Positions 1 to 58,283 of a stretch of DNA of 58,283 nt are shown here, in pieces. The notes beneath the pieces were generated by a model. That model was not told where the DNA came from. It saw nothing but the letters and a program-made list of their open reading frames with translations, and made no database searches. Numbering within the stretch: the first letter of the stretch is position 1; each line of letters opens with the position of its first letter. Both the position numbers and the translations under genes were made by a program. The DNA lies in contig JANQID010000059.1 in the NCBI GenBank assembly GCA_028282325.1, forward strand, positions 1-58,283. The letters are read 5' to 3'. This DNA is from Chloroflexaceae bacterium. GTDB lineage: Bacteria > Chloroflexota > Chloroflexia > Chloroflexales > Chloroflexaceae.

Positions 1-17
1 CCAGGCGCGCGGACTGT

Positions 18-92
18 CGCGGCGTGGAGCAGTGGCAGCTCGTCGGGCTCATAACCCGAAGGTCGCAGGTTCGAATCCTGCCGCCGCTACCA
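18..92 (+). tRNA. initiator tRNA-fMet (CAT anticodon)
   Basis: A cloverleaf can be drawn: acceptor 18-24 with 82-88, D stem 27-30 with 38-41, anticodon stem 43-47 with 55-59, T stem 65-69 with 77-81, discriminator A89 and encoded CCA 90-92. The anticodon is CAT at 50-52. The three G:C pairs flanking the anticodon loop and the unpaired first acceptor position (C18 opposite T88) are features of initiator tRNA rather than elongator tRNA-Met. Confidence 0.93.
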
Positions 93-108
93 GAGAATAG
101 TAAAACTT

Positions 109-145
109 AAAAGCGTCGTGTAGAGACATTCTACACGACGCTTTT
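109..145 (+). terminator. strong hairpin after the tRNA
   Basis: A perfect 15-bp stem (109-123 with 131-145) closes a short loop 17 nt after the CCA end. The stem begins with AAAA and ends with TTTT, so it could terminate transcription in either direction. It most likely ends the tRNA transcript. Confidence 0.8.
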
Positions 146-278
146 GCATTATCTAACGATATGGTTGGCTGAAAGCTGTCGTCCATGTTATACTCAATTT
201 CGGTATGATCGTATCTTTTTCATCCAAAATCAGGTTTTTTAGCAACTGTCCATATGCTCAATTAAGTAGAGGGTATAT

Positions 279-1088
279 ATGTGGCGATTGCTGATAGCAA
301 CAGTGATCTCTGCAACATTGTTGAATAGCTGTGGTTTGCCGCCGGTTTCTTCGGAGAGAGAAAGAAAAACTTCCCCATCAGGCGCTATTGCATCGGATAC
401 GTCTCTATCATCGACATCGGTTGCCGCATCGCCTTTGCCATCACCTACGTTGACCTCGTCAACCAACATGCCAACTGTTGAACTGCCATCGCCAACGATC
501 GAACAACCTTCGCCGACAACCGTACGCTCAGAACCAACTGCTAAACTATCGACGGATGCCGTCGAAACAGATCAGGCCCTGCTGGACGAACAATCCGCTG
601 CACCTACCGCCGCTCCTACAGTACCTGTACAAGATGTTGATGCGCAAATTCCGGTACGAATCACGATTGATGCCATCGGTCTCGAACAACCATTGGTTTC
701 AGTTGGGCTGGATCAAAACCGGATTCCCATTGTGCCGAAGCATGATATCGGCTGGTACAATCTGAGTGCGCAACCAGGGCAACAAGAGAATGTGGTGTTC
801 TGGGGGCATGTTCTGCGTTTCCGAAATGCGCCGGATATCCCAGCGCCATTCGCTCACCTGCGTGAAGCGCCGATTGGATCGAACATTGTCGTCGAAACCG
901 CTGGTGGGATAGTGTACGATTATGTCATCACCGAGCAGGTATGGGCCACTCCGGATCAGGTCGAATATATCCTGCCGCAAGGCTATGAGCGGCTCACGCT
1001 GGTGTCGTGTATCGGTGACCGGGTTATCGTTAACAATGCGGTTGAGCTAACCCATCGCTTGATCACCATTGCTGAGCCAGCGGGTTAA
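279..1088 (+). CDS. sortase-like lipoprotein
   Basis: A 269-residue protein. It begins with a lipoprotein-type signal peptide, with the candidate lipid-modified Cys18 in the context LNSC. A Ser/Thr/Pro-rich spacer follows to about residue 120, then a sortase-fold domain. The expected catalytic residues are visible: His177 (in WGHVL), Cys244 (in LVSC) and Arg260 (in LTHR). Sortases are transpeptidases that attach proteins to surface partners. No LPxTG-type substrate is encoded next to it, and the class (D/E-like) is a guess. A lipid anchor on a sortase is unusual, because most use an N-terminal membrane helix. The gene converges on the response regulator at 1095, with only 6 bp between stops. 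Confidence 0.78.
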   Translation: MWRLLIATVISATLLNSCGLPPVSSERERKTSPSGAIASDTSLSSTSVAASPLPSPTLTSSTNMPTVELPSPTIEQPSPTTVRSEPTAKLSTDAVETDQALLDEQSAAPTAAPTVPVQDVDAQIPVRITIDAIGLEQPLVSVGLDQNRIPIVPKHDIGWYNLSAQPGQQENVVFWGHVLRFRNAPDIPAPFAHLREAPIGSNIVVETAGGIVYDYVITEQVWATPDQVEYILPQGYERLTLVSCIGDRVIVNNAVELTHRLITIAEPAG

Positions 1089-1094
1089 TATAGC

Positions 1095-1808
1095 TCAAGC
1101 TTCATAATCGGCGAGTTTGTAGCCCACGCCCCACTCGGTGAGAATAACCTGGGCATCGGGGTCAATATCGGCCAGTTTGGCCCGCAACCGACGGATATGA
1201 ACATCCACCGTGCGTGCATCAACATATTCGTCGTATCCCCACACCTGACGCAACAACGCCTCGCGGGTAAAGACCTGGCCCGGATGAGCGGCGAGAAGTG
1301 TAAGTAAATCAAATTCGCGCGGGCGAAGTTCGAGCGGTTGACCGCGAAACGTCACTTTCCGCCGCAATGTATCAATCTGGAGCGAACGTTCAGGAAGAGG
1401 CGTCTCCTCATTCTCTACTTGTGCTCGCAGGCGGGCGATCTCGGCGGAGCGGCGAAGCAGCGCGCGAACTCGTGCGGTTAATTCGCGCGCTGAAAATGGT
1501 TTAACCACGTAGTCGTCGGCCCCTAATTCCAAGCCGACAACCCGGTCAATTTCATCGCCGCGAGCAGTCAACACGATAACCGGGGTATCGCGGCCCTGCG
1601 CGCGTAGTTGGCGCAGCGTTTCAAATCCATCAATACCGGGCAATCCAACGTCAAGCAGGATGAGATCATAGCTGGCAGCACTGAGCGCTTCAAGCGCTTC
1701 CTCGCCGCTGGCGACGGCATAGACGCTAAAACCATCCCGATCGAGTCGTTCACCAAGGGCGTCTACGATTGATTGTTCGTCATCAACGAGCAAGACGCGT
1801 TGCTTCAT
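1095..1808 (-). CDS. OmpR/PhoB-family response regulator
   Basis: A 237-residue two-domain regulator. The receiver domain (about 1-120) has the acidic pair D9/D10, the phospho-acceptor D53 in LLDVG, T81 and K103 in the VKPF motif, so it should be phosphorylatable. The C-terminal winged helix (about 140-232) has the family's RPREFDLL and RTVDVHIRRLR segments that place the recognition helix on DNA. No histidine kinase lies next to it, so its partner is unknown. There is no obvious Shine-Dalgarno before the ATG. The neighbouring cyclic-nucleotide-binding gene is on the same strand about 80 bp upstream and may be co-transcribed. Confidence 0.92.
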   Translation of the reverse strand: MKQRVLLVDDEQSIVDALGERLDRDGFSVYAVASGEEALEALSAASYDLILLDVGLPGIDGFETLRQLRAQGRDTPVIVLTARGDEIDRVVGLELGADDYVVKPFSARELTARVRALLRRSAEIARLRAQVENEETPLPERSLQIDTLRRKVTFRGQPLELRPREFDLLTLLAAHPGQVFTREALLRQVWGYDEYVDARTVDVHIRRLRAKLADIDPDAQVILTEWGVGYKLADYEA

Positions 1809-1886
1809 GTATCGAAATCAGACAACTCGGCTTGTCAGTGTTCAGATACATTGCGTACGAGCCGAGCCAACTTAAAGGTATATTGT

Positions 1887-2390
1887 TTAACCTGATGCGC
1901 GGCGACCTAGCTCGCCATGCTGCCAACGAATGTTGCCGCGTAATAGTAAGTTCGAGGATCGCAGCTTGTAGGCGAGATCGCTAGCCATATTTCGCATCAC
2001 ACGGTAGCCAATGCGTGGATTGTTGTCACAGAGTTTTGCAAAGTCGCGCTCTTTGATAACGAGAAGCACGCACGACTCAACGCTGAGCACGCTGGCCGAT
2101 CGTGTCGCTCCGCCAAGCAGCACCATTTCCCCAAAGCTCTGACCAGTATAAAGCATGTTTATCGTACTCGGCGACATCTGTCCATCTTTGGTGCGCGTAT
2201 TGATTGTCACCCTCACGCAACCCTCGTGGATCACCATCAATTCGTCGCCGTCATCACCTTCCTGAAACACCACTTGTTTGGCAGGTATACGACGTACCTT
2301 GCAGATATTGGCCACCTGGAGCAATTCCTCGTCGTTCAGACCGTTGAAAATCTCCACTCGGCGCAAGTTTTCTACGACACTCCCACTCAT
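1887..2390 (-). CDS. cyclic-nucleotide-binding domain protein without HTH
   Basis: A 167-residue protein made almost entirely of one CRP-type cyclic nucleotide-binding beta-barrel (about 10-130). The phosphate-binding-cassette-like stretch FGEMVLLGGATRSASV is visible near residues 90-106. There is no C-terminal DNA-binding helix-turn-helix, so it is not a CRP/FNR transcription factor in itself. It more likely senses a nucleotide and acts through protein contact. The start ATG has a purine-rich GAGAAGGAG just upstream. It is transcribed in the same direction as the response regulator at 1095-1808, which suggests a shared signalling role, but this is inference. Confidence 0.85.
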   Translation of the reverse strand: MSGSVVENLRRVEIFNGLNDEELLQVANICKVRRIPAKQVVFQEGDDGDELMVIHEGCVRVTINTRTKDGQMSPSTINMLYTGQSFGEMVLLGGATRSASVLSVESCVLLVIKERDFAKLCDNNPRIGYRVMRNMASDLAYKLRSSNLLLRGNIRWQHGELGRRASG

Positions 2391-2618
2391 TACTCCTTCT
2401 CCATCTCATACGCAATAAATCTGGTGGGATCGGTAAGTATAGCATACTGTTGAGTGGTTTCATAGGGGTAATATCGACGCGTCCAACGCCGGATGGGGAG
2501 CTTCTTCGCCAAGTATACAACAGTTCCGCCTCGGTTGTCGCGCTGCGTTGGCTATCGTTCGGGATCAAGCGCGCGTTGTCCGGTAAACGATGCACGCTTG
2601 ATCCTGTGAGTAGTCTGA

Positions 2619-3101
2619 TTACTGTACCGGCCAGATAATCTCGGTTCGCCATTCAGCAGGGTTGCTGTCTGGGGTGGGATCGGTCCAGTAGATTTCCCAA
2701 CAGGCGCCGCCAGCCTCACGATCGTTCTCGCGCATCCAGTCCATAATCGCGTTGTATGTCTGGGGAAGCGTATCATACGGACCGATGTGCCAGGTGACGG
2801 CGGCTTCGCCGCCGGGGAGTTCGCTCGCGGCGATCTGACCCTCGCCCGAAATCGGCGCGGCGACCGGGAAGCCGGCATCGAGATCGACTCCATCATCGGT
2901 CATCGAGAAATAGCGCGAGAATGGCGGGCCGTCAGGTTGAACGCCAATTCGCTCCAGGTACGCCGCGACTTTGCCATAGATGCGCCCTAATGTTTGAGCG
3001 ATGGCATCCATCGATATCGTTTCGCGAATGGTGACGACGTTACGCGGCGTGATAGTTTTGAGTTCAATGGGTTCCACGTGCAGTTCCTTTACTCTGGACA
3101 T
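2619..3101 (-). CDS. GyrI-like / AraC-type effector-binding domain protein
   Basis: A 160-residue free-standing effector-binding domain of the GyrI/Rob-C/BmrR type. The N-terminal MSRVKELHVEPIELKTI followed by VVTIRETISM, and the later PGGEAAVTWHIGPYDTLPQTYNAIMDWM, match the family pattern of two SH2-like motifs. Such proteins bind small lipophilic or cationic molecules. The ATG overlaps the stop of the upstream VOC gene by one base (TAATG), so the two are probably translationally coupled. The AraC regulator upstream on the same strand may control both. Confidence 0.82.
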   Translation of the reverse strand: MSRVKELHVEPIELKTITPRNVVTIRETISMDAIAQTLGRIYGKVAAYLERIGVQPDGPPFSRYFSMTDDGVDLDAGFPVAAPISGEGQIAASELPGGEAAVTWHIGPYDTLPQTYNAIMDWMRENDREAGGACWEIYWTDPTPDSNPAEWRTEIIWPVQ

Positions 3102-3466
3102 TACTCAGCCGTCGGATCGTTCTGCATAATGCCGAAGACATTACCCTCCGTGTCTGTCAAATAAGCCATATAGCCAACACCGGGTATCGCCATTTTGGGG
3201 GAAACGACCGTTCCGCCTTGCTCGGTAACGCGCGCGACGCACTCATCGACTGAGGCAACATCAATGGTATTGGCAGAAGGCATATCCGGCTCGCGGCGCG
3301 ACATACCGCCGTTAATGCCCGGCTGATCCTCTGGTCCGGTCGTGATCAACCAATAATCCATTGGCCCATCCCATTTTTGAAATTCCCAGCCGAAAATCGT
3401 CGCGTAGAATTGCATAGCGCGTTCAGGATCGTCTGCCGTGATATCGAAATGAATAACGCGAGACAT
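3101..3466 (-). CDS. VOC (glyoxalase/bleomycin-resistance) family protein
   Basis: A 121-residue single-module VOC protein with IHFDITADDPERAMQFY at its N-terminus and the C-terminal VGYMAYLTDTEGNVFGI that carries the conserved Glu of the metal site. The family includes dioxygenases, glyoxalases and drug-binding proteins; the substrate here is unknown. I chose the ATG at 3466 because AGGAGA lies a few bases upstream; a longer start at 3508 lacks this. It is coupled to the downstream GyrI-like gene by a 1-base overlap, a common pairing of two small ligand-binding proteins. Confidence 0.86.
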   Translation of the reverse strand: MSRVIHFDITADDPERAMQFYATIFGWEFQKWDGPMDYWLITTGPEDQPGINGGMSRREPDMPSANTIDVASVDECVARVTEQGGTVVSPKMAIPGVGYMAYLTDTEGNVFGIMQNDPTAE

Positions 3467-3595
3467 ACGCTTTCTCCTTGTGATCCAAGAACTTCGTCCA
3501 AGTGACAAGCGGACAGAATGTCGAGCAGCAATGGAGGCAAAGGTATTGTATCGAGTTATCGGCAGAAAAACTTCTCGAATCTTGCCTAAAAAGAA

Positions 3596-4393
3596 CTAAT
3601 GTTCTATTTCTTTCAACAGGCATGGGAGCGCAACAAGAAACGGCGGATCGGTGATCTGCGGCGGACGCAGAACGATGTTGGCCATGCCGTACCAGACGCC
3701 GTCACGTTGTATGATCGGCTCATCGGCGCAGCCGACCAGCAGTTGGTTATCGGAGCTGAAGTAGGTGAGGTTATCGGCGGAGCGCGGCAAGGCGAGGGCA
3801 TATGGATAATAGCATCCATCGGCAACGGGGCCAAGCCGATAGCGACCGGGCGCGGACAGCAGGACTGCGGCGGCAGGGCGGCGCTGAGCAATGGGTCTGG
3901 CAAACAGTCCGACGAATATCAAGCGCTCGGCATTGTCCGGTGCTCTGATCCAGCCGGACAGATAGCTGGCATCGAGCGGTTTGACCATCGATTGCTCGGC
4001 GGCGATCGGCGGATCGGGCAGTGTGAATGTTGCAGCCAACCGACGCAGGCTGCGCGGCGAAAAACCGACCATCTCAGCAAAACGCGCGCTAAACGTACCG
4101 AGGCTGGTATAGCCCACCGCAAGACAGATGTCGGTGACATCGAGCGTGGTGGTAAGCAGCAGGCGTTTCGCGGCTTCAATGCGTAGCGCAGACAGAAACT
4201 CGCCCGGCGAAACACTGGTTACCTGGCGAAATACCCGGCAAAAGTAATAGGGACTCAACCCGGCCACTTCAGCCATAGCGCGCAAGGGCAGTGGCTTATG
4301 CAGGCGGTCGTGCATCGTCTGAATCACACGCTCAACCATCGTACGATGAGACGCGGCACATTGTGTATCGGCGGTCGAGCGATCTTGCGGCAC
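3596..4393 (-). CDS. AraC-family transcriptional regulator (N-terminal HTH)
   Basis: A 265-residue regulator. Its two AraC helix-turn-helices are at the N-terminus (about 17-118), recognisable from LRAMAEVAGLSPYYFCRVFR and the second-helix signature ICLAVGYTSLGTFSARFAEMVGFSP. The remaining C-terminal 140 residues have no recognised domain and probably sense a ligand. The start is a GTG at 4393 with AGGAGG 7 nt upstream. An ATG four bases upstream is in another frame. It lies upstream of, and in the same direction as, the VOC and GyrI-like genes, so it is their likely regulator. Confidence 0.87.
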   Translation of the reverse strand: MPQDRSTADTQCAASHRTMVERVIQTMHDRLHKPLPLRAMAEVAGLSPYYFCRVFRQVTSVSPGEFLSALRIEAAKRLLLTTTLDVTDICLAVGYTSLGTFSARFAEMVGFSPRSLRRLAATFTLPDPPIAAEQSMVKPLDASYLSGWIRAPDNAERLIFVGLFARPIAQRRPAAAVLLSAPGRYRLGPVADGCYYPYALALPRSADNLTYFSSDNQLLVGCADEPIIQRDGVWYGMANIVLRPPQITDPPFLVALPCLLKEIEH

Positions 4394-4441
4394 AACATAG
4401 CCTCCTAAAGGCGAAGCCGTTAGATCTACAACTCCAACGCG

Positions 4442-5422
4442 CTAATCGTGCCCCAGCACCGGATGAGGCTGGTACGGCTCTTCCAGATGCGCGCAATCTT
4501 CGTCGGTGAGCGCAATGTCGAGTGCGGCGACAGCTTGCTCCAGGTGCAACAGTTTGCTCGCGCCGATGATAGGCGCAGTGACGCCGGGCTGGCGCAAGAT
4601 CCAGGCCAGGGCGACTTGCGACCGCGCGATGCCCCGACGCTCAGCGACTTCGCCAACACGATCGGCGATGGTGAAATCGCTGCTCTGATAGTACATCGCA
4701 TGCGCCAGCGCGTCGGTTTTTGATCGCATCGTCGCGCCGGTTTTGTCGGCCTGGCGATTGCCGGCCAGAAAGCCGCGCGCCATTGGACTCCAGGGAATGA
4801 TGCCGATGCCTTCGGCGCGGCATAACGGCAGCATCTCGCGTTCTTCCTCGCGATAAATGAGATTGTAGTGGTTTTGCATCGAGACGAAGCGCATCCAGCC
4901 GTGGCGCTCGGCGAGATAGAGCGCTTTGGCAAATTGCCAGGCATACATGCTCGATGCTCCGATATAACGCGCCTTGCCGGCCTTCACTACATCGTGAAGC
5001 GCTTCGAGCGTCTCCTCAATCGGCGTCTCGTCATCCCAACGATGAATCTGGTAAAGATCGACGTAATCGACGCCCAGGCGGCGCAGCGAAGCATCGATCG
5101 ACGCCATAATATGTTTGCGTGACAATCCGCGATCATTCGGATCGTCGCTCATTGGAAAGTACACTTTGGTCGCGATCACAACCTCGTCACGCCGGGCGAA
5201 ATCGCGCAATGCTCGCCCGACAACTTCTTCGCTGATGCCCAGCGAGTACATATTCGCTGTGTCGAAAAAGTTAATGCCCAATTCAAGCGCGCGTTTGATA
5301 AACGGACGGCTGTATTCTTCATCGAGCACCCACTCACGCCAGCTCGGCGTGCCATAAGTCATTGTCCCCAGACACAGACGCGACACTTTCAATCCGGTGC
5401 GACCAAGGTTGACGTATTGCAT
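4442..5422 (-). CDS. aldo/keto reductase
   Basis: A 326-residue NADPH-dependent oxidoreductase with the (beta/alpha)8 fold. It opens with MQYVNLGRTGLKVSRLCLGTM. The catalytic set is visible: FFDTANMYSLG (Asp, Tyr), the Lys in VVIATKVYFP, and the His in DLYQIHRWD. The C-terminal nucleotide-binding segment includes VTAPIIGASK. The length is typical of the YajO/Tas-like subgroup. The ATG has GAGAGGAAA upstream. It is followed closely by the AraC gene on the same strand (about 50 bp). The natural substrate cannot be read from the sequence. Confidence 0.93.
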   Translation of the reverse strand: MQYVNLGRTGLKVSRLCLGTMTYGTPSWREWVLDEEYSRPFIKRALELGINFFDTANMYSLGISEEVVGRALRDFARRDEVVIATKVYFPMSDDPNDRGLSRKHIMASIDASLRRLGVDYVDLYQIHRWDDETPIEETLEALHDVVKAGKARYIGASSMYAWQFAKALYLAERHGWMRFVSMQNHYNLIYREEEREMLPLCRAEGIGIIPWSPMARGFLAGNRQADKTGATMRSKTDALAHAMYYQSSDFTIADRVGEVAERRGIARSQVALAWILRQPGVTAPIIGASKLLHLEQAVAALDIALTDEDCAHLEEPYQPHPVLGHD

Positions 5423-5518
5423 AATTTTCCTCTCACATTGTCAGCATGCAAATGCAGCAACCGATCAGCAGGCGTCGTTCGGGCGCCCCTGATTTGCAAG
5501 CGATGTCAGATACGCAAC

Positions 5519-6037
5519 CTATACGATCTCCAGCAATTCACGCACGCGCGCGCGCGTCGCCTCGTCGGCATAGTGCGTCGGTTCACGCACACCGACGCAG
5601 AAGCAGTATGCGCCACTGTTTACAGCACGGATCTCCACTTGATACGCGCCGCCGTCAAGATGTATATCTGCCTGCTGAGTACGTTTATAATCGGTCGTGC
5701 CAATGCGCATTCCTTTATCTTCTGCGTCCAGCGTCAAACCCTGGGCGGGCAAGCCGGGTCCGCGTAACACGATCTCAGCCTGAAATCCGGCAGCATGGAA
5801 ATGCTGCGGAATAAGCATCGACAGCTTCAACAGAGTTCCCGATTTAGCTTCGAAGCGATAATAATCCGCAGAATTGTTGCCCAATTTACCATAGAACGCC
5901 TGGGCCAGGGAAACGTCATCGATGCGAAACGCCTGATCAGACGAGGGCGAACCCTCGTTGACAACAGCGAGATGCGCAACCAGCGCGCGGTGCAACAGCG
6001 CGAACAGGCTCCAGACGGCAAGGGACATCCACAGCAT
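5519..6037 (-). CDS. exported PPC-like beta-sandwich protein
   Basis: A protein of about 172 residues with an N-terminal hydrophobic signal or anchor segment (LWMSLAVWSLFALL) and a beta-rich body. Phrases such as NSADYYRFEAKSGTLLKLSMLIP and GAYQVEIRAVNSGAY recall bacterial pre-peptidase C-terminal (PPC) domains. I place the start at 6037 because AAAGGA lies 6 nt upstream; ATGs at 6055 and 6052 are alternatives. It is probably envelope-associated. No function can be assigned, and the domain match is by eye. Confidence 0.62.
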   Translation of the reverse strand: MLWMSLAVWSLFALLHRALVAHLAVVNEGSPSSDQAFRIDDVSLAQAFYGKLGNNSADYYRFEAKSGTLLKLSMLIPQHFHAAGFQAEIVLRGPGLPAQGLTLDAEDKGMRIGTTDYKRTQQADIHLDGGAYQVEIRAVNSGAYCFCVGVREPTHYADEATRARVRELLEIV

Positions 6038-6206
6038 ATCTTGTCCTTTCATCATGTAAAGATCTGGAGTGTGCGCATTATACCAGGGACGGTAAGGTGT
6101 CTGAATACCGATCAGGCATATTCAGGCGACCAAACGCAAGAGTACAAATCTTTCAGGGCGCTATGCTCTTGGATTGCAAACTTGTCAAATATGAAAAGAA
6201 CCGAAA

Positions 6207-6215
6207 TGGTATAAT
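6207..6215 (+). promoter_or_regulatory. extended -10 promoter
   Basis: TGGTATAAT is a perfect extended -10 element (TGn followed by TATAAT at 6210-6215). No good -35 sits at 16-18 bp, as expected for this class. It faces the nucleotidyltransferase gene and leaves a leader of about 175 nt containing GC-rich inverted repeats. Apart from this I see no gene in 6038-6396. Confidence 0.55.
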
Positions 6216-6396
6216 CAAATCGCGTCGCGCGCTAATCAAAGCAATTGCTACCAGTCGTAACCAGATAATGCACAAACCGATTTAACCGTAACAGGCTCGT
6301 ATCTGGAAACACGTATAGCGACCACACATTCCGCCGAGGCGGAAAGCGCCGAAACAAGCGGTATCGGCGCCCCATCTACCTACATGGAGTACATCT

Positions 6397-7371
6397 ATGA
6401 AAGTCGAAATCCTGACTGCAGGCCGTGGGACGCGTTTGCGTCCGCACACATACAGCAAGCCCAAACCACTGGTTCATGTGGCTGGCAAGCCGATGCTTGC
6501 ACATATTATGGATCGGCTGACGCCGTTGCAGATCGATGAGTTGATCGTTGTCACCGGTCACCTGGGCGAGCACATCGAAGAATTTGTCAGCAAAACCTAC
6601 GACTTCCCAACCCACTTCATCGAGCAAGCTGATCCGCACGGTCAGGCGCACGCAATTTACCTCACACGCGAGGTTGCAACCGGACCGCTCTTCGTTGTTT
6701 TCGGCGATGGCATCATCGATGCTGACTTCGCCAAACTCAACCAGCAGCCCGATGAAGGTGTCATCTACGTTCAGGAAGTGGAAGACCCTAGCCGCTTCGG
6801 GGTCGCTGTCGAAAAAGACGGCAAAATTATTCGGTTGGTTGAGAAGCCAACGACACCCGTTTCCAATCTAGCCGTGGTCGGCATGTACTATGTGCCCGAT
6901 GGTCAGCGATTGATGGATGCGATCGAGTACATCATCGAGCATAATATTCAGACGAAGGGCGAATTCTATCTTGCCGACGCCCTGCAGGTGATGATCGATC
7001 GCGGCGAGCGTTTCCGCGCCGAGCGCATCAACGTCTGGGAAGATTGTGGAACCATTAGCGCCCTGTTCGCCACGAATCGCTATTTGCTCGACAACGGCGG
7101 CGCTCATGCTGGTCATGCCACAAACTCAGTGATCGTCCCGCCAGTATACATTGCCGACTCCGCAGTGATCGAAGATTCGGTGATTGGCCCTTACGTTTCT
7201 GTCGGTGAAAATACAACTATCCGCGATGCTCGCCTGCGCGATTCAATCATCCATCCAGGAGCTGAAATCCAATCGGCGACTTTACAAAATAGCTTAATCG
7301 GAGATAATGCATATGTCGAGGGGAATTTCAGAGAGTTGATTGTTGGAGATGCTTCCAGAGTAAAATACTGA
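6397..7371 (+). CDS. sugar-phosphate nucleotidyltransferase with left-handed beta-helix
   Basis: A 324-residue enzyme. Residues 1-235 form the nucleotidyltransferase domain, with the signature LTAGRGTRLRPHT near the N-terminus, the uridyl/thymidyl-binding KPKPLVHVAGKPM, and the metal Asp in FVVFGDGIID. Residues from about 245 are hexapeptide repeats (IADSAVIEDSVIGPYVSVG and following) that form a left-handed beta-helix. This layout is typical of glucose-1-phosphate thymidylyl- or uridylyltransferases that supply activated sugars for surface glycans. The signature varies from the usual LAGGxGTRL. GGAG lies 9 nt before the ATG. The next gene starts 14 nt after its stop, so they form a pair. Confidence 0.88.
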   Translation: MKVEILTAGRGTRLRPHTYSKPKPLVHVAGKPMLAHIMDRLTPLQIDELIVVTGHLGEHIEEFVSKTYDFPTHFIEQADPHGQAHAIYLTREVATGPLFVVFGDGIIDADFAKLNQQPDEGVIYVQEVEDPSRFGVAVEKDGKIIRLVEKPTTPVSNLAVVGMYYVPDGQRLMDAIEYIIEHNIQTKGEFYLADALQVMIDRGERFRAERINVWEDCGTISALFATNRYLLDNGGAHAGHATNSVIVPPVYIADSAVIEDSVIGPYVSVGENTTIRDARLRDSIIHPGAEIQSATLQNSLIGDNAYVEGNFRELIVGDASRVKY

Positions 7372-7384
7372 TACAGATGGGCAA

Positions 7385-8536
7385 ATGATAGGATACAGCT
7401 TCCGTTCGCCTGCCGGCGATGAAGTCGGCAGGATGGCCAGAGAAGGCTACGTGGAGTTGGTGCAGCGCATTGCAACACAGCCATATGCTGTGAGTCATCC
7501 GACCTACCGGGTTGTGCATGCATCCGGCGGGGAACAACGCCTCTTAAGCCACATCCTTGCGACGACCCGCGCTTCCTTTATGCGAGCGCTGGTCGTCGAC
7601 TATTACATCTCACTCAAGACCCATCCATTCGTTGTCCTGACCGGCCCGGAAGGTGCAGGAAAAGCTGCACTCGCACAAAATCTGGCCGCCGCCATTCTTG
7701 GGGCGGATAGTTCGCAGTGTGTCATGATTCCCGGCGGCAATTGGGCGCGCCAGCATACTCAAAGCAACCAGAGCGACTACTATCGCTCTCTGCATGAACG
7801 TTTCGCCTCAGCGCGCTTCCTTGAGGTGATTCAAGAAGCCGTTGCGCCGGGCAATCTTGGCAAGCTCTATCTGGTGTGCCTCAAATCGTTGCACCCTGAA
7901 GAATTGAACTACTACTTCACGCGGCTATTGAAAATCACGCCTGAAGGCGACCAACGCCTGGCCTTGCCGGGTATGCGTCCAGATCAGCAACCGCTACTGC
8001 CGCCGAATCTTTTGATTACTGCAACGCTTAATGTACCCGATCCGAACTGTCATCTTAATTATCAGGTGCTGCACCATATCGGCCTGATCGAATTTAGGGA
8101 GCGACGGCTCCACGCCCAATCTACGTCCAGCTATGCTCCACTTCCGCCGCCGGTTGGTTTCCAGCGCCTGGTGCTTGCAGCGCGACTACCCAACGTTGAC
8201 GCCGCATGGGACAGGCTGACGCACATCCTGGGGTCGCGGGCGCTGACCCAAATCCATCCGTCAGCCGCATTGTTGCGCATGCTTCATAACGCCGGAGTTA
8301 CCCTGCACCCACGCCCCATCAACGATGTACTCACCTACATTGCCAACAGCTTCGACATTGATGGGCGCGGTCTCATCGATCCGATTGACCCGGTACGCAA
8401 TGCGCAGGTCGCGTATGATTTCCAAGTCATCCGGCATATGCTATGGCGTATGCGCGCGATGAACGAGCAACAGCTCAGACGCGATCTCTATACGTATCTT
8501 GAAGCGTCGGTCTCATACTACAACTCTTGTATGTAA
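7385..8536 (+). CDS. McrB/MoxR-like AAA+ protein with degenerate ATPase motifs
   Basis: A 383-residue protein with the order of an AAA+ domain. A P-loop-like GPEGAGKAA sits near residue 90, where the Ser/Thr after GK is Ala. The Walker B position reads LYLVCLKSL, without the Asp-Glu pair. A sensor-1-like PPNLLITATLN is present. It therefore looks able to fold like McrB/MoxR ATPases but probably not to hydrolyse ATP. It follows the nucleotidyltransferase by 14 nt and precedes the puf promoter. Its role is unknown. In 8537-9058 I find only an inverted repeat (CTGTCAG/CTGACAG, 8548-8581) and the puf promoter. Confidence 0.6.
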   Translation: MIGYSFRSPAGDEVGRMAREGYVELVQRIATQPYAVSHPTYRVVHASGGEQRLLSHILATTRASFMRALVVDYYISLKTHPFVVLTGPEGAGKAALAQNLAAAILGADSSQCVMIPGGNWARQHTQSNQSDYYRSLHERFASARFLEVIQEAVAPGNLGKLYLVCLKSLHPEELNYYFTRLLKITPEGDQRLALPGMRPDQQPLLPPNLLITATLNVPDPNCHLNYQVLHHIGLIEFRERRLHAQSTSSYAPLPPPVGFQRLVLAARLPNVDAAWDRLTHILGSRALTQIHPSAALLRMLHNAGVTLHPRPINDVLTYIANSFDIDGRGLIDPIDPVRNAQVAYDFQVIRHMLWRMRAMNEQQLRRDLYTYLEASVSYYNSCM

Positions 8537-8871
8537 AAGCCCAAAACCTGTCAGACTTGCCGGGAAAGCCGCACCTGACAGAGTTCCAGGTCGCGCGGGA
8601 CTGCTGTTTGTACAATCGTACGGCGGCTTCGCCAGCCAGCGGCAGTAATTTTGTGTAGCAGAAATGCCCACTCTCCCTTTCTTGCTGTGAAAAAAATGGG
8701 CGTTTTTCATCCAATGCAGGAAACATATCCGAGAGGCCAGACAAGCCAACCGACAGACCTTCCACCAATGTAGAGAACATCTGAACATCGAACAAACCGC
8801 ATCTACACGCCATATTATACTCAGGCAAGACAGACCGGCAAGCATACCATGTTTTGACTCAAAAGCAACGA

Positions 8872-8900
8872 TTGACAATATCTGTTGATTCCTATATAAT
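8872..8900 (+). promoter_or_regulatory. consensus sigma-70 promoter of pufBA
   Basis: TTGACA at 8872-8877 and TATAAT at 8895-8900 are separated by exactly 17 bp. Both hexamers match the consensus perfectly. The likely start site near 8907 leaves a leader of about 150 nt before pufB, long enough for regulation. This is the best promoter in the window and fits a highly expressed antenna operon. Confidence 0.85.
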
Positions 8901-9058
8901 TAAAAGTAACTTAAGGGGATTGCATGTAAGAACTATATTGTTTCTCAGACTCGACGTATGCTGTATGTTCAGAGTGTGTGCCTGCGGCATTTTGCATTTT
9001 ATGGTGCACCAACTTGTGTTCTGGTCGTGTAGTTGAAAGTTAAGTTGGAGGTTCGCCC

Positions 9059-9223
9059 ATGCGCGACGATGACGATTTGGTACCACCCAAGTGGCGTTCG
9101 CTGTTTAACAATCAGGACTGGCTTATTCACGACATCGCCGTGAAGTCGTTCTGGGGTTTCGGTGTCATCGCTGCCATCGCTCACCTTCTGGTTTGGTTGT
9201 GGCGTCCCTGGCTGCTTGGCTAA
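9059..9223 (+). CDS. pufB: B808-866-type light-harvesting beta polypeptide
   Basis: A 54-residue antenna polypeptide. The acidic N-terminus (MRDDDDLVPPKW) is followed by one transmembrane helix. Two histidines are placed as in antenna beta chains: His24 (WLIHD) and His42 (AIAHLL), the latter being the ligand of the 866-nm bacteriochlorophyll a pair. The C-terminal W-rich LVWLWRPWLLG completes the family pattern. It closely resembles the Chloroflexus beta polypeptide as I remember it. The ATG has TTGGAGG upstream. With pufA it forms the integral membrane ring antenna that collects energy for the reaction centre. Confidence 0.95.
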   Translation: MRDDDDLVPPKWRSLFNNQDWLIHDIAVKSFWGFGVIAAIAHLLVWLWRPWLLG

Positions 9224-9289
9224 TTTGGGTCGCTTCCGTCAACGGTCGGCAAGCTTTCCGTATTCGAAGATAAAAGGAGGGTGTTGTAT

Positions 9290-9466
9290 ATGCCTCCACG
9301 CAGTCCCGTCCGGACCAACGTGGTCATCTTCGCCATTTTAGGGTTCGTGGTTGCGCTGCTCATACACTTCATCGTCTTGAGCTCACCACGCTACAACTGG
9401 CTAGAGCAGGAAGCGCTGCTGAACAGCATTCCCGCCGCGGTTAACTACATAGTACTACTGTTCTAG
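9290..9466 (+). CDS. pufA: B808-866-type light-harvesting alpha polypeptide
   Basis: A 58-residue single-helix antenna polypeptide beginning MPPRSPVRTNVVIF. His26 in LLIHFIVLSS is the expected bacteriochlorophyll ligand, and the helix ends with the family-typical SSPRYNWL. I chose the ATG at 9290 because a strong GGAGG lies at 9276-9280. In-frame GTG and TTG codons upstream are closer to or overlap that site. It pairs with PufB 66 bp upstream. A stable hairpin follows the gene, so pufBA transcripts are probably more abundant than the downstream message. Confidence 0.95.
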   Translation: MPPRSPVRTNVVIFAILGFVVALLIHFIVLSSPRYNWLEQEALLNSIPAAVNYIVLLF

Positions 9467-9502
9467 TACTAATGTCGTTTTAGTTGTAGGAACACGGTGC
9501 AG

Positions 9503-9526
9503 CCGCCAGCAAATTTCTGCTGGCGG
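9503..9526 (+). terminator. hairpin between pufA and pufC
   Basis: A perfect 9-bp GC-rich stem (9503-9511 with 9518-9526) with a 6-nt loop is followed by TTGTTGCTT. It may be a partial terminator or a 3' stabiliser of pufBA mRNA, as hairpins after pufA are in purple bacteria. It lies 37 nt after the pufA stop. Confidence 0.75.
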
Positions 9527-9603
9527 TTGTTGCTTATGTTCGGGTGTTGTCGGAGTTGATCAGCGATTTGACTTTTGCACATAGTACAAAAATCGCCCAA
9601 AAT

Positions 9604-9632
9604 TTGACCTGTAGAAGTATGAGATGTATAAT
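9604..9632 (+). promoter_or_regulatory. second promoter, ahead of pufC
   Basis: TTGACC at 9604-9609 and TATAAT at 9627-9632 are 17 bp apart. They lie after the pufA hairpin and about 200 bp before pufC, so pufC-bchG-bchP can be transcribed independently of the antenna genes. The rest of 9467-9838 shows no gene. Confidence 0.72.
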
Positions 9633-9838
9633 ACGCAAACAGTCAGCCCCTACAAGCAACAAATGCCCAGGCGCGTTCCACTTGATCATTCCGGTATTTG
9701 TTATGCCATATGGCGCTGATTGGATGCGTGCATATCCCCATTCGCTGATCTATGTTGGAGGCCAGTCGGCGTCAAGTTGTTTTTTGCCCGGCTTGGCGTT
9801 CACGGTTGACTTCTGACCTGGAGTCGAGGAGACTACCC

Positions 9839-11116
9839 ATGCAATCGGCAACGCGGCCAAGCGACCGACAGATTGCGGTTGTTATCTCCGTGATCGTAGG
9901 CTTTATCGTCGCGATCATCACGATTCTAACCTTCTTCTGGATCTATGAGCTCGCGAGCGGTCCAGAGCGACGTGCAGCCGCCGAAGCTGTGGAGATCGAC
10001 GCTCCGTACAGCGCCAGCACCGGCGTCTTGTTGATCACGCAGGCTGAACGCAATGTGCCTGATGATACGCGCGATCCGTGGCTTAGCCTGGAGGCCTGGA
10101 CGGAAGGCGTTCAGGCGGGTCAGGCGTATGTTGAGCAGTTTCCAGAGCCCCAGAATGCTCAAGTTTTGACCGGTATGACGACGGAACAGATCTGGGGTTA
10201 TATGCAGCAGCATGTTTCGGGTGCGCTCGGCGTGGGGTGTCAGTATTGCCATGATGTGCAGGCTGATGAGAATGGTACGTATCTCTTTAATGAGGATACG
10301 TACGCTCAGAAGCTGTCTGCCCGCGAAATGATGCGGCTGACGAATGATCTGAATGCCGAGTTCATTGTGGATCTGCCCAACTGGCGTGGAAATTACGTCC
10401 AGTGTGCAACATGCCACAACAATCAGCCGATCGATATGGATTCGGTAGGCCCAACGTTTAGGCCGAGTACGCCGCCGATTAAAGTGACCGTCGATCCGCT
10501 CGATGCCAACGGTGAGCCAATTCTTGAAGCAGCAGCCAAGCCGGAAGAGATTCAGGAACCGCTGATGCTTCAGGATGCGATCTTATACTACATCTATAAC
10601 TATCAGGTCTGGGATCCGTTTGATCCGGCTGATGAGCAAAGCGGGCGCGGCTCTCTGGCGCTGACGTATGCGGAAGGACGGACCCAGGAGCAGGTGACGA
10701 TCACCCAGAATGTGATGAACTATATGGCGTGGTCACTGGGCGAGAATTGTCTGTACTGCCACAACTCGCGCAACTTCTGGTCGTATGAGTTGGAAGCAGC
10801 CGGCAATTTGACAAATGCTGAGTCGGGCTACAATCGGCTTAAGGCGCAGCAGATGCTCCTGATGACGACCTGGATGACCGAGAACTGGTTATCGTACGGC
10901 GCTTTGCCCAAGACGGATATTGAATTTGAAGGCGCGGGCGCGTTTGTTGATGGCCAGTATTATCGCAAAGTAGACGGCGACGTGTATACCGTTCCCGGTT
11001 GTTACACGTGCCACAATGGACGCTACATCCCCAAGAAAGCCCTCGATCAGAACGATATACCGAGCGGTGAAGACGGTAATGAGGTCTTCCCGGAAGTTCT
11101 CCGCGGTAATAAGTAG
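9839..11116 (+). CDS. pufC: membrane-anchored tetraheme cytochrome c (reaction-centre electron donor)
   Basis: A 425-residue cytochrome. One N-terminal transmembrane segment (about 11-36) anchors it. Four c-type heme sites are visible: CQYCH (134-138), CATCH (189-193), CLYCH (304-308) and CYTCH (388-392). Each is preceded by a helix with a Met candidate for the axial ligand (for example MTTEQIWGYMQ). This is the layout of the cytochrome c-554/PufC family, which re-reduces the photo-oxidised special pair from the periplasmic side. I used the ATG at 9839, with GAGGAG upstream, instead of a longer reading from 9752. It sits between pufBA and bchG. Confidence 0.95.
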   Translation: MQSATRPSDRQIAVVISVIVGFIVAIITILTFFWIYELASGPERRAAAEAVEIDAPYSASTGVLLITQAERNVPDDTRDPWLSLEAWTEGVQAGQAYVEQFPEPQNAQVLTGMTTEQIWGYMQQHVSGALGVGCQYCHDVQADENGTYLFNEDTYAQKLSAREMMRLTNDLNAEFIVDLPNWRGNYVQCATCHNNQPIDMDSVGPTFRPSTPPIKVTVDPLDANGEPILEAAAKPEEIQEPLMLQDAILYYIYNYQVWDPFDPADEQSGRGSLALTYAEGRTQEQVTITQNVMNYMAWSLGENCLYCHNSRNFWSYELEAAGNLTNAESGYNRLKAQQMLLMTTWMTENWLSYGALPKTDIEFEGAGAFVDGQYYRKVDGDVYTVPGCYTCHNGRYIPKKALDQNDIPSGEDGNEVFPEVLRGNK

Positions 11117-11133
11117 TGCGTGTGCAGGAGTCT

Positions 11134-11166
11134 ACAGCCGATCCGATATTCCAACGGGTCGGCTGT
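11134..11166 (+). terminator. hairpin between pufC and bchG
   Basis: A 12-bp stem with one G-T wobble (11134-11145 with 11155-11166) closes a 9-nt loop, 17 nt after the pufC stop. It has no T-run, so it is more likely an attenuator or mRNA stabiliser than a full terminator. Confidence 0.65.
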
Positions 11167-11213
11167 GGATTCCTATTCGGTTGAGAAAGTATGGTATTAT
11201 CTAAGGAGTGTCA

Positions 11214-12170
11214 ATGAGAGACCTCCATAAAGGATCAACCGTTGTGTCGTCGCCTGCATCGCCTCCGCCAACCGCTCCGCCCGTGTCACCTTCGCTTTTG
11301 AACCGTCTCAGTGCATCGCTCCGCCATACGGTTATGTTGATGAAGCCGGTGACCTGGTTCGCCCCGACTTGGGCGTTCCTATGCGGCGCGGTCGCCAGCG
11401 GCGCGCTGGAATGGTCGCTGCCGATTATCGGTCTGCTGGCCTTCGGCATGGTTATGTCGGGGCCGATACTGTGTGGTCTCTCGCAGGTGGTGAATGATTA
11501 TTGCGATCGTGATGTCGATGCCATCAACGAGCCGCAACGCCTTATCCCTTCCGGCGCCGTGTCGACGCGCCATGTGCAAATCCTGGTGTTTTTCCTGACC
11601 TTGATCGGCGCGAGTATGGCGCTGTTTCTCGGACGTGAGGTGGCGCTGTTCGTCGGCATCGGTCTGATGTTTGCATTCGCCTATAGTCTGCGGCCTATCC
11701 GCGCCAAACGGAACGGCTGGTTCGGCAATGCGCTGGTGTCGTTCTCCTATGAAGGACTCGCCTGGCTCGCCGGCCACGCAGCGTTCGGCGCATTGACCTG
11801 GCCGAGTTTGATCATCGCCGGCGTCTATTCGATCGGGGCGCATGGCATTATGACGGTGAACGACTTTAAGAGTATGGAGGGCGACGCAAAGATGGGGTTG
11901 CGCAGCATCCCCGTGATGTACGGCAAACGAGTCGCCGCGCAGATGGTCGTCGGGACGATGGCGCTGGCCCAGATTGTGATCATCGGCGCGCTGTTCGTGT
12001 GGGGAAGCCCGGTCGCAGCGAGCGTGATTGCGGTCTTGTTGCTAATCCAGGTTGTTCCCTTTGTACGCTTCGTTCGCGATCCGGAAAACAACGCGGTCTT
12101 CTTCAATGCAACCGCGATTATGTTGTTTGTCTGGGGAATGATGGCCGCAGCCATCGGTCTGGCAGTCTAG
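11214..12170 (+). CDS. bchG: bacteriochlorophyll synthase
   Basis: A 318-residue polytopic membrane prenyltransferase of the UbiA superfamily. It esterifies bacteriochlorophyllide a with a C20 prenyl diphosphate. The first Asp-rich motif is clear in NDYCDRDVDAINEP and the second in NDFKSMEGDAK. VTWFAPTWAFLCGAVASG near the N-terminus is typical of chlorophyll synthases. About eight hydrophobic segments follow. The ATG at 11214 has AAGGAG 5 nt upstream; an in-frame GTG at 11208 overlaps that site. It is followed by bchP, whose product saturates the C20 tail, so these two genes finish bacteriochlorophyll for the adjacent antenna. Confidence 0.93.
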   Translation: MRDLHKGSTVVSSPASPPPTAPPVSPSLLNRLSASLRHTVMLMKPVTWFAPTWAFLCGAVASGALEWSLPIIGLLAFGMVMSGPILCGLSQVVNDYCDRDVDAINEPQRLIPSGAVSTRHVQILVFFLTLIGASMALFLGREVALFVGIGLMFAFAYSLRPIRAKRNGWFGNALVSFSYEGLAWLAGHAAFGALTWPSLIIAGVYSIGAHGIMTVNDFKSMEGDAKMGLRSIPVMYGKRVAAQMVVGTMALAQIVIIGALFVWGSPVAASVIAVLLLIQVVPFVRFVRDPENNAVFFNATAIMLFVWGMMAAAIGLAV

Positions 12171-12314
12171 ACGCCGCCCACGCTTGTATCCAGTAATGTG
12201 GCCATGCATACCCGCAGCTTTTCCGTGTCGCCCTTATACTGTGCACGATAGGGCGGACGCGGGCATGGCCGCAGACGACGATTGGCGGCGTGTATGGTTG
12301 GTGGAGGAGGATTT

Positions 12315-13553
12315 ATGACGCGACAGGTTTTGATCGTCGGCGCCTCGGTCGGCGGGGCGACAGCGGCGACGACGCTCCGCGCTGCAGGTGTGGAGACGAT
12401 TATGCTTGAGCGCGAGCTGGTTCGGCCCAAGCCGTGCGGCGGCGCGCTTCCTCCGGCAGCATTCAACGAGTTTGACATTCCCACGCATTTGATCGACCGC
12501 ACGATCCACAACTGCTTGATCGTCTCGCCGAGCGGCCAAGAGGCCCGCGTTGCAGTCACCGGCACGGTCGCTTCGGCGGAGGATGACTATGTCGCGATGG
12601 TTCGTCGGGAGGTGTTCGACAGCTTTTTGCGCCAGCGCGCCCAGGAGCGCGGCGCGACGTTGATTCACGGCACGCTGATCAAGTTGCAGGTGAATCGCGC
12701 CGGCGTACAGGCGCGCTATCGCGACGCCAAAGGCGATGAGTATGTTTTGCACGCCGATGCCGTGATCGGGGCCGATGGGGCCTATTCGCCGACGGCAAAG
12801 TTCCTGGGCTTGAAGCCGCTGCCGCGCGCGATAGCTATTCAGGAGCGGATTAGCCTGCCGCCCGCGAAGCTGGCCCGCTGGGAGGATACCGCCGACCTGT
12901 ACCTGGGGCGTGAGGTGAGCCCCGATCTCTACGCCTGGGCCTTCCCCAAGCGCGATCATATCGCGATCGGGGTGGGCGTGGGACCAAAGCATATCCACGA
13001 TGTCAAGCAGAATCTGGCCAATCTGAAGCGACGCCTGGGCAGCGCCATTGAGGGCGGCGAGGTGTTGATGCGCGAGGCCCACGCCCTGCCGATGCACCCG
13101 CGCAAGCATCTGGCCTTTGACCGGGCTATGCTAATCGGCGACGCCGCCGGGCTGGTGGCCAACACTTCTGGCGAGGGGATCTACTGGGCGATGAAGAGCG
13201 GCGAGATGGCCGCGCAGACGCTGGCCGAATACCTCGAGGCGCCCACTGCGCAAAATCTGCGCGCCTATGAGCGAAGCTGGCGGAAGCGCTACGGCTCGAT
13301 GTACGCCTTCTTGCGCTGGTTGCAGGTCTGGGGCTATGGCAACGAGCGCCAGATGGAGGTCTTCACCGAGATGTGCCGCAACCTGGATGTGCAACGGCTG
13401 ACGTTCGACAGTTATATGCACAAGAACATGGCCCCGGCGCCCTGGCTGACCCAGCTCGCTATGACGCGCGACATTCTGGTGAGCCAGTTCCGCAACTATG
13501 TCGGGCCGCGGCGCACGCCGCTGCGCGAACTGGCGACGGCGTATTCCAAGTAG
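12315..13553 (+). CDS. bchP: geranylgeranyl reductase
   Basis: A 412-residue FAD-dependent reductase that converts the geranylgeranyl tail to phytyl. The dinucleotide-binding start QVLIVGASVGGATAATTLRAAG, the family signature KPCGGALPP (about 38-46) and the FAD-contacting AMLIGDAAGLVANTSGEGIYWAM (about 272-294) are all present. I chose the ATG at 12315 because GGAGGAGG lies just before it. A reading from 12282 would add 11 unlikely residues. It closes the puf-bch cluster and is followed by a repeat block with no further photosynthesis gene. Confidence 0.94.
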   Translation: MTRQVLIVGASVGGATAATTLRAAGVETIMLERELVRPKPCGGALPPAAFNEFDIPTHLIDRTIHNCLIVSPSGQEARVAVTGTVASAEDDYVAMVRREVFDSFLRQRAQERGATLIHGTLIKLQVNRAGVQARYRDAKGDEYVLHADAVIGADGAYSPTAKFLGLKPLPRAIAIQERISLPPAKLARWEDTADLYLGREVSPDLYAWAFPKRDHIAIGVGVGPKHIHDVKQNLANLKRRLGSAIEGGEVLMREAHALPMHPRKHLAFDRAMLIGDAAGLVANTSGEGIYWAMKSGEMAAQTLAEYLEAPTAQNLRAYERSWRKRYGSMYAFLRWLQVWGYGNERQMEVFTEMCRNLDVQRLTFDSYMHKNMAPAPWLTQLAMTRDILVSQFRNYVGPRRTPLRELATAYSK

Positions 13554-13560
13554 GTGAGCG

Positions 13561-13855
13561 CTTCAGACCGGGCCACTCTTGGAAACGCCGCGATTCGCGC
13601 GCCCCCATCCCCTCTCCCCCTCGCTGCGCGTCTCCCCTCTCCCGCGCGCGGGAGAGGGGTCGGGGTGAGGGCCTTCCGCCCATTCAACACCCGTATGCAG
13701 CACGGCGAACACTTCAGACCGGGCCACTCTTGGAAACGCCGCGATTCGCGCGCCCCATCCCCTCTCCCCCTCGCTGCGCGCCTCCCCTCTCCCGCGCGCG
13801 GGAGAGGGGCCGGGGGTGAGGGCCTTCCGCCCATTCAACACCCGTATGCAGCACG
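13561..13855. repeat. two direct copies of a ~144-bp palindromic repeat
   Basis: The sequence starting CTTCAGACCGGGCCACTC at 13561 recurs almost unchanged at 13712, giving a 151-bp period. Copy 1 is 13561-13704 and copy 2 is 13712-13855. Each contains a GC-rich inverted repeat built on CCCCTCTCCC/GGGAGAGGGG followed by GGTGAGGGCC. This is a REP-like intergenic repeat. Open frames across it on both strands are compositional artefacts. It fills the gap between bchP and the minus-strand kinase block. Confidence 0.9.
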
Positions 13856-13907
13856 CAGGATTCGGAAAGAGGAACACTCTATCCGCCTTCTGCCTTTTGG
13901 ATTGACG

Positions 13908-15506
13908 CTAGCGCCAATCCGCGCGCATCATGTCGCCTCCCCGTGAGGGAATGCCTTGCCCGCCGCGGATGATCTGACCGCCGCTATTGTAAACGGTAAA
14001 GGTTACTTGCTGCCTCGGTGATAACCCGCAGACCCGCGCGTTCTCGCCTTTGAAATACCCTTCTGGCAGCCGGAGACCGTCCACGCGAAAAAACCAGCCG
14101 TCCGTACGAATATATCTGATCTGCACCGAGATGCACGTCGGGTCATCATCTTCGTTAAGTCTCACAAAGCGTAGCCTTGGCTGCGGTGTAGCGGTTGGCG
14201 CTGGTGTAGCGGTTGGCGCTGGTGTAGCAGTAATGCTTGGGCGCGTGTGAGTTGGGACAACCAGAGTAGCCTGCGGCGTCGCCGCAGCGCTGGCCGTTCC
14301 GGTTGCCTCGATTGTAGCAGTCGGAGTCGGATCGGTTGCAGCTTCTGTTGTGCGTGTGGTGCGCACGATTGCTTGAGTTGTTGTTGCGTTTACGGCGACG
14401 ATGACTGTCGTGGCCGCGGTAGGATTCGTGGCAGCCGTACGGGTGGAAGAGGGCGCGTTGGGCGTCGTCGCCGTCGGAGTGGGAGAGACTGCCGCCGCTG
14501 GTTCGTCACCCAAGGCTGCCCAGGCTACCGCGATCAATACCAGGAATAAGACGATCCCCGCCAGAGAGCCCAGCAGCAACCCGCCGGGGCGTCGCTTACC
14601 TTCCTCCTCCTGCTGCTTCGAAGAACCTGGCGTAAGCGGAGACGACGAAAGTTGCAGCGCCTGATCGAGATCCTTGACAAGCTCGGAGGGTTCGCGGTAC
14701 CGCTGATCGGGATCGGCGTGAAGGGCCTTCTCAACAATGCGCTTCGTCTCTGGCGACGCATTAAGCGGCCAATCAAAAGCCGTTCCTTTCTGTTTCGCCT
14801 CGGCTTTAGCCCTGGCATAGGGCGTTCCGGTCAACATCTCCCACAACAACAGACCGATGTTGTAGAGGTCGTGTGCGCAGTGCGGCGGCGCGCCGTCCAG
14901 CAGGTCGGGAGCGCGGTACATGCGGGCCAGGCTGTCTACATTGACCGAGTCGCCGGCACGGCAGGCGTGGGAGTAGTCGTCGAGTTTCGCGCCGGAAATC
15001 GTGCGGTCGCCATCGGCGTTGTCTTGCAGCAGCACCGCCGTCGGCTGGATATTGAGGTGGACAATGCCGTAGGCGGCGTGAGCTTCCACCGCGCGTGCGA
15101 TGTCGCGGGCGACGATGAGCGCGCTACGCTCGCCGAGTGAGCCTGCGGACAGGGCGTTGCTAAGCCAGCGGTCGGAAACAAATTCCAGAAAGAGCCGCTC
15201 ACAGCTTTCGCCCGCGACTTCAAGCGTTTCATACAACTCGACAATTGGCGCGCTGCTGTAGACATCTTTCTCACGGAGAATGGCGGCAAATTCTACCTCA
15301 CGCCGAAAGCCAGCGACCACCACTTGCCTGTTGTCTGGATCGAGACCGTCGAAACACTCTCGAACCATCACCCAGCGTCGATTCTCGCGTTCATATGCCT
15401 TGTAGTAGATGATGCGTCCAAGGCTACGATCCACCCGCAATTGTCTGATAGAGTCATGGGCGGCGGCACACTGGGTTCTCGGGAATGCCATAACATCTCG
15501 CCTCAT
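13908..15506 (-). CDS. membrane-anchored pseudokinase
   Basis: A 532-residue protein. Residues 20-285 follow the fold order of a Hanks-type kinase but lack its catalytic residues. There is no glycine loop, the VAIK lysine position reads VMVR (Arg49), and the HRD motif reads HLN (Asn152 for Asp). The DFG position is DYS. One transmembrane helix (about 309-331) follows, then a long Thr/Ala/Pro-rich linker and a C-terminal extracytoplasmic domain of about 80 residues. It lies 41 bp after the giant kinase on the same strand, which suggests that kinase signals to, or is regulated by, it. The start could instead be the ATG at 15491. Confidence 0.82.
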   Translation of the reverse strand: MRRDVMAFPRTQCAAAHDSIRQLRVDRSLGRIIYYKAYERENRRWVMVRECFDGLDPDNRQVVVAGFRREVEFAAILREKDVYSSAPIVELYETLEVAGESCERLFLEFVSDRWLSNALSAGSLGERSALIVARDIARAVEAHAAYGIVHLNIQPTAVLLQDNADGDRTISGAKLDDYSHACRAGDSVNVDSLARMYRAPDLLDGAPPHCAHDLYNIGLLLWEMLTGTPYARAKAEAKQKGTAFDWPLNASPETKRIVEKALHADPDQRYREPSELVKDLDQALQLSSSPLTPGSSKQQEEEGKRRPGGLLLGSLAGIVLFLVLIAVAWAALGDEPAAAVSPTPTATTPNAPSSTRTAATNPTAATTVIVAVNATTTQAIVRTTRTTEAATDPTPTATIEATGTASAAATPQATLVVPTHTRPSITATPAPTATPAPTATPQPRLRFVRLNEDDDPTCISVQIRYIRTDGWFFRVDGLRLPEGYFKGENARVCGLSPRQQVTFTVYNSGGQIIRGGQGIPSRGGDMMRADWR

Positions 15507-15547
15507 TCAAGACCGACGAATCCGTCGGCGCGGAGAGACAGACAAAA

Positions 15548-18500
15548 CTACTCGGCAAGCAGTTCACGCATCAGCTTGCAGACATCGATCAACGATTCGG
15601 TCGTCTCATTCGCAGCGGCGGCGCTCTGGGGATCGCGCTCCGCTGGCAATTCGGACTGAACATCGAGGATGGGATCGAGATCCTCTTCCCTGGGAAGTCT
15701 ATGCTTAAACGCCTGCCGATTACCCGCCAGAGCCGCGCCGATCTCCGCGCGCAGGATATCAACATCGCCGGCCACCTGCTCAATAACCTCGCGCAGGCTC
15801 TTCAGCGAATTCCTATGATAGCCCTGATAATATGCGTCCGGGCTTTCGTGAAACGCGAGCTTCAGATACATATAGGCAAGACGGCGGTGGAGTTGTTCTA
15901 GCACCGAGACTTTGGGTTGCGAACCAAACAGCAACCATTTCCTATTTGGACGTTCCGGCGTACTGATCGCCAAAGCGCCGGGTTTGCTCTCGCGCAACAG
16001 ACGCAGGTCGATCTTGTCCCGGCTCTCGCCGGTGAGCGGCGAGTAGGCAAAGAAGAGTTGGTGGAGGTACAAAGCAAGCATATCAAGGTAGTAGCGCGCC
16101 GGCTGCAACCGGGCATAATACGCCACAGCAACGCCGTCTTGCTCCGTCGCTTTCACGTCAACGTCATCTTGCTCCGCCGCTTTTGAGATATCGGGCTGCT
16201 GGCGATTCAGATCGAGATCCAGGTCGGCGAAGGTCGCGCTCAACCGACGACGATCCTTGTCGACATCGGTGATACTGCCGAGATAGCGCCGTCCGGTCGG
16301 AAGGCTGAAAACCAGCTTATCGCCGGGCGTTACCTGATCACCGAAAGGCGAGGCGTCGAGGAAGCGATATTCCACATCTAACTGCGTGCCGTGCGCATCG
16401 CTCGTATGGCCCAGGAAGAAAAGTTGCATATTGCGCCGCATAAAGGCCAGATGGTCGGGAACATATGGTTCGGATGGGTCGCGGTTCAGCTTGACGATAC
16501 GGTCGTTCTTCAGTTCGTCGAAGAAGTCTTTCTCCTCGTTGTAGGTGGGACTACCAAGGGAGAGTTTCACTTGTCCGTTGCTTTCCTCATTGGACTGGAT
16601 CCGATTAGGCAGAAGTTCGTAGAGATAGGCTGCAACGATATTGCCCTGCTTGTCATTATTGAAGGTGGAAACCAGCGATTCAACAAGCCGCTCGAAGTAG
16701 TAGACACCCCGAGCCAATCTGAGAGCAGGGTTGTCGAGGCGCTGGAGATCAAGGATCGTGATCGGAAATCGATTGACCACCCCGTCGGGCCGAGCTTCCA
16801 CTTCCAGCGTTATCAGCGGATTATCGTAGGAATCATTATATTTATAGGTAGAATTCCGCATCAAATCGCGGATGGCGCCGAGGAGATTACGGGTCGCTTC
16901 TTCAGGTCGTTGCGCTTCGTTGTAGAAAGCTCCCTGCGCTTTGTAGAGCATACACTTCAGGATCAACTCCACAACTTCACGATCGGCGTAGTAGCTGGCC
17001 TCGTGGCGAAACGGCTCAAAGATCTGCACAAGCGAGGGATCATCGGCATAAGCTCGCCCCTGACTGACCCGGCTATACTTGTCGAGCAAATCCTCAACGC
17101 TGCCGGGTTGGCCGCGTCGGTTGGGGTCATCGCTATACTCAAAGCGGCGGATGCTTTCGTAAAACCGTTCCGGCGATTCGCCGCAGGTGATCATATCATA
17201 GAGGACGGCGCCGACCCCAAACAGGTCGGTTCGATGCCCATGATTCTTGTAGAAGATGACCTGAGTCTGGCCACCGTCGCGGGCGATGTCTTGAGAGGCG
17301 CCGATGGTTATGGAGATGGGGTTGCTTTCAGAATCAATTGCGCGGATCTGATACTGATTGCGATCCTGATCCTTGCTGAAGACGACCGAGTCCCCTGTCT
17401 CGATAAAACTGCCGCGGAACTTTGGATCATGTACAATCAGAGTCAACAGATCGCTTTCGGTATGACGAACTTCAACCAACGCAACGTCAAAGAACTCCTT
17501 CTGTTCCGGCGAACGATAGTGCAACGAACCGAGCGGAAGTTCATCGTGGAGGGGAGCGTAGGTTTTTGCGCCCGCTGTGGTTTTTGCACTCACGAATCCC
17601 AGGTCGCCGAGAGCACAGTCGAAGCCGATCCGACGCTCCGGGTCGGCATTGACAAAAATATTGGCCGGCTTGATATCATGATGGAATAGAGGCCCACCCT
17701 CAAACTCGTCTACACTGTGCAGATTCAGCAGACCCTTGGCAATACCCTCCAGATAGGGCAGCGCGGTGCGCACCCGGTCGCGGATTGACATCGAGCGCAG
17801 CAAGCCGTAGCCGAACAGGCTCTCGATCTCTCTTCGGAGTCGATCCTGAGTTCGGTTTCGCTCATTAGGCGTCTCGTCCGGCAATCGATCGGGAGTTATA
17901 GCATCGATCCGCTCACGCAACTCGGCAAGCGTAGGAACATCTTTTTTAAGATCATCGGGTGGTGCGTTGCCAAAAATATCGGCGAGTGCAGAAGGTCTGA
18001 TCCGGTAGCGCTGGCGACCGGGGCCTTTCTCGAGCAGATCTTTCAGCGTAAAGCGATACAGTTTCATAACCAGCGCGTAGTTGGAGACCTGCGTGCGCTG
18101 GTTGTCGAAGAACTTTTTCTCTGCGAGCTTCTTGTACGCATCACTCGCATGAAATTCGGCGGTGCCGCCTTTAATCTCGACGGTTCCGTCAACCTCTCCG
18201 GCAGATCGCCTATTCTGCTGGAGGCTGCGCCTGATCTTGCGCGAAACCTCCATCTCGTCGATAAAGCGCTTGACTGCCGTGGATGTAGCGGCTGACTGAA
18301 GGGCTGTGATCACGCGTTTCCAGTCGACGACGCCGGCCTGCTGCAATCGTTCGATGATGTCGGCTGTGTCGCGGCTTCCCTGGCTAACTGCCTGCTCGGC
18401 TTTATCAACAATTCCGGCTACTAGTGCGGGATCGCGTTTGAGTTCGTCCATAGCGGCGTCCAGGGTCTCTTTAAAGTGAGTTTCATCGATGCGGGAGAAA

Positions 18501-18709
18501 TCTCTGGGTTGCGTGGCGTAATTGTCGTACAGTAGCTTGACCGCGTAGGGAATGTCGTTCTGGGGATCGAAGGCCTGATAGACGACGCCGAAGGTTCCAT
18601 CGCCGAGTTTGACCGGCCAGCCGTTCTCATCGACGCTCAACCGAAGCTTGCCGAGAGTGTCGATTTCAAATACGAGTTCTTCCGGTGCAAATGGACCTTG
18701 TTCACTCAT
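15548..18709 (-). CDS. very large serine/threonine protein kinase with inserts
   Basis: A 1053-residue protein kinase. The glycine loop LGDGTFGVVY (35-44), the lysine in YAVKLLY (Lys58), the catalytic loop HHDIKPANIF (about 341-352) and GDLG (about 366-370) are intact, so it is probably active. The domain is stretched. About 280 residues separate the lysine from the catalytic loop. An insert of roughly 90 residues sits between the RSPEQ (APE) motif and the helix-F region TDLFGVGAVLYDM. The C-terminal half (about 560 residues) matches nothing I recognise but has another beta-rich segment, DKLVFSLPTGRRYLGSI, resembling the insert. It lies between an unknown gene (15 bp upstream) and the pseudokinase. 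Confidence 0.85.
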   Translation of the reverse strand: MSEQGPFAPEELVFEIDTLGKLRLSVDENGWPVKLGDGTFGVVYQAFDPQNDIPYAVKLLYDNYATQPRDFSRIDETHFKETLDAAMDELKRDPALVAGIVDKAEQAVSQGSRDTADIIERLQQAGVVDWKRVITALQSAATSTAVKRFIDEMEVSRKIRRSLQQNRRSAGEVDGTVEIKGGTAEFHASDAYKKLAEKKFFDNQRTQVSNYALVMKLYRFTLKDLLEKGPGRQRYRIRPSALADIFGNAPPDDLKKDVPTLAELRERIDAITPDRLPDETPNERNRTQDRLRREIESLFGYGLLRSMSIRDRVRTALPYLEGIAKGLLNLHSVDEFEGGPLFHHDIKPANIFVNADPERRIGFDCALGDLGFVSAKTTAGAKTYAPLHDELPLGSLHYRSPEQKEFFDVALVEVRHTESDLLTLIVHDPKFRGSFIETGDSVVFSKDQDRNQYQIRAIDSESNPISITIGASQDIARDGGQTQVIFYKNHGHRTDLFGVGAVLYDMITCGESPERFYESIRRFEYSDDPNRRGQPGSVEDLLDKYSRVSQGRAYADDPSLVQIFEPFRHEASYYADREVVELILKCMLYKAQGAFYNEAQRPEEATRNLLGAIRDLMRNSTYKYNDSYDNPLITLEVEARPDGVVNRFPITILDLQRLDNPALRLARGVYYFERLVESLVSTFNNDKQGNIVAAYLYELLPNRIQSNEESNGQVKLSLGSPTYNEEKDFFDELKNDRIVKLNRDPSEPYVPDHLAFMRRNMQLFFLGHTSDAHGTQLDVEYRFLDASPFGDQVTPGDKLVFSLPTGRRYLGSITDVDKDRRRLSATFADLDLDLNRQQPDISKAAEQDDVDVKATEQDGVAVAYYARLQPARYYLDMLALYLHQLFFAYSPLTGESRDKIDLRLLRESKPGALAISTPERPNRKWLLFGSQPKVSVLEQLHRRLAYMYLKLAFHESPDAYYQGYHRNSLKSLREVIEQVAGDVDILRAEIGAALAGNRQAFKHRLPREEDLDPILDVQSELPAERDPQSAAAANETTESLIDVCKLMRELLAE

Positions 18710-18724
18710 CGTACGACTCCTGTG

Positions 18725-19453
18725 CTAGTCGGCGGGAAAAACAAGCAGATAGCGTACGGACGGCGGGCGATCGGTGCGCTCGTAGTCGAGTAGCCAGGCC
18801 CCGCTTGCCACGGCAGGGTCGAAACTGACGACCGTCGCCGGCGAGTCCTGGAGGAGCGCCGTAGAGCGGCTGTCGAACCACGTGAAGCGCCATGTCTCCG
18901 AGCGATGGCGCCACGGGGCGGTCGGCTCAACCGGCGTAAGCGGTTCTGCACCAGCCTGGGGGGAAAAGGCGATGCCGCCATCCGGCGAGGCGTTGACCCG
19001 AAAGCGCGGCTGGTGTATGCCCGGCCCAATGCGTACGATGCTGATATCTTCCTGGTATCGGGCGGGAACTAATTTGGTATCGCCCAGGGTAATTTGCTCG
19101 CCGCTTTCCCACCACGCGCGCTGGTTTATCGTGTAGTGCAGCCCCTGGCCGAAGGGGAGTTGAACCACCTGCGGCTGATCGGTCTCTGATTGCGCGTTCG
19201 TTTGCCGGAACGAAAGCGCCCGGCTTGAGCCGGAGAACCCGGCGGCACCTTCCAGCGGAGGCAAAAGCACAGCCGAGGGGAGGTTGTTAATCTCACTGCC
19301 GTCAGACCGGTCAACCCTCACGCCGCCTGGCACAATGTAGATGGGAACATTAAACTTTACCAGGGAGTCGACATTGAGGTTCTCAACTTTAAAGAGCGAA
19401 TCGATGTCAATATTGAGCAAACGAAACAGACCGCTCAGACTGAGTAGATCCAT
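18725..19453 (-). CDS. unknown 242-residue protein, first gene of the kinase operon
   Basis: I do not recognise this protein. The N-terminal 40 residues are hydrophobic with a repeated pattern (LLNIDIDSLFKVENLNVDSLVKFNV). The remainder is predicted beta-rich, with many Trp and Pro residues and no cysteines. There is no signal peptide. It ends 15 bp before the giant kinase ATG, so the two should be co-transcribed and the protein may be a substrate, sensor or scaffold of that kinase. That role is inference from position only. Confidence 0.6.
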   Translation of the reverse strand: MDLLSLSGLFRLLNIDIDSLFKVENLNVDSLVKFNVPIYIVPGGVRVDRSDGSEINNLPSAVLLPPLEGAAGFSGSSRALSFRQTNAQSETDQPQVVQLPFGQGLHYTINQRAWWESGEQITLGDTKLVPARYQEDISIVRIGPGIHQPRFRVNASPDGGIAFSPQAGAEPLTPVEPTAPWRHRSETWRFTWFDSRSTALLQDSPATVVSFDPAVASGAWLLDYERTDRPPSVRYLLVFPAD

Positions 19454-19661
19454 AGATGAGATTACCTTAATTTAGTTCTCAGGCGGGTCTTTTGGGAACG
19501 ATGAAATCTAGACGAAGTATACAGCCTTTACTGCCTATCGTCAAGGCTTCAGCGTTAGCATTTCGTAGTATGGCAGTGACAAAATTGACACACGCGACGC
19601 GGGAGTAGCAGGGGCGAAACATCTTTCGCCCCAACAACTAAAAACCCTTTACAATTTCAAA

Positions 19662-19685
19662 AAGACAAGAAGACAAGAAGACAAA
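19662..19685. repeat. short tandem AAGACAAG repeat
   Basis: About three copies of AAGACAAG in a row. It lies in the 19454-19688 gap between the unknown kinase-operon gene and the broken formylglycine-enzyme-like gene. Nothing else is recognisable in that gap. Confidence 0.6.
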
Positions 19686-19688
19686 AAG

Positions 19689-20751
19689 TCATGAAGACGA
19701 AGGCAAGGAGAACAAATGGGCGAGACGGAAGCCACGGTAGTCGAGTTCATAATAAGGGCTACGGTCACCACGAGCAGCGCAGCGAGAACGGACACCAAGA
19801 GAGGTCCACGAGCCGCCACGCAAAGTAAAGCGTTTTAGGCGGCTTTCGGTTACCTTCTCACGCCCGTCGGTCGGGTCGGGGTAGGATCGAAACTCCGAGC
19901 GTGTCCATTCCCAGACGTTCCCGGCCATATCAAGCAGGCCCTCCGGCGTCGCGCCGGACGGGAAGCAGCCGACGGCGGTCGTGCCGCCGTAGATCCCGTT
20001 GAAGTTGCATCGCTCGCCGTCCGGTTGCTGGTCGCCCCAGGCATAGCTGCGCCGGGTTGCGCCGCGAGCGGCATACTCCCACTCGGCCCCGCTCGGCAGC
20101 CGGTAGACGACGCCGTTGCTCAGATATTGCGTCAGCCAGCGGCAGAAGGCCGTCGCCTCGTACCAGGAGACGCCGACTACGGGATGGTTGGGGCCGAAGC
20201 GTGCATCGTTCCAATATCGCGGCAGTGTGCGTCCATTTTCGTGCAGCCAGTCCCGCGCATCCGGGTCGGCCCGCCACCGCGTAGCGGTCATAGAGCCGCA
20301 ACCGGCTGCGGGCTTCATCGAGCTTCTGCACCGCATCCGCATCGGCAGGGTCGCGTTCGACCAGCCGCGCCCACAAATCGGCGGCTGTAACCCAGTCCTC
20401 GCGGTAGGCGGCAGTCAGCGCCTGTTGGCGAATCCGGCTGACCTCGGCGGCGACGAACGGCGGCGGCGGAGACGACCCATCGGCGCGCTCCCCGGTATAG
20501 ATGTTGACATTGCGCACCGTGCTGGAACTGGAGTCGAAGGTCTGATCCACCGGGCCAGTCGGGCGATTGACGACGCTCTGCGCCTGCCGGGCGTTGAGCT
20601 GGTCGCCGCCGATGTGGCTCTCGCCGGCTGGGGGCGGCGCGGCGGCGATCTTCTCCTCCAGCGCGGCGATGGCCGCCTCCAGATCGGCGCGGTCGTCCGG
20701 GTCATCGGTCGCGGCGAGTTTTCGGCGCAGGCGTTCGAGCCGATCATGCAT
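19689..20751 (-). pseudogene. broken formylglycine-generating-enzyme-like gene
   Basis: The 5' part, from ATG 20751 with GGAGG 7 nt upstream, encodes a charged coiled-coil start (MHDRLERLRRKLAATDDP) and a short helical repeat region to about LRLYDRYA. The 3' part, in another frame, encodes the C-terminal half of an FGE-sulfatase domain: NHPVVGVSWYEATAFCRWL, RLPSGAEWEYAARGA, DMAGNVWEWT and YRGFRLA. The frames join near 20280. The first half of the FGE domain, normally containing a GxFxMG segment, is absent. This is most simply a gene inactivated by an internal deletion that also shifted the frame. An assembly error is possible. Confidence 0.75.
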
Positions 20752-20840
20752 TGGGCTGCCTCCGAGTACATGACGAGATAGAACCGCCGGTCCTTCAGCC
20801 GCGGGCAATGCGCACCACATAGCCGCGTCAGCGTATCAGT

Positions 20841-21281
20841 TCAGTGCGCCGCATCTTCGGGCAGCGACCAATCCTCGATGCGCAAGCCGGGAACGCGATC
20901 AAAATCACGCAGGTTGCGCGTCACCAGGATCGCCTGCTGTGTCAAACAGATTGCTGCAATGCGTAAATCCTGGGTGCCAACGCGAATTTTCTGTTGACGC
21001 AGGGAATCAAACTGAGCCACGGCGGCTGCATCGTAGGACAAGATACGTATCGATGAAAAGAAAAGCAATGCCTCGCGCAATCGCTCGTATTCGCGTGCGG
21101 CGTTCATCTGCGTTTTTGCGCGGCGAATAACAGCCAGGCGCCCTTGAAGCTGCTCATCGACGGTGATGATCGTTACGGCCCTCCATTTTATAGGAATAGC
21201 GGCAAGACGAGCAATGACAAGAGGGTGACCACGCTGAAGCAGCGAAAGATGATCGGTATCTAGCACATACCAGATACTCAT
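20841..21281 (-). CDS. PIN-domain toxin (VapC-like)
   Basis: A 146-residue PIN-domain ribonuclease. The N-terminal acidic residues lie in WYVLDTDHLSLL (Asp8). The central Glu43 is in TVDEQL, Asp105 is in VGTQDLRIAA, and the closing motif is TRNLRDFDRVPGL. These are the four metal-binding positions of the family, so the enzyme looks intact. Its ATG overlaps the stop of the upstream antitoxin gene by 4 bases (ATGA). Typical targets are tRNA or rRNA, but the specific target is unknown. Confidence 0.9.
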   Translation of the reverse strand: MSIWYVLDTDHLSLLQRGHPLVIARLAAIPIKWRAVTIITVDEQLQGRLAVIRRAKTQMNAAREYERLREALLFFSSIRILSYDAAAVAQFDSLRQQKIRVGTQDLRIAAICLTQQAILVTRNLRDFDRVPGLRIEDWSLPEDAAH

Positions 21282-21589
21282 TCTTCGTCGAACTCCGCAT
21301 CAATCGCATCACGATGCTCAGCAATCGCCTGCTGAAATGCTTCCCACGACGGATCATCGGCCCACATCCCCGCAGCACGCATCCAGGGATCGTCAACGAG
21401 AGACCCGGAGGGTATGGGGAGTTCGACTTGTACGATGTGACTGCGGTTCTGCAAATCGGCGAGTGCGGCGTGTAGCGCGGCAATGGCTTCAGCCTCGCTG
21501 GAGCCGGACGCAACAACACCAGACAGCGCCAATGCGCGCGCTGTATAGGAATGCTCATTCTGACGGGTCACCAGTACTGATAGCGCCAT
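21278..21589 (-). CDS. antitoxin partner of the PIN toxin
   Basis: A 103-residue protein directly upstream of, and overlapping, the PIN toxin. The first half (ALSVLVTRQNEHSYTARAL...GSSEAEAIAALHAALADL) resembles a HicB/UPF0150-like ligand fold. The acidic C-terminus (DDPSWEAFQQAIAEHRDAIDAEFDEE) is suited to binding the toxin. GGAGG lies 6 nt before the ATG. The role is assigned from position and general shape; I cannot name the antitoxin family with certainty. No typical DNA-binding motif is obvious. Confidence 0.75.
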   Translation of the reverse strand: MALSVLVTRQNEHSYTARALALSGVVASGSSEAEAIAALHAALADLQNRSHIVQVELPIPSGSLVDDPWMRAAGMWADDPSWEAFQQAIAEHRDAIDAEFDEE

Positions 21590-21686
21590 ACCCTGCCTCC
21601 GTGTGCTGATTCACTCTACATTATGCCCTATGCCGGCGCGCCAGACCCGGTCGGCGAACGGCGTGATCGTCGCGCTTCCCGGCGTG

Positions 21687-21745
21687 AATAACAACGCCTG
21701 CACGCATTATAGAGCATGCAGGCGGACTATGCACACGGTTCGTGC
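21687..21745. repeat. 59-bp palindromic repeat, copy 1
   Basis: Nearly identical to 22554-22612, in the same orientation, with two visible base differences. The core is an inverted repeat (21695-21705 with 21714-21724) around the loop ATTATAGA; this copy has one stem mismatch. Flanking bases (GAATAACAA and GACTATGCACACGGTT) are also shared. It lies between the PIN and MNT/HEPN toxin-antitoxin pairs. Confidence 0.88.
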
Positions 21746-21841
21746 GCATCGAGATCATCTGGAGCAGCGCCCCGTCGCCAATCTGCCAGAATCGCAGATA
21801 GAAGAGCGTCTTGAGATGAAAGAACCTGTCAGATAATCCGA

Positions 21842-22185
21842 CTACGGTCGAGAGTCAGCGTCGGCGGACAACAGCGCCGTAGTCGCGGTTCGCACATCGC
21901 TCAGACGATTCGTCACGACATCCCAGATAATCGTTAAATTAACGCCAAAATAGTGGTGGGCGACAATATCTCGCAATCCGGCGATTTCGCGCCACTCGAC
22001 ATCAGGAGCCTGATCAAGCTGCGCTTGCGGGATGTTTTTCACTGCCTCGCCGATAATCTCACAATAGCATCGATGCGCATCTCATCGGCGCTGAATGCCA
22101 CAAAGTCGACGCCGCGCGTATAGCGCTCAATCCTGGCAATCGCTTCCAGGATGTCCTCCAGATAAAGGCGATAGTCCCTCGGCAT
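21842..22185 (-). pseudogene. frameshifted HEPN-domain (DUF86) toxin gene
   Basis: ATG 22185 opens MPRDYRLYLEDILEAIARIERYT and reads to DAIVR, then hits a stop at 22039-22041. The expected continuation IGEAVKNIPQAQL...WREIAGLRDIVAHHYFGVNL, which holds the HEPN active-site RxxxxH-type motif (RDIVAHHY), is in another frame ending at 21842. Compared with the family pattern, a few residues between DAIVR and IGEA are missing. This indicates a small deletion of about 10 bases. The toxin is therefore probably inactive. Its MNT partner lies upstream and overlaps. Confidence 0.8.
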
Positions 22186-22483
22186 AGACCACCTCACGCA
22201 GTATTATTGGGCGCAATCGCGGCTTTATGGCGTCAGCCAGAACGAGATCGGCCGGGCGGTCGAATGTATCTTCGAGCCAGAACTTGAGATCCATATAGCT
22301 ATTGAATGACGGCTGCGTCATTTCAACGAGAAAATCCATATCGCTGTCGGGCCGCGCCATCCCTGTACGATATGAGCCGAACAGGCCGATCGAGCGTACG
22401 CCAAGGGACTGCAACCAGGCGCGGTTGCGGGTCAATTCCGCGAGCACATCGGGGGCCGTCCATTGTCTGGCAGCGGAACTCAT
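22127..22483 (-). CDS. minimal nucleotidyltransferase (MNT) antitoxin
   Basis: A 118-residue nucleotidyltransferase-fold protein with the signature GSYRTGMARPDSDMDFLV, giving the Gly-Ser pair (36-37) and the metal Asp48/Asp50. MNT proteins pair with HEPN toxins and inactivate them by adding AMP to the HEPN protein. I chose the ATG at 22483 because the family's first helix begins shortly after it; a reading from 22570 adds sequence encoded by the palindromic repeat. The C-terminus overlaps the HEPN gene by about 59 bp. With the toxin frameshifted, this antitoxin may be an orphan relic. Confidence 0.82.
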   Translation of the reverse strand: MSSAARQWTAPDVLAELTRNRAWLQSLGVRSIGLFGSYRTGMARPDSDMDFLVEMTQPSFNSYMDLKFWLEDTFDRPADLVLADAIKPRLRPIILREVVYAEGLSPLSGGHPGSDCQD

Positions 22484-22553
22484 AGCAAGATGCCTGAAAA
22501 CCTTGATGAATCGCCGGTTGCAGAACCGGGTCAATCCGTTGCGAACGGCGCTA

Positions 22554-22612
22554 AATAACAACGCCTGCATGCATTATAGAGCATGCAGGCGGACTATGCA
22601 CACGGTTCATGC
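22554..22612. repeat. 59-bp palindromic repeat, copy 2
   Basis: Second copy of the repeat at 21687-21745. Here the inverted repeat is perfect: 11 bp at 22562-22572 paired with 22581-22591 around ATTATAGA. Together the two copies bracket the MNT/HEPN pair as direct repeats. A separate 7-bp GC hairpin follows at 22630-22650, after the WD40 gene's stop. Confidence 0.88.
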
Positions 22613-22675
22613 GTCGCATTAAAGCGACCGAGCCGGAGGCGCGCCGGCTCAAGGATTTTCCGGTCGATTCCACAT

Positions 22676-24041
22676 TTACTGCGTAAACTCCCACAGCAGC
22701 ACCGTCTCGGTATACAGCCCGGCGATAACGCGCAGGCTTCCGTCGGGGGCGTAGCGTGCCTGAACCGCACTGTAGACCTCAGCGCCAAGATCCAGGGCGC
22801 CGAGTGGTTCGCCGTCGCTGACGCGCCAGAGATGGACGGTGGGCGCACCGTATTCCGGCGCAGCCGAAGCGAGGGTTTGACCGTCCGGGGAGAAGTCCAG
22901 GCTGGTGACAATATCAGTATGCTCGGTGAACGTGGCTATGAGGGAACCATCGCTTACTCCCCATAGGTTGGCAAACCCCCATTGATCGCCGGCAGCCAGG
23001 ATCTGACCATCAGGTGAGAGAGCGACTGCGCCCGAGCTTCCGGCAGCCGGGTTATGGTCACTCGTGCGCCTGTCGATCGTCTGAAGTAGTATACCATCGC
23101 TAACCTGCCAGATCAGAACCGAATGGTATTCGTCGGAATCACTTGCAGCCAGGGTTTGTCCGTCGGACGAAAATGCCAGGTCTTGAGCAAGCAATACATT
23201 GCCTTCAAAGGTCTGAACCACGCTTCCATCGCTGACGTTCGAGAGCCGAATCCTGAAATCATCCTCGCCTACCGCCAGAGTCTGTCCATCCGGTGCAAAC
23301 GCCAGCGCGCCGGAGGCGCCACTCAGGGTCGCGATTGGTTCGCTATCGGTCATGCGCCAGATCTGCACCATGCCGTCGGTTGCACTGGCGGCGATCGTCT
23401 GTCCGTCGGGCGCGAAGGCGATCTGGTTTGCTGTTCCCGAAAGACCGGCAAAGCTCTGGATGAGTCCGCCGTCGCTGGTCTGCCGCAGCTGCACCGAGCC
23501 GTTGCTACCAGCAATGGCGAAGGAGTACCCGTCGGGTGCCAGTTCCAGCGCGGCGATCTCGCCCACCTCGCTGGCGAAGCTTCGCGGTGTGAGCGTCACG
23601 GCGCCGATCGGCTCTACAGGGGCCGCGGCAGCGGTAGTAGGCGTAGCCGTAGCCGCCGGCGTCGCCGTGAGGGCCGGCTCAGTTGTAGGGGATGGCTCTG
23701 GTGTGGCGCTGGTGGGGAGTGGTGCGGCTGTCGTTGTGGGAATGGCGCTGGTCGCTTCAGTGGGAGCTGTCAGGGCGGTGGGCACCTCGAACGTTGGCAG
23801 GGCTATCTGGATAGGCGATTCGATCGAAGTAGCGGCAGGCAATTGACCACAACTAGTACACGTCGGCGGAAGTTCGTATTGGGTTGGCCGGAGCGCGGGC
23901 GTCTCGCCCGCCAGGAGACCAGAGCGGGCGAGACGCCCGCGCTCCCAGGGCGCAACTCCCTGCGAACTTTCGGAGAGCTGTACTAGTCAGAATAGTGATG
24001 CAACACAGCACTGTTACAACAGCAAGCAATCTAGGCAGCAA
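22676..24041 (-). pseudogene. WD40-repeat lipoprotein gene interrupted by a MITE-like element
   Basis: The long 3' part (22676-23842) encodes a Thr/Pro/Ala-rich linker and about seven WD40-like repeats, each with the pattern APDGQTLA...W.VSDG, forming a beta-propeller. The missing 5' end lies beyond an inserted element. From TTG 24041, with AGAGGAG 6 nt upstream, the sequence encodes MLPRLLAVVTVLCCITILT. Deleting the insert and one ACTAGT copy joins this in frame to SCGQLPAATS, creating a proper LTSC lipobox. In the present sequence the signal-peptide frame runs into a stop in the element. Export of the propeller is therefore probably lost. The related frame from 23842 starts at a TTG without a ribosome site. 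Confidence 0.8.
23858..23981. mobile_element. MITE-like palindromic insertion with ACTAGT duplication
   Basis: A 124-bp element bounded by ACTAGT at 23852-23857 and again at 23982-23987, consistent with a 6-bp target duplication. Its ends are imperfect inverted repeats (ACA...GAAGTTCG and CGAACTTTCGG...TGT). The centre is a long palindrome, GAGCGCGGGCGTCTCGCCCGC and its complement (about 23890-23945). There is no coding capacity. It splits the lipobox codons of the WD40 lipoprotein gene. Confidence 0.78.
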
Positions 24042-24095
24042 GGGGGTGCTCCTCTCAGAATCTACAACGTGAGTTGATCCGGCGTCGTTCCTCAA

Positions 24096-24610
24096 TCGGC
24101 AGGCCGGCGTATCCGCGCCGGCCTGGGTTCTGCATTGCTTCGGACGATGTGGCGCCGAATGCTACCAAACGATGCTACCCATGCCGCATATCACCCTGAC
24201 CCTGAGCGAAGCGAAGGGGAAGGGTCTCGGTGTTGTGGGAATCGGAGATTCTTCGCTGCGCTCAGAATGACCCCATGCGGTGTCTCCCACATTGTTTGGT
24301 AGAGGGCGCTCTCAGAATACCGAATTACCTGTAGACGTTGAAAGCGCTGCCGCCTCACAGTTAGCTCACGGCCTGGTGAGGTTCGTTGGAGTATGACAGA
24401 AGTATGTGGAGGCTAGTCGAGAAGAATTCACTCAGAGGAAATCGGTGAACTCGCCGGATCGAAACTGTTTTTAACTGTCGGGCCTGTTTGTCCGGCGCCA
24501 GGCGCATCCACTAGCAGGCCGTGTCTCTGCATAACGCCACTAGACCAGACGGCGCCCCAAGCGAGATTACACGGATCTGCCAGGACAATCACCGCGCTTG
24601 ATCGCAACCG
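24096..24610. other. intergenic region with a dispersed-type repeat
   Basis: No gene is visible here. At about 24184-24275 is the phrase CCCTGACCCTGAGCGAAGCG and, further on, GATTCTTCGCTGCGCTCAG with AATGACC. This resembles a dispersed intergenic repeat that I associate, from memory, with Chloroflexota genomes. The segment separates the WD40 remnant from the 3' end of the cobalamin operon. I see no clear intrinsic terminator for that operon. Confidence 0.5.
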
Positions 24611-25165
24611 TCACACGTCACGCACAGCGAGCGTCTTGATCTCAACCGGCAGGCCGGACACCAGCAAGTACACGCTGTCGGCGGCGGCGGCCAGGCGCTG
24701 GTTGAAACGGCCCAGCCAGTCGCGATACGTCCGGCTCAGCGGGTCGGCGGGGACGATGCCCAACCCGACCTCGTTGGTGACGATGATCAGATCCGACGGC
24801 GCGGCGCGACGCCAGGCCAGCAGCGCGTCAAGCTCGGCGGCGGCGCGTTCCCAGGTCGCGTCCTCGGCCAGCAACAGGTTCGTCACCCACAGCGTCACGC
24901 AGTCGAGAATGACCAGCGGCGCGAGCGGCGCAGCGGCGATCAACCGCGCGAGGTCGCGGGGAGCTTCCAGCGTGCGCCAATGGGCGGGACGTTCGGCGCG
25001 GTGGTTGGCGATGCGTTCGCGCATATCATCGTCGCGCGCCTCGGCGGTCGCGACGAACAGCACGTTGTCATAGGCGGCGGACAGGCGCAAGGCGAAGCTG
25101 CTCTTGCCGCTGCGAGCGCCGCCGGTGATCAAGATCAGGCGGCCAGGCGCCGGTTCAGCGTTCAT
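24611..25165 (-). CDS. cobU: adenosylcobinamide kinase / guanylyltransferase
   Basis: A 184-residue bifunctional enzyme that phosphorylates adenosylcobinamide and transfers GMP to it before nucleotide-loop assembly. The P-loop ITGGARSGKSSFA (about 13-25) is at the N-terminus. VLFVATAEARDDDM, ILDCVTLWVTNLL and VTNEVGLGIVPADPLSRTYRDWLGRFNQ follow the CobU/CobP pattern, including the guanylylated-His region (ERIANHRAERP). The start overlaps the cobQ stop by 11 bases. It is the last gene of the long minus-strand cobalamin operon. Confidence 0.95.
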   Translation of the reverse strand: MNAEPAPGRLILITGGARSGKSSFALRLSAAYDNVLFVATAEARDDDMRERIANHRAERPAHWRTLEAPRDLARLIAAAPLAPLVILDCVTLWVTNLLLAEDATWERAAAELDALLAWRRAAPSDLIIVTNEVGLGIVPADPLSRTYRDWLGRFNQRLAAAADSVYLLVSGLPVEIKTLAVRDV

Positions 25166-26681
25166 CGGCGATTATCCTGTACAGTTGTTGCATATCCAGC
25201 CGGGCGCGCACGGTCGCCGCCAGCCGGTCGTACATCCGCTCGCGGTCAAACCGCGCGCCGCCCTCGCGACCGATACCCTTGCGCGCCGCGAGGTTGGCCA
25301 GCAGCACGTGGCGCAGCGCATCGTTGTCGAACAAGCCATGGACATACGTCCCCGCAATCCAGCCGTCCGGCGTGATCGCACCGTCGGCGTCGGCGACGGT
25401 TTGCTCGCTGCGTTCGGCGACGTGAAGCAGCGGCGCGGCGGGCTGGTCGCGCGTGGTGCGGCCCATATGGATTTCGTAGCCCTGCCAATCGCAATGGCGC
25501 GCCCCGGCAAACAGCCCCCGGTCGGCGGCGACGCAGCCCCGTGCGCGGATGGTCTGCTTGTCGGCGTCGAAGGTTGTCACCACGGGCAGCAACCCCAGCC
25601 CAGTCGTCTCGCGCACGTTCGATTCGACCCCAAACGGATCGCGGATGCTACGACCGAGCATCTGATAGCCGCCGCAAATCCCCAGCACTGCCGCACCCTG
25701 ACGCGCCAGCGCGACGATGCGTTCGGCCAGCCCGCGCGCGCGCAAAAACTCCAGGTCGGCGACAGTGGTTTTCGTGCCAGGTACAATGATCAGATCGGGC
25801 GTTCCCAGCGCGTCGACGCGATCGACGAAACGCACGCCGACGCCCGGTTCGGCGCGCAGTGGATCAATGTCGTCGAAATTGCTCACACGCGGCAACCGGA
25901 TCACCGCGATGTCGAGATGAGCGGCATCCGTCCTCGGCGACGCGGCGGCGTAGCGGTCAAGCGCGACCGAGTCCTCGTCGGCGACGCCCACATCGGGGAT
26001 GAACGGAATAACGCCGAGCACCGGCGCGCCGCCGCGTTCCTCCAGAATGCGCACACCGTCGGCGAACAGGGCGATGTCGCCGCGAAACTTGTTGACAATC
26101 AGGCCGCGCACCAGCGCCCGTTCCTCCGGCTCCAGCAGCATCAGTGTGCCCAGCAACTGGGCGAACACGCCGCCCCGGTCGATGTCGCCAACCAGCAATA
26201 CCGGCGCGCCGGCATAGCCAGCGATGGCCATATTCACCAGATCGCCGCGCTTGAGGTTGATTTCGGCGGGACTGCCCGCACCCTCGATCACCACCAGATC
26301 GTACTCCGCGCGCAATGCGTCGAGCGCACCGGTAACGATCCGCCACAACTCGCCGCGCCGGGTGATGTAATCGGCGGCGGTCAGGCGCTCCCACGGCTTG
26401 CCCATCACCACAATCTGCGCCGCGGCGTCAGCTTCGGGCTTGATCAGCACCGGGTTCATCGCGACGGTGACATCGACGCCCGCAGCGGCGGCCTGCATCG
26501 CCTGCGCCCGCCCGACCTCGCGCCCATCACGCGTGGCGAACGAGTTGAGCGCCATATTCTGGGCCTTGAACGGCGCGACCTTCCAACCATCCTGGCGAAA
26601 GATGCGACACAGCGCGGCGACCAGCAGGCTTTTGCCCACCGACGACATCGTGCCCTGCACCATCAGCGTACGTCCGGGCAT
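25155..26681 (-). CDS. cobQ: cobyric acid synthase
   Basis: A 508-residue glutamine-dependent amidotransferase (CbiP/CobQ) that amidates four side chains of adenosylcobyrinic acid a,c-diamide. The N-terminal synthetase P-loop TMSSVGKSLLVAALCRIF and the signature KAQNMALNSF are present. The C-terminal class I glutaminase half contains the nucleophile Cys in VLGICGGYQMLG. I moved the start to ATG 26681, where AAGGAG lies upstream; the TTG at 26696 overlaps that site. It overlaps cobD by 19 bases and cobU by 11, so translation is likely coupled. Confidence 0.95.
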   Translation of the reverse strand: MPGRTLMVQGTMSSVGKSLLVAALCRIFRQDGWKVAPFKAQNMALNSFATRDGREVGRAQAMQAAAAGVDVTVAMNPVLIKPEADAAAQIVVMGKPWERLTAADYITRRGELWRIVTGALDALRAEYDLVVIEGAGSPAEINLKRGDLVNMAIAGYAGAPVLLVGDIDRGGVFAQLLGTLMLLEPEERALVRGLIVNKFRGDIALFADGVRILEERGGAPVLGVIPFIPDVGVADEDSVALDRYAAASPRTDAAHLDIAVIRLPRVSNFDDIDPLRAEPGVGVRFVDRVDALGTPDLIIVPGTKTTVADLEFLRARGLAERIVALARQGAAVLGICGGYQMLGRSIRDPFGVESNVRETTGLGLLPVVTTFDADKQTIRARGCVAADRGLFAGARHCDWQGYEIHMGRTTRDQPAAPLLHVAERSEQTVADADGAITPDGWIAGTYVHGLFDNDALRHVLLANLAARKGIGREGGARFDRERMYDRLAATVRARLDMQQLYRIIADER

Positions 26682-27757
26682 TGTTGCTCCTTGCAAGCCG
26701 CCAGTGCGGCGACGAGGCGGGCATTATCGGCAGGCCGACGCGCCGCGATGCGAATGAAGGTCGGCAAGCCAAATGATGTACAGTCGCGCACCAGGATGCC
26801 ATACGAGCGAAGACAGGCGCTCCAGGCGGCAGCGGATGGAACCGGCGCGAGCATAAAATTGACCGCCGAGGGCAGCGGACTCACGCCGATGGACTCCAGT
26901 TCGCGGCGCAGTCGGGTTGCAGCTCGCGCTAACGCGATCAGGGTAGCTTGCAGGTAGGCCTCGTCGCCGAGGGCGGCCAGGCTCGCCGCCTGGGCAAATG
27001 CATTGACCGACCAGGGCGGCTGCACAGTTTCAAGCGCCGCGATCACATCGGAGCTGGCCAGCGCATAGCCCGCGCGCAAGCCGGTGAGGGCGTAATCCTT
27101 GGTGAGCGAGCGCAGAATCAGCAGATTCGCAAAACCCAGCAGATCGCGTCCATCCCAGGCATCGGCGACAAAGCGCACATAGGCCTCGTCGAGCACAACC
27201 AGCGTGGCGGGGCTGGCGCGCACAATCTGCTTCACAATCGCATGATCCGCATAGACGCCGGTTGGGTTATTGGGGTTGCACAGGAACAGCAACCGCGGCT
27301 TGTAACGCCGGATATCCTGAATCAACGCCGTCGGGTCGATCTGAAAGCCTTGTTCAACGCAGGTCTGATGCGTGATCGCTTCCGCGCCCATCATCATCGT
27401 CGCGGCAGCATATTCGCCAAATGTCGGCGCGACGATGAGTACACGATCACCGGGACGCACAAACGCGACCGCAATCTGGTAGATCAGATCCACCGAGCCA
27501 TTGCCGACGAGTACGCGCGCCGGATCAACGTCGAGATGCTCGGCCAGGGCGCGGCGCAACGGCCACGCCCGCGGATCTGGATGGCGGTCGATCGGGGAGG
27601 CGCGTATGGCATCCCAAACGAGCGGCGATGGACCAAACGGATTGACGTTGGAGCTGAAATCGAGCCAATCATCCGCTGCCAGCGCGCTGTTGAAGCCGCC
27701 GTGCGGCACGCTCGGCACGCGCGCCAGTTCCGGGCGCGGCGCAATGTCATCACGCAT
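26663..27757 (-). CDS. cobD: threonine-phosphate decarboxylase (CobD-type PLP enzyme)
   Basis: A PLP-dependent fold-type I enzyme of about 364 residues. It makes (R)-1-amino-2-propanol phosphate for the cobalamin linker. FSSNVNPFGPSP near the N-terminus, NPNNPTGVYAD, VVLDEAYVRF and the PLP lysine in RSLTKDYALTGLRAGY are clear. Close relatives include histidinol-phosphate aminotransferases. The cobalamin role is taken from its place between cbiB, whose product uses the aminopropanol, and cobQ. The ATG at 27757 overlaps the cbiB stop by a few bases; a GTG at 27775 is an alternative start. Confidence 0.88.
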   Translation of the reverse strand: MRDDIAPRPELARVPSVPHGGFNSALAADDWLDFSSNVNPFGPSPLVWDAIRASPIDRHPDPRAWPLRRALAEHLDVDPARVLVGNGSVDLIYQIAVAFVRPGDRVLIVAPTFGEYAAATMMMGAEAITHQTCVEQGFQIDPTALIQDIRRYKPRLLFLCNPNNPTGVYADHAIVKQIVRASPATLVVLDEAYVRFVADAWDGRDLLGFANLLILRSLTKDYALTGLRAGYALASSDVIAALETVQPPWSVNAFAQAASLAALGDEAYLQATLIALARAATRLRRELESIGVSPLPSAVNFMLAPVPSAAAWSACLRSYGILVRDCTSFGLPTFIRIAARRPADNARLVAALAACKEQQCPDVR

Positions 27758-28754
27758 GAAGTTGGTGCTTCCCACGTTCCTTCACCACAAGCCATGCCAA
27801 CGCGAGGCCGAACGCCAACCCGATCGCCCGATTCACAATGCATGCGCCGCGTTGTATATCAGCAGCAGTCGGCGGCCGCCCCGCGCTATTGATCCGATAG
27901 TGGCCGAGCTTTTCCAGACACACGCCGAGCGCCCCGGCGATAGCGGCCATCGGCCAGCCGGCGTTGGGGCTGGCAGTGCGCGCATAGTCGCGCAGCATCA
28001 CCCGCCACGCCTGGCGCCTAGCGCCGCCGCACCCCGCCGCTGCCACTGTGATCAGCAGCGCCGTCAGCCGCGCCGGCGCTAGATTGAGCGCATCGTCAAG
28101 GCGTGCAGAGACCTTGCCCAGGTGCTCGTAGCGCCCGCGATAGCCCAACATTGCATCCAATGTATTAATCGTGCGGTACGCCCAGACGCCCGGCAAACCA
28201 AACAGCGCATAGAAGAACAAAGGCGCAACAACGGAATCGCTCGCATTTTCGGCCAGCGACTCAATCGCCGCCGCCGCGATCAGCGTCGCATCAAGCATTG
28301 CGGCATCGCGGCTGACCAGCCAGCGCAACCCTGCGCGCGCCGCGTCAATATCGCCGACGCACAACGGCTGGCGCACATGCTCGCCGGCGCGGGTCAACGT
28401 ACGCCAGGAAAATGCGGATTTCAGCAACCAGATTTCCAGCCAGTGCGCCAGCATACGTATACGTCGATCAGGATTGCGCGCCGCGCGTGCAATCGCCAAC
28501 GTCGGGACAACGGCTGTCGTTACGGCGACAACCGCCGCCCCGGCGCCATACAACAGCTCGCGACGCGGTGCGGCGCGCGGCGCAGCCCGATCCAGCACGT
28601 CGATGAGCTTGCCGATCCAGACAACCGGATGCAGCATGGCCGGCGGTTCGCCAATAGTCCAATCGAAGATCAGCGCCAGCGCCAGCGTACGAGCGCGTCC
28701 TTCAAGCGGACTACTGCTCCTTGAGGTAGTGGTTTTGGATTCGTCGCAACTCAT
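27750..28754 (-). CDS. cbiB: adenosylcobinamide-phosphate synthase
   Basis: A 334-residue membrane protein that attaches aminopropanol (phosphate) to adenosylcobyric acid. Family landmarks are DWTIGEPPAMLHPVVWIGKLI near the N-terminus, AAAAIESLAENASDSVVAPLFFYALFGLPGVWAYRTINTLDAMLGY in the middle, and DYARTASPNAGWPMAAIAGALG. Several transmembrane helices are evident. The first 20 residues (MSCDESKTTTSRSSSPLEGR) look unlike the family and overlap the end of the upstream unknown gene by 44 bases, so the real start may be further in. Confidence 0.93.
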   Translation of the reverse strand: MSCDESKTTTSRSSSPLEGRARTLALALIFDWTIGEPPAMLHPVVWIGKLIDVLDRAAPRAAPRRELLYGAGAAVVAVTTAVVPTLAIARAARNPDRRIRMLAHWLEIWLLKSAFSWRTLTRAGEHVRQPLCVGDIDAARAGLRWLVSRDAAMLDATLIAAAAIESLAENASDSVVAPLFFYALFGLPGVWAYRTINTLDAMLGYRGRYEHLGKVSARLDDALNLAPARLTALLITVAAAGCGGARRQAWRVMLRDYARTASPNAGWPMAAIAGALGVCLEKLGHYRINSAGRPPTAADIQRGACIVNRAIGLAFGLALAWLVVKERGKHQLHA

Positions 28755-29127
28755 TGATCAACGCACCGATCGACCTGGACGGAACATAAATAATATCGAA
28801 CATATCGCAGATCTCGATGCCGCTTTTCTCGTCATTGACCCAGCGCACATACGTCTGACACGATTGCGAAACCCGTTTGAACCCCTCCTCTTGCATATGC
28901 TCATCCGCCGTATGGGCGCTCCAGGCTTCCCAATCGCCGCACAACGCGTGCATCAGCATTGTCAGGCGAAACACCCGCGACCGATCGGCGGCGATATGAT
29001 CCACCAGGCCCAGAGCATTCACCGGACAGCCCTGGGAAAGCTCGGCAAAATCGGCTTCGTTGCGCTTGAGACGGGCTTCGATATTGGCGATCTCGCGTTT
29101 GATTTCTTCAATATTACACGGAACCAT
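28711..29127 (-). CDS. unknown 138-residue protein inside the cobalamin operon
   Basis: I do not recognise this protein. It begins with a likely coiled coil (IEEIKREIANIEARLKRNEADFAEL). The rest is alpha-helical with a scatter of Cys (four) and His residues and ends with INELRRIQNHYLKEQ. It overlaps cbiA by 14 bases at its start and cbiB by 44 at its end, so it is clearly part of the operon. Its place between the a,c-diamide synthase and the cobinamide synthase hints at an accessory role in corrinoid handling, but nothing in the sequence proves it. Confidence 0.75.
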   Translation of the reverse strand: MVPCNIEEIKREIANIEARLKRNEADFAELSQGCPVNALGLVDHIAADRSRVFRLTMLMHALCGDWEAWSAHTADEHMQEEGFKRVSQSCQTYVRWVNDEKSGIEICDMFDIIYVPSRSIGALINELRRIQNHYLKEQ

Positions 29128-30583
29128 CGTTCGCCTCCAAAGAATTCCGGGCTGTACGTCGTTGACTCATCGCCGCCGCGACAAACCGCCTGGCTAACGC
29201 CGGGCAGGCCAGAAAATGCAGATGGACATAGGAAGCGAGCACGTTGTTGAGCTGCGCTCCTTCCAGGCGCGCTTCAGGTCGCAGAGCATCGGGCAGAAGA
29301 GCATACAGCGGCGCAGGCGCATCCGGTTGTACATTCCAGGTCGAGTAGTGGAACTCGTGGCCGCGGATGATCTCGCCCGCGCGCCAGAGCCAAGAGTTCT
29401 GTTGCGCCTGCGCCATACGATACCCGAGAGTCAGTCGGTTTTGCATCACGGAACGGCCCGGCAATACCCCGGCCATCGGGTGTGCAACGCCGTCCAGATC
29501 AACGATCTCCTCGGTCAGATACATCAACCCACCGCACTCGGCGTAGATCGGCAAGCCGTCCTGAGCCGCCGCGTGCATAGCGGCGCGCAGATCCCGGTTG
29601 GCCGCCAGGTCAGCAGCATACATTTCGGGAAAGCCGCCACAGATGTAGAGCGCGCCCGCGCCGGGCGGCAATGCGCGGTCGGTGAGCGGACTGAAGAAGG
29701 CGATCTCCGCTCCGGCTTCGCGCAGCAGATCAAGGTTCTCGGCATAGATGAAGTGAAACGCCGCATCGCGGGCCACAGCGATGACAGGCGGGTTGGACGC
29801 AGCGGCGCGTGCGCCCGGTATGGTCGCCGGCGTTGAGCGCGCAACGGACAACGGGGCATATGACAGCGGCGGCGCGGCGCACGCCAGATCAAGCACGCGA
29901 CCCAGATCGATCGACGCCGTGATCTTCGTACGCACGCGATCAATCCACGCCTGCCAACGGCCCGGCTCTAGCGTCGGGATCAGCCCCAGATGGCGTTCCG
30001 GCAGGCGCAATTCCTCGTCACGCTCCAGATAGCCGACAACAGGAACCCCACCGCTCGATGCAATCGCATCGCTGACGATGCGGGCATGGCGTGAACTGCC
30101 CACCTCATTCAGGATTACGCCAACCAGACGGATGCGGGAATCGAAATCGCGCAGTCCTTGAACCAGCGCCGCCGCCGTGCGGGCCATCGAACGCGCATTC
30201 AGAACCAACAATACCGGCGCGTCGGTGATTCGAGCAATATGCGCAGCGCTGCCCGTATCGTCATCGCCGGAATAGCCATCGAACAACCCCATCACACCTT
30301 CGATCAACGCTAGATCCGCATCGCGCGACCGCCGCGCCAATACATCACCGACGCGATCGGGCGGTAACATCCAGGCATCCAGGTTGGAACACTCGCGTCC
30401 AGCGGCCAACGCGTGGTAGGTAGGATCAATATAGTCAGGACCGACCTTGAATGGGGCGACACGCAAGCCGCGCGCTGCGAATGCCGCAATCAAGCCGGCG
30501 GTGATCGTCGTCTTGCCGCCGCCGCTCATCGGCGCGGCGATAACCAAGCGCGGCAGATCCATCCTGGTATTGCTCTCAGTCAT
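29114..30583 (-). CDS. cbiA: cobyrinic acid a,c-diamide synthase
   Basis: A 489-residue glutamine-dependent amidotransferase that amidates the a and c side chains. The synthetase P-loop IAAPMSGGGKTTITAGLIAAF and the signature PFKVGPDYIDPTYHALAAGRECSNLDAWM are classic. The C-terminal glutaminase half includes IYAECGGLMYLTE with the nucleophilic Cys and GHEFHYS with the catalytic His. The ATG follows GGAGTGAGGCGCG. It starts 6 bases after cobA and overlaps the unknown 138-residue gene. Confidence 0.95.
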   Translation of the reverse strand: MTESNTRMDLPRLVIAAPMSGGGKTTITAGLIAAFAARGLRVAPFKVGPDYIDPTYHALAAGRECSNLDAWMLPPDRVGDVLARRSRDADLALIEGVMGLFDGYSGDDDTGSAAHIARITDAPVLLVLNARSMARTAAALVQGLRDFDSRIRLVGVILNEVGSSRHARIVSDAIASSGGVPVVGYLERDEELRLPERHLGLIPTLEPGRWQAWIDRVRTKITASIDLGRVLDLACAAPPLSYAPLSVARSTPATIPGARAAASNPPVIAVARDAAFHFIYAENLDLLREAGAEIAFFSPLTDRALPPGAGALYICGGFPEMYAADLAANRDLRAAMHAAAQDGLPIYAECGGLMYLTEEIVDLDGVAHPMAGVLPGRSVMQNRLTLGYRMAQAQQNSWLWRAGEIIRGHEFHYSTWNVQPDAPAPLYALLPDALRPEARLEGAQLNNVLASYVHLHFLACPALARRFVAAAMSQRRTARNSLEANDGSV

Positions 30584-30589
30584 CGCGCC

Positions 30590-31369
30590 TCACTCCGTTA
30601 GCGGCGGAAATCCCGCGGCGCTGCCATCGGGTCGAAACCAGTTGAGCGTATCGGCCAGCGCAGCGACTTCGCCGACAACGATGACGGCCGGCGTCGGCAA
30701 TCGACGCCCGGCAATCGCGGACGGCAGATTCGCCAGCGTTTCCCGTACAACCTGCTGCTGGTCGGTCACGCCCCAGCTAATCGCGACGGCGGGGGTTTGC
30801 GGCGCACGACCGGCGGCTATCAACATATCCGCAATCTGCCGAATGCGCTTCACGCCCATCAGGATGATCAGCGTCGGCACACGAGCCAGCGTCGCCCAAT
30901 CTACCGTGGTCGGGTCAGCATCCGCCGCGTTATGTCCAGTAACAACAGCGAAGGCCGATGAAACGCCACGGTGAGTTACAGGAACGCCGGCATACGCGGG
31001 TACGGCCACTGCCGACGAGACGCCCGGTACAATTTCAAAAGGGGCCCCCGCCTCGCAAAGCGCCAACACCTCTTCTGCGCCATGGCCAAAGACGAAAGGA
31101 TCGCCGCCTTTCAAGCGCACCACCTGTTTGCCGTCGCGAACACGCGCGATCATCAGGTCGTTGATCTGGGACTGCTCCGCGATATGATGGCGGGGGCCTT
31201 TGCCGACGAAAAGGCGTTCGGCATGGGGTGGCGCTTCGTCAAGCAATTCACGCGCGATCAGATGATCGTAGAGCACAACGTCAGCCTGGCGCAGAATATG
31301 CAACCCCCGTACTGTAATCAAATCGGCGCGGCCTGGCCCGCCGCCGACGAGATATGCTTTGCCTGTCAT
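30590..31369 (-). CDS. cobA: uroporphyrinogen-III C-methyltransferase
   Basis: A 259-residue SAM-dependent enzyme that methylates uroporphyrinogen III at C2 and C7 to give precorrin-2, the branch point to siroheme and cobalamin. The N-terminal KAYLVGGGPGRADLITVRG, KGGDPFVFGHGAEE, the VPGVSSAVAVPAYAGVPVTHR loop and TLIILMGVKR are all diagnostic of SUMT. I set the start at ATG 31369, which has AAGGAA upstream; a longer frame from 31429 lacks such support. It immediately follows the four-domain fusion, whose last domain acts on its product. Confidence 0.96.
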   Translation of the reverse strand: MTGKAYLVGGGPGRADLITVRGLHILRQADVVLYDHLIARELLDEAPPHAERLFVGKGPRHHIAEQSQINDLMIARVRDGKQVVRLKGGDPFVFGHGAEEVLALCEAGAPFEIVPGVSSAVAVPAYAGVPVTHRGVSSAFAVVTGHNAADADPTTVDWATLARVPTLIILMGVKRIRQIADMLIAAGRAPQTPAVAISWGVTDQQQVVRETLANLPSAIAGRRLPTPAVIVVGEVAALADTLNWFRPDGSAAGFPPLTE

Positions 31370-31409
31370 GGAGTTCCTTGTTTCACGAGACCACGACGCG
31401 GTCATCGGC

Positions 31410-34400
31410 TTAACTATCGAAGTCTGCATCGTTTAACAACTTGCCGATCCAATCGCGTATGTCACGCGCCCGTGCCGGGTCTTCTCCCGCCGTACTGACT
31501 GCAATGGTCAGCCCGCGCCCTCGATGTACGGCAGGCAGGTGAAATGCGCCCTCATCCGGCGCGTCGGCGACATTGCACAGCACGCCAAGCGTCCGCGCAT
31601 CATGCGCGATCTGGGCGTTCACCTCACGCCGGTCGGTCGCGGCGAAGACAAGCGTCGGTCGCGGCTGTTCCAGATCGCCGGTCTGGTAGTTCCGTTGATG
31701 CCACTGTAACCGTCCGGCTTCCGCCCACGCGCGCAGTTGAGGCGTTGCACGCGGGCTAATCAGGCGCACGCTTGCAGAAACAGCTAGAAGCCCGCGCACT
31801 TTGCGCTCGCCCACCGGCCCGCCACCGACAACCGCCACCGGCGCCCCGCGCATCTGCGTGAGCATCAACGGATACACAGCGACATCGTCCGCCGGCGTGC
31901 GCGCGACAGGGTCGATCGACGTCGCACGATCGCGCTGCATCGCCGCATCACGATAACCGCGCGGCGTCACGAGATAATCTCCCAGGCGGTAACTCTGGCT
32001 GTTGCCTATCAGTACCAGGCTGAACATATCTGCCTGGTTTGGTTCAAGTTCGGCCAGCGTGGTCAATGTGATCGACTCATCGGCGCGGGTGACATTGCGC
32101 ACCAGGGCGACCGGCGTTGTGGCCGGGCGATAATGCAGCAAAATATTGATCGCCCGTTCCAGTTGCCAGTCACGGTCGCGGCTGCGCGGGTTGTACAATC
32201 CCACTACAAAATCGCCCTGCGCCGCCGCCCACAAGCGGCGCTCAATCACCTCCCAGGGCGTGAGGAGATCGCTCAGGCTGATCGCACAGAAATCGTGGCT
32301 GATCGACGCGCCCAACCGCGCTGACGCCGCCTGCACAGCGCTAACGCCCGGCAATACCTCGACTTCGAGGTCGGCGCCATCCCAACCGCGTTCGCGCAGC
32401 GCCTCAAAAACCGGTCCGGCCATCGCGTAGATGCCGATGTCGCCGCTGCTAATCAGCGCGACGCGCCGACCCGCCGCCGCCATGTCAATAGCCTGGCGCG
32501 CCCGCTCGATCTCGCTCTTCATCGGCATAGCGACCACGTTCTGATCCGGACTCAGCAGCGGGCGAACCAGATCCACATAGGCGCGATATCCAATCACAAC
32601 ATCGGCGACACGCAACGCCTCGCGAGCTGCCACAGTCATCTGCGCCGGATCGCCGGGGCCAAGACTGATCAGAACGAGTTTCGACGTTGTCGGCGATTGC
32701 GCGCGCGTGAAGGCGGCTGTCGGTTGACGTTCGATCTGGCGCATCGGCGCATCATCGGCAATTCCGCTGCTTGCCAGAGCGACAGCAACGGTGCAGCGGG
32801 CAAAAGCGCGTTTGGGGACGAGCAACTCGCCGCCGGAAACGACGATCGCGCATGGTTCGGCAACGCCGGGTACGTCAAGATGAGACCGAGCCGCGCTCGG
32901 CGTGAAAGTCGCCGGGTCGAGCGCGGCCAACCGATCGCGCGGGATGATGCGCAGCGGGACGCCCAACGCGGCGGCAAGTTCGCGCAAGCCCGGCTCGTCG
33001 GCTTTAACGTCAACGGTAGCCAGCGCGCCGACGCTTTCCGGCGCGAGGTCGGCATCGGCCAGCGTTTGATCGAGGGCGGCGCGCAGTTCCGCCATAGGCG
33101 CGCCCCGACGACAGCCGATACCGACAACCAGCACAGGCGGACGATAGAACACGCACTTCGCGCCCAGGCGCTGATCGCTCATGCGACGATGGCTCACGAT
33201 CAAACCGGCGGCATAGGCGTCGCCCGCCAACTGATCCGGCGACACGATCGACAACAGGTTTTCGGCGTGATCGCGCCAGATCGGCTCGGCGATGTCGGCG
33301 GACAACGCCGGATCGACATAAACGCCCACCGGCTCGTCGTTGACCAGACGCGCGCTGGCATAGGTCAGCGCGGGCATGCCGGTCGCGACATGTCGGCTGG
33401 CCGGATCGATGCGCCAGCCTTCCGCGCGCCCTAGCAGATCGAGCGCCGGTTTCGTCTGCACATCGCTGGCGGTTGTGATCGCGGCATAGCCGCTGGTGAG
33501 CGCGGCGATACGTCGGGCCAAATCGTTTGCCCCGGCCTGATGTCCGCCGAGCAGCGGGATCACCGCGCGACCAGCTTCGTCGAGACACACCACCGCCGGG
33601 TCGTCGGTTTTGCGACCGAGCAGCGGAGCAATGGCGCGCACCGCAACGCCTGCCGCCATAACCAGCACGAGCTGTTGATGCTGCTGCCAACGCCGCCGCA
33701 CTTCGCGCACAACAGATCCGTCGTAGACGGCGGTCGCCGGGACAGACGCCCCGTCGGCTTGCAGATCTGCATCCGCAACGCCTTCCATCCATCGGATCGG
33801 CGCGACCAGTTCGGCGTCGAGTTCGCGCGCCAGCCGCGCCGCCAGACGTACGCCTTGCCGGGTGACGGCAATCACGCTGCCGCCGGCAGGCTCGCTCGTT
33901 GGCGCCTCGCTGCAACCCGACGTTTCTATCTCCGCGCGCCGAAAGCCGTGGCTGAACGTCGCGGCATAGAGCCGGCTATGTGCGTTACGTCCGGCGGGCG
34001 TCAGCCTCGGATCGAGCGCCGGGCCGACCAGGATAAGCGCATGGCGAGTGTATCCCGCCGCTTCCGCCTGGTCGGCGATGTCGACCAGCGTCCCCCGCAC
34101 AACGCTCTCATCGGGCCACGTAACTTTGTGCAACACGACGGCCGGCGTTTCCGGCGCGTAGGATCCGCCCGCAAGCAGATCGTCCACCGCCTGCCGGATA
34201 CGCTGAACGCTCAGGTAGATCGAGAGTGTCGCACCGTGGGCAGCCAGAGCGCGCAGATTCTCCCCCGCCGGCATAGGCGTGCGTCCCGCCGCGCGCGTAA
34301 AGATCACGCTCTGGGCAAGTTCAGGCACAGTCAGCTCAACGCCCAGTCGCGCCGCCGCCGCGAAGGTCGCCGTGACGCCGGGAACAATCTCGTAGACGAC

Positions 34401-34760
34401 GCCGGCCGCATCCAGGCGCATCATCTGCTCGTGTATAGCCCCATACAACGTCGCATCGCCGGTGTGAACGCGCGCAACAACCCCGCCCGCTCGCGCCGTC
34501 TCGACCATCATGTCGATGATGGCATCCAGATGCAAGCCGGACGAACCGATAATTCGCACACCGGGTTTACGCGTCAAGCGGGCGACGGCGTCAGACACCA
34601 GGCTATCTGCGTAGAGCATCAGATCCGCCTGGGCGATAATGTCACGACCGCGCACGGTGATCAGATCCGGCGCGCCCGGACCCGCGCCGATGAAGTAAAC
34701 GACGCCAGGCCGGGGCGACACGACAATATCCGCAGCGGTGGCATCCTTGTCCTGACTCAC
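31410..34760 (-). CDS. four-domain corrin enzyme: CobM/CbiF - CbiG - CobJ/CbiH - SirC
   Basis: A single 1116-residue protein. Residues 18-270 are a precorrin-4 C11-methyltransferase (FIGAGPGAPDLITVRG, VHTGDATLYGAIHEQM, YEIVPGVTATFAAAA). Residues 293-670 are CbiG, which opens the delta-lactone (VMAAGVAVRAIAPLL, GGHQAGANDLA, VGIGCRRGAPM). Residues 694-935 are a precorrin-3B C17-methyltransferase (ISLGPGDPAQMT, SSGDIGIYAMAGPVFE, GLYNPRSRDR). Residues 961-1116 are a precorrin-2 dehydrogenase/ferrochelatase domain (VAVVGGGPVGERKV, FAATDRREVNAQI). No internal stop is present. The fusion would channel several consecutive steps of the anaerobic ring-contraction pathway. A 110-bp gap separates it from cbiL. 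Confidence 0.93.
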   Translation of the reverse strand: MSQDKDATAADIVVSPRPGVVYFIGAGPGAPDLITVRGRDIIAQADLMLYADSLVSDAVARLTRKPGVRIIGSSGLHLDAIIDMMVETARAGGVVARVHTGDATLYGAIHEQMMRLDAAGVVYEIVPGVTATFAAAARLGVELTVPELAQSVIFTRAAGRTPMPAGENLRALAAHGATLSIYLSVQRIRQAVDDLLAGGSYAPETPAVVLHKVTWPDESVVRGTLVDIADQAEAAGYTRHALILVGPALDPRLTPAGRNAHSRLYAATFSHGFRRAEIETSGCSEAPTSEPAGGSVIAVTRQGVRLAARLARELDAELVAPIRWMEGVADADLQADGASVPATAVYDGSVVREVRRRWQQHQQLVLVMAAGVAVRAIAPLLGRKTDDPAVVCLDEAGRAVIPLLGGHQAGANDLARRIAALTSGYAAITTASDVQTKPALDLLGRAEGWRIDPASRHVATGMPALTYASARLVNDEPVGVYVDPALSADIAEPIWRDHAENLLSIVSPDQLAGDAYAAGLIVSHRRMSDQRLGAKCVFYRPPVLVVGIGCRRGAPMAELRAALDQTLADADLAPESVGALATVDVKADEPGLRELAAALGVPLRIIPRDRLAALDPATFTPSAARSHLDVPGVAEPCAIVVSGGELLVPKRAFARCTVAVALASSGIADDAPMRQIERQPTAAFTRAQSPTTSKLVLISLGPGDPAQMTVAAREALRVADVVIGYRAYVDLVRPLLSPDQNVVAMPMKSEIERARQAIDMAAAGRRVALISSGDIGIYAMAGPVFEALRERGWDGADLEVEVLPGVSAVQAASARLGASISHDFCAISLSDLLTPWEVIERRLWAAAQGDFVVGLYNPRSRDRDWQLERAINILLHYRPATTPVALVRNVTRADESITLTTLAELEPNQADMFSLVLIGNSQSYRLGDYLVTPRGYRDAAMQRDRATSIDPVARTPADDVAVYPLMLTQMRGAPVAVVGGGPVGERKVRGLLAVSASVRLISPRATPQLRAWAEAGRLQWHQRNYQTGDLEQPRPTLVFAATDRREVNAQIAHDARTLGVLCNVADAPDEGAFHLPAVHRGRGLTIAVSTAGEDPARARDIRDWIGKLLNDADFDS

Positions 34761-34870
34761 AACCGCTCCTCCTGGAACATTCCGGCATCAGCGGCGATCA
34801 CATATAGAGAGATCAGCCTAAGAATCGCACATGCAACGCCGTCCATCGAACCGCCATTTTCTTCCTCATC

Positions 34871-35608
34871 TCAGCGCCCTCGTTGCACAATGACCAGCGA
34901 CAGATAAGAGCGCCGCTGCCCACGCAGCGTGCGCACATCCCACACAATCTCCTCTTCCGGCATACCCACTCGCTCCGCAAAGAGCGCTGCATCGAGTATG
35001 TTCAACTCGTCAAGCGCATCAAGGATGTGCGGTAGCGCACGGCCCGCCTTCATCAGCACCAGCGTCTCAAAATCGGCCAGCAAGCGCTGGAGATCGGCGG
35101 CGTTCATTGTCGTACTGGCCGGCACGATCGCCACTCGTCCATCGCCTGAGCCAAGGGTCATTTGCGTACGCGCCGCCACCGCCGCAAATGACGTGACGCC
35201 GGGCGCAATTTCCACCGCGATGTCGGGTGCAGACGTGCGCAGCGCCCGCCCGATGGCGGCGAAGGTGCCGTAGAGTAATGGATCGCCAAGCAACAGGTAG
35301 ACGCCACGGATGGCATCCTGGCGCGTTGTTTCGGCGCAGGCGGCAAATGCGGCGGCTATCTGCTCCGCTGCAGCCGCATAGAACGGCCCCGACTCGGCGG
35401 TGTCCCTGGTCATCGCCAGCGTCAGTTCGATCACCTGCTGTCGCGAAGCATCGATCCAGGGTTCCGCCATACGCAGTGCCAGGCTATCACCGCGATCACG
35501 ACTCGCTGGCGCAAAAACCAGGTCAGCCGCTTCAATCGCCCGCATGCCCTTGAGCGTGATCAACTCCGGGTCGCCCGGTCCTAATCCGACAACCGTTAAT
35601 ACCATCAC
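34871..35608 (-). CDS. cbiL: precorrin-2 / cobalt-factor-II C20-methyltransferase
   Basis: A 245-residue SAM-dependent tetrapyrrole methylase. It opens TVVGLGPGDPELITLKGMRAI, followed by VFAPASRDRGDSLAL, which is characteristic of the C20 enzyme. LLLGDPLLYGTFAAIG and IEIAPGVTSFAAVAARTQMTL-like segments complete the fold. Because cbiD, cbiG and cbiX are present, the substrate is probably cobalt-factor II (CbiL) rather than the metal-free precorrin-2 (CobI). Its start overlaps the cbiET stop by 4 bases. Confidence 0.93.
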   Translation of the reverse strand: MMVLTVVGLGPGDPELITLKGMRAIEAADLVFAPASRDRGDSLALRMAEPWIDASRQQVIELTLAMTRDTAESGPFYAAAAEQIAAAFAACAETTRQDAIRGVYLLLGDPLLYGTFAAIGRALRTSAPDIAVEIAPGVTSFAAVAARTQMTLGSGDGRVAIVPASTTMNAADLQRLLADFETLVLMKAGRALPHILDALDELNILDAALFAERVGMPEEEIVWDVRTLRGQRRSYLSLVIVQRGR

Positions 35609-36855
35609 ATCGTCTCAACCTCTCGTCGCCATGTCGCGATAAACACCGGATTCAACGCCTCGAAGCGCAACATCCCTGCGATCGGCGCACCGCGGCTGAT
35701 GTTCACCTGCGCCACCTGCGCATCGGGCAACAGATCACGCACAACCTGGAGATTCTCGACCGTCGCTAGATTGATTACCAGGCGCCCTCCAGGACGTAAT
35801 CGATCACGGGCCAGCGCAATAATTGACGTGAGTCGACCGCTGTTCCCGCCGACAAATACTGCATCAGGATCAGGCCAGGCAACGCAAACTTTTGGCGCCT
35901 CGCCGACCGTCAGCAGCAGATTGGCCGCAGGAAAACGCCGCAAATTTTCGCGAATGTGCTCGCACATATCGGCGCGCTGCTCAACGGCATACACGCGCGC
36001 CATCGGCTGCAAACGCGCCGCCTCAATGCTCACCGCGCCGCTGCCCGCGCCGATGTCCCACAACACATCGCCCGGCATCAGCGCCAACTCTGCCAGGCTC
36101 AATAGACGAACCTCACGCTTGGTGATCAACCCGCCGGTCGTCGAAAACGCCGCATCGGGCATGCCCGACACAGCATTGTAATCACCCCGCGCGCTCCGTT
36201 CGCCGCGCATCGACGTAACGCCGCCCAATATCACGAACACATTCAGCGACGCGCTGGCTTCCCTGGCGATACGGGCCAGGTTGGCGCGGATGATGCGTTG
36301 CTCCGGCAAGCCCAGATTTTCGCACACGGCGCAGGGCGTTTCCGGGGACGCGCCCGCAGCAAGCAACGCCTGCGCGATGATCGCCGGAGTGTTCCGGTCA
36401 TCGGTCAGAATAGCGGCTTTGGAGACGCGCAGCACCGCTTCAACCACATTGGTCAGCGAATGAGCATGCGCACTGAGCAACGCAGCATCGTGCCAGGGTT
36501 CAGCCAGCGCGGCAAACGCCAGTTGAAACGCCGTGGGCGCGGGGATGATCTCTAGTTCATCGGCAGCGAAGACCCGGCGCAGGCTGACGCCGATGCCATA
36601 GCACAACGGATCACCCGACGCCAGCACCGCCACGCGCCGACCTGTCGCCCGCGCCTGCTTCAATCGCTCAAGAACTACGCCGACATCACTGGCAATCACA
36701 AGCGTCTCGCCGGAAAAATCGGGGAACGCCTGCAAATGGCGCTTCCCGCCTGCCAGCACATCCGCCGAACGGATGCGCCTCAACAGCGCATCCGGCCAAT
36801 CTGCCGATCCGGTCGAACCAACTCCCGCCACCAGGACGCGGTGCAGCTTGTTCAT
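35605..36855 (-). CDS. cobL: precorrin-6Y/7 C5,15-methyltransferase, decarboxylating (CbiE-CbiT fusion)
   Basis: A 416-residue two-domain enzyme. The N-terminal half (about 5-210) is the CbiE tetrapyrrole methylase (VAGVGSTGSADWPDALLRRI, VLASGDPLCYGIG, PTAFQLAFAALAEPWHDA). The C-terminal half (about 235-410) is a Rossmann-type CbiT methyltransferase, with GGLITKREVRLLSLAEL, GDVLWDIGAGSGAVSIEAA and DAVFVGGNSGRL. Together they methylate C5 and C15 and remove the acetate of ring C. It overlaps cbiD and cbiL by 4 bases each. Confidence 0.94.
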   Translation of the reverse strand: MNKLHRVLVAGVGSTGSADWPDALLRRIRSADVLAGGKRHLQAFPDFSGETLVIASDVGVVLERLKQARATGRRVAVLASGDPLCYGIGVSLRRVFAADELEIIPAPTAFQLAFAALAEPWHDAALLSAHAHSLTNVVEAVLRVSKAAILTDDRNTPAIIAQALLAAGASPETPCAVCENLGLPEQRIIRANLARIAREASASLNVFVILGGVTSMRGERSARGDYNAVSGMPDAAFSTTGGLITKREVRLLSLAELALMPGDVLWDIGAGSGAVSIEAARLQPMARVYAVEQRADMCEHIRENLRRFPAANLLLTVGEAPKVCVAWPDPDAVFVGGNSGRLTSIIALARDRLRPGGRLVINLATVENLQVVRDLLPDAQVAQVNISRGAPIAGMLRFEALNPVFIATWRREVETM

Positions 36856-38075
36856 ACCTTCACCTGCCCCGCATAACCCAACAGCTCGCCATTGAACCCG
36901 ACCATCACCACCCCGATCTCAAGCGATCCGCCCTGCGTTCGCACGAACTGCTCGCACGTATGCAGCGCCAGTTCCACGATGCGCTGGATCGGCGCAAGGA
37001 ACGCGCGCTCTTGACACAACTCTAAAATATGCCGCGCCGTGTTCGCCTGCTCAACTGCCGCGACCAGATCGGCGGGAGCGTTCGTCTCACGGCATACCTG
37101 CGCTATAAAGCCAAAATCCACCTGGTTGTGGGCGACGGGCGTTTCCATATGCCCTTGCGCCGTCTTGACAAGCTTGGCGACCATACCTGCCAGAATAGCC
37201 GATTGTACGCCGCATTCAACGCATGTACGCAATGCATCGCCGGTAAAAGTACTCATCTCGACAAACGCCACATCCGGCAGAGCGGGCAGCATCCGCTTTG
37301 CGGCGTTCTCCGAGCGCCGGCCGGTAGACAGCACAACGGTTTCAACACCGTTGCTCGTCGCCACCTGCACAGCCTGAATAACGCTGGCGCGCCAACTCTC
37401 GGTGCTATACGGAAACACTTTGCCTGTCGTGCCCAGAATGCTGATGCCGCCAATGATGCCCAGACGCGCGTTGAGCGTTTTCAGCGCCAGTCGCCGCCCA
37501 TCCGGCACGCTGATGACAACTTCCAATCCAGAGTGTTCCAAAAAGGCCACGCCGGCCGAATGCGCATCGCGTACGGCATCGGTGACATTGGCGATAATCT
37601 GCTGACGAGGCGTCGGGTTAATCGCCGGCCCGCCAATCTCCAAACCCAGACCGCGCAGCGTCACCCGTCCCACGCCTTCGCCCCCCTCCAGACGGATGCC
37701 GGGCGTCGAAACAGGGCGTACACGCGCGCAAATTAACGCGCCGTGGGTGACATCGGGGTCATCGCCGGCGTCTTTGACAACGCAACAGAAGGCGCTATCT
37801 GCATTCAGCGTTCGCTCCACGGGAGTCATCGCGGCAGTTTCGCCAATCGGCAATGTAATCGTCACCTGTTCCGGCCAACTCCCGCCAAGCAGCGCCAGCG
37901 TTGCGGCTTTCGCCGCCGCTGCGGCGTTGCTGCCGGTGGTATATCCTGTACGTCCGCCACGCTTGCTGCGCGCGGAAACGCTATTCGAGCGTGCGCCCAT
38001 CATCGTATTACCAACGAAAGACGCGGATGAGAAGGTGCGTAAATGGAAACGCCCCCGCCGCGTCTCGCGTTCCAT
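36852..38075 (-). CDS. cbiD: cobalt-precorrin-5B C1-methyltransferase
   Basis: A protein of about 407 residues. The conserved body starts at GRTGYTTGSNAAAAAKAATLALL and contains VTLPIGE-like, GEGVGRVTLRGLGLEIGGPAINPTPRQQI, GTTGKVFPYS and VGFNGELLGYAG segments. CbiD is specific to the anaerobic cobalamin pathway. I place the start at ATG 38075, which overlaps the cbiC stop as TGATG. The first 40 residues are not conserved-looking, so an internal ATG is possible. A longer open frame to 38441 is only the antisense-phase shadow of cbiC. Confidence 0.92.
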   Translation of the reverse strand: MERETRRGRFHLRTFSSASFVGNTMMGARSNSVSARSKRGGRTGYTTGSNAAAAAKAATLALLGGSWPEQVTITLPIGETAAMTPVERTLNADSAFCCVVKDAGDDPDVTHGALICARVRPVSTPGIRLEGGEGVGRVTLRGLGLEIGGPAINPTPRQQIIANVTDAVRDAHSAGVAFLEHSGLEVVISVPDGRRLALKTLNARLGIIGGISILGTTGKVFPYSTESWRASVIQAVQVATSNGVETVVLSTGRRSENAAKRMLPALPDVAFVEMSTFTGDALRTCVECGVQSAILAGMVAKLVKTAQGHMETPVAHNQVDFGFIAQVCRETNAPADLVAAVEQANTARHILELCQERAFLAPIQRIVELALHTCEQFVRTQGGSLEIGVVMVGFNGELLGYAGQVKV

Positions 38076-38722
38076 CAGTCCGTTTCGGTCGCCGGCGCGC
38101 CCATCGCCAGACGCAACAACGCATTGACAATCGCGACGGCAATCGTTGATCCGCCCTTGTAGCCGGTCGTCACAACCCACGGAACCACCGTTTGTTCCAT
38201 CAACGCCAGCTTGCTTTCGACGGTTCCGACAAAACCCACCGGCGTCCCGACGATCAACGCCGGGCGTTTGCCAGATTCTATCAAACGAATAATCTCGTTC
38301 AGCGCAGTCGGAGCATTGCCAACCGCAACGATCCCCTCGGTCAGCAAACCGCGTTCGGCGGCCAGCCGCATCCCAAGCGCGCTTCGCGTCACACCCTCGG
38401 CAGCCGCACGCTGGCGCACTTTCTCGTCGGCGACAAAGCAATAGGCGGACCCGCCGAAATGTGACAGTCGCGGTGCACTGATGCCGACCCGCGCCATCTG
38501 CACGTCGGTGATGACCGAGCTGCCAGCCCGTAACGCAGCTATGCCGGCTTCGATTGCGCCGGGACTCACACGTGTCAACTCGGCAAACTCAAAATCAGCC
38601 GAACTGTGGATGATGCGTTCGATAACGGCGTCAAGCGGCGGTTCAAACGCCAAACTACGCGCTTGAAGCTCATGCCGAATGATCGCAAACGAGTCGGCGG
38701 CGATGCCTGCCGGCGTCTTCAT
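38075..38722 (-). CDS. cbiC: precorrin-8X methylmutase
   Basis: A 215-residue enzyme that moves the C11 methyl group to C12, giving cobyrinic acid. The catalytic His lies in ERIIHSSADFEFAEL. Other family segments are VITDVQMARVGI, GNAPTALNEIIRLIE and PALIVGTPVGFVGTVESKLALM, the last at the subunit interface. The length is normal. Its start overlaps the cbiX stop by 4 bases, and its stop shares bases with the cbiD start. Confidence 0.95.
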   Translation of the reverse strand: MKTPAGIAADSFAIIRHELQARSLAFEPPLDAVIERIIHSSADFEFAELTRVSPGAIEAGIAALRAGSSVITDVQMARVGISAPRLSHFGGSAYCFVADEKVRQRAAAEGVTRSALGMRLAAERGLLTEGIVAVGNAPTALNEIIRLIESGKRPALIVGTPVGFVGTVESKLALMEQTVVPWVVTTGYKGGSTIAVAIVNALLRLAMGAPATETD

Positions 38723-39711
38723 ACTTCCTCCTCTTCGCGATGGTGATGGTCGTGGTGATGACCGCCATGATGGTGATGGTCGTGGTGATGACCGCCATGA
38801 TGATGATCGTGGTGATGACCGCCATGATGATGGTGGTGATCATGGTGATGGTGGTGATGCGCTTCCTGGGGCCGGCCATAATCCTTCTCAAACCCCGTGA
38901 AACGATGCCGATACTTGCAGATGTCGCACGTCATTGTCGCAACACCCTCGACCATATCACGATAACGCTGTGCAATAGCGTCAATGACTCCGCCATGGTT
39001 TGCCAGATGCCGCGCCATCAATACTTCAACATCTTCATGCTGCGTCTGGGCCGCCGCCTGCCGCTCAATATCGCTATGCACGAACCCGGTGAAGAGAAGA
39101 TAAGGCAGCACAACTACCCGCCGCGCCCCTAACCGCGCGCAACGCTCAACCGCCGTCGCTATTTGTGGGCGTGTCACGGTCTGGAAGGCTGTTTCGACCC
39201 ATCCATAATCACGTCCTTCCCACAACAAGCGACTCACCTTGAAGACTTCGGAATTGCTGTCAGGGTCGCTGCTGCCGCGCCCGACAACAATCAGCGCCGT
39301 CTCGGCGGCGGGGATCTCGGCTGCACTTGTCGCAATAGCTTCGGCGGCGCGGTCGGCCAACGTCGCAACCAACGGATACTGCGCCCCGATCGGCGCGCCA
39401 TAGCGCAACTCAACGTGCGGATAGCGCACCCTGGCTTCATTGATCAAAACCGGCACATCGTTTTTCTGGTGGCCGGCCGCGCCGAGAAAGAGCGGAAGGA
39501 CAGCGATTTGCTGCGCTCCCGCTTCAACACACAAGCGTATGCCTTCCTCAATCGATGGCTCGGCAAGCTCGAGGAAGCACGATCGCACCGGCGCATCCAG
39601 CCGCTCTGCCAGCAAACGCGCGCAATCGAGATATTCAGCATTGCCTCGCGGATCAGGGCTGCCGTGACCGATGAGCAAGATGTGATCAAATTGTTCTTCG
39701 CGGTGCATCAT
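38719..39711 (-). CDS. cbiX: sirohydrochlorin cobaltochelatase, long form with Fe-S motif and His-rich tail
   Basis: A 330-residue chelatase. Two chelatase halves are fused; the first carries the metal-site His16 (IGHGSPDPRG) and His81 (AAGHQKNDVPVL). The segment MTCDIC (260-265) matches the MxCxxC motif of the redox Fe-S centre described in long CbiX proteins. Residues 285-324 are almost entirely His with Gly and Asp: 30 histidines in the pattern GGHHHDHHH, followed by REEEEV. The tail probably stores or delivers cobalt. The gene overlaps cbiO and cbiC by 4 bases each. Confidence 0.95.
   Translation of the reverse strand: MMHREEQFDHILLIGHGSPDPRGNAEYLDCARLLAERLDAPVRSCFLELAEPSIEEGIRLCVEAGAQQIAVLPLFLGAAGHQKNDVPVLINEARVRYPHVELRYGAPIGAQYPLVATLADRAAEAIATSAAEIPAAETALIVVGRGSSDPDSNSEVFKVSRLLWEGRDYGWVETAFQTVTRPQIATAVERCARLGARRVVVLPYLLFTGFVHSDIERQAAAQTQHEDVEVLMARHLANHGGVIDAIAQRYRDMVEGVATMTCDICKYRHRFTGFEKDYGRPQEAHHHHHHDHHHHHGGHHHDHHHGGHHHDHHHHGGHHHDHHHREEEEV
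38735..38860. repeat. coding minisatellite of the CbiX His tail
   Basis: Imperfect tandem units of about 27-30 bp (plus-strand GATGGTCGTGGTGATGACC with CGCCAT) encode the repeated GGHHHDHHH units. The first two units are nearly identical. Such a tract can gain or lose units by slippage, changing His number without shifting frame. Confidence 0.85.
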
Positions 39712-40487
39712 ATGCCTGCCTTATACTGCATCAACTCTTCCATATTCGCCAACACGCGTTCGGCAACATCGGCTGCCACGACAATTCCGTCATCCATCAC
39801 CACTATCCGGTCGGCCCACATTCGCGCGATGTAGATATCGTGCGTCGAGAGCAGTACACTCACCCCCTGGCGCGCCAGTTGGTCAAAAATATCAAACACC
39901 TGGCGGCGCATCCACGGATCAAGACTGGCGATAACTTCGTCAGCCAGAATGACCAGCGGTTCCATCGCCAACACCCCGGCCAGCGCCACCCGAGCTTTCT
40001 CGCCGCTGCTCAAGGCATGCGTCGGGCGATCCAGCAGATCGCCTACTCCGCATTGATCGGCGGCCTTCTGCACGCGCCGGCGCGCCTCATCATCGCTGAA
40101 CCCCAGGTTCAACGGCCCAAAGCTAATGTCTTGCATTACGCTGGCGCTGAAAAGCTGGTCGTCCGGGCGCTGAAAAATCAGCCCCACCTGATGACGCCAC
40201 TGCTTCAGTCCGCAACGATCGTAAGTCATCGGCGCGCCGGCTACCCGAACCTGACCGCGCTCCGGTTGCAGAATACCATTGCAATGCAGCAAGAGCGTAG
40301 ACTTGCCCGATCCGTTGCGACCGAGCAGAGCCGCCTTCTGGCCCGGAAACAGGCGTAGACTCGCCCCGCGCAACGCATAGTCGGAGCGGCCTGCATAGTT
40401 GTAGAACAGCGCATCGGCTTCAAGAATGGGCGCTATCCCGCCAGCCAGGCTAGCAGCAGGCTGCTGGCCATTGCAATACCCAACCAC
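39708..40487 (-). CDS. cbiO: cobalt ECF transporter ATPase
   Basis: A 259-residue ABC ATPase that powers CbiMNQ cobalt uptake. Walker A is LLGRNGSGKSTLL, the Q-loop is VGLIFQRPDDQLFS, the signature is LSSGEKARVAL (LSSGE instead of LSGGQ), Walker B ends ILADEVIASLDP, and the switch His is in LSTHD. I chose GTG 40487 because GGAGG sits 5 nt upstream within the cbiQ 3' end; a TTG at 40499 overlaps that site. The gene overlaps cbiQ by 55 bases. Confidence 0.92.
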   Translation of the reverse strand: MVGYCNGQQPAASLAGGIAPILEADALFYNYAGRSDYALRGASLRLFPGQKAALLGRNGSGKSTLLLHCNGILQPERGQVRVAGAPMTYDRCGLKQWRHQVGLIFQRPDDQLFSASVMQDISFGPLNLGFSDDEARRRVQKAADQCGVGDLLDRPTHALSSGEKARVALAGVLAMEPLVILADEVIASLDPWMRRQVFDIFDQLARQGVSVLLSTHDIYIARMWADRIVVMDDGIVVAADVAERVLANMEELMQYKAGI

Positions 40488-41203
40488 ACGATCCTCCAAT
40501 CGCGGCGATAGGTTATCGACAATACGCGCAAATCGCCATCGTAGCCGCGGCTTTCCAGCGCTGTTTGCATACGCTGGCTGCGTTGATATGTTTCTAAAAA
40601 CAACCGGCTGCCAAGCAGCGCCGCACTTTTCATTGCATTCCGGCGCGTGCTATATCCCAGGCGGCTCTGCTGCGCGATATATATGCGTTCCATACATTCC
40701 AGCAATACGAAAATGAATCGGTAGATCAGCGCCATCAGGTCGATCAGGAGTACAGGCGTACGCAAACGGCGCAACAACTCAACAACGTCAACCAGCGGCG
40801 TCGTGAGCGCCAGAAAATTCATCGCCGCCGCACAGCCCAATGCGCGGCTCACCAGTAGCAGCGCGTGATTCACTGCCGCTATGCTGCTGCTCAACCACAG
40901 CGAGCCGATGCGCCATTGCCAGTCGGCGCCAAGCGGCGGCGAGGCGCTCACACCGAGCGCAACACCCGCCGCCGCCAACGCCAGAAACGAACCTTCCGCC
41001 AGCAATACGCGCCCGAAGACTCGCCTCGGCACGCCAGCCTGCCAGGTCGCCGCCACCCACATCCAACCGACCGCCAGAATCCCAACCACCGTTCGATTGA
41101 GCAGGAGGCATAGCACAATAACCAGCAACGCCAGCCCGGCTTTCTGCGCCGGGTCAATATGCCGCAGTCGGTTGACATAGGCGTAGCGATCAATGACGCT
41201 CAT
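40433..41203 (-). CDS. cbiQ: cobalt ECF transporter transmembrane (T) component
   Basis: A 256-residue membrane protein with about five to six helices. It opens IDRYAYVNRLRHIDPAQKAGLAL, as CbiQ proteins do. The cytoplasmic coupling helices contain the Ala-Arg-type motifs AMKSAALLGSRLFLETYQRSQRMQTALESRGYDG that dock onto CbiO. It lies 12 bases after cbiN and overlaps cbiO. Confidence 0.93.
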   Translation of the reverse strand: MSVIDRYAYVNRLRHIDPAQKAGLALLVIVLCLLLNRTVVGILAVGWMWVAATWQAGVPRRVFGRVLLAEGSFLALAAAGVALGVSASPPLGADWQWRIGSLWLSSSIAAVNHALLLVSRALGCAAAMNFLALTTPLVDVVELLRRLRTPVLLIDLMALIYRFIFVLLECMERIYIAQQSRLGYSTRRNAMKSAALLGSRLFLETYQRSQRMQTALESRGYDGDLRVLSITYRRDWRIVWLGIAMASSLLLAWLAG

Positions 41204-41215
41204 AACGAAAACCGG

Positions 41216-41542
41216 CTACCTTCGCCGTCCATATCGGTCATTGTTGCGTCGCTCGCCACGCTTCAGACCTAGATAATAGCCCACTACGCCTGCGCCAATC
41301 GCAGCCTGAAGCGCAAATAAGAGACTCTCGGTCTCGCCGCCAGGCGGCTCCCAGAACGGTTCAAACCACGGCTCAACATCCGGGTTAATCTCGGCTATAA
41401 CTTCTTCAGCCTGCCCATCCGCGCCGCCAAACTCTGATTCCGGATGGATGAACAGCGGAATAATCGCCAGAGCAATGACGGCGACGATCAGCAACAGAGT
41501 GATCATCCCACTGGGCTTGCTTACATTCTGTGTAGGCGTCAT
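41216..41542 (-). CDS. cbiN: cobalt transport protein CbiN
   Basis: A 108-residue protein with two transmembrane helices (about 13-30 and 78-95) and an extracytoplasmic loop rich in Glu (SEFGGADGQAEEVIAEINPDVEPWFEPFWEPPGGETESLLFALQAAIGA). This is the usual CbiN layout, which helps load cobalt into CbiM. The start is ATG 41542, with AAGGAG provided by the end of cbiM; a longer frame to 41602 is spurious. One base separates the cbiM stop from this ATG. Confidence 0.92.
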   Translation of the reverse strand: MTPTQNVSKPSGMITLLLIVAVIALAIIPLFIHPESEFGGADGQAEEVIAEINPDVEPWFEPFWEPPGGETESLLFALQAAIGAGVVGYYLGLKRGERRNNDRYGRRR

Positions 41543-41543
41543 T

Positions 41544-42332
41544 TTATGCTCCTTGCATACCGAGAGCTTGCAACTCATTGGTTGCACTACTACGCAGTGC
41601 ATTAAAAATCAAGACCGTCAATATGCCTTCGCTGATAGCCAATGGGATCTGAGTCACTGCAAACACCGTACCAAATTTGACGAATGACGCGACAAAGCCG
41701 CCTGCCGGATCGGGGTAGGCTAGCGCCAGTTGCAGCGATGTGACAACATATGTCATCAGATTAGCCATCGCCGCCGCCAGAAATACGCCTAACCACATCG
41801 GAGCCTTGCCCTTCATACCGATCCAGATGAGCCAGGCGACCAGCGGACCGATTATCGCCATACTCACCGTATTAGCGCCGAGCGTGGTGAGACCGCCATG
41901 CGCCAGCAGCAACGCCTGAAACAGCAACACAACACCACCGAGCACGCTCATCACAGATGGTCCAAACAAGATAGCGCCCAATCCTGTGCCTGTAGGATGG
42001 CTGCTCGAACCGGTGACACTGGGAATTTTCAGCGCGCTGAGGACAAAAGCAAACGCGCCCGATACGCCCAACAGCAAACGTATCTCCGGCTTCTGGGCGA
42101 CGAGCTGATTGATTCGTCGAAAACCCATAATCCAGAATGGAATCGCAACGACAAACCATATCGCTGCCCACATTGGCGGCAAGAAGCCTTCCATAATGTG
42201 CATATAGCGCACCGATTCGATCGCGCTTGGCGGCTCAATTGCGTTTGCCCAGGCAACATGCCCGCTCAATAATAGGAGCGCCAGCACACCCCAAACGATC
42301 CGACCCCATCGAAAGCGTCCCCGTTTGTTCAT
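41544..42332 (-). CDS. cbiM: cobalt ECF transporter substrate-binding (S) component
   Basis: A 262-residue membrane protein. A cleavable signal peptide ends near VAWANA, and soon after comes [11 protein letters not shown], whose Met-His start forms the metal site in CbiM/NikM. Conserved [47 protein letters not shown] and [15 protein letters not shown] follow. It is the second gene of the riboswitch-controlled operon, which supplies cobalt to the chelatase encoded downstream. Confidence 0.95.
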
Positions 42333-42364
42333 AGCATCACTCCATTCATCTCATCAAAACCCGC

Positions 42365-42916
42365 CTAAAACTCAACGCCCTTCTGCGCCTTGATGCCCTG
42401 ATCGCTCCACGGATGCTTGATTTGCTTCATTTCAGTCACGAGATCGGCAAAATCAATGAGGGCCTGGGGCGCATAGCGACCGGTGATGACCAGATGCAAC
42501 ATCGGCGGCTTGTTGTCACGCAGCCAGGCAAGCACTGTTGTTGTATCGAGCCAGCCATAGTGTAAGGGATAGGTAAATTCATCCAGAAGGAACAGATCAT
42601 ACTGACCGTCGGCGATCTTCTGTTTGGCGATCTCCCAGCCGTGTATAGCTCGATCCTGGGTCTCATCGATGTCGCGGCTAGTCCAGGTAAAACCATCTCC
42701 CATCGGCGTCAATTCAATCCCCATACGACGAATCGCACGGTGTTCGCCATAGTTGGCATTCTCATGCTTAAGGAATTGAATTCCGCCTGACCGCATATCA
42801 CGACCCCAGGCGCGAAGGAAGAGGCCCAACGCAGCAGTGGTCTTACCCTTGCCGTCGCCGGTGTGGACAATCACCAGTCCCTTGCGATCGCTCCGACAGT
42901 CTGCGGTATGCGTCAT
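42365..42916 (-). CDS. cobO: corrinoid adenosyltransferase
   Basis: A 183-residue CobA/CobO/BtuR-type enzyme that attaches the 5'-deoxyadenosyl group to cob(I)alamin or its precursors. The P-loop [52 protein letters not shown] and [21 protein letters not shown] match the family throughout. It is the first gene after the cobalamin riboswitch and terminator, 34 bases from the latter. Confidence 0.95.
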
Positions 42917-42949
42917 TTCTCACCCATTCCTTTCTTGCCCACGGCCAAC

Positions 42950-42977
42950 AAAAAACCAACCGCAGCAGCGGTTGGTT
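42950..42977 (-). terminator. intrinsic terminator of the cobalamin leader
   Basis: On the minus strand a perfect 10-bp stem (42968-42977 with 42954-42963) with a 4-nt loop runs straight into a T-run (42955-42950). It lies between the riboswitch and cobO. B12 binding upstream would be expected to let it form and stop transcription of the operon. Confidence 0.92.
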
Positions 42978-43066
42978 GCATAAAAAACCCGTGAATGCTG
43001 GCGACACACTCCTAGATTGCCAGATTTTCACGTGTCTTTACCCGCCCTTCCGCGAGGCGACTTAAA

Positions 43067-43202
43067 GATCAACGTAGAGGCGGTCGACCTGGCTTAGATG
43101 AATGCATAAGCGTTCATCCTTACAGTTGCGGGACAGCGCCGGACTCGCACCGGCTTCGCCTTTATGCCCTGGCTTCCGATCCTCAGGCGCCTCTACTGAT
43201 CA
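43067..43202 (-). promoter_or_regulatory. cobalamin (adenosylcobalamin) riboswitch
   Basis: The minus strand contains the conserved core GGTGCGAGTCCGGCGCTGTC (about 43131-43152), then CCGCAACTGTAA and, near the 3' end, the B12-box-like AGCCAGGTCGACCGCC. The ends GATCAGTAGAGGCG and CGCCTCTACGTTGATC pair to form P1. It controls the 18-kb operon from cobO to cobU by attenuation at the adjacent terminator. Confidence 0.94.
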
Positions 43203-43287
43203 GTATGTAGTTGATGTCAACGATGCCGCCGCAACAACACACGACGACGATATACAGGTCTGAAAGTCTGGTGAATGAATGCGCGTA

Positions 43288-43317
43288 ATTATAATATGAA
43301 CCTGTCAACAACGTCAA
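43288..43317 (-). promoter_or_regulatory. promoter of the cobalamin operon
   Basis: On the minus strand TTGACG (43317-43312) and TATAAT (43293-43288) are 18 bp apart. The start near 43281 would give a leader of about 365 nt containing the riboswitch and terminator. Confidence 0.75.
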
Positions 43318-43423
43318 CCTGGTTCAAATTACGCATAGATCTGGGGAATCGACAACGCGACACGGTCTGCAAAGACGACCACGCCGCGCTTTCAGGATAC
43401 ATCAACGAACCGATGGCACGCGC

Positions 43424-43500
43424 TTATGCGCGCTCCTCCAACATCGCCCGCAACATCCACGCCGTCTTCTCGTGCTTCTCCATCAGACCGGTGAGGAAGC
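43424..43500 (-). pseudogene. C-terminal remnant of a Dps-like ferritin gene
   Basis: The minus strand encodes FLTGLMEKHEKTAWMLRAMLEERA and a stop. This resembles the last helix of Dps DNA-protection proteins (HEKTAWMLR). No start or four-helix body precedes it. Upstream the frame runs into a GC palindrome (about 43493-43521, GAAGCGGGCCAG...CCGCGCTCCC) of the same style as the repeat in the WD40 gene. Only a short fragment survives, so the assignment is tentative. Confidence 0.45.
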
Positions 43501-43609
43501 GGGCCAGAAACCCGCGCTCCCAGAAAACGTTGCGGCATCTTTCCCCTGGGTGACGAAGTTTTTGCGCAGTCGATGGCGCAAATTGTTACAGTGATTACGG
43601 AGCAAGCGT

Positions 43610-45364
43610 ATGGATCAATATAACCGCACCGATGCAGTTGATGGCAACCCCGCTGCCCCGCCCTTCGGCGAAGCGCGCTTTGTCGTGCTGGATGTCGAAA
43701 GCGGCTTCGGAGAGTTGCGCCGCCAGATCATTCGGCTGGTCGGCCCGCGCCTGGCGCATACCGCGCTCTATGAGGCCGGCGTCGCCAGCGGCGCAACGTT
43801 CGCCCGCGCCGTCCGCCCTGCACACGCCGACGATGCGGCATTGACCCGCGCTTTGCTCGAATGTCTCGCTGCGTATCAGGCGGTAGGCTTCGGCGCATTT
43901 GCGATTGAGGTATGCGACTGGTCAACGCCGCGCGTGGAAATCATCGGGCGCGATACATTTGAAGCCTGGGCCGGGAGGCAGCGCGACTGCTATCCTGATC
44001 ATTGCGCCTACGCCGCCGGCGTACTGAATGGATTCATCAGCGCCTTGACCGGGAGAGACGATCTGGCGTGCATCGAACGTTCCTGCCAGGCGCAGGGCGC
44101 GGATGCCTGCCGCTTCGAGGCGCTGCCCATTGGCCAGGTTGACGCTGGCGCAGCAGTGTTTCTCGCAGCATCCCAGGCGCTGCACGGCGGTCACGCTAAC
44201 GTCATCGAACAGGCGCGCGAACTGGAGCGCCAGCGCGTCGCCACCGACGAATTGCGCGATATGCTCCAGGCGCTCACCTCGAACTGCGGACTGGAATCCC
44301 TGCTCAACGACATTCTGGTGCGATCGCGCCGACTGCTCGGAGCCGACGCGGCAGCGTTCTATCGGCTAGATCACCCGAGGCAGGCGCTCGTGCTGCACAC
44401 GTCCCAGGGCTTGCCAGAGAAGACGCTCGACCACGTGCAATCTTCGCTCGGCGAGGGCCTGATCAGACAGGCTGTACACACCCGCCGGCCCATCGTGGTC
44501 GCCGATGCGACAATGCCTATATCCGCTGAAGCCGCCGATCAACGCGTATGCCGCGAACAACTGGCCCGTCACTATCGCGCACTGTTGGCGACGCCGATCA
44601 TCATCGAGGATCAAGCGTATGGCGCGTTGGCGTTTTATGTCGCCGGGGTTCACGATTTCAACGCTGCCGATGTCGAACTGGCGGCGATCCTGAGCGAACA
44701 GGCGGCCCTGATGATCACCTACGCCCAGTGGCAAGCCCAGCGCTGCCAGGATGCCATCGCCGCCGATCACATTCGCCTGGCGCGCGACCTCCACGACTCG
44801 GTGACTCAGACTCTCTTCTCAGCCAGCTTGATCGCCGAGGCGTTGCCGCACCTGTATCAGCGCGATCCGGAAGCGTCGCAGCGGCGGTTGCACGACTTGC
44901 ACGAACTGACCCGCGGCGCGCTGGCCGAGATGCGCACGTTATTGCTAGAATTGCGTCCGGCGGCATTGACCGAATCAACGTTGAGCGAACTGCTGCGCCA
45001 TCTGGTCGATGCGGCGATCGGGCGACTACGCATCCCTGTAACCCTGACCGTTGAAGAACAACGCACGTTACCCGACGACGTACGCATTGCACTCTATCGC
45101 ATTGCCCAGGAAGCGCTCAACAACATCATCAAACATGCCGCAGCAAGCGCCGTTGATGTCGCGTTACATTTTAAGACGGACAGCGTAGAACTGCGTGTTA
45201 GCGACAACGGTTGCGGATTTCACGCTGAATCACTTGTTCCCGAATGTATGGGGCTCGGCATTATGCGCGAGCGCGCTGCATCGATCGGCGCCGCGTTTGC
45301 TATCGACAGTCGGCCAGGCCAGGGAACGCACGTGCAGGTAATCTGGGCCGCTATGGATACGTGA
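43610..45364 (+). CDS. V4R-GAF histidine kinase (NarL class)
   Basis: A 584-residue sensor kinase without transmembrane segments. Residues 1-190 form a V4R (4-vinyl reductase-type) small-molecule-binding domain, recognisable from CYPDHCAYAAGVLNGFISALTGRDDLACIERSCQAQGADACRFE with its paired cysteines. Residues about 205-375 are a GAF domain. Then follow the HisKA_3 dimerisation helix with the phospho-acceptor His near 396 (ARDLHDSVTQTLFS) and a HATPase domain with SDNGCGF. GGAG lies 7 nt before the ATG. The next gene is its response regulator, 7 bases on. It is divergent from the cobalamin riboswitch operon, so tetrapyrrole or corrinoid sensing is possible but unproven. Confidence 0.88.
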   Translation: MDQYNRTDAVDGNPAAPPFGEARFVVLDVESGFGELRRQIIRLVGPRLAHTALYEAGVASGATFARAVRPAHADDAALTRALLECLAAYQAVGFGAFAIEVCDWSTPRVEIIGRDTFEAWAGRQRDCYPDHCAYAAGVLNGFISALTGRDDLACIERSCQAQGADACRFEALPIGQVDAGAAVFLAASQALHGGHANVIEQARELERQRVATDELRDMLQALTSNCGLESLLNDILVRSRRLLGADAAAFYRLDHPRQALVLHTSQGLPEKTLDHVQSSLGEGLIRQAVHTRRPIVVADATMPISAEAADQRVCREQLARHYRALLATPIIIEDQAYGALAFYVAGVHDFNAADVELAAILSEQAALMITYAQWQAQRCQDAIAADHIRLARDLHDSVTQTLFSASLIAEALPHLYQRDPEASQRRLHDLHELTRGALAEMRTLLLELRPAALTESTLSELLRHLVDAAIGRLRIPVTLTVEEQRTLPDDVRIALYRIAQEALNNIIKHAAASAVDVALHFKTDSVELRVSDNGCGFHAESLVPECMGLGIMRERAASIGAAFAIDSRPGQGTHVQVIWAAMDT

Positions 45365-45371
45365 GGCTTTG

Positions 45372-46013
45372 ATGACGCAGAATCCGCCGATACGAGTGTT
45401 CATCGTGGATGATCATGCCGTGGTACGCAGCGGCCTGGCGACATTTCTCGCGGTGTTCGACGATCTCGAATTGATCGGCGAGGCTGGCTCAGGCGTCGAA
45501 GCGGTGCGGTGCTGTCAGCAATTGCGCCCTGATGTAGTCCTGATGGATCTAGTGATGCCTGGAATGGATGGGGCTACGACGATCCGCGCGCTGCTCAAGC
45601 AATGTCCGCGCATCCGGATCATCGCATTGACCAGCTTTGTCGAGGAGGAACGGGTGCAGGCCGCTCTGGAGGCGGGCGCGATCGGCTATTTGCTCAAAGA
45701 TATTTCAATGGGCGAACTGGCCGAGGCGATTCGCTCCGCTGCCGCCGGGCATCCCACGCTGGCGCCTGAAGCGGCGCAAGCATTGATTCACGTCACCACC
45801 CACCCGCACGCCGTAGACTACGACTTGACCCCGCGCGAGCATGAAGTGCTGGATTTGATGGCTTCCGGGCTATCCAACCCTGAAATCGCCGTACGCCTGG
45901 TCATCAGTCGCTCGACGGTGAAGTTTCACGTCAGCAGTATTCTCGCCAAGCTCGGCGTGAACACTCGCACCGAGGCGGTCGCCTTCGCGATCCAGCACCA
46001 CTTGATTTCCTAA
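45372..46013 (+). CDS. NarL/LuxR-family response regulator
   Basis: A 213-residue regulator. The receiver domain has D13/D14, phospho-acceptor D59 (VVLMDLVMPGMDG) and K109 (YLLKD). The C-terminal LuxR-type helix-turn-helix (about 145-205) reads LTPREHEVLDLMASGLSNPEIA...STVKFHVSSILAKLGVNTRTEAV. The ATG at 45372 has GAGG 6 nt upstream. It lies 7 bases after the V4R kinase and is clearly its partner. It converges on the LarA-like gene, with 3 bases between stops. Confidence 0.94.
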   Translation: MTQNPPIRVFIVDDHAVVRSGLATFLAVFDDLELIGEAGSGVEAVRCCQQLRPDVVLMDLVMPGMDGATTIRALLKQCPRIRIIALTSFVEEERVQAALEAGAIGYLLKDISMGELAEAIRSAAAGHPTLAPEAAQALIHVTTHPHAVDYDLTPREHEVLDLMASGLSNPEIAVRLVISRSTVKFHVSSILAKLGVNTRTEAVAFAIQHHLIS

Positions 46014-46016
46014 CCA

Positions 46017-47267
46017 TCAGCAGCGGTACAATATCTCGCCAGCGTTTTGCACCAAGAGGATTCCCTCGTCTTCGCGATCAACCCAATCCTGCGGGTCAAT
46101 CACGCGATGGTCCGCGTATCCGAGATTCACCCGCTGGCAACGCGCTTCCGGAATGCCGGTCGCCAGCGTCACCTGGATGCGCGGCGTCTCGCTGCGGCTC
46201 GCCGAATCGAAGCAGCCCGCTCCTTTGACATGCGTGCTATGCGCCAGAATAGCGCCGGGTAGATGGCTGAATCGATCCCATTGGGACAGAAAATAGTCGC
46301 GCACATGGTAGCCGACTTCGTCGATCAGCGCGCCATGGGTGTAGGAAAGCTCGCTGATCTGCGGAGCGTAGATGATCACCTCGCCGCCGTCGGCGATCAC
46401 CGGCTCGGTTTTGTACATTGCTTTGGCCGCTGTCCAGAGATCATCATAGTGCGCCGCGGGTAGTGCAAGCGCTTGCCGGTACTGACGCGGCAAGGTGATG
46501 ATATTGAGCTGCGCCGAAAGATCGGCGGCAGCGCTCCAGGCGTCAGTCAGCGCTCCGGCATAGCAGCCGTGCAGATGCTCACCTTTGAGGACCAGCGCCA
46601 GCAAGAGGATCGGGCGGGCGACAAACTCAGCGGCCCGATGGATCACACGCCGCACCGGCGTATCTTTGCGGCCAATCGTCTCCAGACTGGTCGCCAGCGC
46701 ACCGAGCCAATGCGTGACGTTGATAATCCCGGCTCCAGCGATGCCCGGAATCAGGTATTTGGCGCCGCCCGAAAACCCAGCGACCTCGTGAGGGAATACC
46801 GGCCCACAGATAATCAACTGGTCGTAATCGAAGATATGGCGATTGAGCTGCACCGGCGTCGCGGAGGTGATCATGCCGTCGGTCAAATGCGTCATCTCAT
46901 CGCCGCTGATCACACCGACCGTGCGCAGCGCTGCCGGATCATCCCAGCGATGATTGAAGATGTGCACGTTGGGGTAGCGTTTGGCGCGTTCGGCGGCGGA
47001 AACGCCTACCAGCCGATCAATCGCAGCGGGCGACATCGGCGGGTGCGTGCCCAACGCGACCAAGTAATCGAGACGCGCGATGGAGCACCCAATCGCATCG
47101 TGGAGCAAACGAAATAGCAGCGGGATAGGCGCGGTGCGCGTGCCGTCGGGAACGATCACCAGCACGCGCTTGTTCGCCAACGGCAACGCAGTACACGCCT
47201 GCACAAGAATGTCGCGAACGGCGTGTTCAGCCAGCGTTGTCGTTGGCGAACCCGTTCCAATCACCAT
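46017..47267 (-). CDS. LarA-like nickel-pincer racemase/epimerase
   Basis: A 416-residue protein of the LarA (lactate racemase) superfamily. Counterparts of the key residues can be placed with the right spacing: Asp41 and Arg44 (PDGTRT), His75 (GTHPP), His160 (FPHEVAG), Lys170 (GGAKYLIPG, the cofactor-bound lysine) and His186. LarA needs the nickel-pincer nucleotide made by LarB/C/E, which are not in this window. The substrate may be lactate or another 2-hydroxyacid. The N-terminus appears shorter than in LarA, and the ATG has only a weak ribosome site. Confidence 0.82.
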   Translation of the reverse strand: MVIGTGSPTTTLAEHAVRDILVQACTALPLANKRVLVIVPDGTRTAPIPLLFRLLHDAIGCSIARLDYLVALGTHPPMSPAAIDRLVGVSAAERAKRYPNVHIFNHRWDDPAALRTVGVISGDEMTHLTDGMITSATPVQLNRHIFDYDQLIICGPVFPHEVAGFSGGAKYLIPGIAGAGIINVTHWLGALATSLETIGRKDTPVRRVIHRAAEFVARPILLLALVLKGEHLHGCYAGALTDAWSAAADLSAQLNIITLPRQYRQALALPAAHYDDLWTAAKAMYKTEPVIADGGEVIIYAPQISELSYTHGALIDEVGYHVRDYFLSQWDRFSHLPGAILAHSTHVKGAGCFDSASRSETPRIQVTLATGIPEARCQRVNLGYADHRVIDPQDWVDREDEGILLVQNAGEILYRC

Positions 47268-47466
47268 TGCCAGGCTCGCTCTTCAAGCCGGAACGTCTGC
47301 CCGACCATGCGACAACCTCCTGATGCAGACCAACCAACTCCTCGCTGATCGCCCACAAACGCTGCCAGGTGTTCCGCTCATACGACCAGGAGGCGGATGA
47401 TACCGCGCGCTTATCCTGGAAATACTTGCCCGTTATACCCTTTATCATACAAACTTTGCCTTGCAT
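47227..47466 (-). pseudogene. C-terminal remnant of a short-chain dehydrogenase
   Basis: An open frame of 79 codons with AAAGGA upstream of its ATG. Residues 10-47 (TGKYFQDKRAVSSASWSYER, then WQRLWAISEELVGL) match the end of retinol/protochlorophyllide-reductase-like SDR proteins, where GxYF...S...LWxxSExLxGL is typical. The Rossmann fold and catalytic YxxxK are absent, so only the tail remains. The last 30 codons run into the start of the LarA-like gene in another frame. It could still be expressed as a short peptide. Confidence 0.5.
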
Positions 47467-47607
47467 TATGGAAAATCCTTTCTGGATAGCGTTTCAATTG
47501 ATGTTACTTTTACAAGCATACGCTTATAAAAATAGTGCCGCCGTTTCGGATTTACCGGCAAGACGTACCCACGTAACGGAATCAAAACATGCCCATAGAA
47601 ACCATAT

Positions 47608-47633
47608 AGGCCAACCCCGTGTGAGGTTGGCCT
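47608..47633. terminator. hairpin between the RRM gene and the LarA-like region
   Basis: A 9-bp stem (47608-47616 with 47625-47633) with an 8-nt loop. It may end the minus-strand RRM transcript, but there is no long T-run. The rest of 47467-47770 shows nothing I can identify. Confidence 0.4.
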
Positions 47634-47770
47634 TGCTAGTAGCATTCACAGAGTGCGGGATCGTGCGAAGCAAACAATTAAGCCGTAGGCGCTAGAATAG
47701 GTCTCTGAGCACGTGCCGTTGTTGCTTCACTCTCCTGCTACGGCTACATCCGTATACCTGAACCAAACGT

Positions 47771-48091
47771 CTAATAGCGGTTGCGCGGAGGGCGACCGCC
47801 GCCATCGCCGCGACGACCTTCGCGGCGCGGACCGCCGCCGAAATCACGCTTCTCCTCAGCTTCATTCACCCGCAACTGACGACCGTCGAGTTCCAGGCCG
47901 TTCGTCGCATTGATAACCCCATTCACATCTTCGGTTTCCATTTCGACGAACCCGAAACCGCGCGAACGACCCGTTTCTCGATCAGTGATAACGCGGGCGC
48001 TCTGCACATCACCATGCTGGCGGAATAGATCTTCTAAGTCCAGATCACGAATCCGCCACGGAAGGTTGCCAACAAACAGCTTGACACGCAT
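47771..48091 (-). CDS. small RNA-binding protein (RRM)
   Basis: A 106-residue protein with one RNA recognition motif. RNP2 is KLFVGNLPW (4-12) and RNP1 is GRSRGFGFVEM (41-51). A Gly/Arg-rich tail (GGGPRREGRRGDGGGRPPRNRY) follows. This is the layout of cyanobacterial-type Rbp proteins, which are often cold-induced and may act as RNA chaperones. I chose ATG 48091, with GAGGAG about 10 nt upstream; a long open frame from 48451 is non-coding in character before this point. Confidence 0.93.
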   Translation of the reverse strand: MRVKLFVGNLPWRIRDLDLEDLFRQHGDVQSARVITDRETGRSRGFGFVEMETEDVNGVINATNGLELDGRQLRVNEAEEKRDFGGGPRREGRRGDGGGRPPRNRY

Positions 48092-48422
48092 CAGAAAACC
48101 ACTCCTCTGCTCGTCATCATTCGAGCAGTTGCGATGGTGTATAATGATAACACCACCATTAACATACACACGACAGATAGCCGCTTGAAACCCCTTGCAC
48201 CTGTGAGCAGCGAATATGGACTCTGCCGCCTCGCTCGGGCGCAAACAACGCAGGTTGACTTCTGAGCGAACGAAGAACTGCCGAGGGCACAGGGAACGGA
48301 CAGGGGTCACTGATGCACGTCTCGCAGCACCATACGTTGGTGATTGACACCATAATACCACACTTCTTGCAAAACGTATATAATTAAGTTCAAGCAATTC
48401 CTGATAAAGAACAGCTTCATCA

Positions 48423-48451
48423 TTGACACCCTCTCTTGCCCTGTGTATCAT
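48423..48451 (+). promoter_or_regulatory. promoter of the OmpR-type regulator
   Basis: TTGACA at 48423-48428 and TATCAT at 48446-48451 are 17 bp apart, about 40 bp before the start codon. The remainder of 48092-48492 separates this gene from the divergent RRM gene and holds no other recognisable feature. Confidence 0.7.
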
Positions 48452-48492
48452 GCCGACTAACTACTCTCTCGTTGGAGATGGAGCACGGTTTG

Positions 48493-49293
48493 ATGAGCCA
48501 GTCCGCAAAGATTCTGATAGTGGATGATGAGGCGAATATTCGCCTTACTCTCAATGCATTGCTATCCCGCGAGGGGTATGACGTCACCGTCGCAGCAAGC
48601 GGCGAGGAAGCTGTGGTATTGCTCGATCAGCAGAGCTTTGATCTGTTGCTCGTCGATTTGAAAATGCCAGGCATTGACGGTATGCAGGTGGTATCTGCGT
48701 TGCGCGAGCGGCAACACGACACCGCCGTGATTGTGCTGACCGGGCACGGATCGCTTGAGACGGCGGTTGAAGGATTACACCAGGGCATTTTTGACTATCT
48801 GCTCAAAACAACCGATCCCGCGCAGGTCGTCGAGCGTGTGAAGGCCGGCCTGGAAGACCATAATCATCGCCAGCGCAAGGAGCGGCTGCTCAATGTTGTG
48901 AGCGCCGCCGTGCAAGAATTACGCGGTGCATCGCCCCAAAAAGCCGGGCAAGAAACCACTGCTTCATCACAAGAACGCGAAATCATTATCGGATCGTTGC
49001 ATCTCAACACCTGGCATCAGGTGGCCACGCTCAACGGTCGTTCTTTGTCGTTGACGCCAACCGAATTCCGTGTGCTGCTGTGCCTGGCTGAACATGTCGG
49101 ACAGATGCTCTCGTACACTCAACTGGTGCAGTGCGCCCAGGGTTATGACGCCAGCGAACTCGAAGCCAGCGAATTGATCAAACCCCACATTCATCATCTG
49201 CGCCAAAAACTGGAACCCGATCCGGCAACACCGCGCTATCTGCTGAATGTCCGCGGAAAAGGCTACATTCTCCAGATCGACGAGACGTCATAA
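48493..49293 (+). CDS. response regulator with winged-helix output
   Basis: A 266-residue regulator. The receiver domain has VDDE, the phospho-acceptor Asp in LLVDLKMPGIDG, the Thr in VLTGHGS, and the conserved Lys in DYLLKTTDP. The usual Pro after that Lys is Thr. A charged linker of about 45 residues follows, then an OmpR-type winged helix (SLTPTEFRVLLCLAEHVGQMLSYTQLV...IKPHIHHLRQKLEPDP...VRGKGYIL). I took the ATG at 48493; ATG 48478 is an alternative. No kinase is adjacent. Confidence 0.9.
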   Translation: MSQSAKILIVDDEANIRLTLNALLSREGYDVTVAASGEEAVVLLDQQSFDLLLVDLKMPGIDGMQVVSALRERQHDTAVIVLTGHGSLETAVEGLHQGIFDYLLKTTDPAQVVERVKAGLEDHNHRQRKERLLNVVSAAVQELRGASPQKAGQETTASSQEREIIIGSLHLNTWHQVATLNGRSLSLTPTEFRVLLCLAEHVGQMLSYTQLVQCAQGYDASELEASELIKPHIHHLRQKLEPDPATPRYLLNVRGKGYILQIDETS

Positions 49294-49539
49294 CGAACGT
49301 CTCAGAGGCTCTGCCAGACAGCGCCATTTCGCAATGGGTATTGTGCTATCATATTCTTGAGCGCGCTCTCAACGCGTTTCGTGCGCATAATCGGGGAGCA
49401 ACGGGAATCGTTAGTTGCCGGTTGTATCTCAGTGGACCGCGGCGCCAAACCAGCTTCTACTCCCAGTTCGCGATGTGTTCGAAGCGGATCATCGAACACC
49501 CTTCCAACATACCCATAGTAACCAGAGGAGTCATTCTCT

Positions 49540-51519
49540 ATGGCAGAGCAGGCGAATTTGCTGTTCTTCAACGGGATTAACGGCGCGACCGGCGACTTCC
49601 TGCTACCGCCGATGTCCGCCCAGCAGGTGTCGGCGATTGTGCAGGGCGAGCCTCAGGATGCAGAGCAAATCAATGAATTAAAGTATTGGTATCAGCGTCT
49701 GACCCAGGAGCATCTTGGCCCCAAAGAAGGCATTGATCCCAAGAATCTGCACGAGACCGGCTGGGGCGTCGTCTTCGCCTATAACGCCGATCCCGCCATT
49801 CGTGAGGCGCTCAAACCGTTGCTCGATCTCCGTCGCGAGCAAGCGACGAAGAAACACGAACGCTATTACCGCGAGTTTAGCGGCCCCGATGGCTATCGGC
49901 CCAACGAGTCGAAGCAAGCTTTTCTGGCCCGGCATGGCGCTGGTCCTGGTCCCGCTGACCCGGACAAAGTGCCCTATTATTTGCTGTTTGTTGGCGATCC
50001 GGAAGCCATACCGTTCCGCGTTCAATATCAGATTGATGTCCAGTATGCGGTGGGGCGTCTCTCGTTCGATACGCTGGAAGAGTACGCCCAGTATGCACAG
50101 AGCGTCGTCGCTATCGAGACCGACAATATCATATTGCCGCGCCAGATGACCTTCTTCGGCGTACGCAACCCCGATGACCGCGCCACCAACCTCAGCGCCG
50201 ACGAGTTGGTCAAGCCGCTGGCCGATATTCTGAAGCGCGATCAATCCGACTGGCAGATCAACACGATTCTGGCCGAGGAAGCGAACAAGGCGCGTCTGGG
50301 TCGTTTGATCGGCGGCGATGAAACGCCTGCGCTGTTGTTCACCGCCAGCCACGGTATGGGCTTCCCCAATGGCGACTCGCGCCAGTTATCCCACCAGGGC
50401 AGTTTACTCTGTCAGGACTGGCCCGGACCGGCACAATGGAAACAGCCTATCCCGCAAGATTTCTATTTTGCCCACGATGATGTCAGCGATGATGCTAAGC
50501 TGGCGGGTTTGATCGCGTTTCATTTTGCCTGCTATGGCGCCGGAACGCCGCAACTTGACGATTTCGCGCACCAGGCCTTCAAACAACCAACGGCCATTGC
50601 GCCGCATCCCTTCGTGGCACGGCTGCCGCAACGTCTGCTCGGCCATCCCAAAGGCGGCGCATTGGCAGCGATCGGTCACGTCGAACGGGCCTGGGGCTAT
50701 TCGTTTATGTGGGAACGCGCCGGACGCCAGCTCGCGGTCTTTGAAAGCACCCTGAAGCGGTTGATGGAGGGGCATCCCATTGGGTCGGCCATCGAATATT
50801 TTAACGAGCGCTACGCAGAACTCTCTTCCGACCTCAGTATGCAGTTGGAAGAAGTGAAGTTTGGTCGCAAAGCCGATGATGTGGCCCTTGCCGGGATGTG
50901 GACCGCCAACAACGATGCGCGCAGCTACGTCATCATCGGCGATCCAGCGGTGCGCTTGCCCATTGGAAGCGGCGCAGAGCAACCAACCGAGCGAGCGAAG
51001 ATTACGGTCACGGCCGTGACGACGCCCGCCGCAAGCGCTTCAGCAAGGCCGGCAACCGAAGTCCCCCAGCCGCCGAAGGAAAACGTCCCCACATCGGAAG
51101 CCGCCGATGCAACCTCGGACGCTGCCCAACAATTTGGGCTGTTCGGCTCCGACGAGTCAACGCTCCAGGAAATTCGCACTGGCCTCTACAGCGCACTGCG
51201 AACGTTTGCCGAAAAGCTCAACCAGGCGTTCGACGAGCTGACCAGCCTGGAAGTGATGACCTACGTCAGCAGCAATATGGGGAGTGTTGAATACAAGGAT
51301 GGCAAACTGTCCGGCAGCGCCGAACTTCGCGCCTTGACACGCGTCAGCCTCGACGGCGACACGCTTCTCTGCGTTCCGGAGCGCGACGGTAATGTCGATA
51401 CCAGCCTGTGGGAGATCCACGTTGAAATGCTGCAACGGGCCCAGGAAAGCCGCGTCAAGATGATCGAGGCTGTGTCGTCAGCGTTGGCCAGCCTGGCTGG
51501 CGCGACAAAGGGATCGTAG
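49540..51519 (+). CDS. C25/caspase-like cysteine protease with extra C-terminal domain
   Basis: A 659-residue protein without a signal peptide. Residues about 145-470 follow the gingipain/C25-type caspase fold: [29 protein letters not shown], the catalytic His271 in [11 protein letters not shown], the catalytic Cys331 in [11 protein letters not shown], and the closing [13 protein letters not shown] Pro/Ala/Thr linker (480-540) leads to a C-terminal domain (about 545-652). That domain resembles the separate 111-residue protein encoded at 52355: the AEK-, LDGD- and (W/F)xIH-centred segments occur in the same order. It is the first gene of a cassette of three, with 2 bases before the next. Its target is unknown. 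Confidence 0.85.
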
Positions 51520-51521
51520 CG

Positions 51522-52331
51522 ATGCTGACGGATGCCGCCGAGGGCGCGTTTGAATTTATCGATCCATCGGCTCAAACCGTCACATCGGATGTCTTCGGTC
51601 TGTGGCGTACAATTCCGGCAACGCCCTCCGGCGTGGCTTTTGATACGATGACGGCAGCGGCGGGAGGCGCCAGGTACGACTTTACTCCTACCTGGCGCAC
51701 CACATTGCCCAATGACATCGAGCGAGCCGCCCGCCAACTTGATCGCGCCGACGCCCAGACGCATTCGGCTCAACAGGCGCTTCGCCATGCCCGATCACGC
51801 CTTGATGAACTGGCTCAGACGCAGCGCTCAAGCGCCGTTGATTTCTCCACCACGCCCGCCGCTGAGACGCCTGCGCCAGAACGCGAACTGTTGGATCTAA
51901 TTGACGAGTTACGGGTGCAAGAAGCCTCCGTCAGTTTCGATACGCGCGCAAGTCTATCGCAACGCTGGCGACAGGTCAACACACAATTTCGCGAGGCAAT
52001 CGAACGTATCATACGATCGGCGACGCACTATGCCTGGGTGGAAACACGCATCGACGATCAACTCCTGGCGCGTACGGTGATGGGTTGGTCGGGCGATACG
52101 CATACGATATGGCAGACTGATGCCAGCCACGAGCAAACACGTTTGCACCGACGCTCGCTTGGGCTGGCGCTGGCTTCGCGGGAAACGCACCTGCGGATGT
52201 TCGAACTTGTCACCCAGGGCGCTATCACCCTATCGTTGATAGCAGCCACGCCTGGAGGCGTCGTAATGGCGCTTCCTGCGGCGTGGCGATTCGTAAATCG
52301 GATTATTGCTGAATGGAATACGCAACGCTAA
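51522..52331 (+). CDS. unknown 269-residue helical protein of the protease cassette
   Basis: I do not recognise this protein. It starts 2 bases after the protease stop, so it is co-translated. Residues about 60-100 (ERAARQLDRADAQTHSAQQALRHARSRLDELAQ) are a likely coiled coil, and the middle is helical with RQVNTQFREAIERIIRSATHYAWVET. A hydrophobic stretch near the C-terminus (ITLSLIAATPGGVVMALPAAW, about 236-256) could be membrane-inserting. That would fit a membrane effector activated by the protease, but this is speculation from layout alone. Confidence 0.7.
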   Translation: MLTDAAEGAFEFIDPSAQTVTSDVFGLWRTIPATPSGVAFDTMTAAAGGARYDFTPTWRTTLPNDIERAARQLDRADAQTHSAQQALRHARSRLDELAQTQRSSAVDFSTTPAAETPAPERELLDLIDELRVQEASVSFDTRASLSQRWRQVNTQFREAIERIIRSATHYAWVETRIDDQLLARTVMGWSGDTHTIWQTDASHEQTRLHRRSLGLALASRETHLRMFELVTQGAITLSLIAATPGGVVMALPAAWRFVNRIIAEWNTQR

Positions 52332-52354
52332 TATGACAGAGGAGATCATAATCG

Positions 52355-52690
52355 ATGGCGACTGAATTGGAAAACTCGATCCGCAACGCCGCCGAGAAAA
52401 TAACCCGATATGTTGCCGATGCCGCCGAGATGAAAGTTGAAACGTCGTACGTCCAGGTCGGCGCAAACGGCGAGACCGATTTCACACAAGCCAGACCGGC
52501 GGCACGAACGATTGTCAAACTCGACGGCGACAGCCAAGCGATTGTGCCTGTGCGCCCGGCGCAAAGCGGCGGCTTTGAAGTCGACGCATCGCTGTTTGAC
52601 ATTCACGAACGCAACGTCGCAACCACCATTGAATACCGCGCACGCATCTTGAACGCATTGCTGAGTCTCTTGCAAACCCGTAATCGTTAG
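52355..52690 (+). CDS. 111-residue stand-alone copy of the protease C-terminal domain
   Basis: A small protein whose whole length resembles residues 554-652 of the C25-like protease two genes upstream. Shared landmarks are AEK (13-15, protease 557-559), LDGD (56-59, protease 604-607), and FDIH (81-84, protease WEIH 624-627), followed by a C-terminal helix with Arg and LLSLL. Similarity is low but ordered. A GGAG lies 10 nt before the ATG. It may be an adaptor, inhibitor or oligomerisation partner that binds the protease through the shared domain. Confidence 0.75.
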   Translation: MATELENSIRNAAEKITRYVADAAEMKVETSYVQVGANGETDFTQARPAARTIVKLDGDSQAIVPVRPAQSGGFEVDASLFDIHERNVATTIEYRARILNALLSLLQTRNR

Positions 52691-52822
52691 GGCAAGGCGC
52701 GTAAAAATGTTGAAGTTGGATTGTTATGCGCCGGACAGGGCCTCTGAACCGCGCATAGCAATCCTATCAGATCGTAGCCCTGAAATGTGAAGCCGTCGCC
52801 GCTCCCGATATGAGCTACAATT

Positions 52823-54277
52823 ATGTTGGAAAAAGACGCAACCAGTGATCTCCAAATTCGCATCGCTGAGCTTGAAGCCAAGATCATAGCAGCCCACAGC
52901 CGCGAACACGCGCTCAAGTCCCGCATTGACGAGTTGGAATCCCAAATCGCGCCTCATCAACCACCCAGCCCAGCTTCCGCGGATGCGCGGCTGAACGCAT
53001 TGCTATCGATATGCGCAGCCTCGCTGTTAACCCACGAAGTCGAGGCGATTGTGAGCCTCGTTGTACACGAGAGTCGCGACCTCTTTGCATGCAGCAGCGG
53101 CATCTTGCTCTTTTTAGCCGAGTCCGATCCCCAGCGATTGATACTCCGTGCGTCGAGCAACGCACTTGTTCCCGAACTGATTATCGACCCAGGGCAAGGC
53201 ATCGTCGGTCGCGCCTTCCTGGCTCCACGCGCTATGCTGATGATTGGCCCAACGCTTGAAGCGGCCATTAAAGAGCTGCAGCCCGCCCAGATCCAGACGC
53301 TGCAAGATGTTCTCGACGCCTGGCCGCCATCAAGCGCCATCGTCGCTCCCTTACGGGTCAATACGCAACGGCTGGGAGCGCTGGCACTGTATAGTGGAAA
53401 CTCGCCACAGCGCTATCATCCGCGCGACCTCCCGTTCATCCAGGCGCTCGCCGACTTAACAGCCATCGCCATCGATGAGGTGCGTCAACGTGAGCGCGCC
53501 GCCGCCTTGCAACACGCCCTGGCTCAGACACGCTCCTTGCACGCCGAAGCGCAGGCTCGCCTCAATGCCGCGCAGGCCCAGTTGCTCCAAAGCGCCAAAC
53601 TGGCCGCCGTCGGCGAATTGGCCGCATCGGTCGCCCATGAAATCAATAACCCGCTGTACGCCGCTCGCAACAGCCTCTATCTCGTCGAGCAGGAGTTGCC
53701 CCCCGAAGCCCCGCAACGCACATTCCTCAGCATTGCGCAGAACGAATTAGGGCGAATCGCGCGTATTATTACGCGTATGCACGACTTCTATCGCCCAACC
53801 CGCGCTGAACTGGAACCGATCAATATGAATGATTTGCTCGACGAGACCGTGGAATTAGTGCAAACCCATATGCGCCATAGCCATGTCGTCGTCGATACTG
53901 AACTGACGCCCGACTTGCCGCTGCTTATCGCTCATGCCGACCAGTTGCGCCAGGTCTTTCTGAACCTGATGCTCAACGCCTGTGATGCTATGCCCAGCGG
54001 CGGAACGTTGTACATCAACACCACATATATCCCCGGCAAAAACGATCATCCGCCATCGATCGCGATTCGCGTTTCTGACACCGGCGTCGGCATTGCCGAT
54101 GAGCATCAAGCACATCTCTTCGAGCCTTTCTACACAACCAAACCCCAGGGAACCGGTTTGGGTCTGGCCATCAGCGCCCACATCGTGACTCAGCACGCCG
54201 GTCACATCTCCGTCGAGAGCGCTGTCGGCGAGGGTACAACCTTCACCGTGACACTGCCAGTGAACAGCGACGGATAA
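52823..54277 (+). CDS. GAF-domain histidine kinase
   Basis: A 484-residue soluble sensor kinase. An N-terminal coiled coil (about 5-45) is followed by a GAF domain (about 55-215), a second coiled coil, HisKA with the phospho-acceptor in VAHEINNPLYAARNSL, and HATPase with N-box LNACDAM, DTGVGI and TGLGLAI. No Shine-Dalgarno is visible before the ATG. It follows the protease cassette by about 130 bp and is followed by a single-domain receiver protein that may be its partner. Confidence 0.92.
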   Translation: MLEKDATSDLQIRIAELEAKIIAAHSREHALKSRIDELESQIAPHQPPSPASADARLNALLSICAASLLTHEVEAIVSLVVHESRDLFACSSGILLFLAESDPQRLILRASSNALVPELIIDPGQGIVGRAFLAPRAMLMIGPTLEAAIKELQPAQIQTLQDVLDAWPPSSAIVAPLRVNTQRLGALALYSGNSPQRYHPRDLPFIQALADLTAIAIDEVRQRERAAALQHALAQTRSLHAEAQARLNAAQAQLLQSAKLAAVGELAASVAHEINNPLYAARNSLYLVEQELPPEAPQRTFLSIAQNELGRIARIITRMHDFYRPTRAELEPINMNDLLDETVELVQTHMRHSHVVVDTELTPDLPLLIAHADQLRQVFLNLMLNACDAMPSGGTLYINTTYIPGKNDHPPSIAIRVSDTGVGIADEHQAHLFEPFYTTKPQGTGLGLAISAHIVTQHAGHISVESAVGEGTTFTVTLPVNSDG

Positions 54278-54512
54278 CCTTCTGCACAGGAAATATCCCG
54301 CTTCTGCCAAGAGTTGTCGAATGATTACGCAGAGTTGTTGCGACACTTCCCACAACTCGTATTCCTGCTGTTACCATTCTCAACGAAGGAGTATGCGAGA
54401 ATGTGCGGACAACGCGCAGGGCGCACATAGGCTGTGAAGCGACCAACAAGGCTTCTCGGTAAGGCTAAGGCGTTCATCGTCTGACTTACAGCCATGAAGG
54501 AGAACTCTCACT

Positions 54513-54971
54513 ATGCCGCTGCGGTGCATTCAAGTTGTTGATAGCGATCCCACCGTCGCCCTGGTTACGCAGCGCGGGCTTCAGATGCTACTCAACGGAG
54601 CCGTCGAGGTTGCAGTGTCGGCATCGCCTGAGGATGCCTGGCTTCGCTGCGCTCAAGGATCCGTTGATCTCCTAATCATTGATCCCAATCCCCACAATGG
54701 AGCGGCGAAAACGCTGCTGACGTTGCTGCAATCCTATCGACCGAGCATACCAGTCATTGCGCTGACTGCCTACGACTCGCCGCGCTTGCAAACTCAGATG
54801 CGCACTTTGGGCGTCCAATATTACCTCGCCAAGCCGGTGGAGTTGCAAGAACTTGAGCGGATTGTACGCGCCGCCTTGGGGCTAGAGCCATTGCGAGACG
54901 GTGAGTCGGGATTCAGGCCAGACCACGACCGGATGGCGTTAATTGGCCTCAAAACCGCCACAAATAGTTGA
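54513..54971 (+). CDS. single-domain receiver protein
   Basis: A 152-residue receiver-like protein with no output domain. VVDSDP replaces the usual VDDD acidic pair, the phospho-acceptor Asp is in LLIIDPNPHNG, Thr is in ALTAYDS, and Lys is in YLAKPVEL. The loss of one acidic residue (Ser in place of Asp) may weaken metal binding. GGAG lies upstream of the ATG. It probably relays phosphate from the preceding histidine kinase to another protein. Confidence 0.85.
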   Translation: MPLRCIQVVDSDPTVALVTQRGLQMLLNGAVEVAVSASPEDAWLRCAQGSVDLLIIDPNPHNGAAKTLLTLLQSYRPSIPVIALTAYDSPRLQTQMRTLGVQYYLAKPVELQELERIVRAALGLEPLRDGESGFRPDHDRMALIGLKTATNS

Positions 54972-55019
54972 TCATTATTCCGCACTTTCCCGGTCGAGAG
55001 TCATTCCCCTATATGATGC

Positions 55020-55781
55020 ATGGTATCGAAACTGGTCCAGCCTGTTCACCAAGGGTATGTTTGGCTCCACATCCAGTTGAGCTCGACAGAACGTCCCTGG
55101 AAATCCCCAGCAGAGCAAGGCGGACAAGATTCGCAAACTTCTGAACTGGCAATAACTCGCCAAACTTACGATGACATTGCGATAGACTATGCCCACGCGT
55201 ATTCAACGACAATCCTCGACGACACCCTGAATCGCTTTGCCACCCGCCTTAACCGAGGGGAACGAGTGCTCGACGTTGGCTGCGGCGTCGGGCAATATAG
55301 CGCCACGCTGCAACAACATAGCCTGCGCGTTGTTGGCATCGACAACTCGATTGGGATGCTGCGGCATGCCCGGCTGAACACGACTACGCCGCTCTGTGCA
55401 GGTGATATGCAGGCACTCCCCTATCACACTGGAACTTTCGGCGGATTGTGGGCCAGTGCGGCATTCTTACACATCCCCAGAAGATATGCGCTGAACACGC
55501 TCCAAGAATTCAGACGCACGCTTCGCTCAAACGGGTTGCTGTATATCAGCGTGAAACAAGGCGAAGGCGAGCGTTGGATCGCGTTCAGTCAGGATCGCGC
55601 CCGTTTCTTCACGTTCTATCAGCCAGACGAGATGGATCGGTTATTGCAATCGGCCAATTTTGTCATCGTTGAACGTTGGAACAGCGTTGACTATCGCGGG
55701 CGATCAGAAAATTGGCTCAATCGTCTGGCCATCGCTACAACAGAGAAAGACGCCGCCTTTCACGAGCAAAGTAGGCTATAA
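55020..55781 (+). CDS. class I SAM-dependent methyltransferase
   Basis: A protein of up to 253 residues with a Methyltransf_11/25-type fold. Motif I is VLDVGCGVGQYSATL, the acidic end of beta-2 is VVGIDNSIGML, then CAGDMQALPY and GLWASAAFLHIPR. The C-terminal RFFTFYQPDEMDRLLQSANFVIVE is common in small-molecule methyltransferases. The first 40 residues are not conserved-looking and no ribosome site precedes ATG 55020, so the true start may lie further in. The substrate is unknown. Confidence 0.85.
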   Translation: MVSKLVQPVHQGYVWLHIQLSSTERPWKSPAEQGGQDSQTSELAITRQTYDDIAIDYAHAYSTTILDDTLNRFATRLNRGERVLDVGCGVGQYSATLQQHSLRVVGIDNSIGMLRHARLNTTTPLCAGDMQALPYHTGTFGGLWASAAFLHIPRRYALNTLQEFRRTLRSNGLLYISVKQGEGERWIAFSQDRARFFTFYQPDEMDRLLQSANFVIVERWNSVDYRGRSENWLNRLAIATTEKDAAFHEQSRL

Positions 55782-55898
55782 TGAGACGTGACGCCATAAA
55801 CCACTACGTTCTCAAGCATATTTATCACTATGTGCTGCTACGCATTTTGCTCTCCTTGACAACGTGCAAACGCGTGTAAGCCTGGAAAGAGAATAGTT

Positions 55899-56234
55899 AT
55901 GACAAATATACGTTTTGACTGGCGATGGATCGCTTTAATCGTCATCATCGCATTAATTGTTAGCGGCCCAACCCTGCCCTGGCCGGTGCTGACGTTAATT
56001 CTCGCCGCAAGCGGCGGTTATCTGCTCTATCGAGGTTGGCAAGTATGGGGAGGCGGAAACTTTAGTTCAAAACGCGTCAGCTACTGGCGTGGCCAGCGCA
56101 TCGAAATGCACACGTCCCGCAAGGCGAGCTTGCCATCCTTACGCAATATTAGACCAGCGCTGATCTATCTGGTGATCGGAGGCGCGCTGACCCTCTCGGC
56201 AATCGGGGTTGTTTTAAATCGACTGGGATATTGA
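55899..56234 (+). CDS. small membrane protein of unknown function
   Basis: A 111-residue protein with hydrophobic segments at about 9-26, 29-45 and 87-106, separated by a basic cytoplasmic-type loop (FSSKRVSYWRGQRIEMHTSRKASLPSLRN). I cannot assign a family. GGAAAGAG lies upstream of the ATG. A strong hairpin after its stop marks the end of the transcript, so it is separated from the dynamin-like gene that follows. Confidence 0.72.
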   Translation: MTNIRFDWRWIALIVIIALIVSGPTLPWPVLTLILAASGGYLLYRGWQVWGGGNFSSKRVSYWRGQRIEMHTSRKASLPSLRNIRPALIYLVIGGALTLSAIGVVLNRLGY

Positions 56235-56250
56235 AGCGAACAGGCCATAT

Positions 56251-56282
56251 CTAAGGGGGTCTGATTGCTCAGACCCCCTTAG
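56251..56282. terminator. terminator hairpin after the small membrane protein
   Basis: A perfect 13-bp stem (56251-56263 with 56270-56282) with a 6-nt loop lies 16 nt after the stop. It ends in TTAG without a long T-run. Confidence 0.8.
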
Positions 56283-56395
56283 AGTTGAGAAGAGAGGAGA
56301 AGGAGATACTTGAAGTATAACACCTCGATACTGGAATGTGCGTGTGCTGGATTACATCATTCATTAAATTTACTTAATATTTGTGAGGCACAGTA

Positions 56396-58156
56396 ATGGC
56401 GGCCCATGGTCTCCTGAATCGCAAACAACTCCTGACCGAGCGTCAGGCCTCGTTACTCGCCGAATTGCGATCCCATCTGGAAAAGTTGATGGCTGCTCTC
56501 GAACGTTTTGGCAGCGATGTCGCCCCTGATGATCTGCGCGTTCTACGCGACACGTTGGAGCATCTCGATGAATTGTTCCTCCTGGTGATCGCCGGCGAAT
56601 TTAACTCCGGCAAATCCAGCTTTGTTAACGCTCTGCTCGGTGCTCCGTTACTCGCCGAAGGCGTGACGCCGACAACCGATCGGATCACGGTGCTTCGGTA
56701 TGGCGAAGAAGCGAGCGACGAGTTAGTGGAAGCATACCTGCGCGAACACACCTATCCGGCGGATGTGCTACGCCAACTCGCCATCGTCGATACACCCGGC
56801 ACCAACGCCGTCATCCGGCGGCATGAGGAGCTCACGCACAATTTCATCCCGCGCGCCGATCTCGTACTGTTCGTGACATCAGCGGATCGACCGTTTACCG
56901 AGAGCGAGCGCCAGTTCCTGGAGTTGATCAAGGACTGGGGAAAGAAGATCGTCCTGGTCCTGAACAAAATCGACATTCTGAACAAGACTGAACAGGAGCA
57001 GGTCATCGAATACGTTCGCGATAATATACGCGCACTCCTTGGATCTACGCCCGAAATCTTCCCGGTTTCAGCTAAGCTGGCGCTCCGTTCACGCTCAGAC
57101 GGTGACGATGAAACGTTGTGGGAACAAAGCCAGTTTGGCTCGGTCGAGCATTACATTGTCGATACATTGGATGAAGAAGCCCGTGTGCGCCTGAAATTGC
57201 TCTCACCGCTCGGCATTGCGCAACGGCTTGTGAAAACATATCTGACCACGACTGAAGAGCGTCTGGAGACCTTGCGCGAAGATTTCGTTACGCTCGATAC
57301 TATCGACCAGCAACTGAAGCTGTTTCGCGATGACCTGACCACCGATGTGCAATATCATTTAAATGATATTGATACTATTTTGCGGGATCTGGAAGATCGC
57401 GGGATGCAATTTTTTGACGAAATGATTCGCGTCACCCGCCTGCCAGACCTCATTCGTTCCGAGCGCACACGACAAACCTTCGAGCGCGAAGTTGTCGGCG
57501 ATGTTTCTCAGCAAATTGAACAGCGCGTGAACACGCTAATCGACTGGATGATCGAAAAAGATCTACGTCTCTGGCAAAATATCGTTGATTACATTCATCG
57601 ACGACGCACACCCGCTCATCGCGATCATCTCATCGGCGAAGTTGGTGGTGCGTTCGACTACAATCGTGGAGCGCTAATCGAGTCGGTTGGAAAAAAAGCC
57701 CATCAGATTGTCGCTGGCTATGATCGTGAGGAAGAATCGCAACTGCTCGCCGAAGAAGTGCGGTCATCGATTGCAGCCACAGCCATCACCGAAGTCGGCG
57801 CGGTCGGTCTGGGCGCACTCTTGCTTGCCGTTTTTCAAACCGCGTGGTTAGACGTCACAGGCATTCTCGCCGCAACACTCGTCGCGATTGGCGGACTCTA
57901 TCTCCTACCCGCTAAACGACGACAGGCCAAGCGCGCCTTTCGCGAACGCGTTTCGGGGTTGCGCGAGCAGTTGCGGCAGAGCATACAAGCCCAGGTCGAA
58001 CGTGAAGTTGACCGATCGCTGGCTCGCGTTCGTGAAGCAGTCGCACCCTACACAAGGTTTGTGCGCGCACAACGTGAGCGACTATCCGATCTTCAGGGCT
58101 CCTTTTCCGATCTTGATGTGGCGCTTGAGCGGCTGCGCGCCGACATCGACGCATAG
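56396..58156 (+). CDS. bacterial dynamin-like GTPase
   Basis: A 586-residue large GTPase. G1 is GEFNSGKSS (67-75), G2 includes TPTT (91-94), G3 is DTPG (132-135), and G4 is NKID (190-193). A long helical stalk follows. A paired hydrophobic segment (about 461-503, EVGAVGLGALLLAVF...GILAATLVAIGGLYLL) probably forms the membrane paddle, and a C-terminal coiled coil completes the protein. This is the layout of bacterial dynamin-like proteins that remodel or protect membranes. It stands alone rather than in the tandem pair common for such proteins. There is no clear ribosome site; AGGCAC precedes the ATG. Confidence 0.9.
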   Translation: MAAHGLLNRKQLLTERQASLLAELRSHLEKLMAALERFGSDVAPDDLRVLRDTLEHLDELFLLVIAGEFNSGKSSFVNALLGAPLLAEGVTPTTDRITVLRYGEEASDELVEAYLREHTYPADVLRQLAIVDTPGTNAVIRRHEELTHNFIPRADLVLFVTSADRPFTESERQFLELIKDWGKKIVLVLNKIDILNKTEQEQVIEYVRDNIRALLGSTPEIFPVSAKLALRSRSDGDDETLWEQSQFGSVEHYIVDTLDEEARVRLKLLSPLGIAQRLVKTYLTTTEERLETLREDFVTLDTIDQQLKLFRDDLTTDVQYHLNDIDTILRDLEDRGMQFFDEMIRVTRLPDLIRSERTRQTFEREVVGDVSQQIEQRVNTLIDWMIEKDLRLWQNIVDYIHRRRTPAHRDHLIGEVGGAFDYNRGALIESVGKKAHQIVAGYDREEESQLLAEEVRSSIAATAITEVGAVGLGALLLAVFQTAWLDVTGILAATLVAIGGLYLLPAKRRQAKRAFRERVSGLREQLRQSIQAQVEREVDRSLARVREAVAPYTRFVRAQRERLSDLQGSFSDLDVALERLRADIDA

Positions 58157-58192
58157 CATAACGCGCAAGAATACAGTTATTAAAACAAAAAC

Positions 58193-58226
58193 GGTGAAGG
58201 GCAGACTTGTGGGTCTGCCCTTCACC
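58193..58226 (-). terminator. bidirectional terminator at the end of the window
   Basis: A perfect 14-bp stem (58193-58206 with 58213-58226). The minus-strand copy is followed by GTTTTTGTTTT, so it is best suited to a minus-strand gene beyond the window. It may also stop the dynamin-like gene from the other side. Confidence 0.85.
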
Positions 58227-58283
58227 ATCGGTTCGCCCTCTCCAACCCATCCATCGCACGGCAGCACGATCGCTCGCCTGCTG

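Follow-up and report, generated by a model that had tools for sequence, protein, structure and literature searches.

A WD40 lipoprotein gene interrupted at its lipobox

The window, meaning the whole 58,283-nucleotide stretch of DNA that was analysed, is contig C140 of a 4.6-Mb, 140-contig assembly of a Chloroflexaceae bacterium. On its minus strand, the TTG codon at 24041 lies about 7 nt 3′ of the sequence AGAGGAG (an AGGAG box), and translation from this codon gives LLPRLLAVVTVLCCITI. Beyond a palindromic element the same strand reads CGQLPAATSIES, continuing into a Pro/Thr-rich linker and then a WD40 propeller (Pfam PF00400, E 5.5e-27 in this downstream stretch). The hexamer ACTAGT occurs at 23852-23857 and again at 23982-23987, with 124 bp of DNA intervening. 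Coordinates of the features are collected in Table 1.

Table 1. Features of the interrupted gene and of the element within it (window coordinates)
Feature	Position	Strand	Remark
Interrupted lipoprotein gene: TTG start and signal-peptide part, MLPRLLAVVTVLCCITIL, up to lipobox L	23988..24041	-	
Interrupted lipoprotein gene, remainder: lipobox Cys, Pro/Thr-rich linker, WD40 propeller	22676..23851	-	Cys is TGT 23851-23849
128-bp non-autonomous IS630-type element (MITE), GTACAC...CTGTAC	23856..23983	.	Read with a TA target duplication; ends shared with IS630 elements
TA of target CTAG, left copy	23854..23855	.	CTAG 23853-23856
TA of target CTAG, right copy	23984..23985	.	CTAG 23983-23986
Left terminal inverted repeat, about 33 bp including CTAG	23853..23885	+	Similarity to IS630 ends
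Right terminal inverted repeat, about 33 bp including CTAG	23954..23986	-	Similarity to IS630 ends
Perfect GC-rich hairpin core, 22-nt arms and 12-nt loop	23890..23945	.	Also in other Chloroflexales repeat shells

A sequence-only reading of this locus had described a MITE-like insertion, a 124-bp palindrome between two copies of ACTAGT, and this observation was confirmed. The palindrome is imperfect: complementarity is 74% between the outer 35-nt arms, and the inner 22-nt arms (23890-23911 and 23924-23945) pair without mismatch. As single-stranded DNA the element has a fold of -50.6 kcal/mol (z = -8.4), and none of 200 shuffled sequences was as stable. The motif CTAGTACA is found in the window at the two ends of the element only, against an expectation of 0.21 occurrences. 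The 128-bp element carries short read-through ORFs and no transposase gene, and an Rfam search returned no family at this position. Its short length, the missing transposase gene, several dispersed copies and terminal inverted repeats resembling those of IS630 are all traits of an IS630-derived MITE.

Joining the flanks by removing one 130-bp period and keeping one CTAG produced ...ILTSCGQLPAATSIES... in a single frame. The joined sequence reads ...ILTSCGQLP..., with a strict LTSC lipobox preceding the WD40 propeller, and the pre-insertion gene with an in-frame lipobox that had been proposed was thus regained. Judged from its sequence, the putative signal peptide of the joined gene would be followed by a match to the lipobox pattern [LVI][ASTVI][GAS]C. 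WD40 relatives in the family, from two other genomes, also carry lipoprotein signals (...ILLSGC in G004 and ...LLVSC in G038), which makes the lipoprotein reading of the interrupted gene credible.

With the element in place, the insertion of 130 bp is not divisible by three, so the signal-peptide frame enters the element, continues for a few dozen residues and is terminated by the TAG within the far CTAG. The sole remaining WD40 ORF extends from TTG 23842 to the stop at 22676 (388 aa). Because this ORF is left with no signal peptide, lipobox or visible ribosome-binding site, export of the lipoprotein was very probably lost through the insertion. The loss of export that had been claimed is thus partly supported: it follows from the sequence as a probable consequence for the protein.

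The WD40 frame is open across the entire element (436 codons from stop to stop), and bacterial MITEs may fuse in frame with genes or regulate mRNAs (review PMC2229807), so the element could have been kept as a regulatory hairpin or could belong to a functional fusion gene. However, the open frame contains no ATG, GTG or TTG ahead of 23842, the signal frame terminates inside the element, and the genome collection yielded no relative arranged in this way. We consider a maintained function of this kind very unlikely.

Copies of the element in the host genome and in other Chloroflexales

Further copies with matching ends, which the sequence-only reading had anticipated, were found at 10 other places in the host genome, mostly at contig ends and some as halves; their visible ends are CTAGTACAG or a close variant. 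Copies ending in CTAGTACAG...CTGTACTAG also occur in nine other Chloroflexales genomes, with varying interiors and outer flanks. Of 82 Chloroflexales genomes, 10 contain the pattern CTAGTACAGN7GAAG, the highest count in a single genome being 25; the reversed control pattern gave at most one match per genome and strand. Complete copies are 82-169 bp long and dissimilar in their interiors. So far as the open-licence literature shows, this IS630-type MITE group in Chloroflexales is new, and its kind is already known.

Several host contigs start or stop inside the element, showing that the assembler broke there, and the junction in the window might on this ground be an assembly chimera at a repeat with no real insertion behind it. 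Flanks joined at random, however, should not be expected to share a CTAG and to combine into one frame with an exact lipobox, and we regard a chimera as highly improbable.

Identity of the window copy to the other host-genome copies is about 71-82%. Five of the latter match one copy-derived query at 96-97%, and since the window copy falls outside this close group, the intact WD40 frame is the one argument for a recent insertion. The genome collection yielded no related strain lacking the element and no natural empty site; no orthologue of the WD40 gene turned up in it, hence no natural empty site for the window element. The claim of recent transposition is thus partly supported, by the uneroded WD40 ORF; the copy is diverged from the others in the host genome, and neither a sister strain nor an empty site was found. 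Empty sites were likewise sought for copies in other genomes and none was found, the flanks being too diverged.

Two further observations concern individual copies. In a genome of the same family (G003; L123, L272), a 145-bp CTAGTACAG element has about 45 matches. Joining the flanks of the host-genome copy at G000:C118:161460-161590 (L115) gives a 180-codon stop-to-stop frame, and this copy possibly marks a second interrupted gene.

The ends of the element match those of IS630-family insertion sequences

In two genomes (G036 and G002) the C-terminus of a DDE_3-type transposase stops a few tens of bases from a CTAGTACAG-type end, and this C-terminus served as the query that yielded complete IS630-family elements in two other Chloroflexales genomes. 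One, of 1372 bp, is in a Herpetosiphonaceae genome (L127) and another, of 1329 bp, in G004 (L128). In both, transposase ORFs with DDE_3 and HTH_32 domains lie between CTAGTACAG/CTAGTACAC and CTGTACTAG/GTGTACTAG ends, and the termini read CTAGTACA...TGTACTAG. A stretch of about 33 bp at the CTAGTACAG ends is common to the MITE and to the IS630 ends that abut DDE_3 transposase genes. Over the 25 bases past CTAGTACA, 17-18 positions at the right end of the element in the window are identical to the IS630 ends of G036, G002 and Herpetosiphonaceae (R), a level reached in 0 of 5000 shuffles, and 13-15 positions at its left end; similarity of the right end to the G004 IS630 ends was weaker. Among relatives drawn from many phyla, CTAGTAC or CTAGTGC ends are present in many, and CTAGTAC or similar ends occur in several of these phyla.

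The search for a transposase that the sequence-only reading had called for succeeded in relatives, where IS630 elements have the same ends; no transposase with matching ends was found in the host assembly. Since that assembly consists of 140 contigs, several of which end inside the element, a matching transposase could lie hidden from it. An IS630 copy on contig C99 (L037), which alone in the host genome gave a DDE_3 match exceeding the cut-off, was rejected as the partner, having no CTAGTACA end in the stretch examined. A DDE_5 element is also present, on C123 (L124). The IS701 family, which makes 4-bp duplications, was rejected as well: its published end consensus, ---YACT-Y, differs (PMC2266710), and the shared ends go with transposases of the DDE_3 and not the IS701 type.

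At another locus (L129:100-220) an IS630 end is followed head to tail by a second element, with one CTAG common to both. This arrangement suggests that the first element offered its CTAG as the target for the second.

The target site is CTAG

Nearly all complete copies have CTAG on either side, and the adjoining outer bases are mostly unmatched (a-CTAG / CTAG-c on C13 and in G037; g-CTAG / CTAG-g in G003). Five IS630 copies in Calothrix PCC 7716 have their boundary at CTAG in the same way, with variable outer bases. The duplication of ACTAGT that had been read from the window alone was consequently not borne out. A true 6-bp duplication, made by a transposase family with 6-bp staggered cuts, would account for the ACTAGT that flanks both the window copy and the copy at C118:161460, but CTAG alone is common to the two sides in the other complete copies, as it is in the Calothrix partner elements, and we regard this explanation as extremely improbable. 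Because only CTAG is shared by both sides across copies, the common target is CTAG, and ACTAGT is this tetramer with two bases added by coincidence: the hexamers here derive from an original A-CTAG-T site together with the inner bases of the element, T on the left and A on the right. The locus shows that a palindromic target such as CTAG can pass for a longer duplication. In the window CTAG is strongly depleted: base composition would predict 214 occurrences, and 38 were counted.

The element has TA on either side, and at a CTAG target duplications of 2 bp and 4 bp look identical. One copy, in G060, is flanked left and right by CTGG, for which a 4-bp duplication is at least as good an explanation as one of TA. 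In the host genome, a copy end on C79 reads CTGTACTAA, a CTAA end, and the left end CTAATACAG...TCCGAA was not found; a CTAA end with no matching left end mildly favours TA. IS630 and ISY100 duplicate TA (PMC2170065), and a preference for TA in CTAG is named in the title of Tenzen & Ohtsubo 1991, cited there. A 4-bp target duplication (CTAG or CTGG) made by the same IS630-like transposases thus draws on the CTAG that flanks nearly all complete copies and on the CTGG of the G060 copy, but the TA duplication of IS630 and ISY100 and the C79 end speak against it, and we judge it unlikely. The best reading of positions 23856-23983 is a 128-bp IS630-type MITE flanked by TA.

A model for the insertion

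Taken together, these results support with high confidence a model in which an IS630-type MITE, mobilised in trans into the TA of a CTAG, broke a WD40-lipoprotein gene. An IS630 transposase would have moved the 128-bp non-autonomous element in trans, and the insertion point would have been the TA of the CTAG where an A-CTAG-T sequence formed the lipobox codons ACT AGT. Repair of a 2-nt stagger would then have duplicated TA (TA rather than CTAG, we infer) and lengthened the gene by 130 bp. As a result the exported lipoprotein would have been lost, or at best a cytoplasmic WD40 fragment would be made. Against this model stand the lack of a partner transposase in the assembly and of a natural empty site, the identity of only about 71-82% between the window copy and the others in the host genome, and the CTGG of the G060 copy.

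Relation to known systems

The nearest descriptions in the literature are of RUP from Streptococcus pneumoniae, a 107-bp MITE for which IS630-Spn1 is the proposed mover (PMC2229807). Going by its description there, RUP resembles the window element in being short and non-coding, with IS630-family ends and a TA-containing target. It differs in its host, in lying between genes or within IS elements whereas the window copy lies inside a protein gene, and in having a proposed partner, whereas none was found in the host assembly for the window element. With IS630 and ISY100 (Tc1/mariner/IS630 family) the window element has in common the CTAG preference known for IS630 and, on the best reading, the duplication of TA (PMC2170065), and its termini are shared with DDE_3-transposase elements in relatives; unlike them, it has no transposase and has a GC-rich hairpin interior. 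Correia/NEMIS, ERIC and RPE, again going by description, are palindromic MITEs of roughly 100-200 bp, mostly with TA at their ends and at times intragenic (PMC2229807), but they occur in other hosts.

An IS630-type MITE group is thereby documented in Chloroflexales along with the insertion sequences identified as its partners, and a single locus displays target site, frame and probable lost function. The case clearly illustrates an ordinary process and is not a new kind of system.

Additional observations

The GC-rich core of the element (window 23890-23945; L252-L271) recurs in Chloroflexales genomes within inverted-repeat shells of at least three unrelated kinds, namely CTAGTACAG, GTACGTGTTCACACTT and GCGCGAATAAGCCC. 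It is conceivable, though doubtful, that this hairpin core is a module of its own, swapped among at least three unrelated shells, and that these MITEs are built from interchangeable ends and cores.

Elsewhere in the window, ORFs at about 24600-28750 look by eye like cobalamin-synthesis genes, and a cobalamin riboswitch (Rfam RF00174) is located at 43062-43209 on the minus strand.
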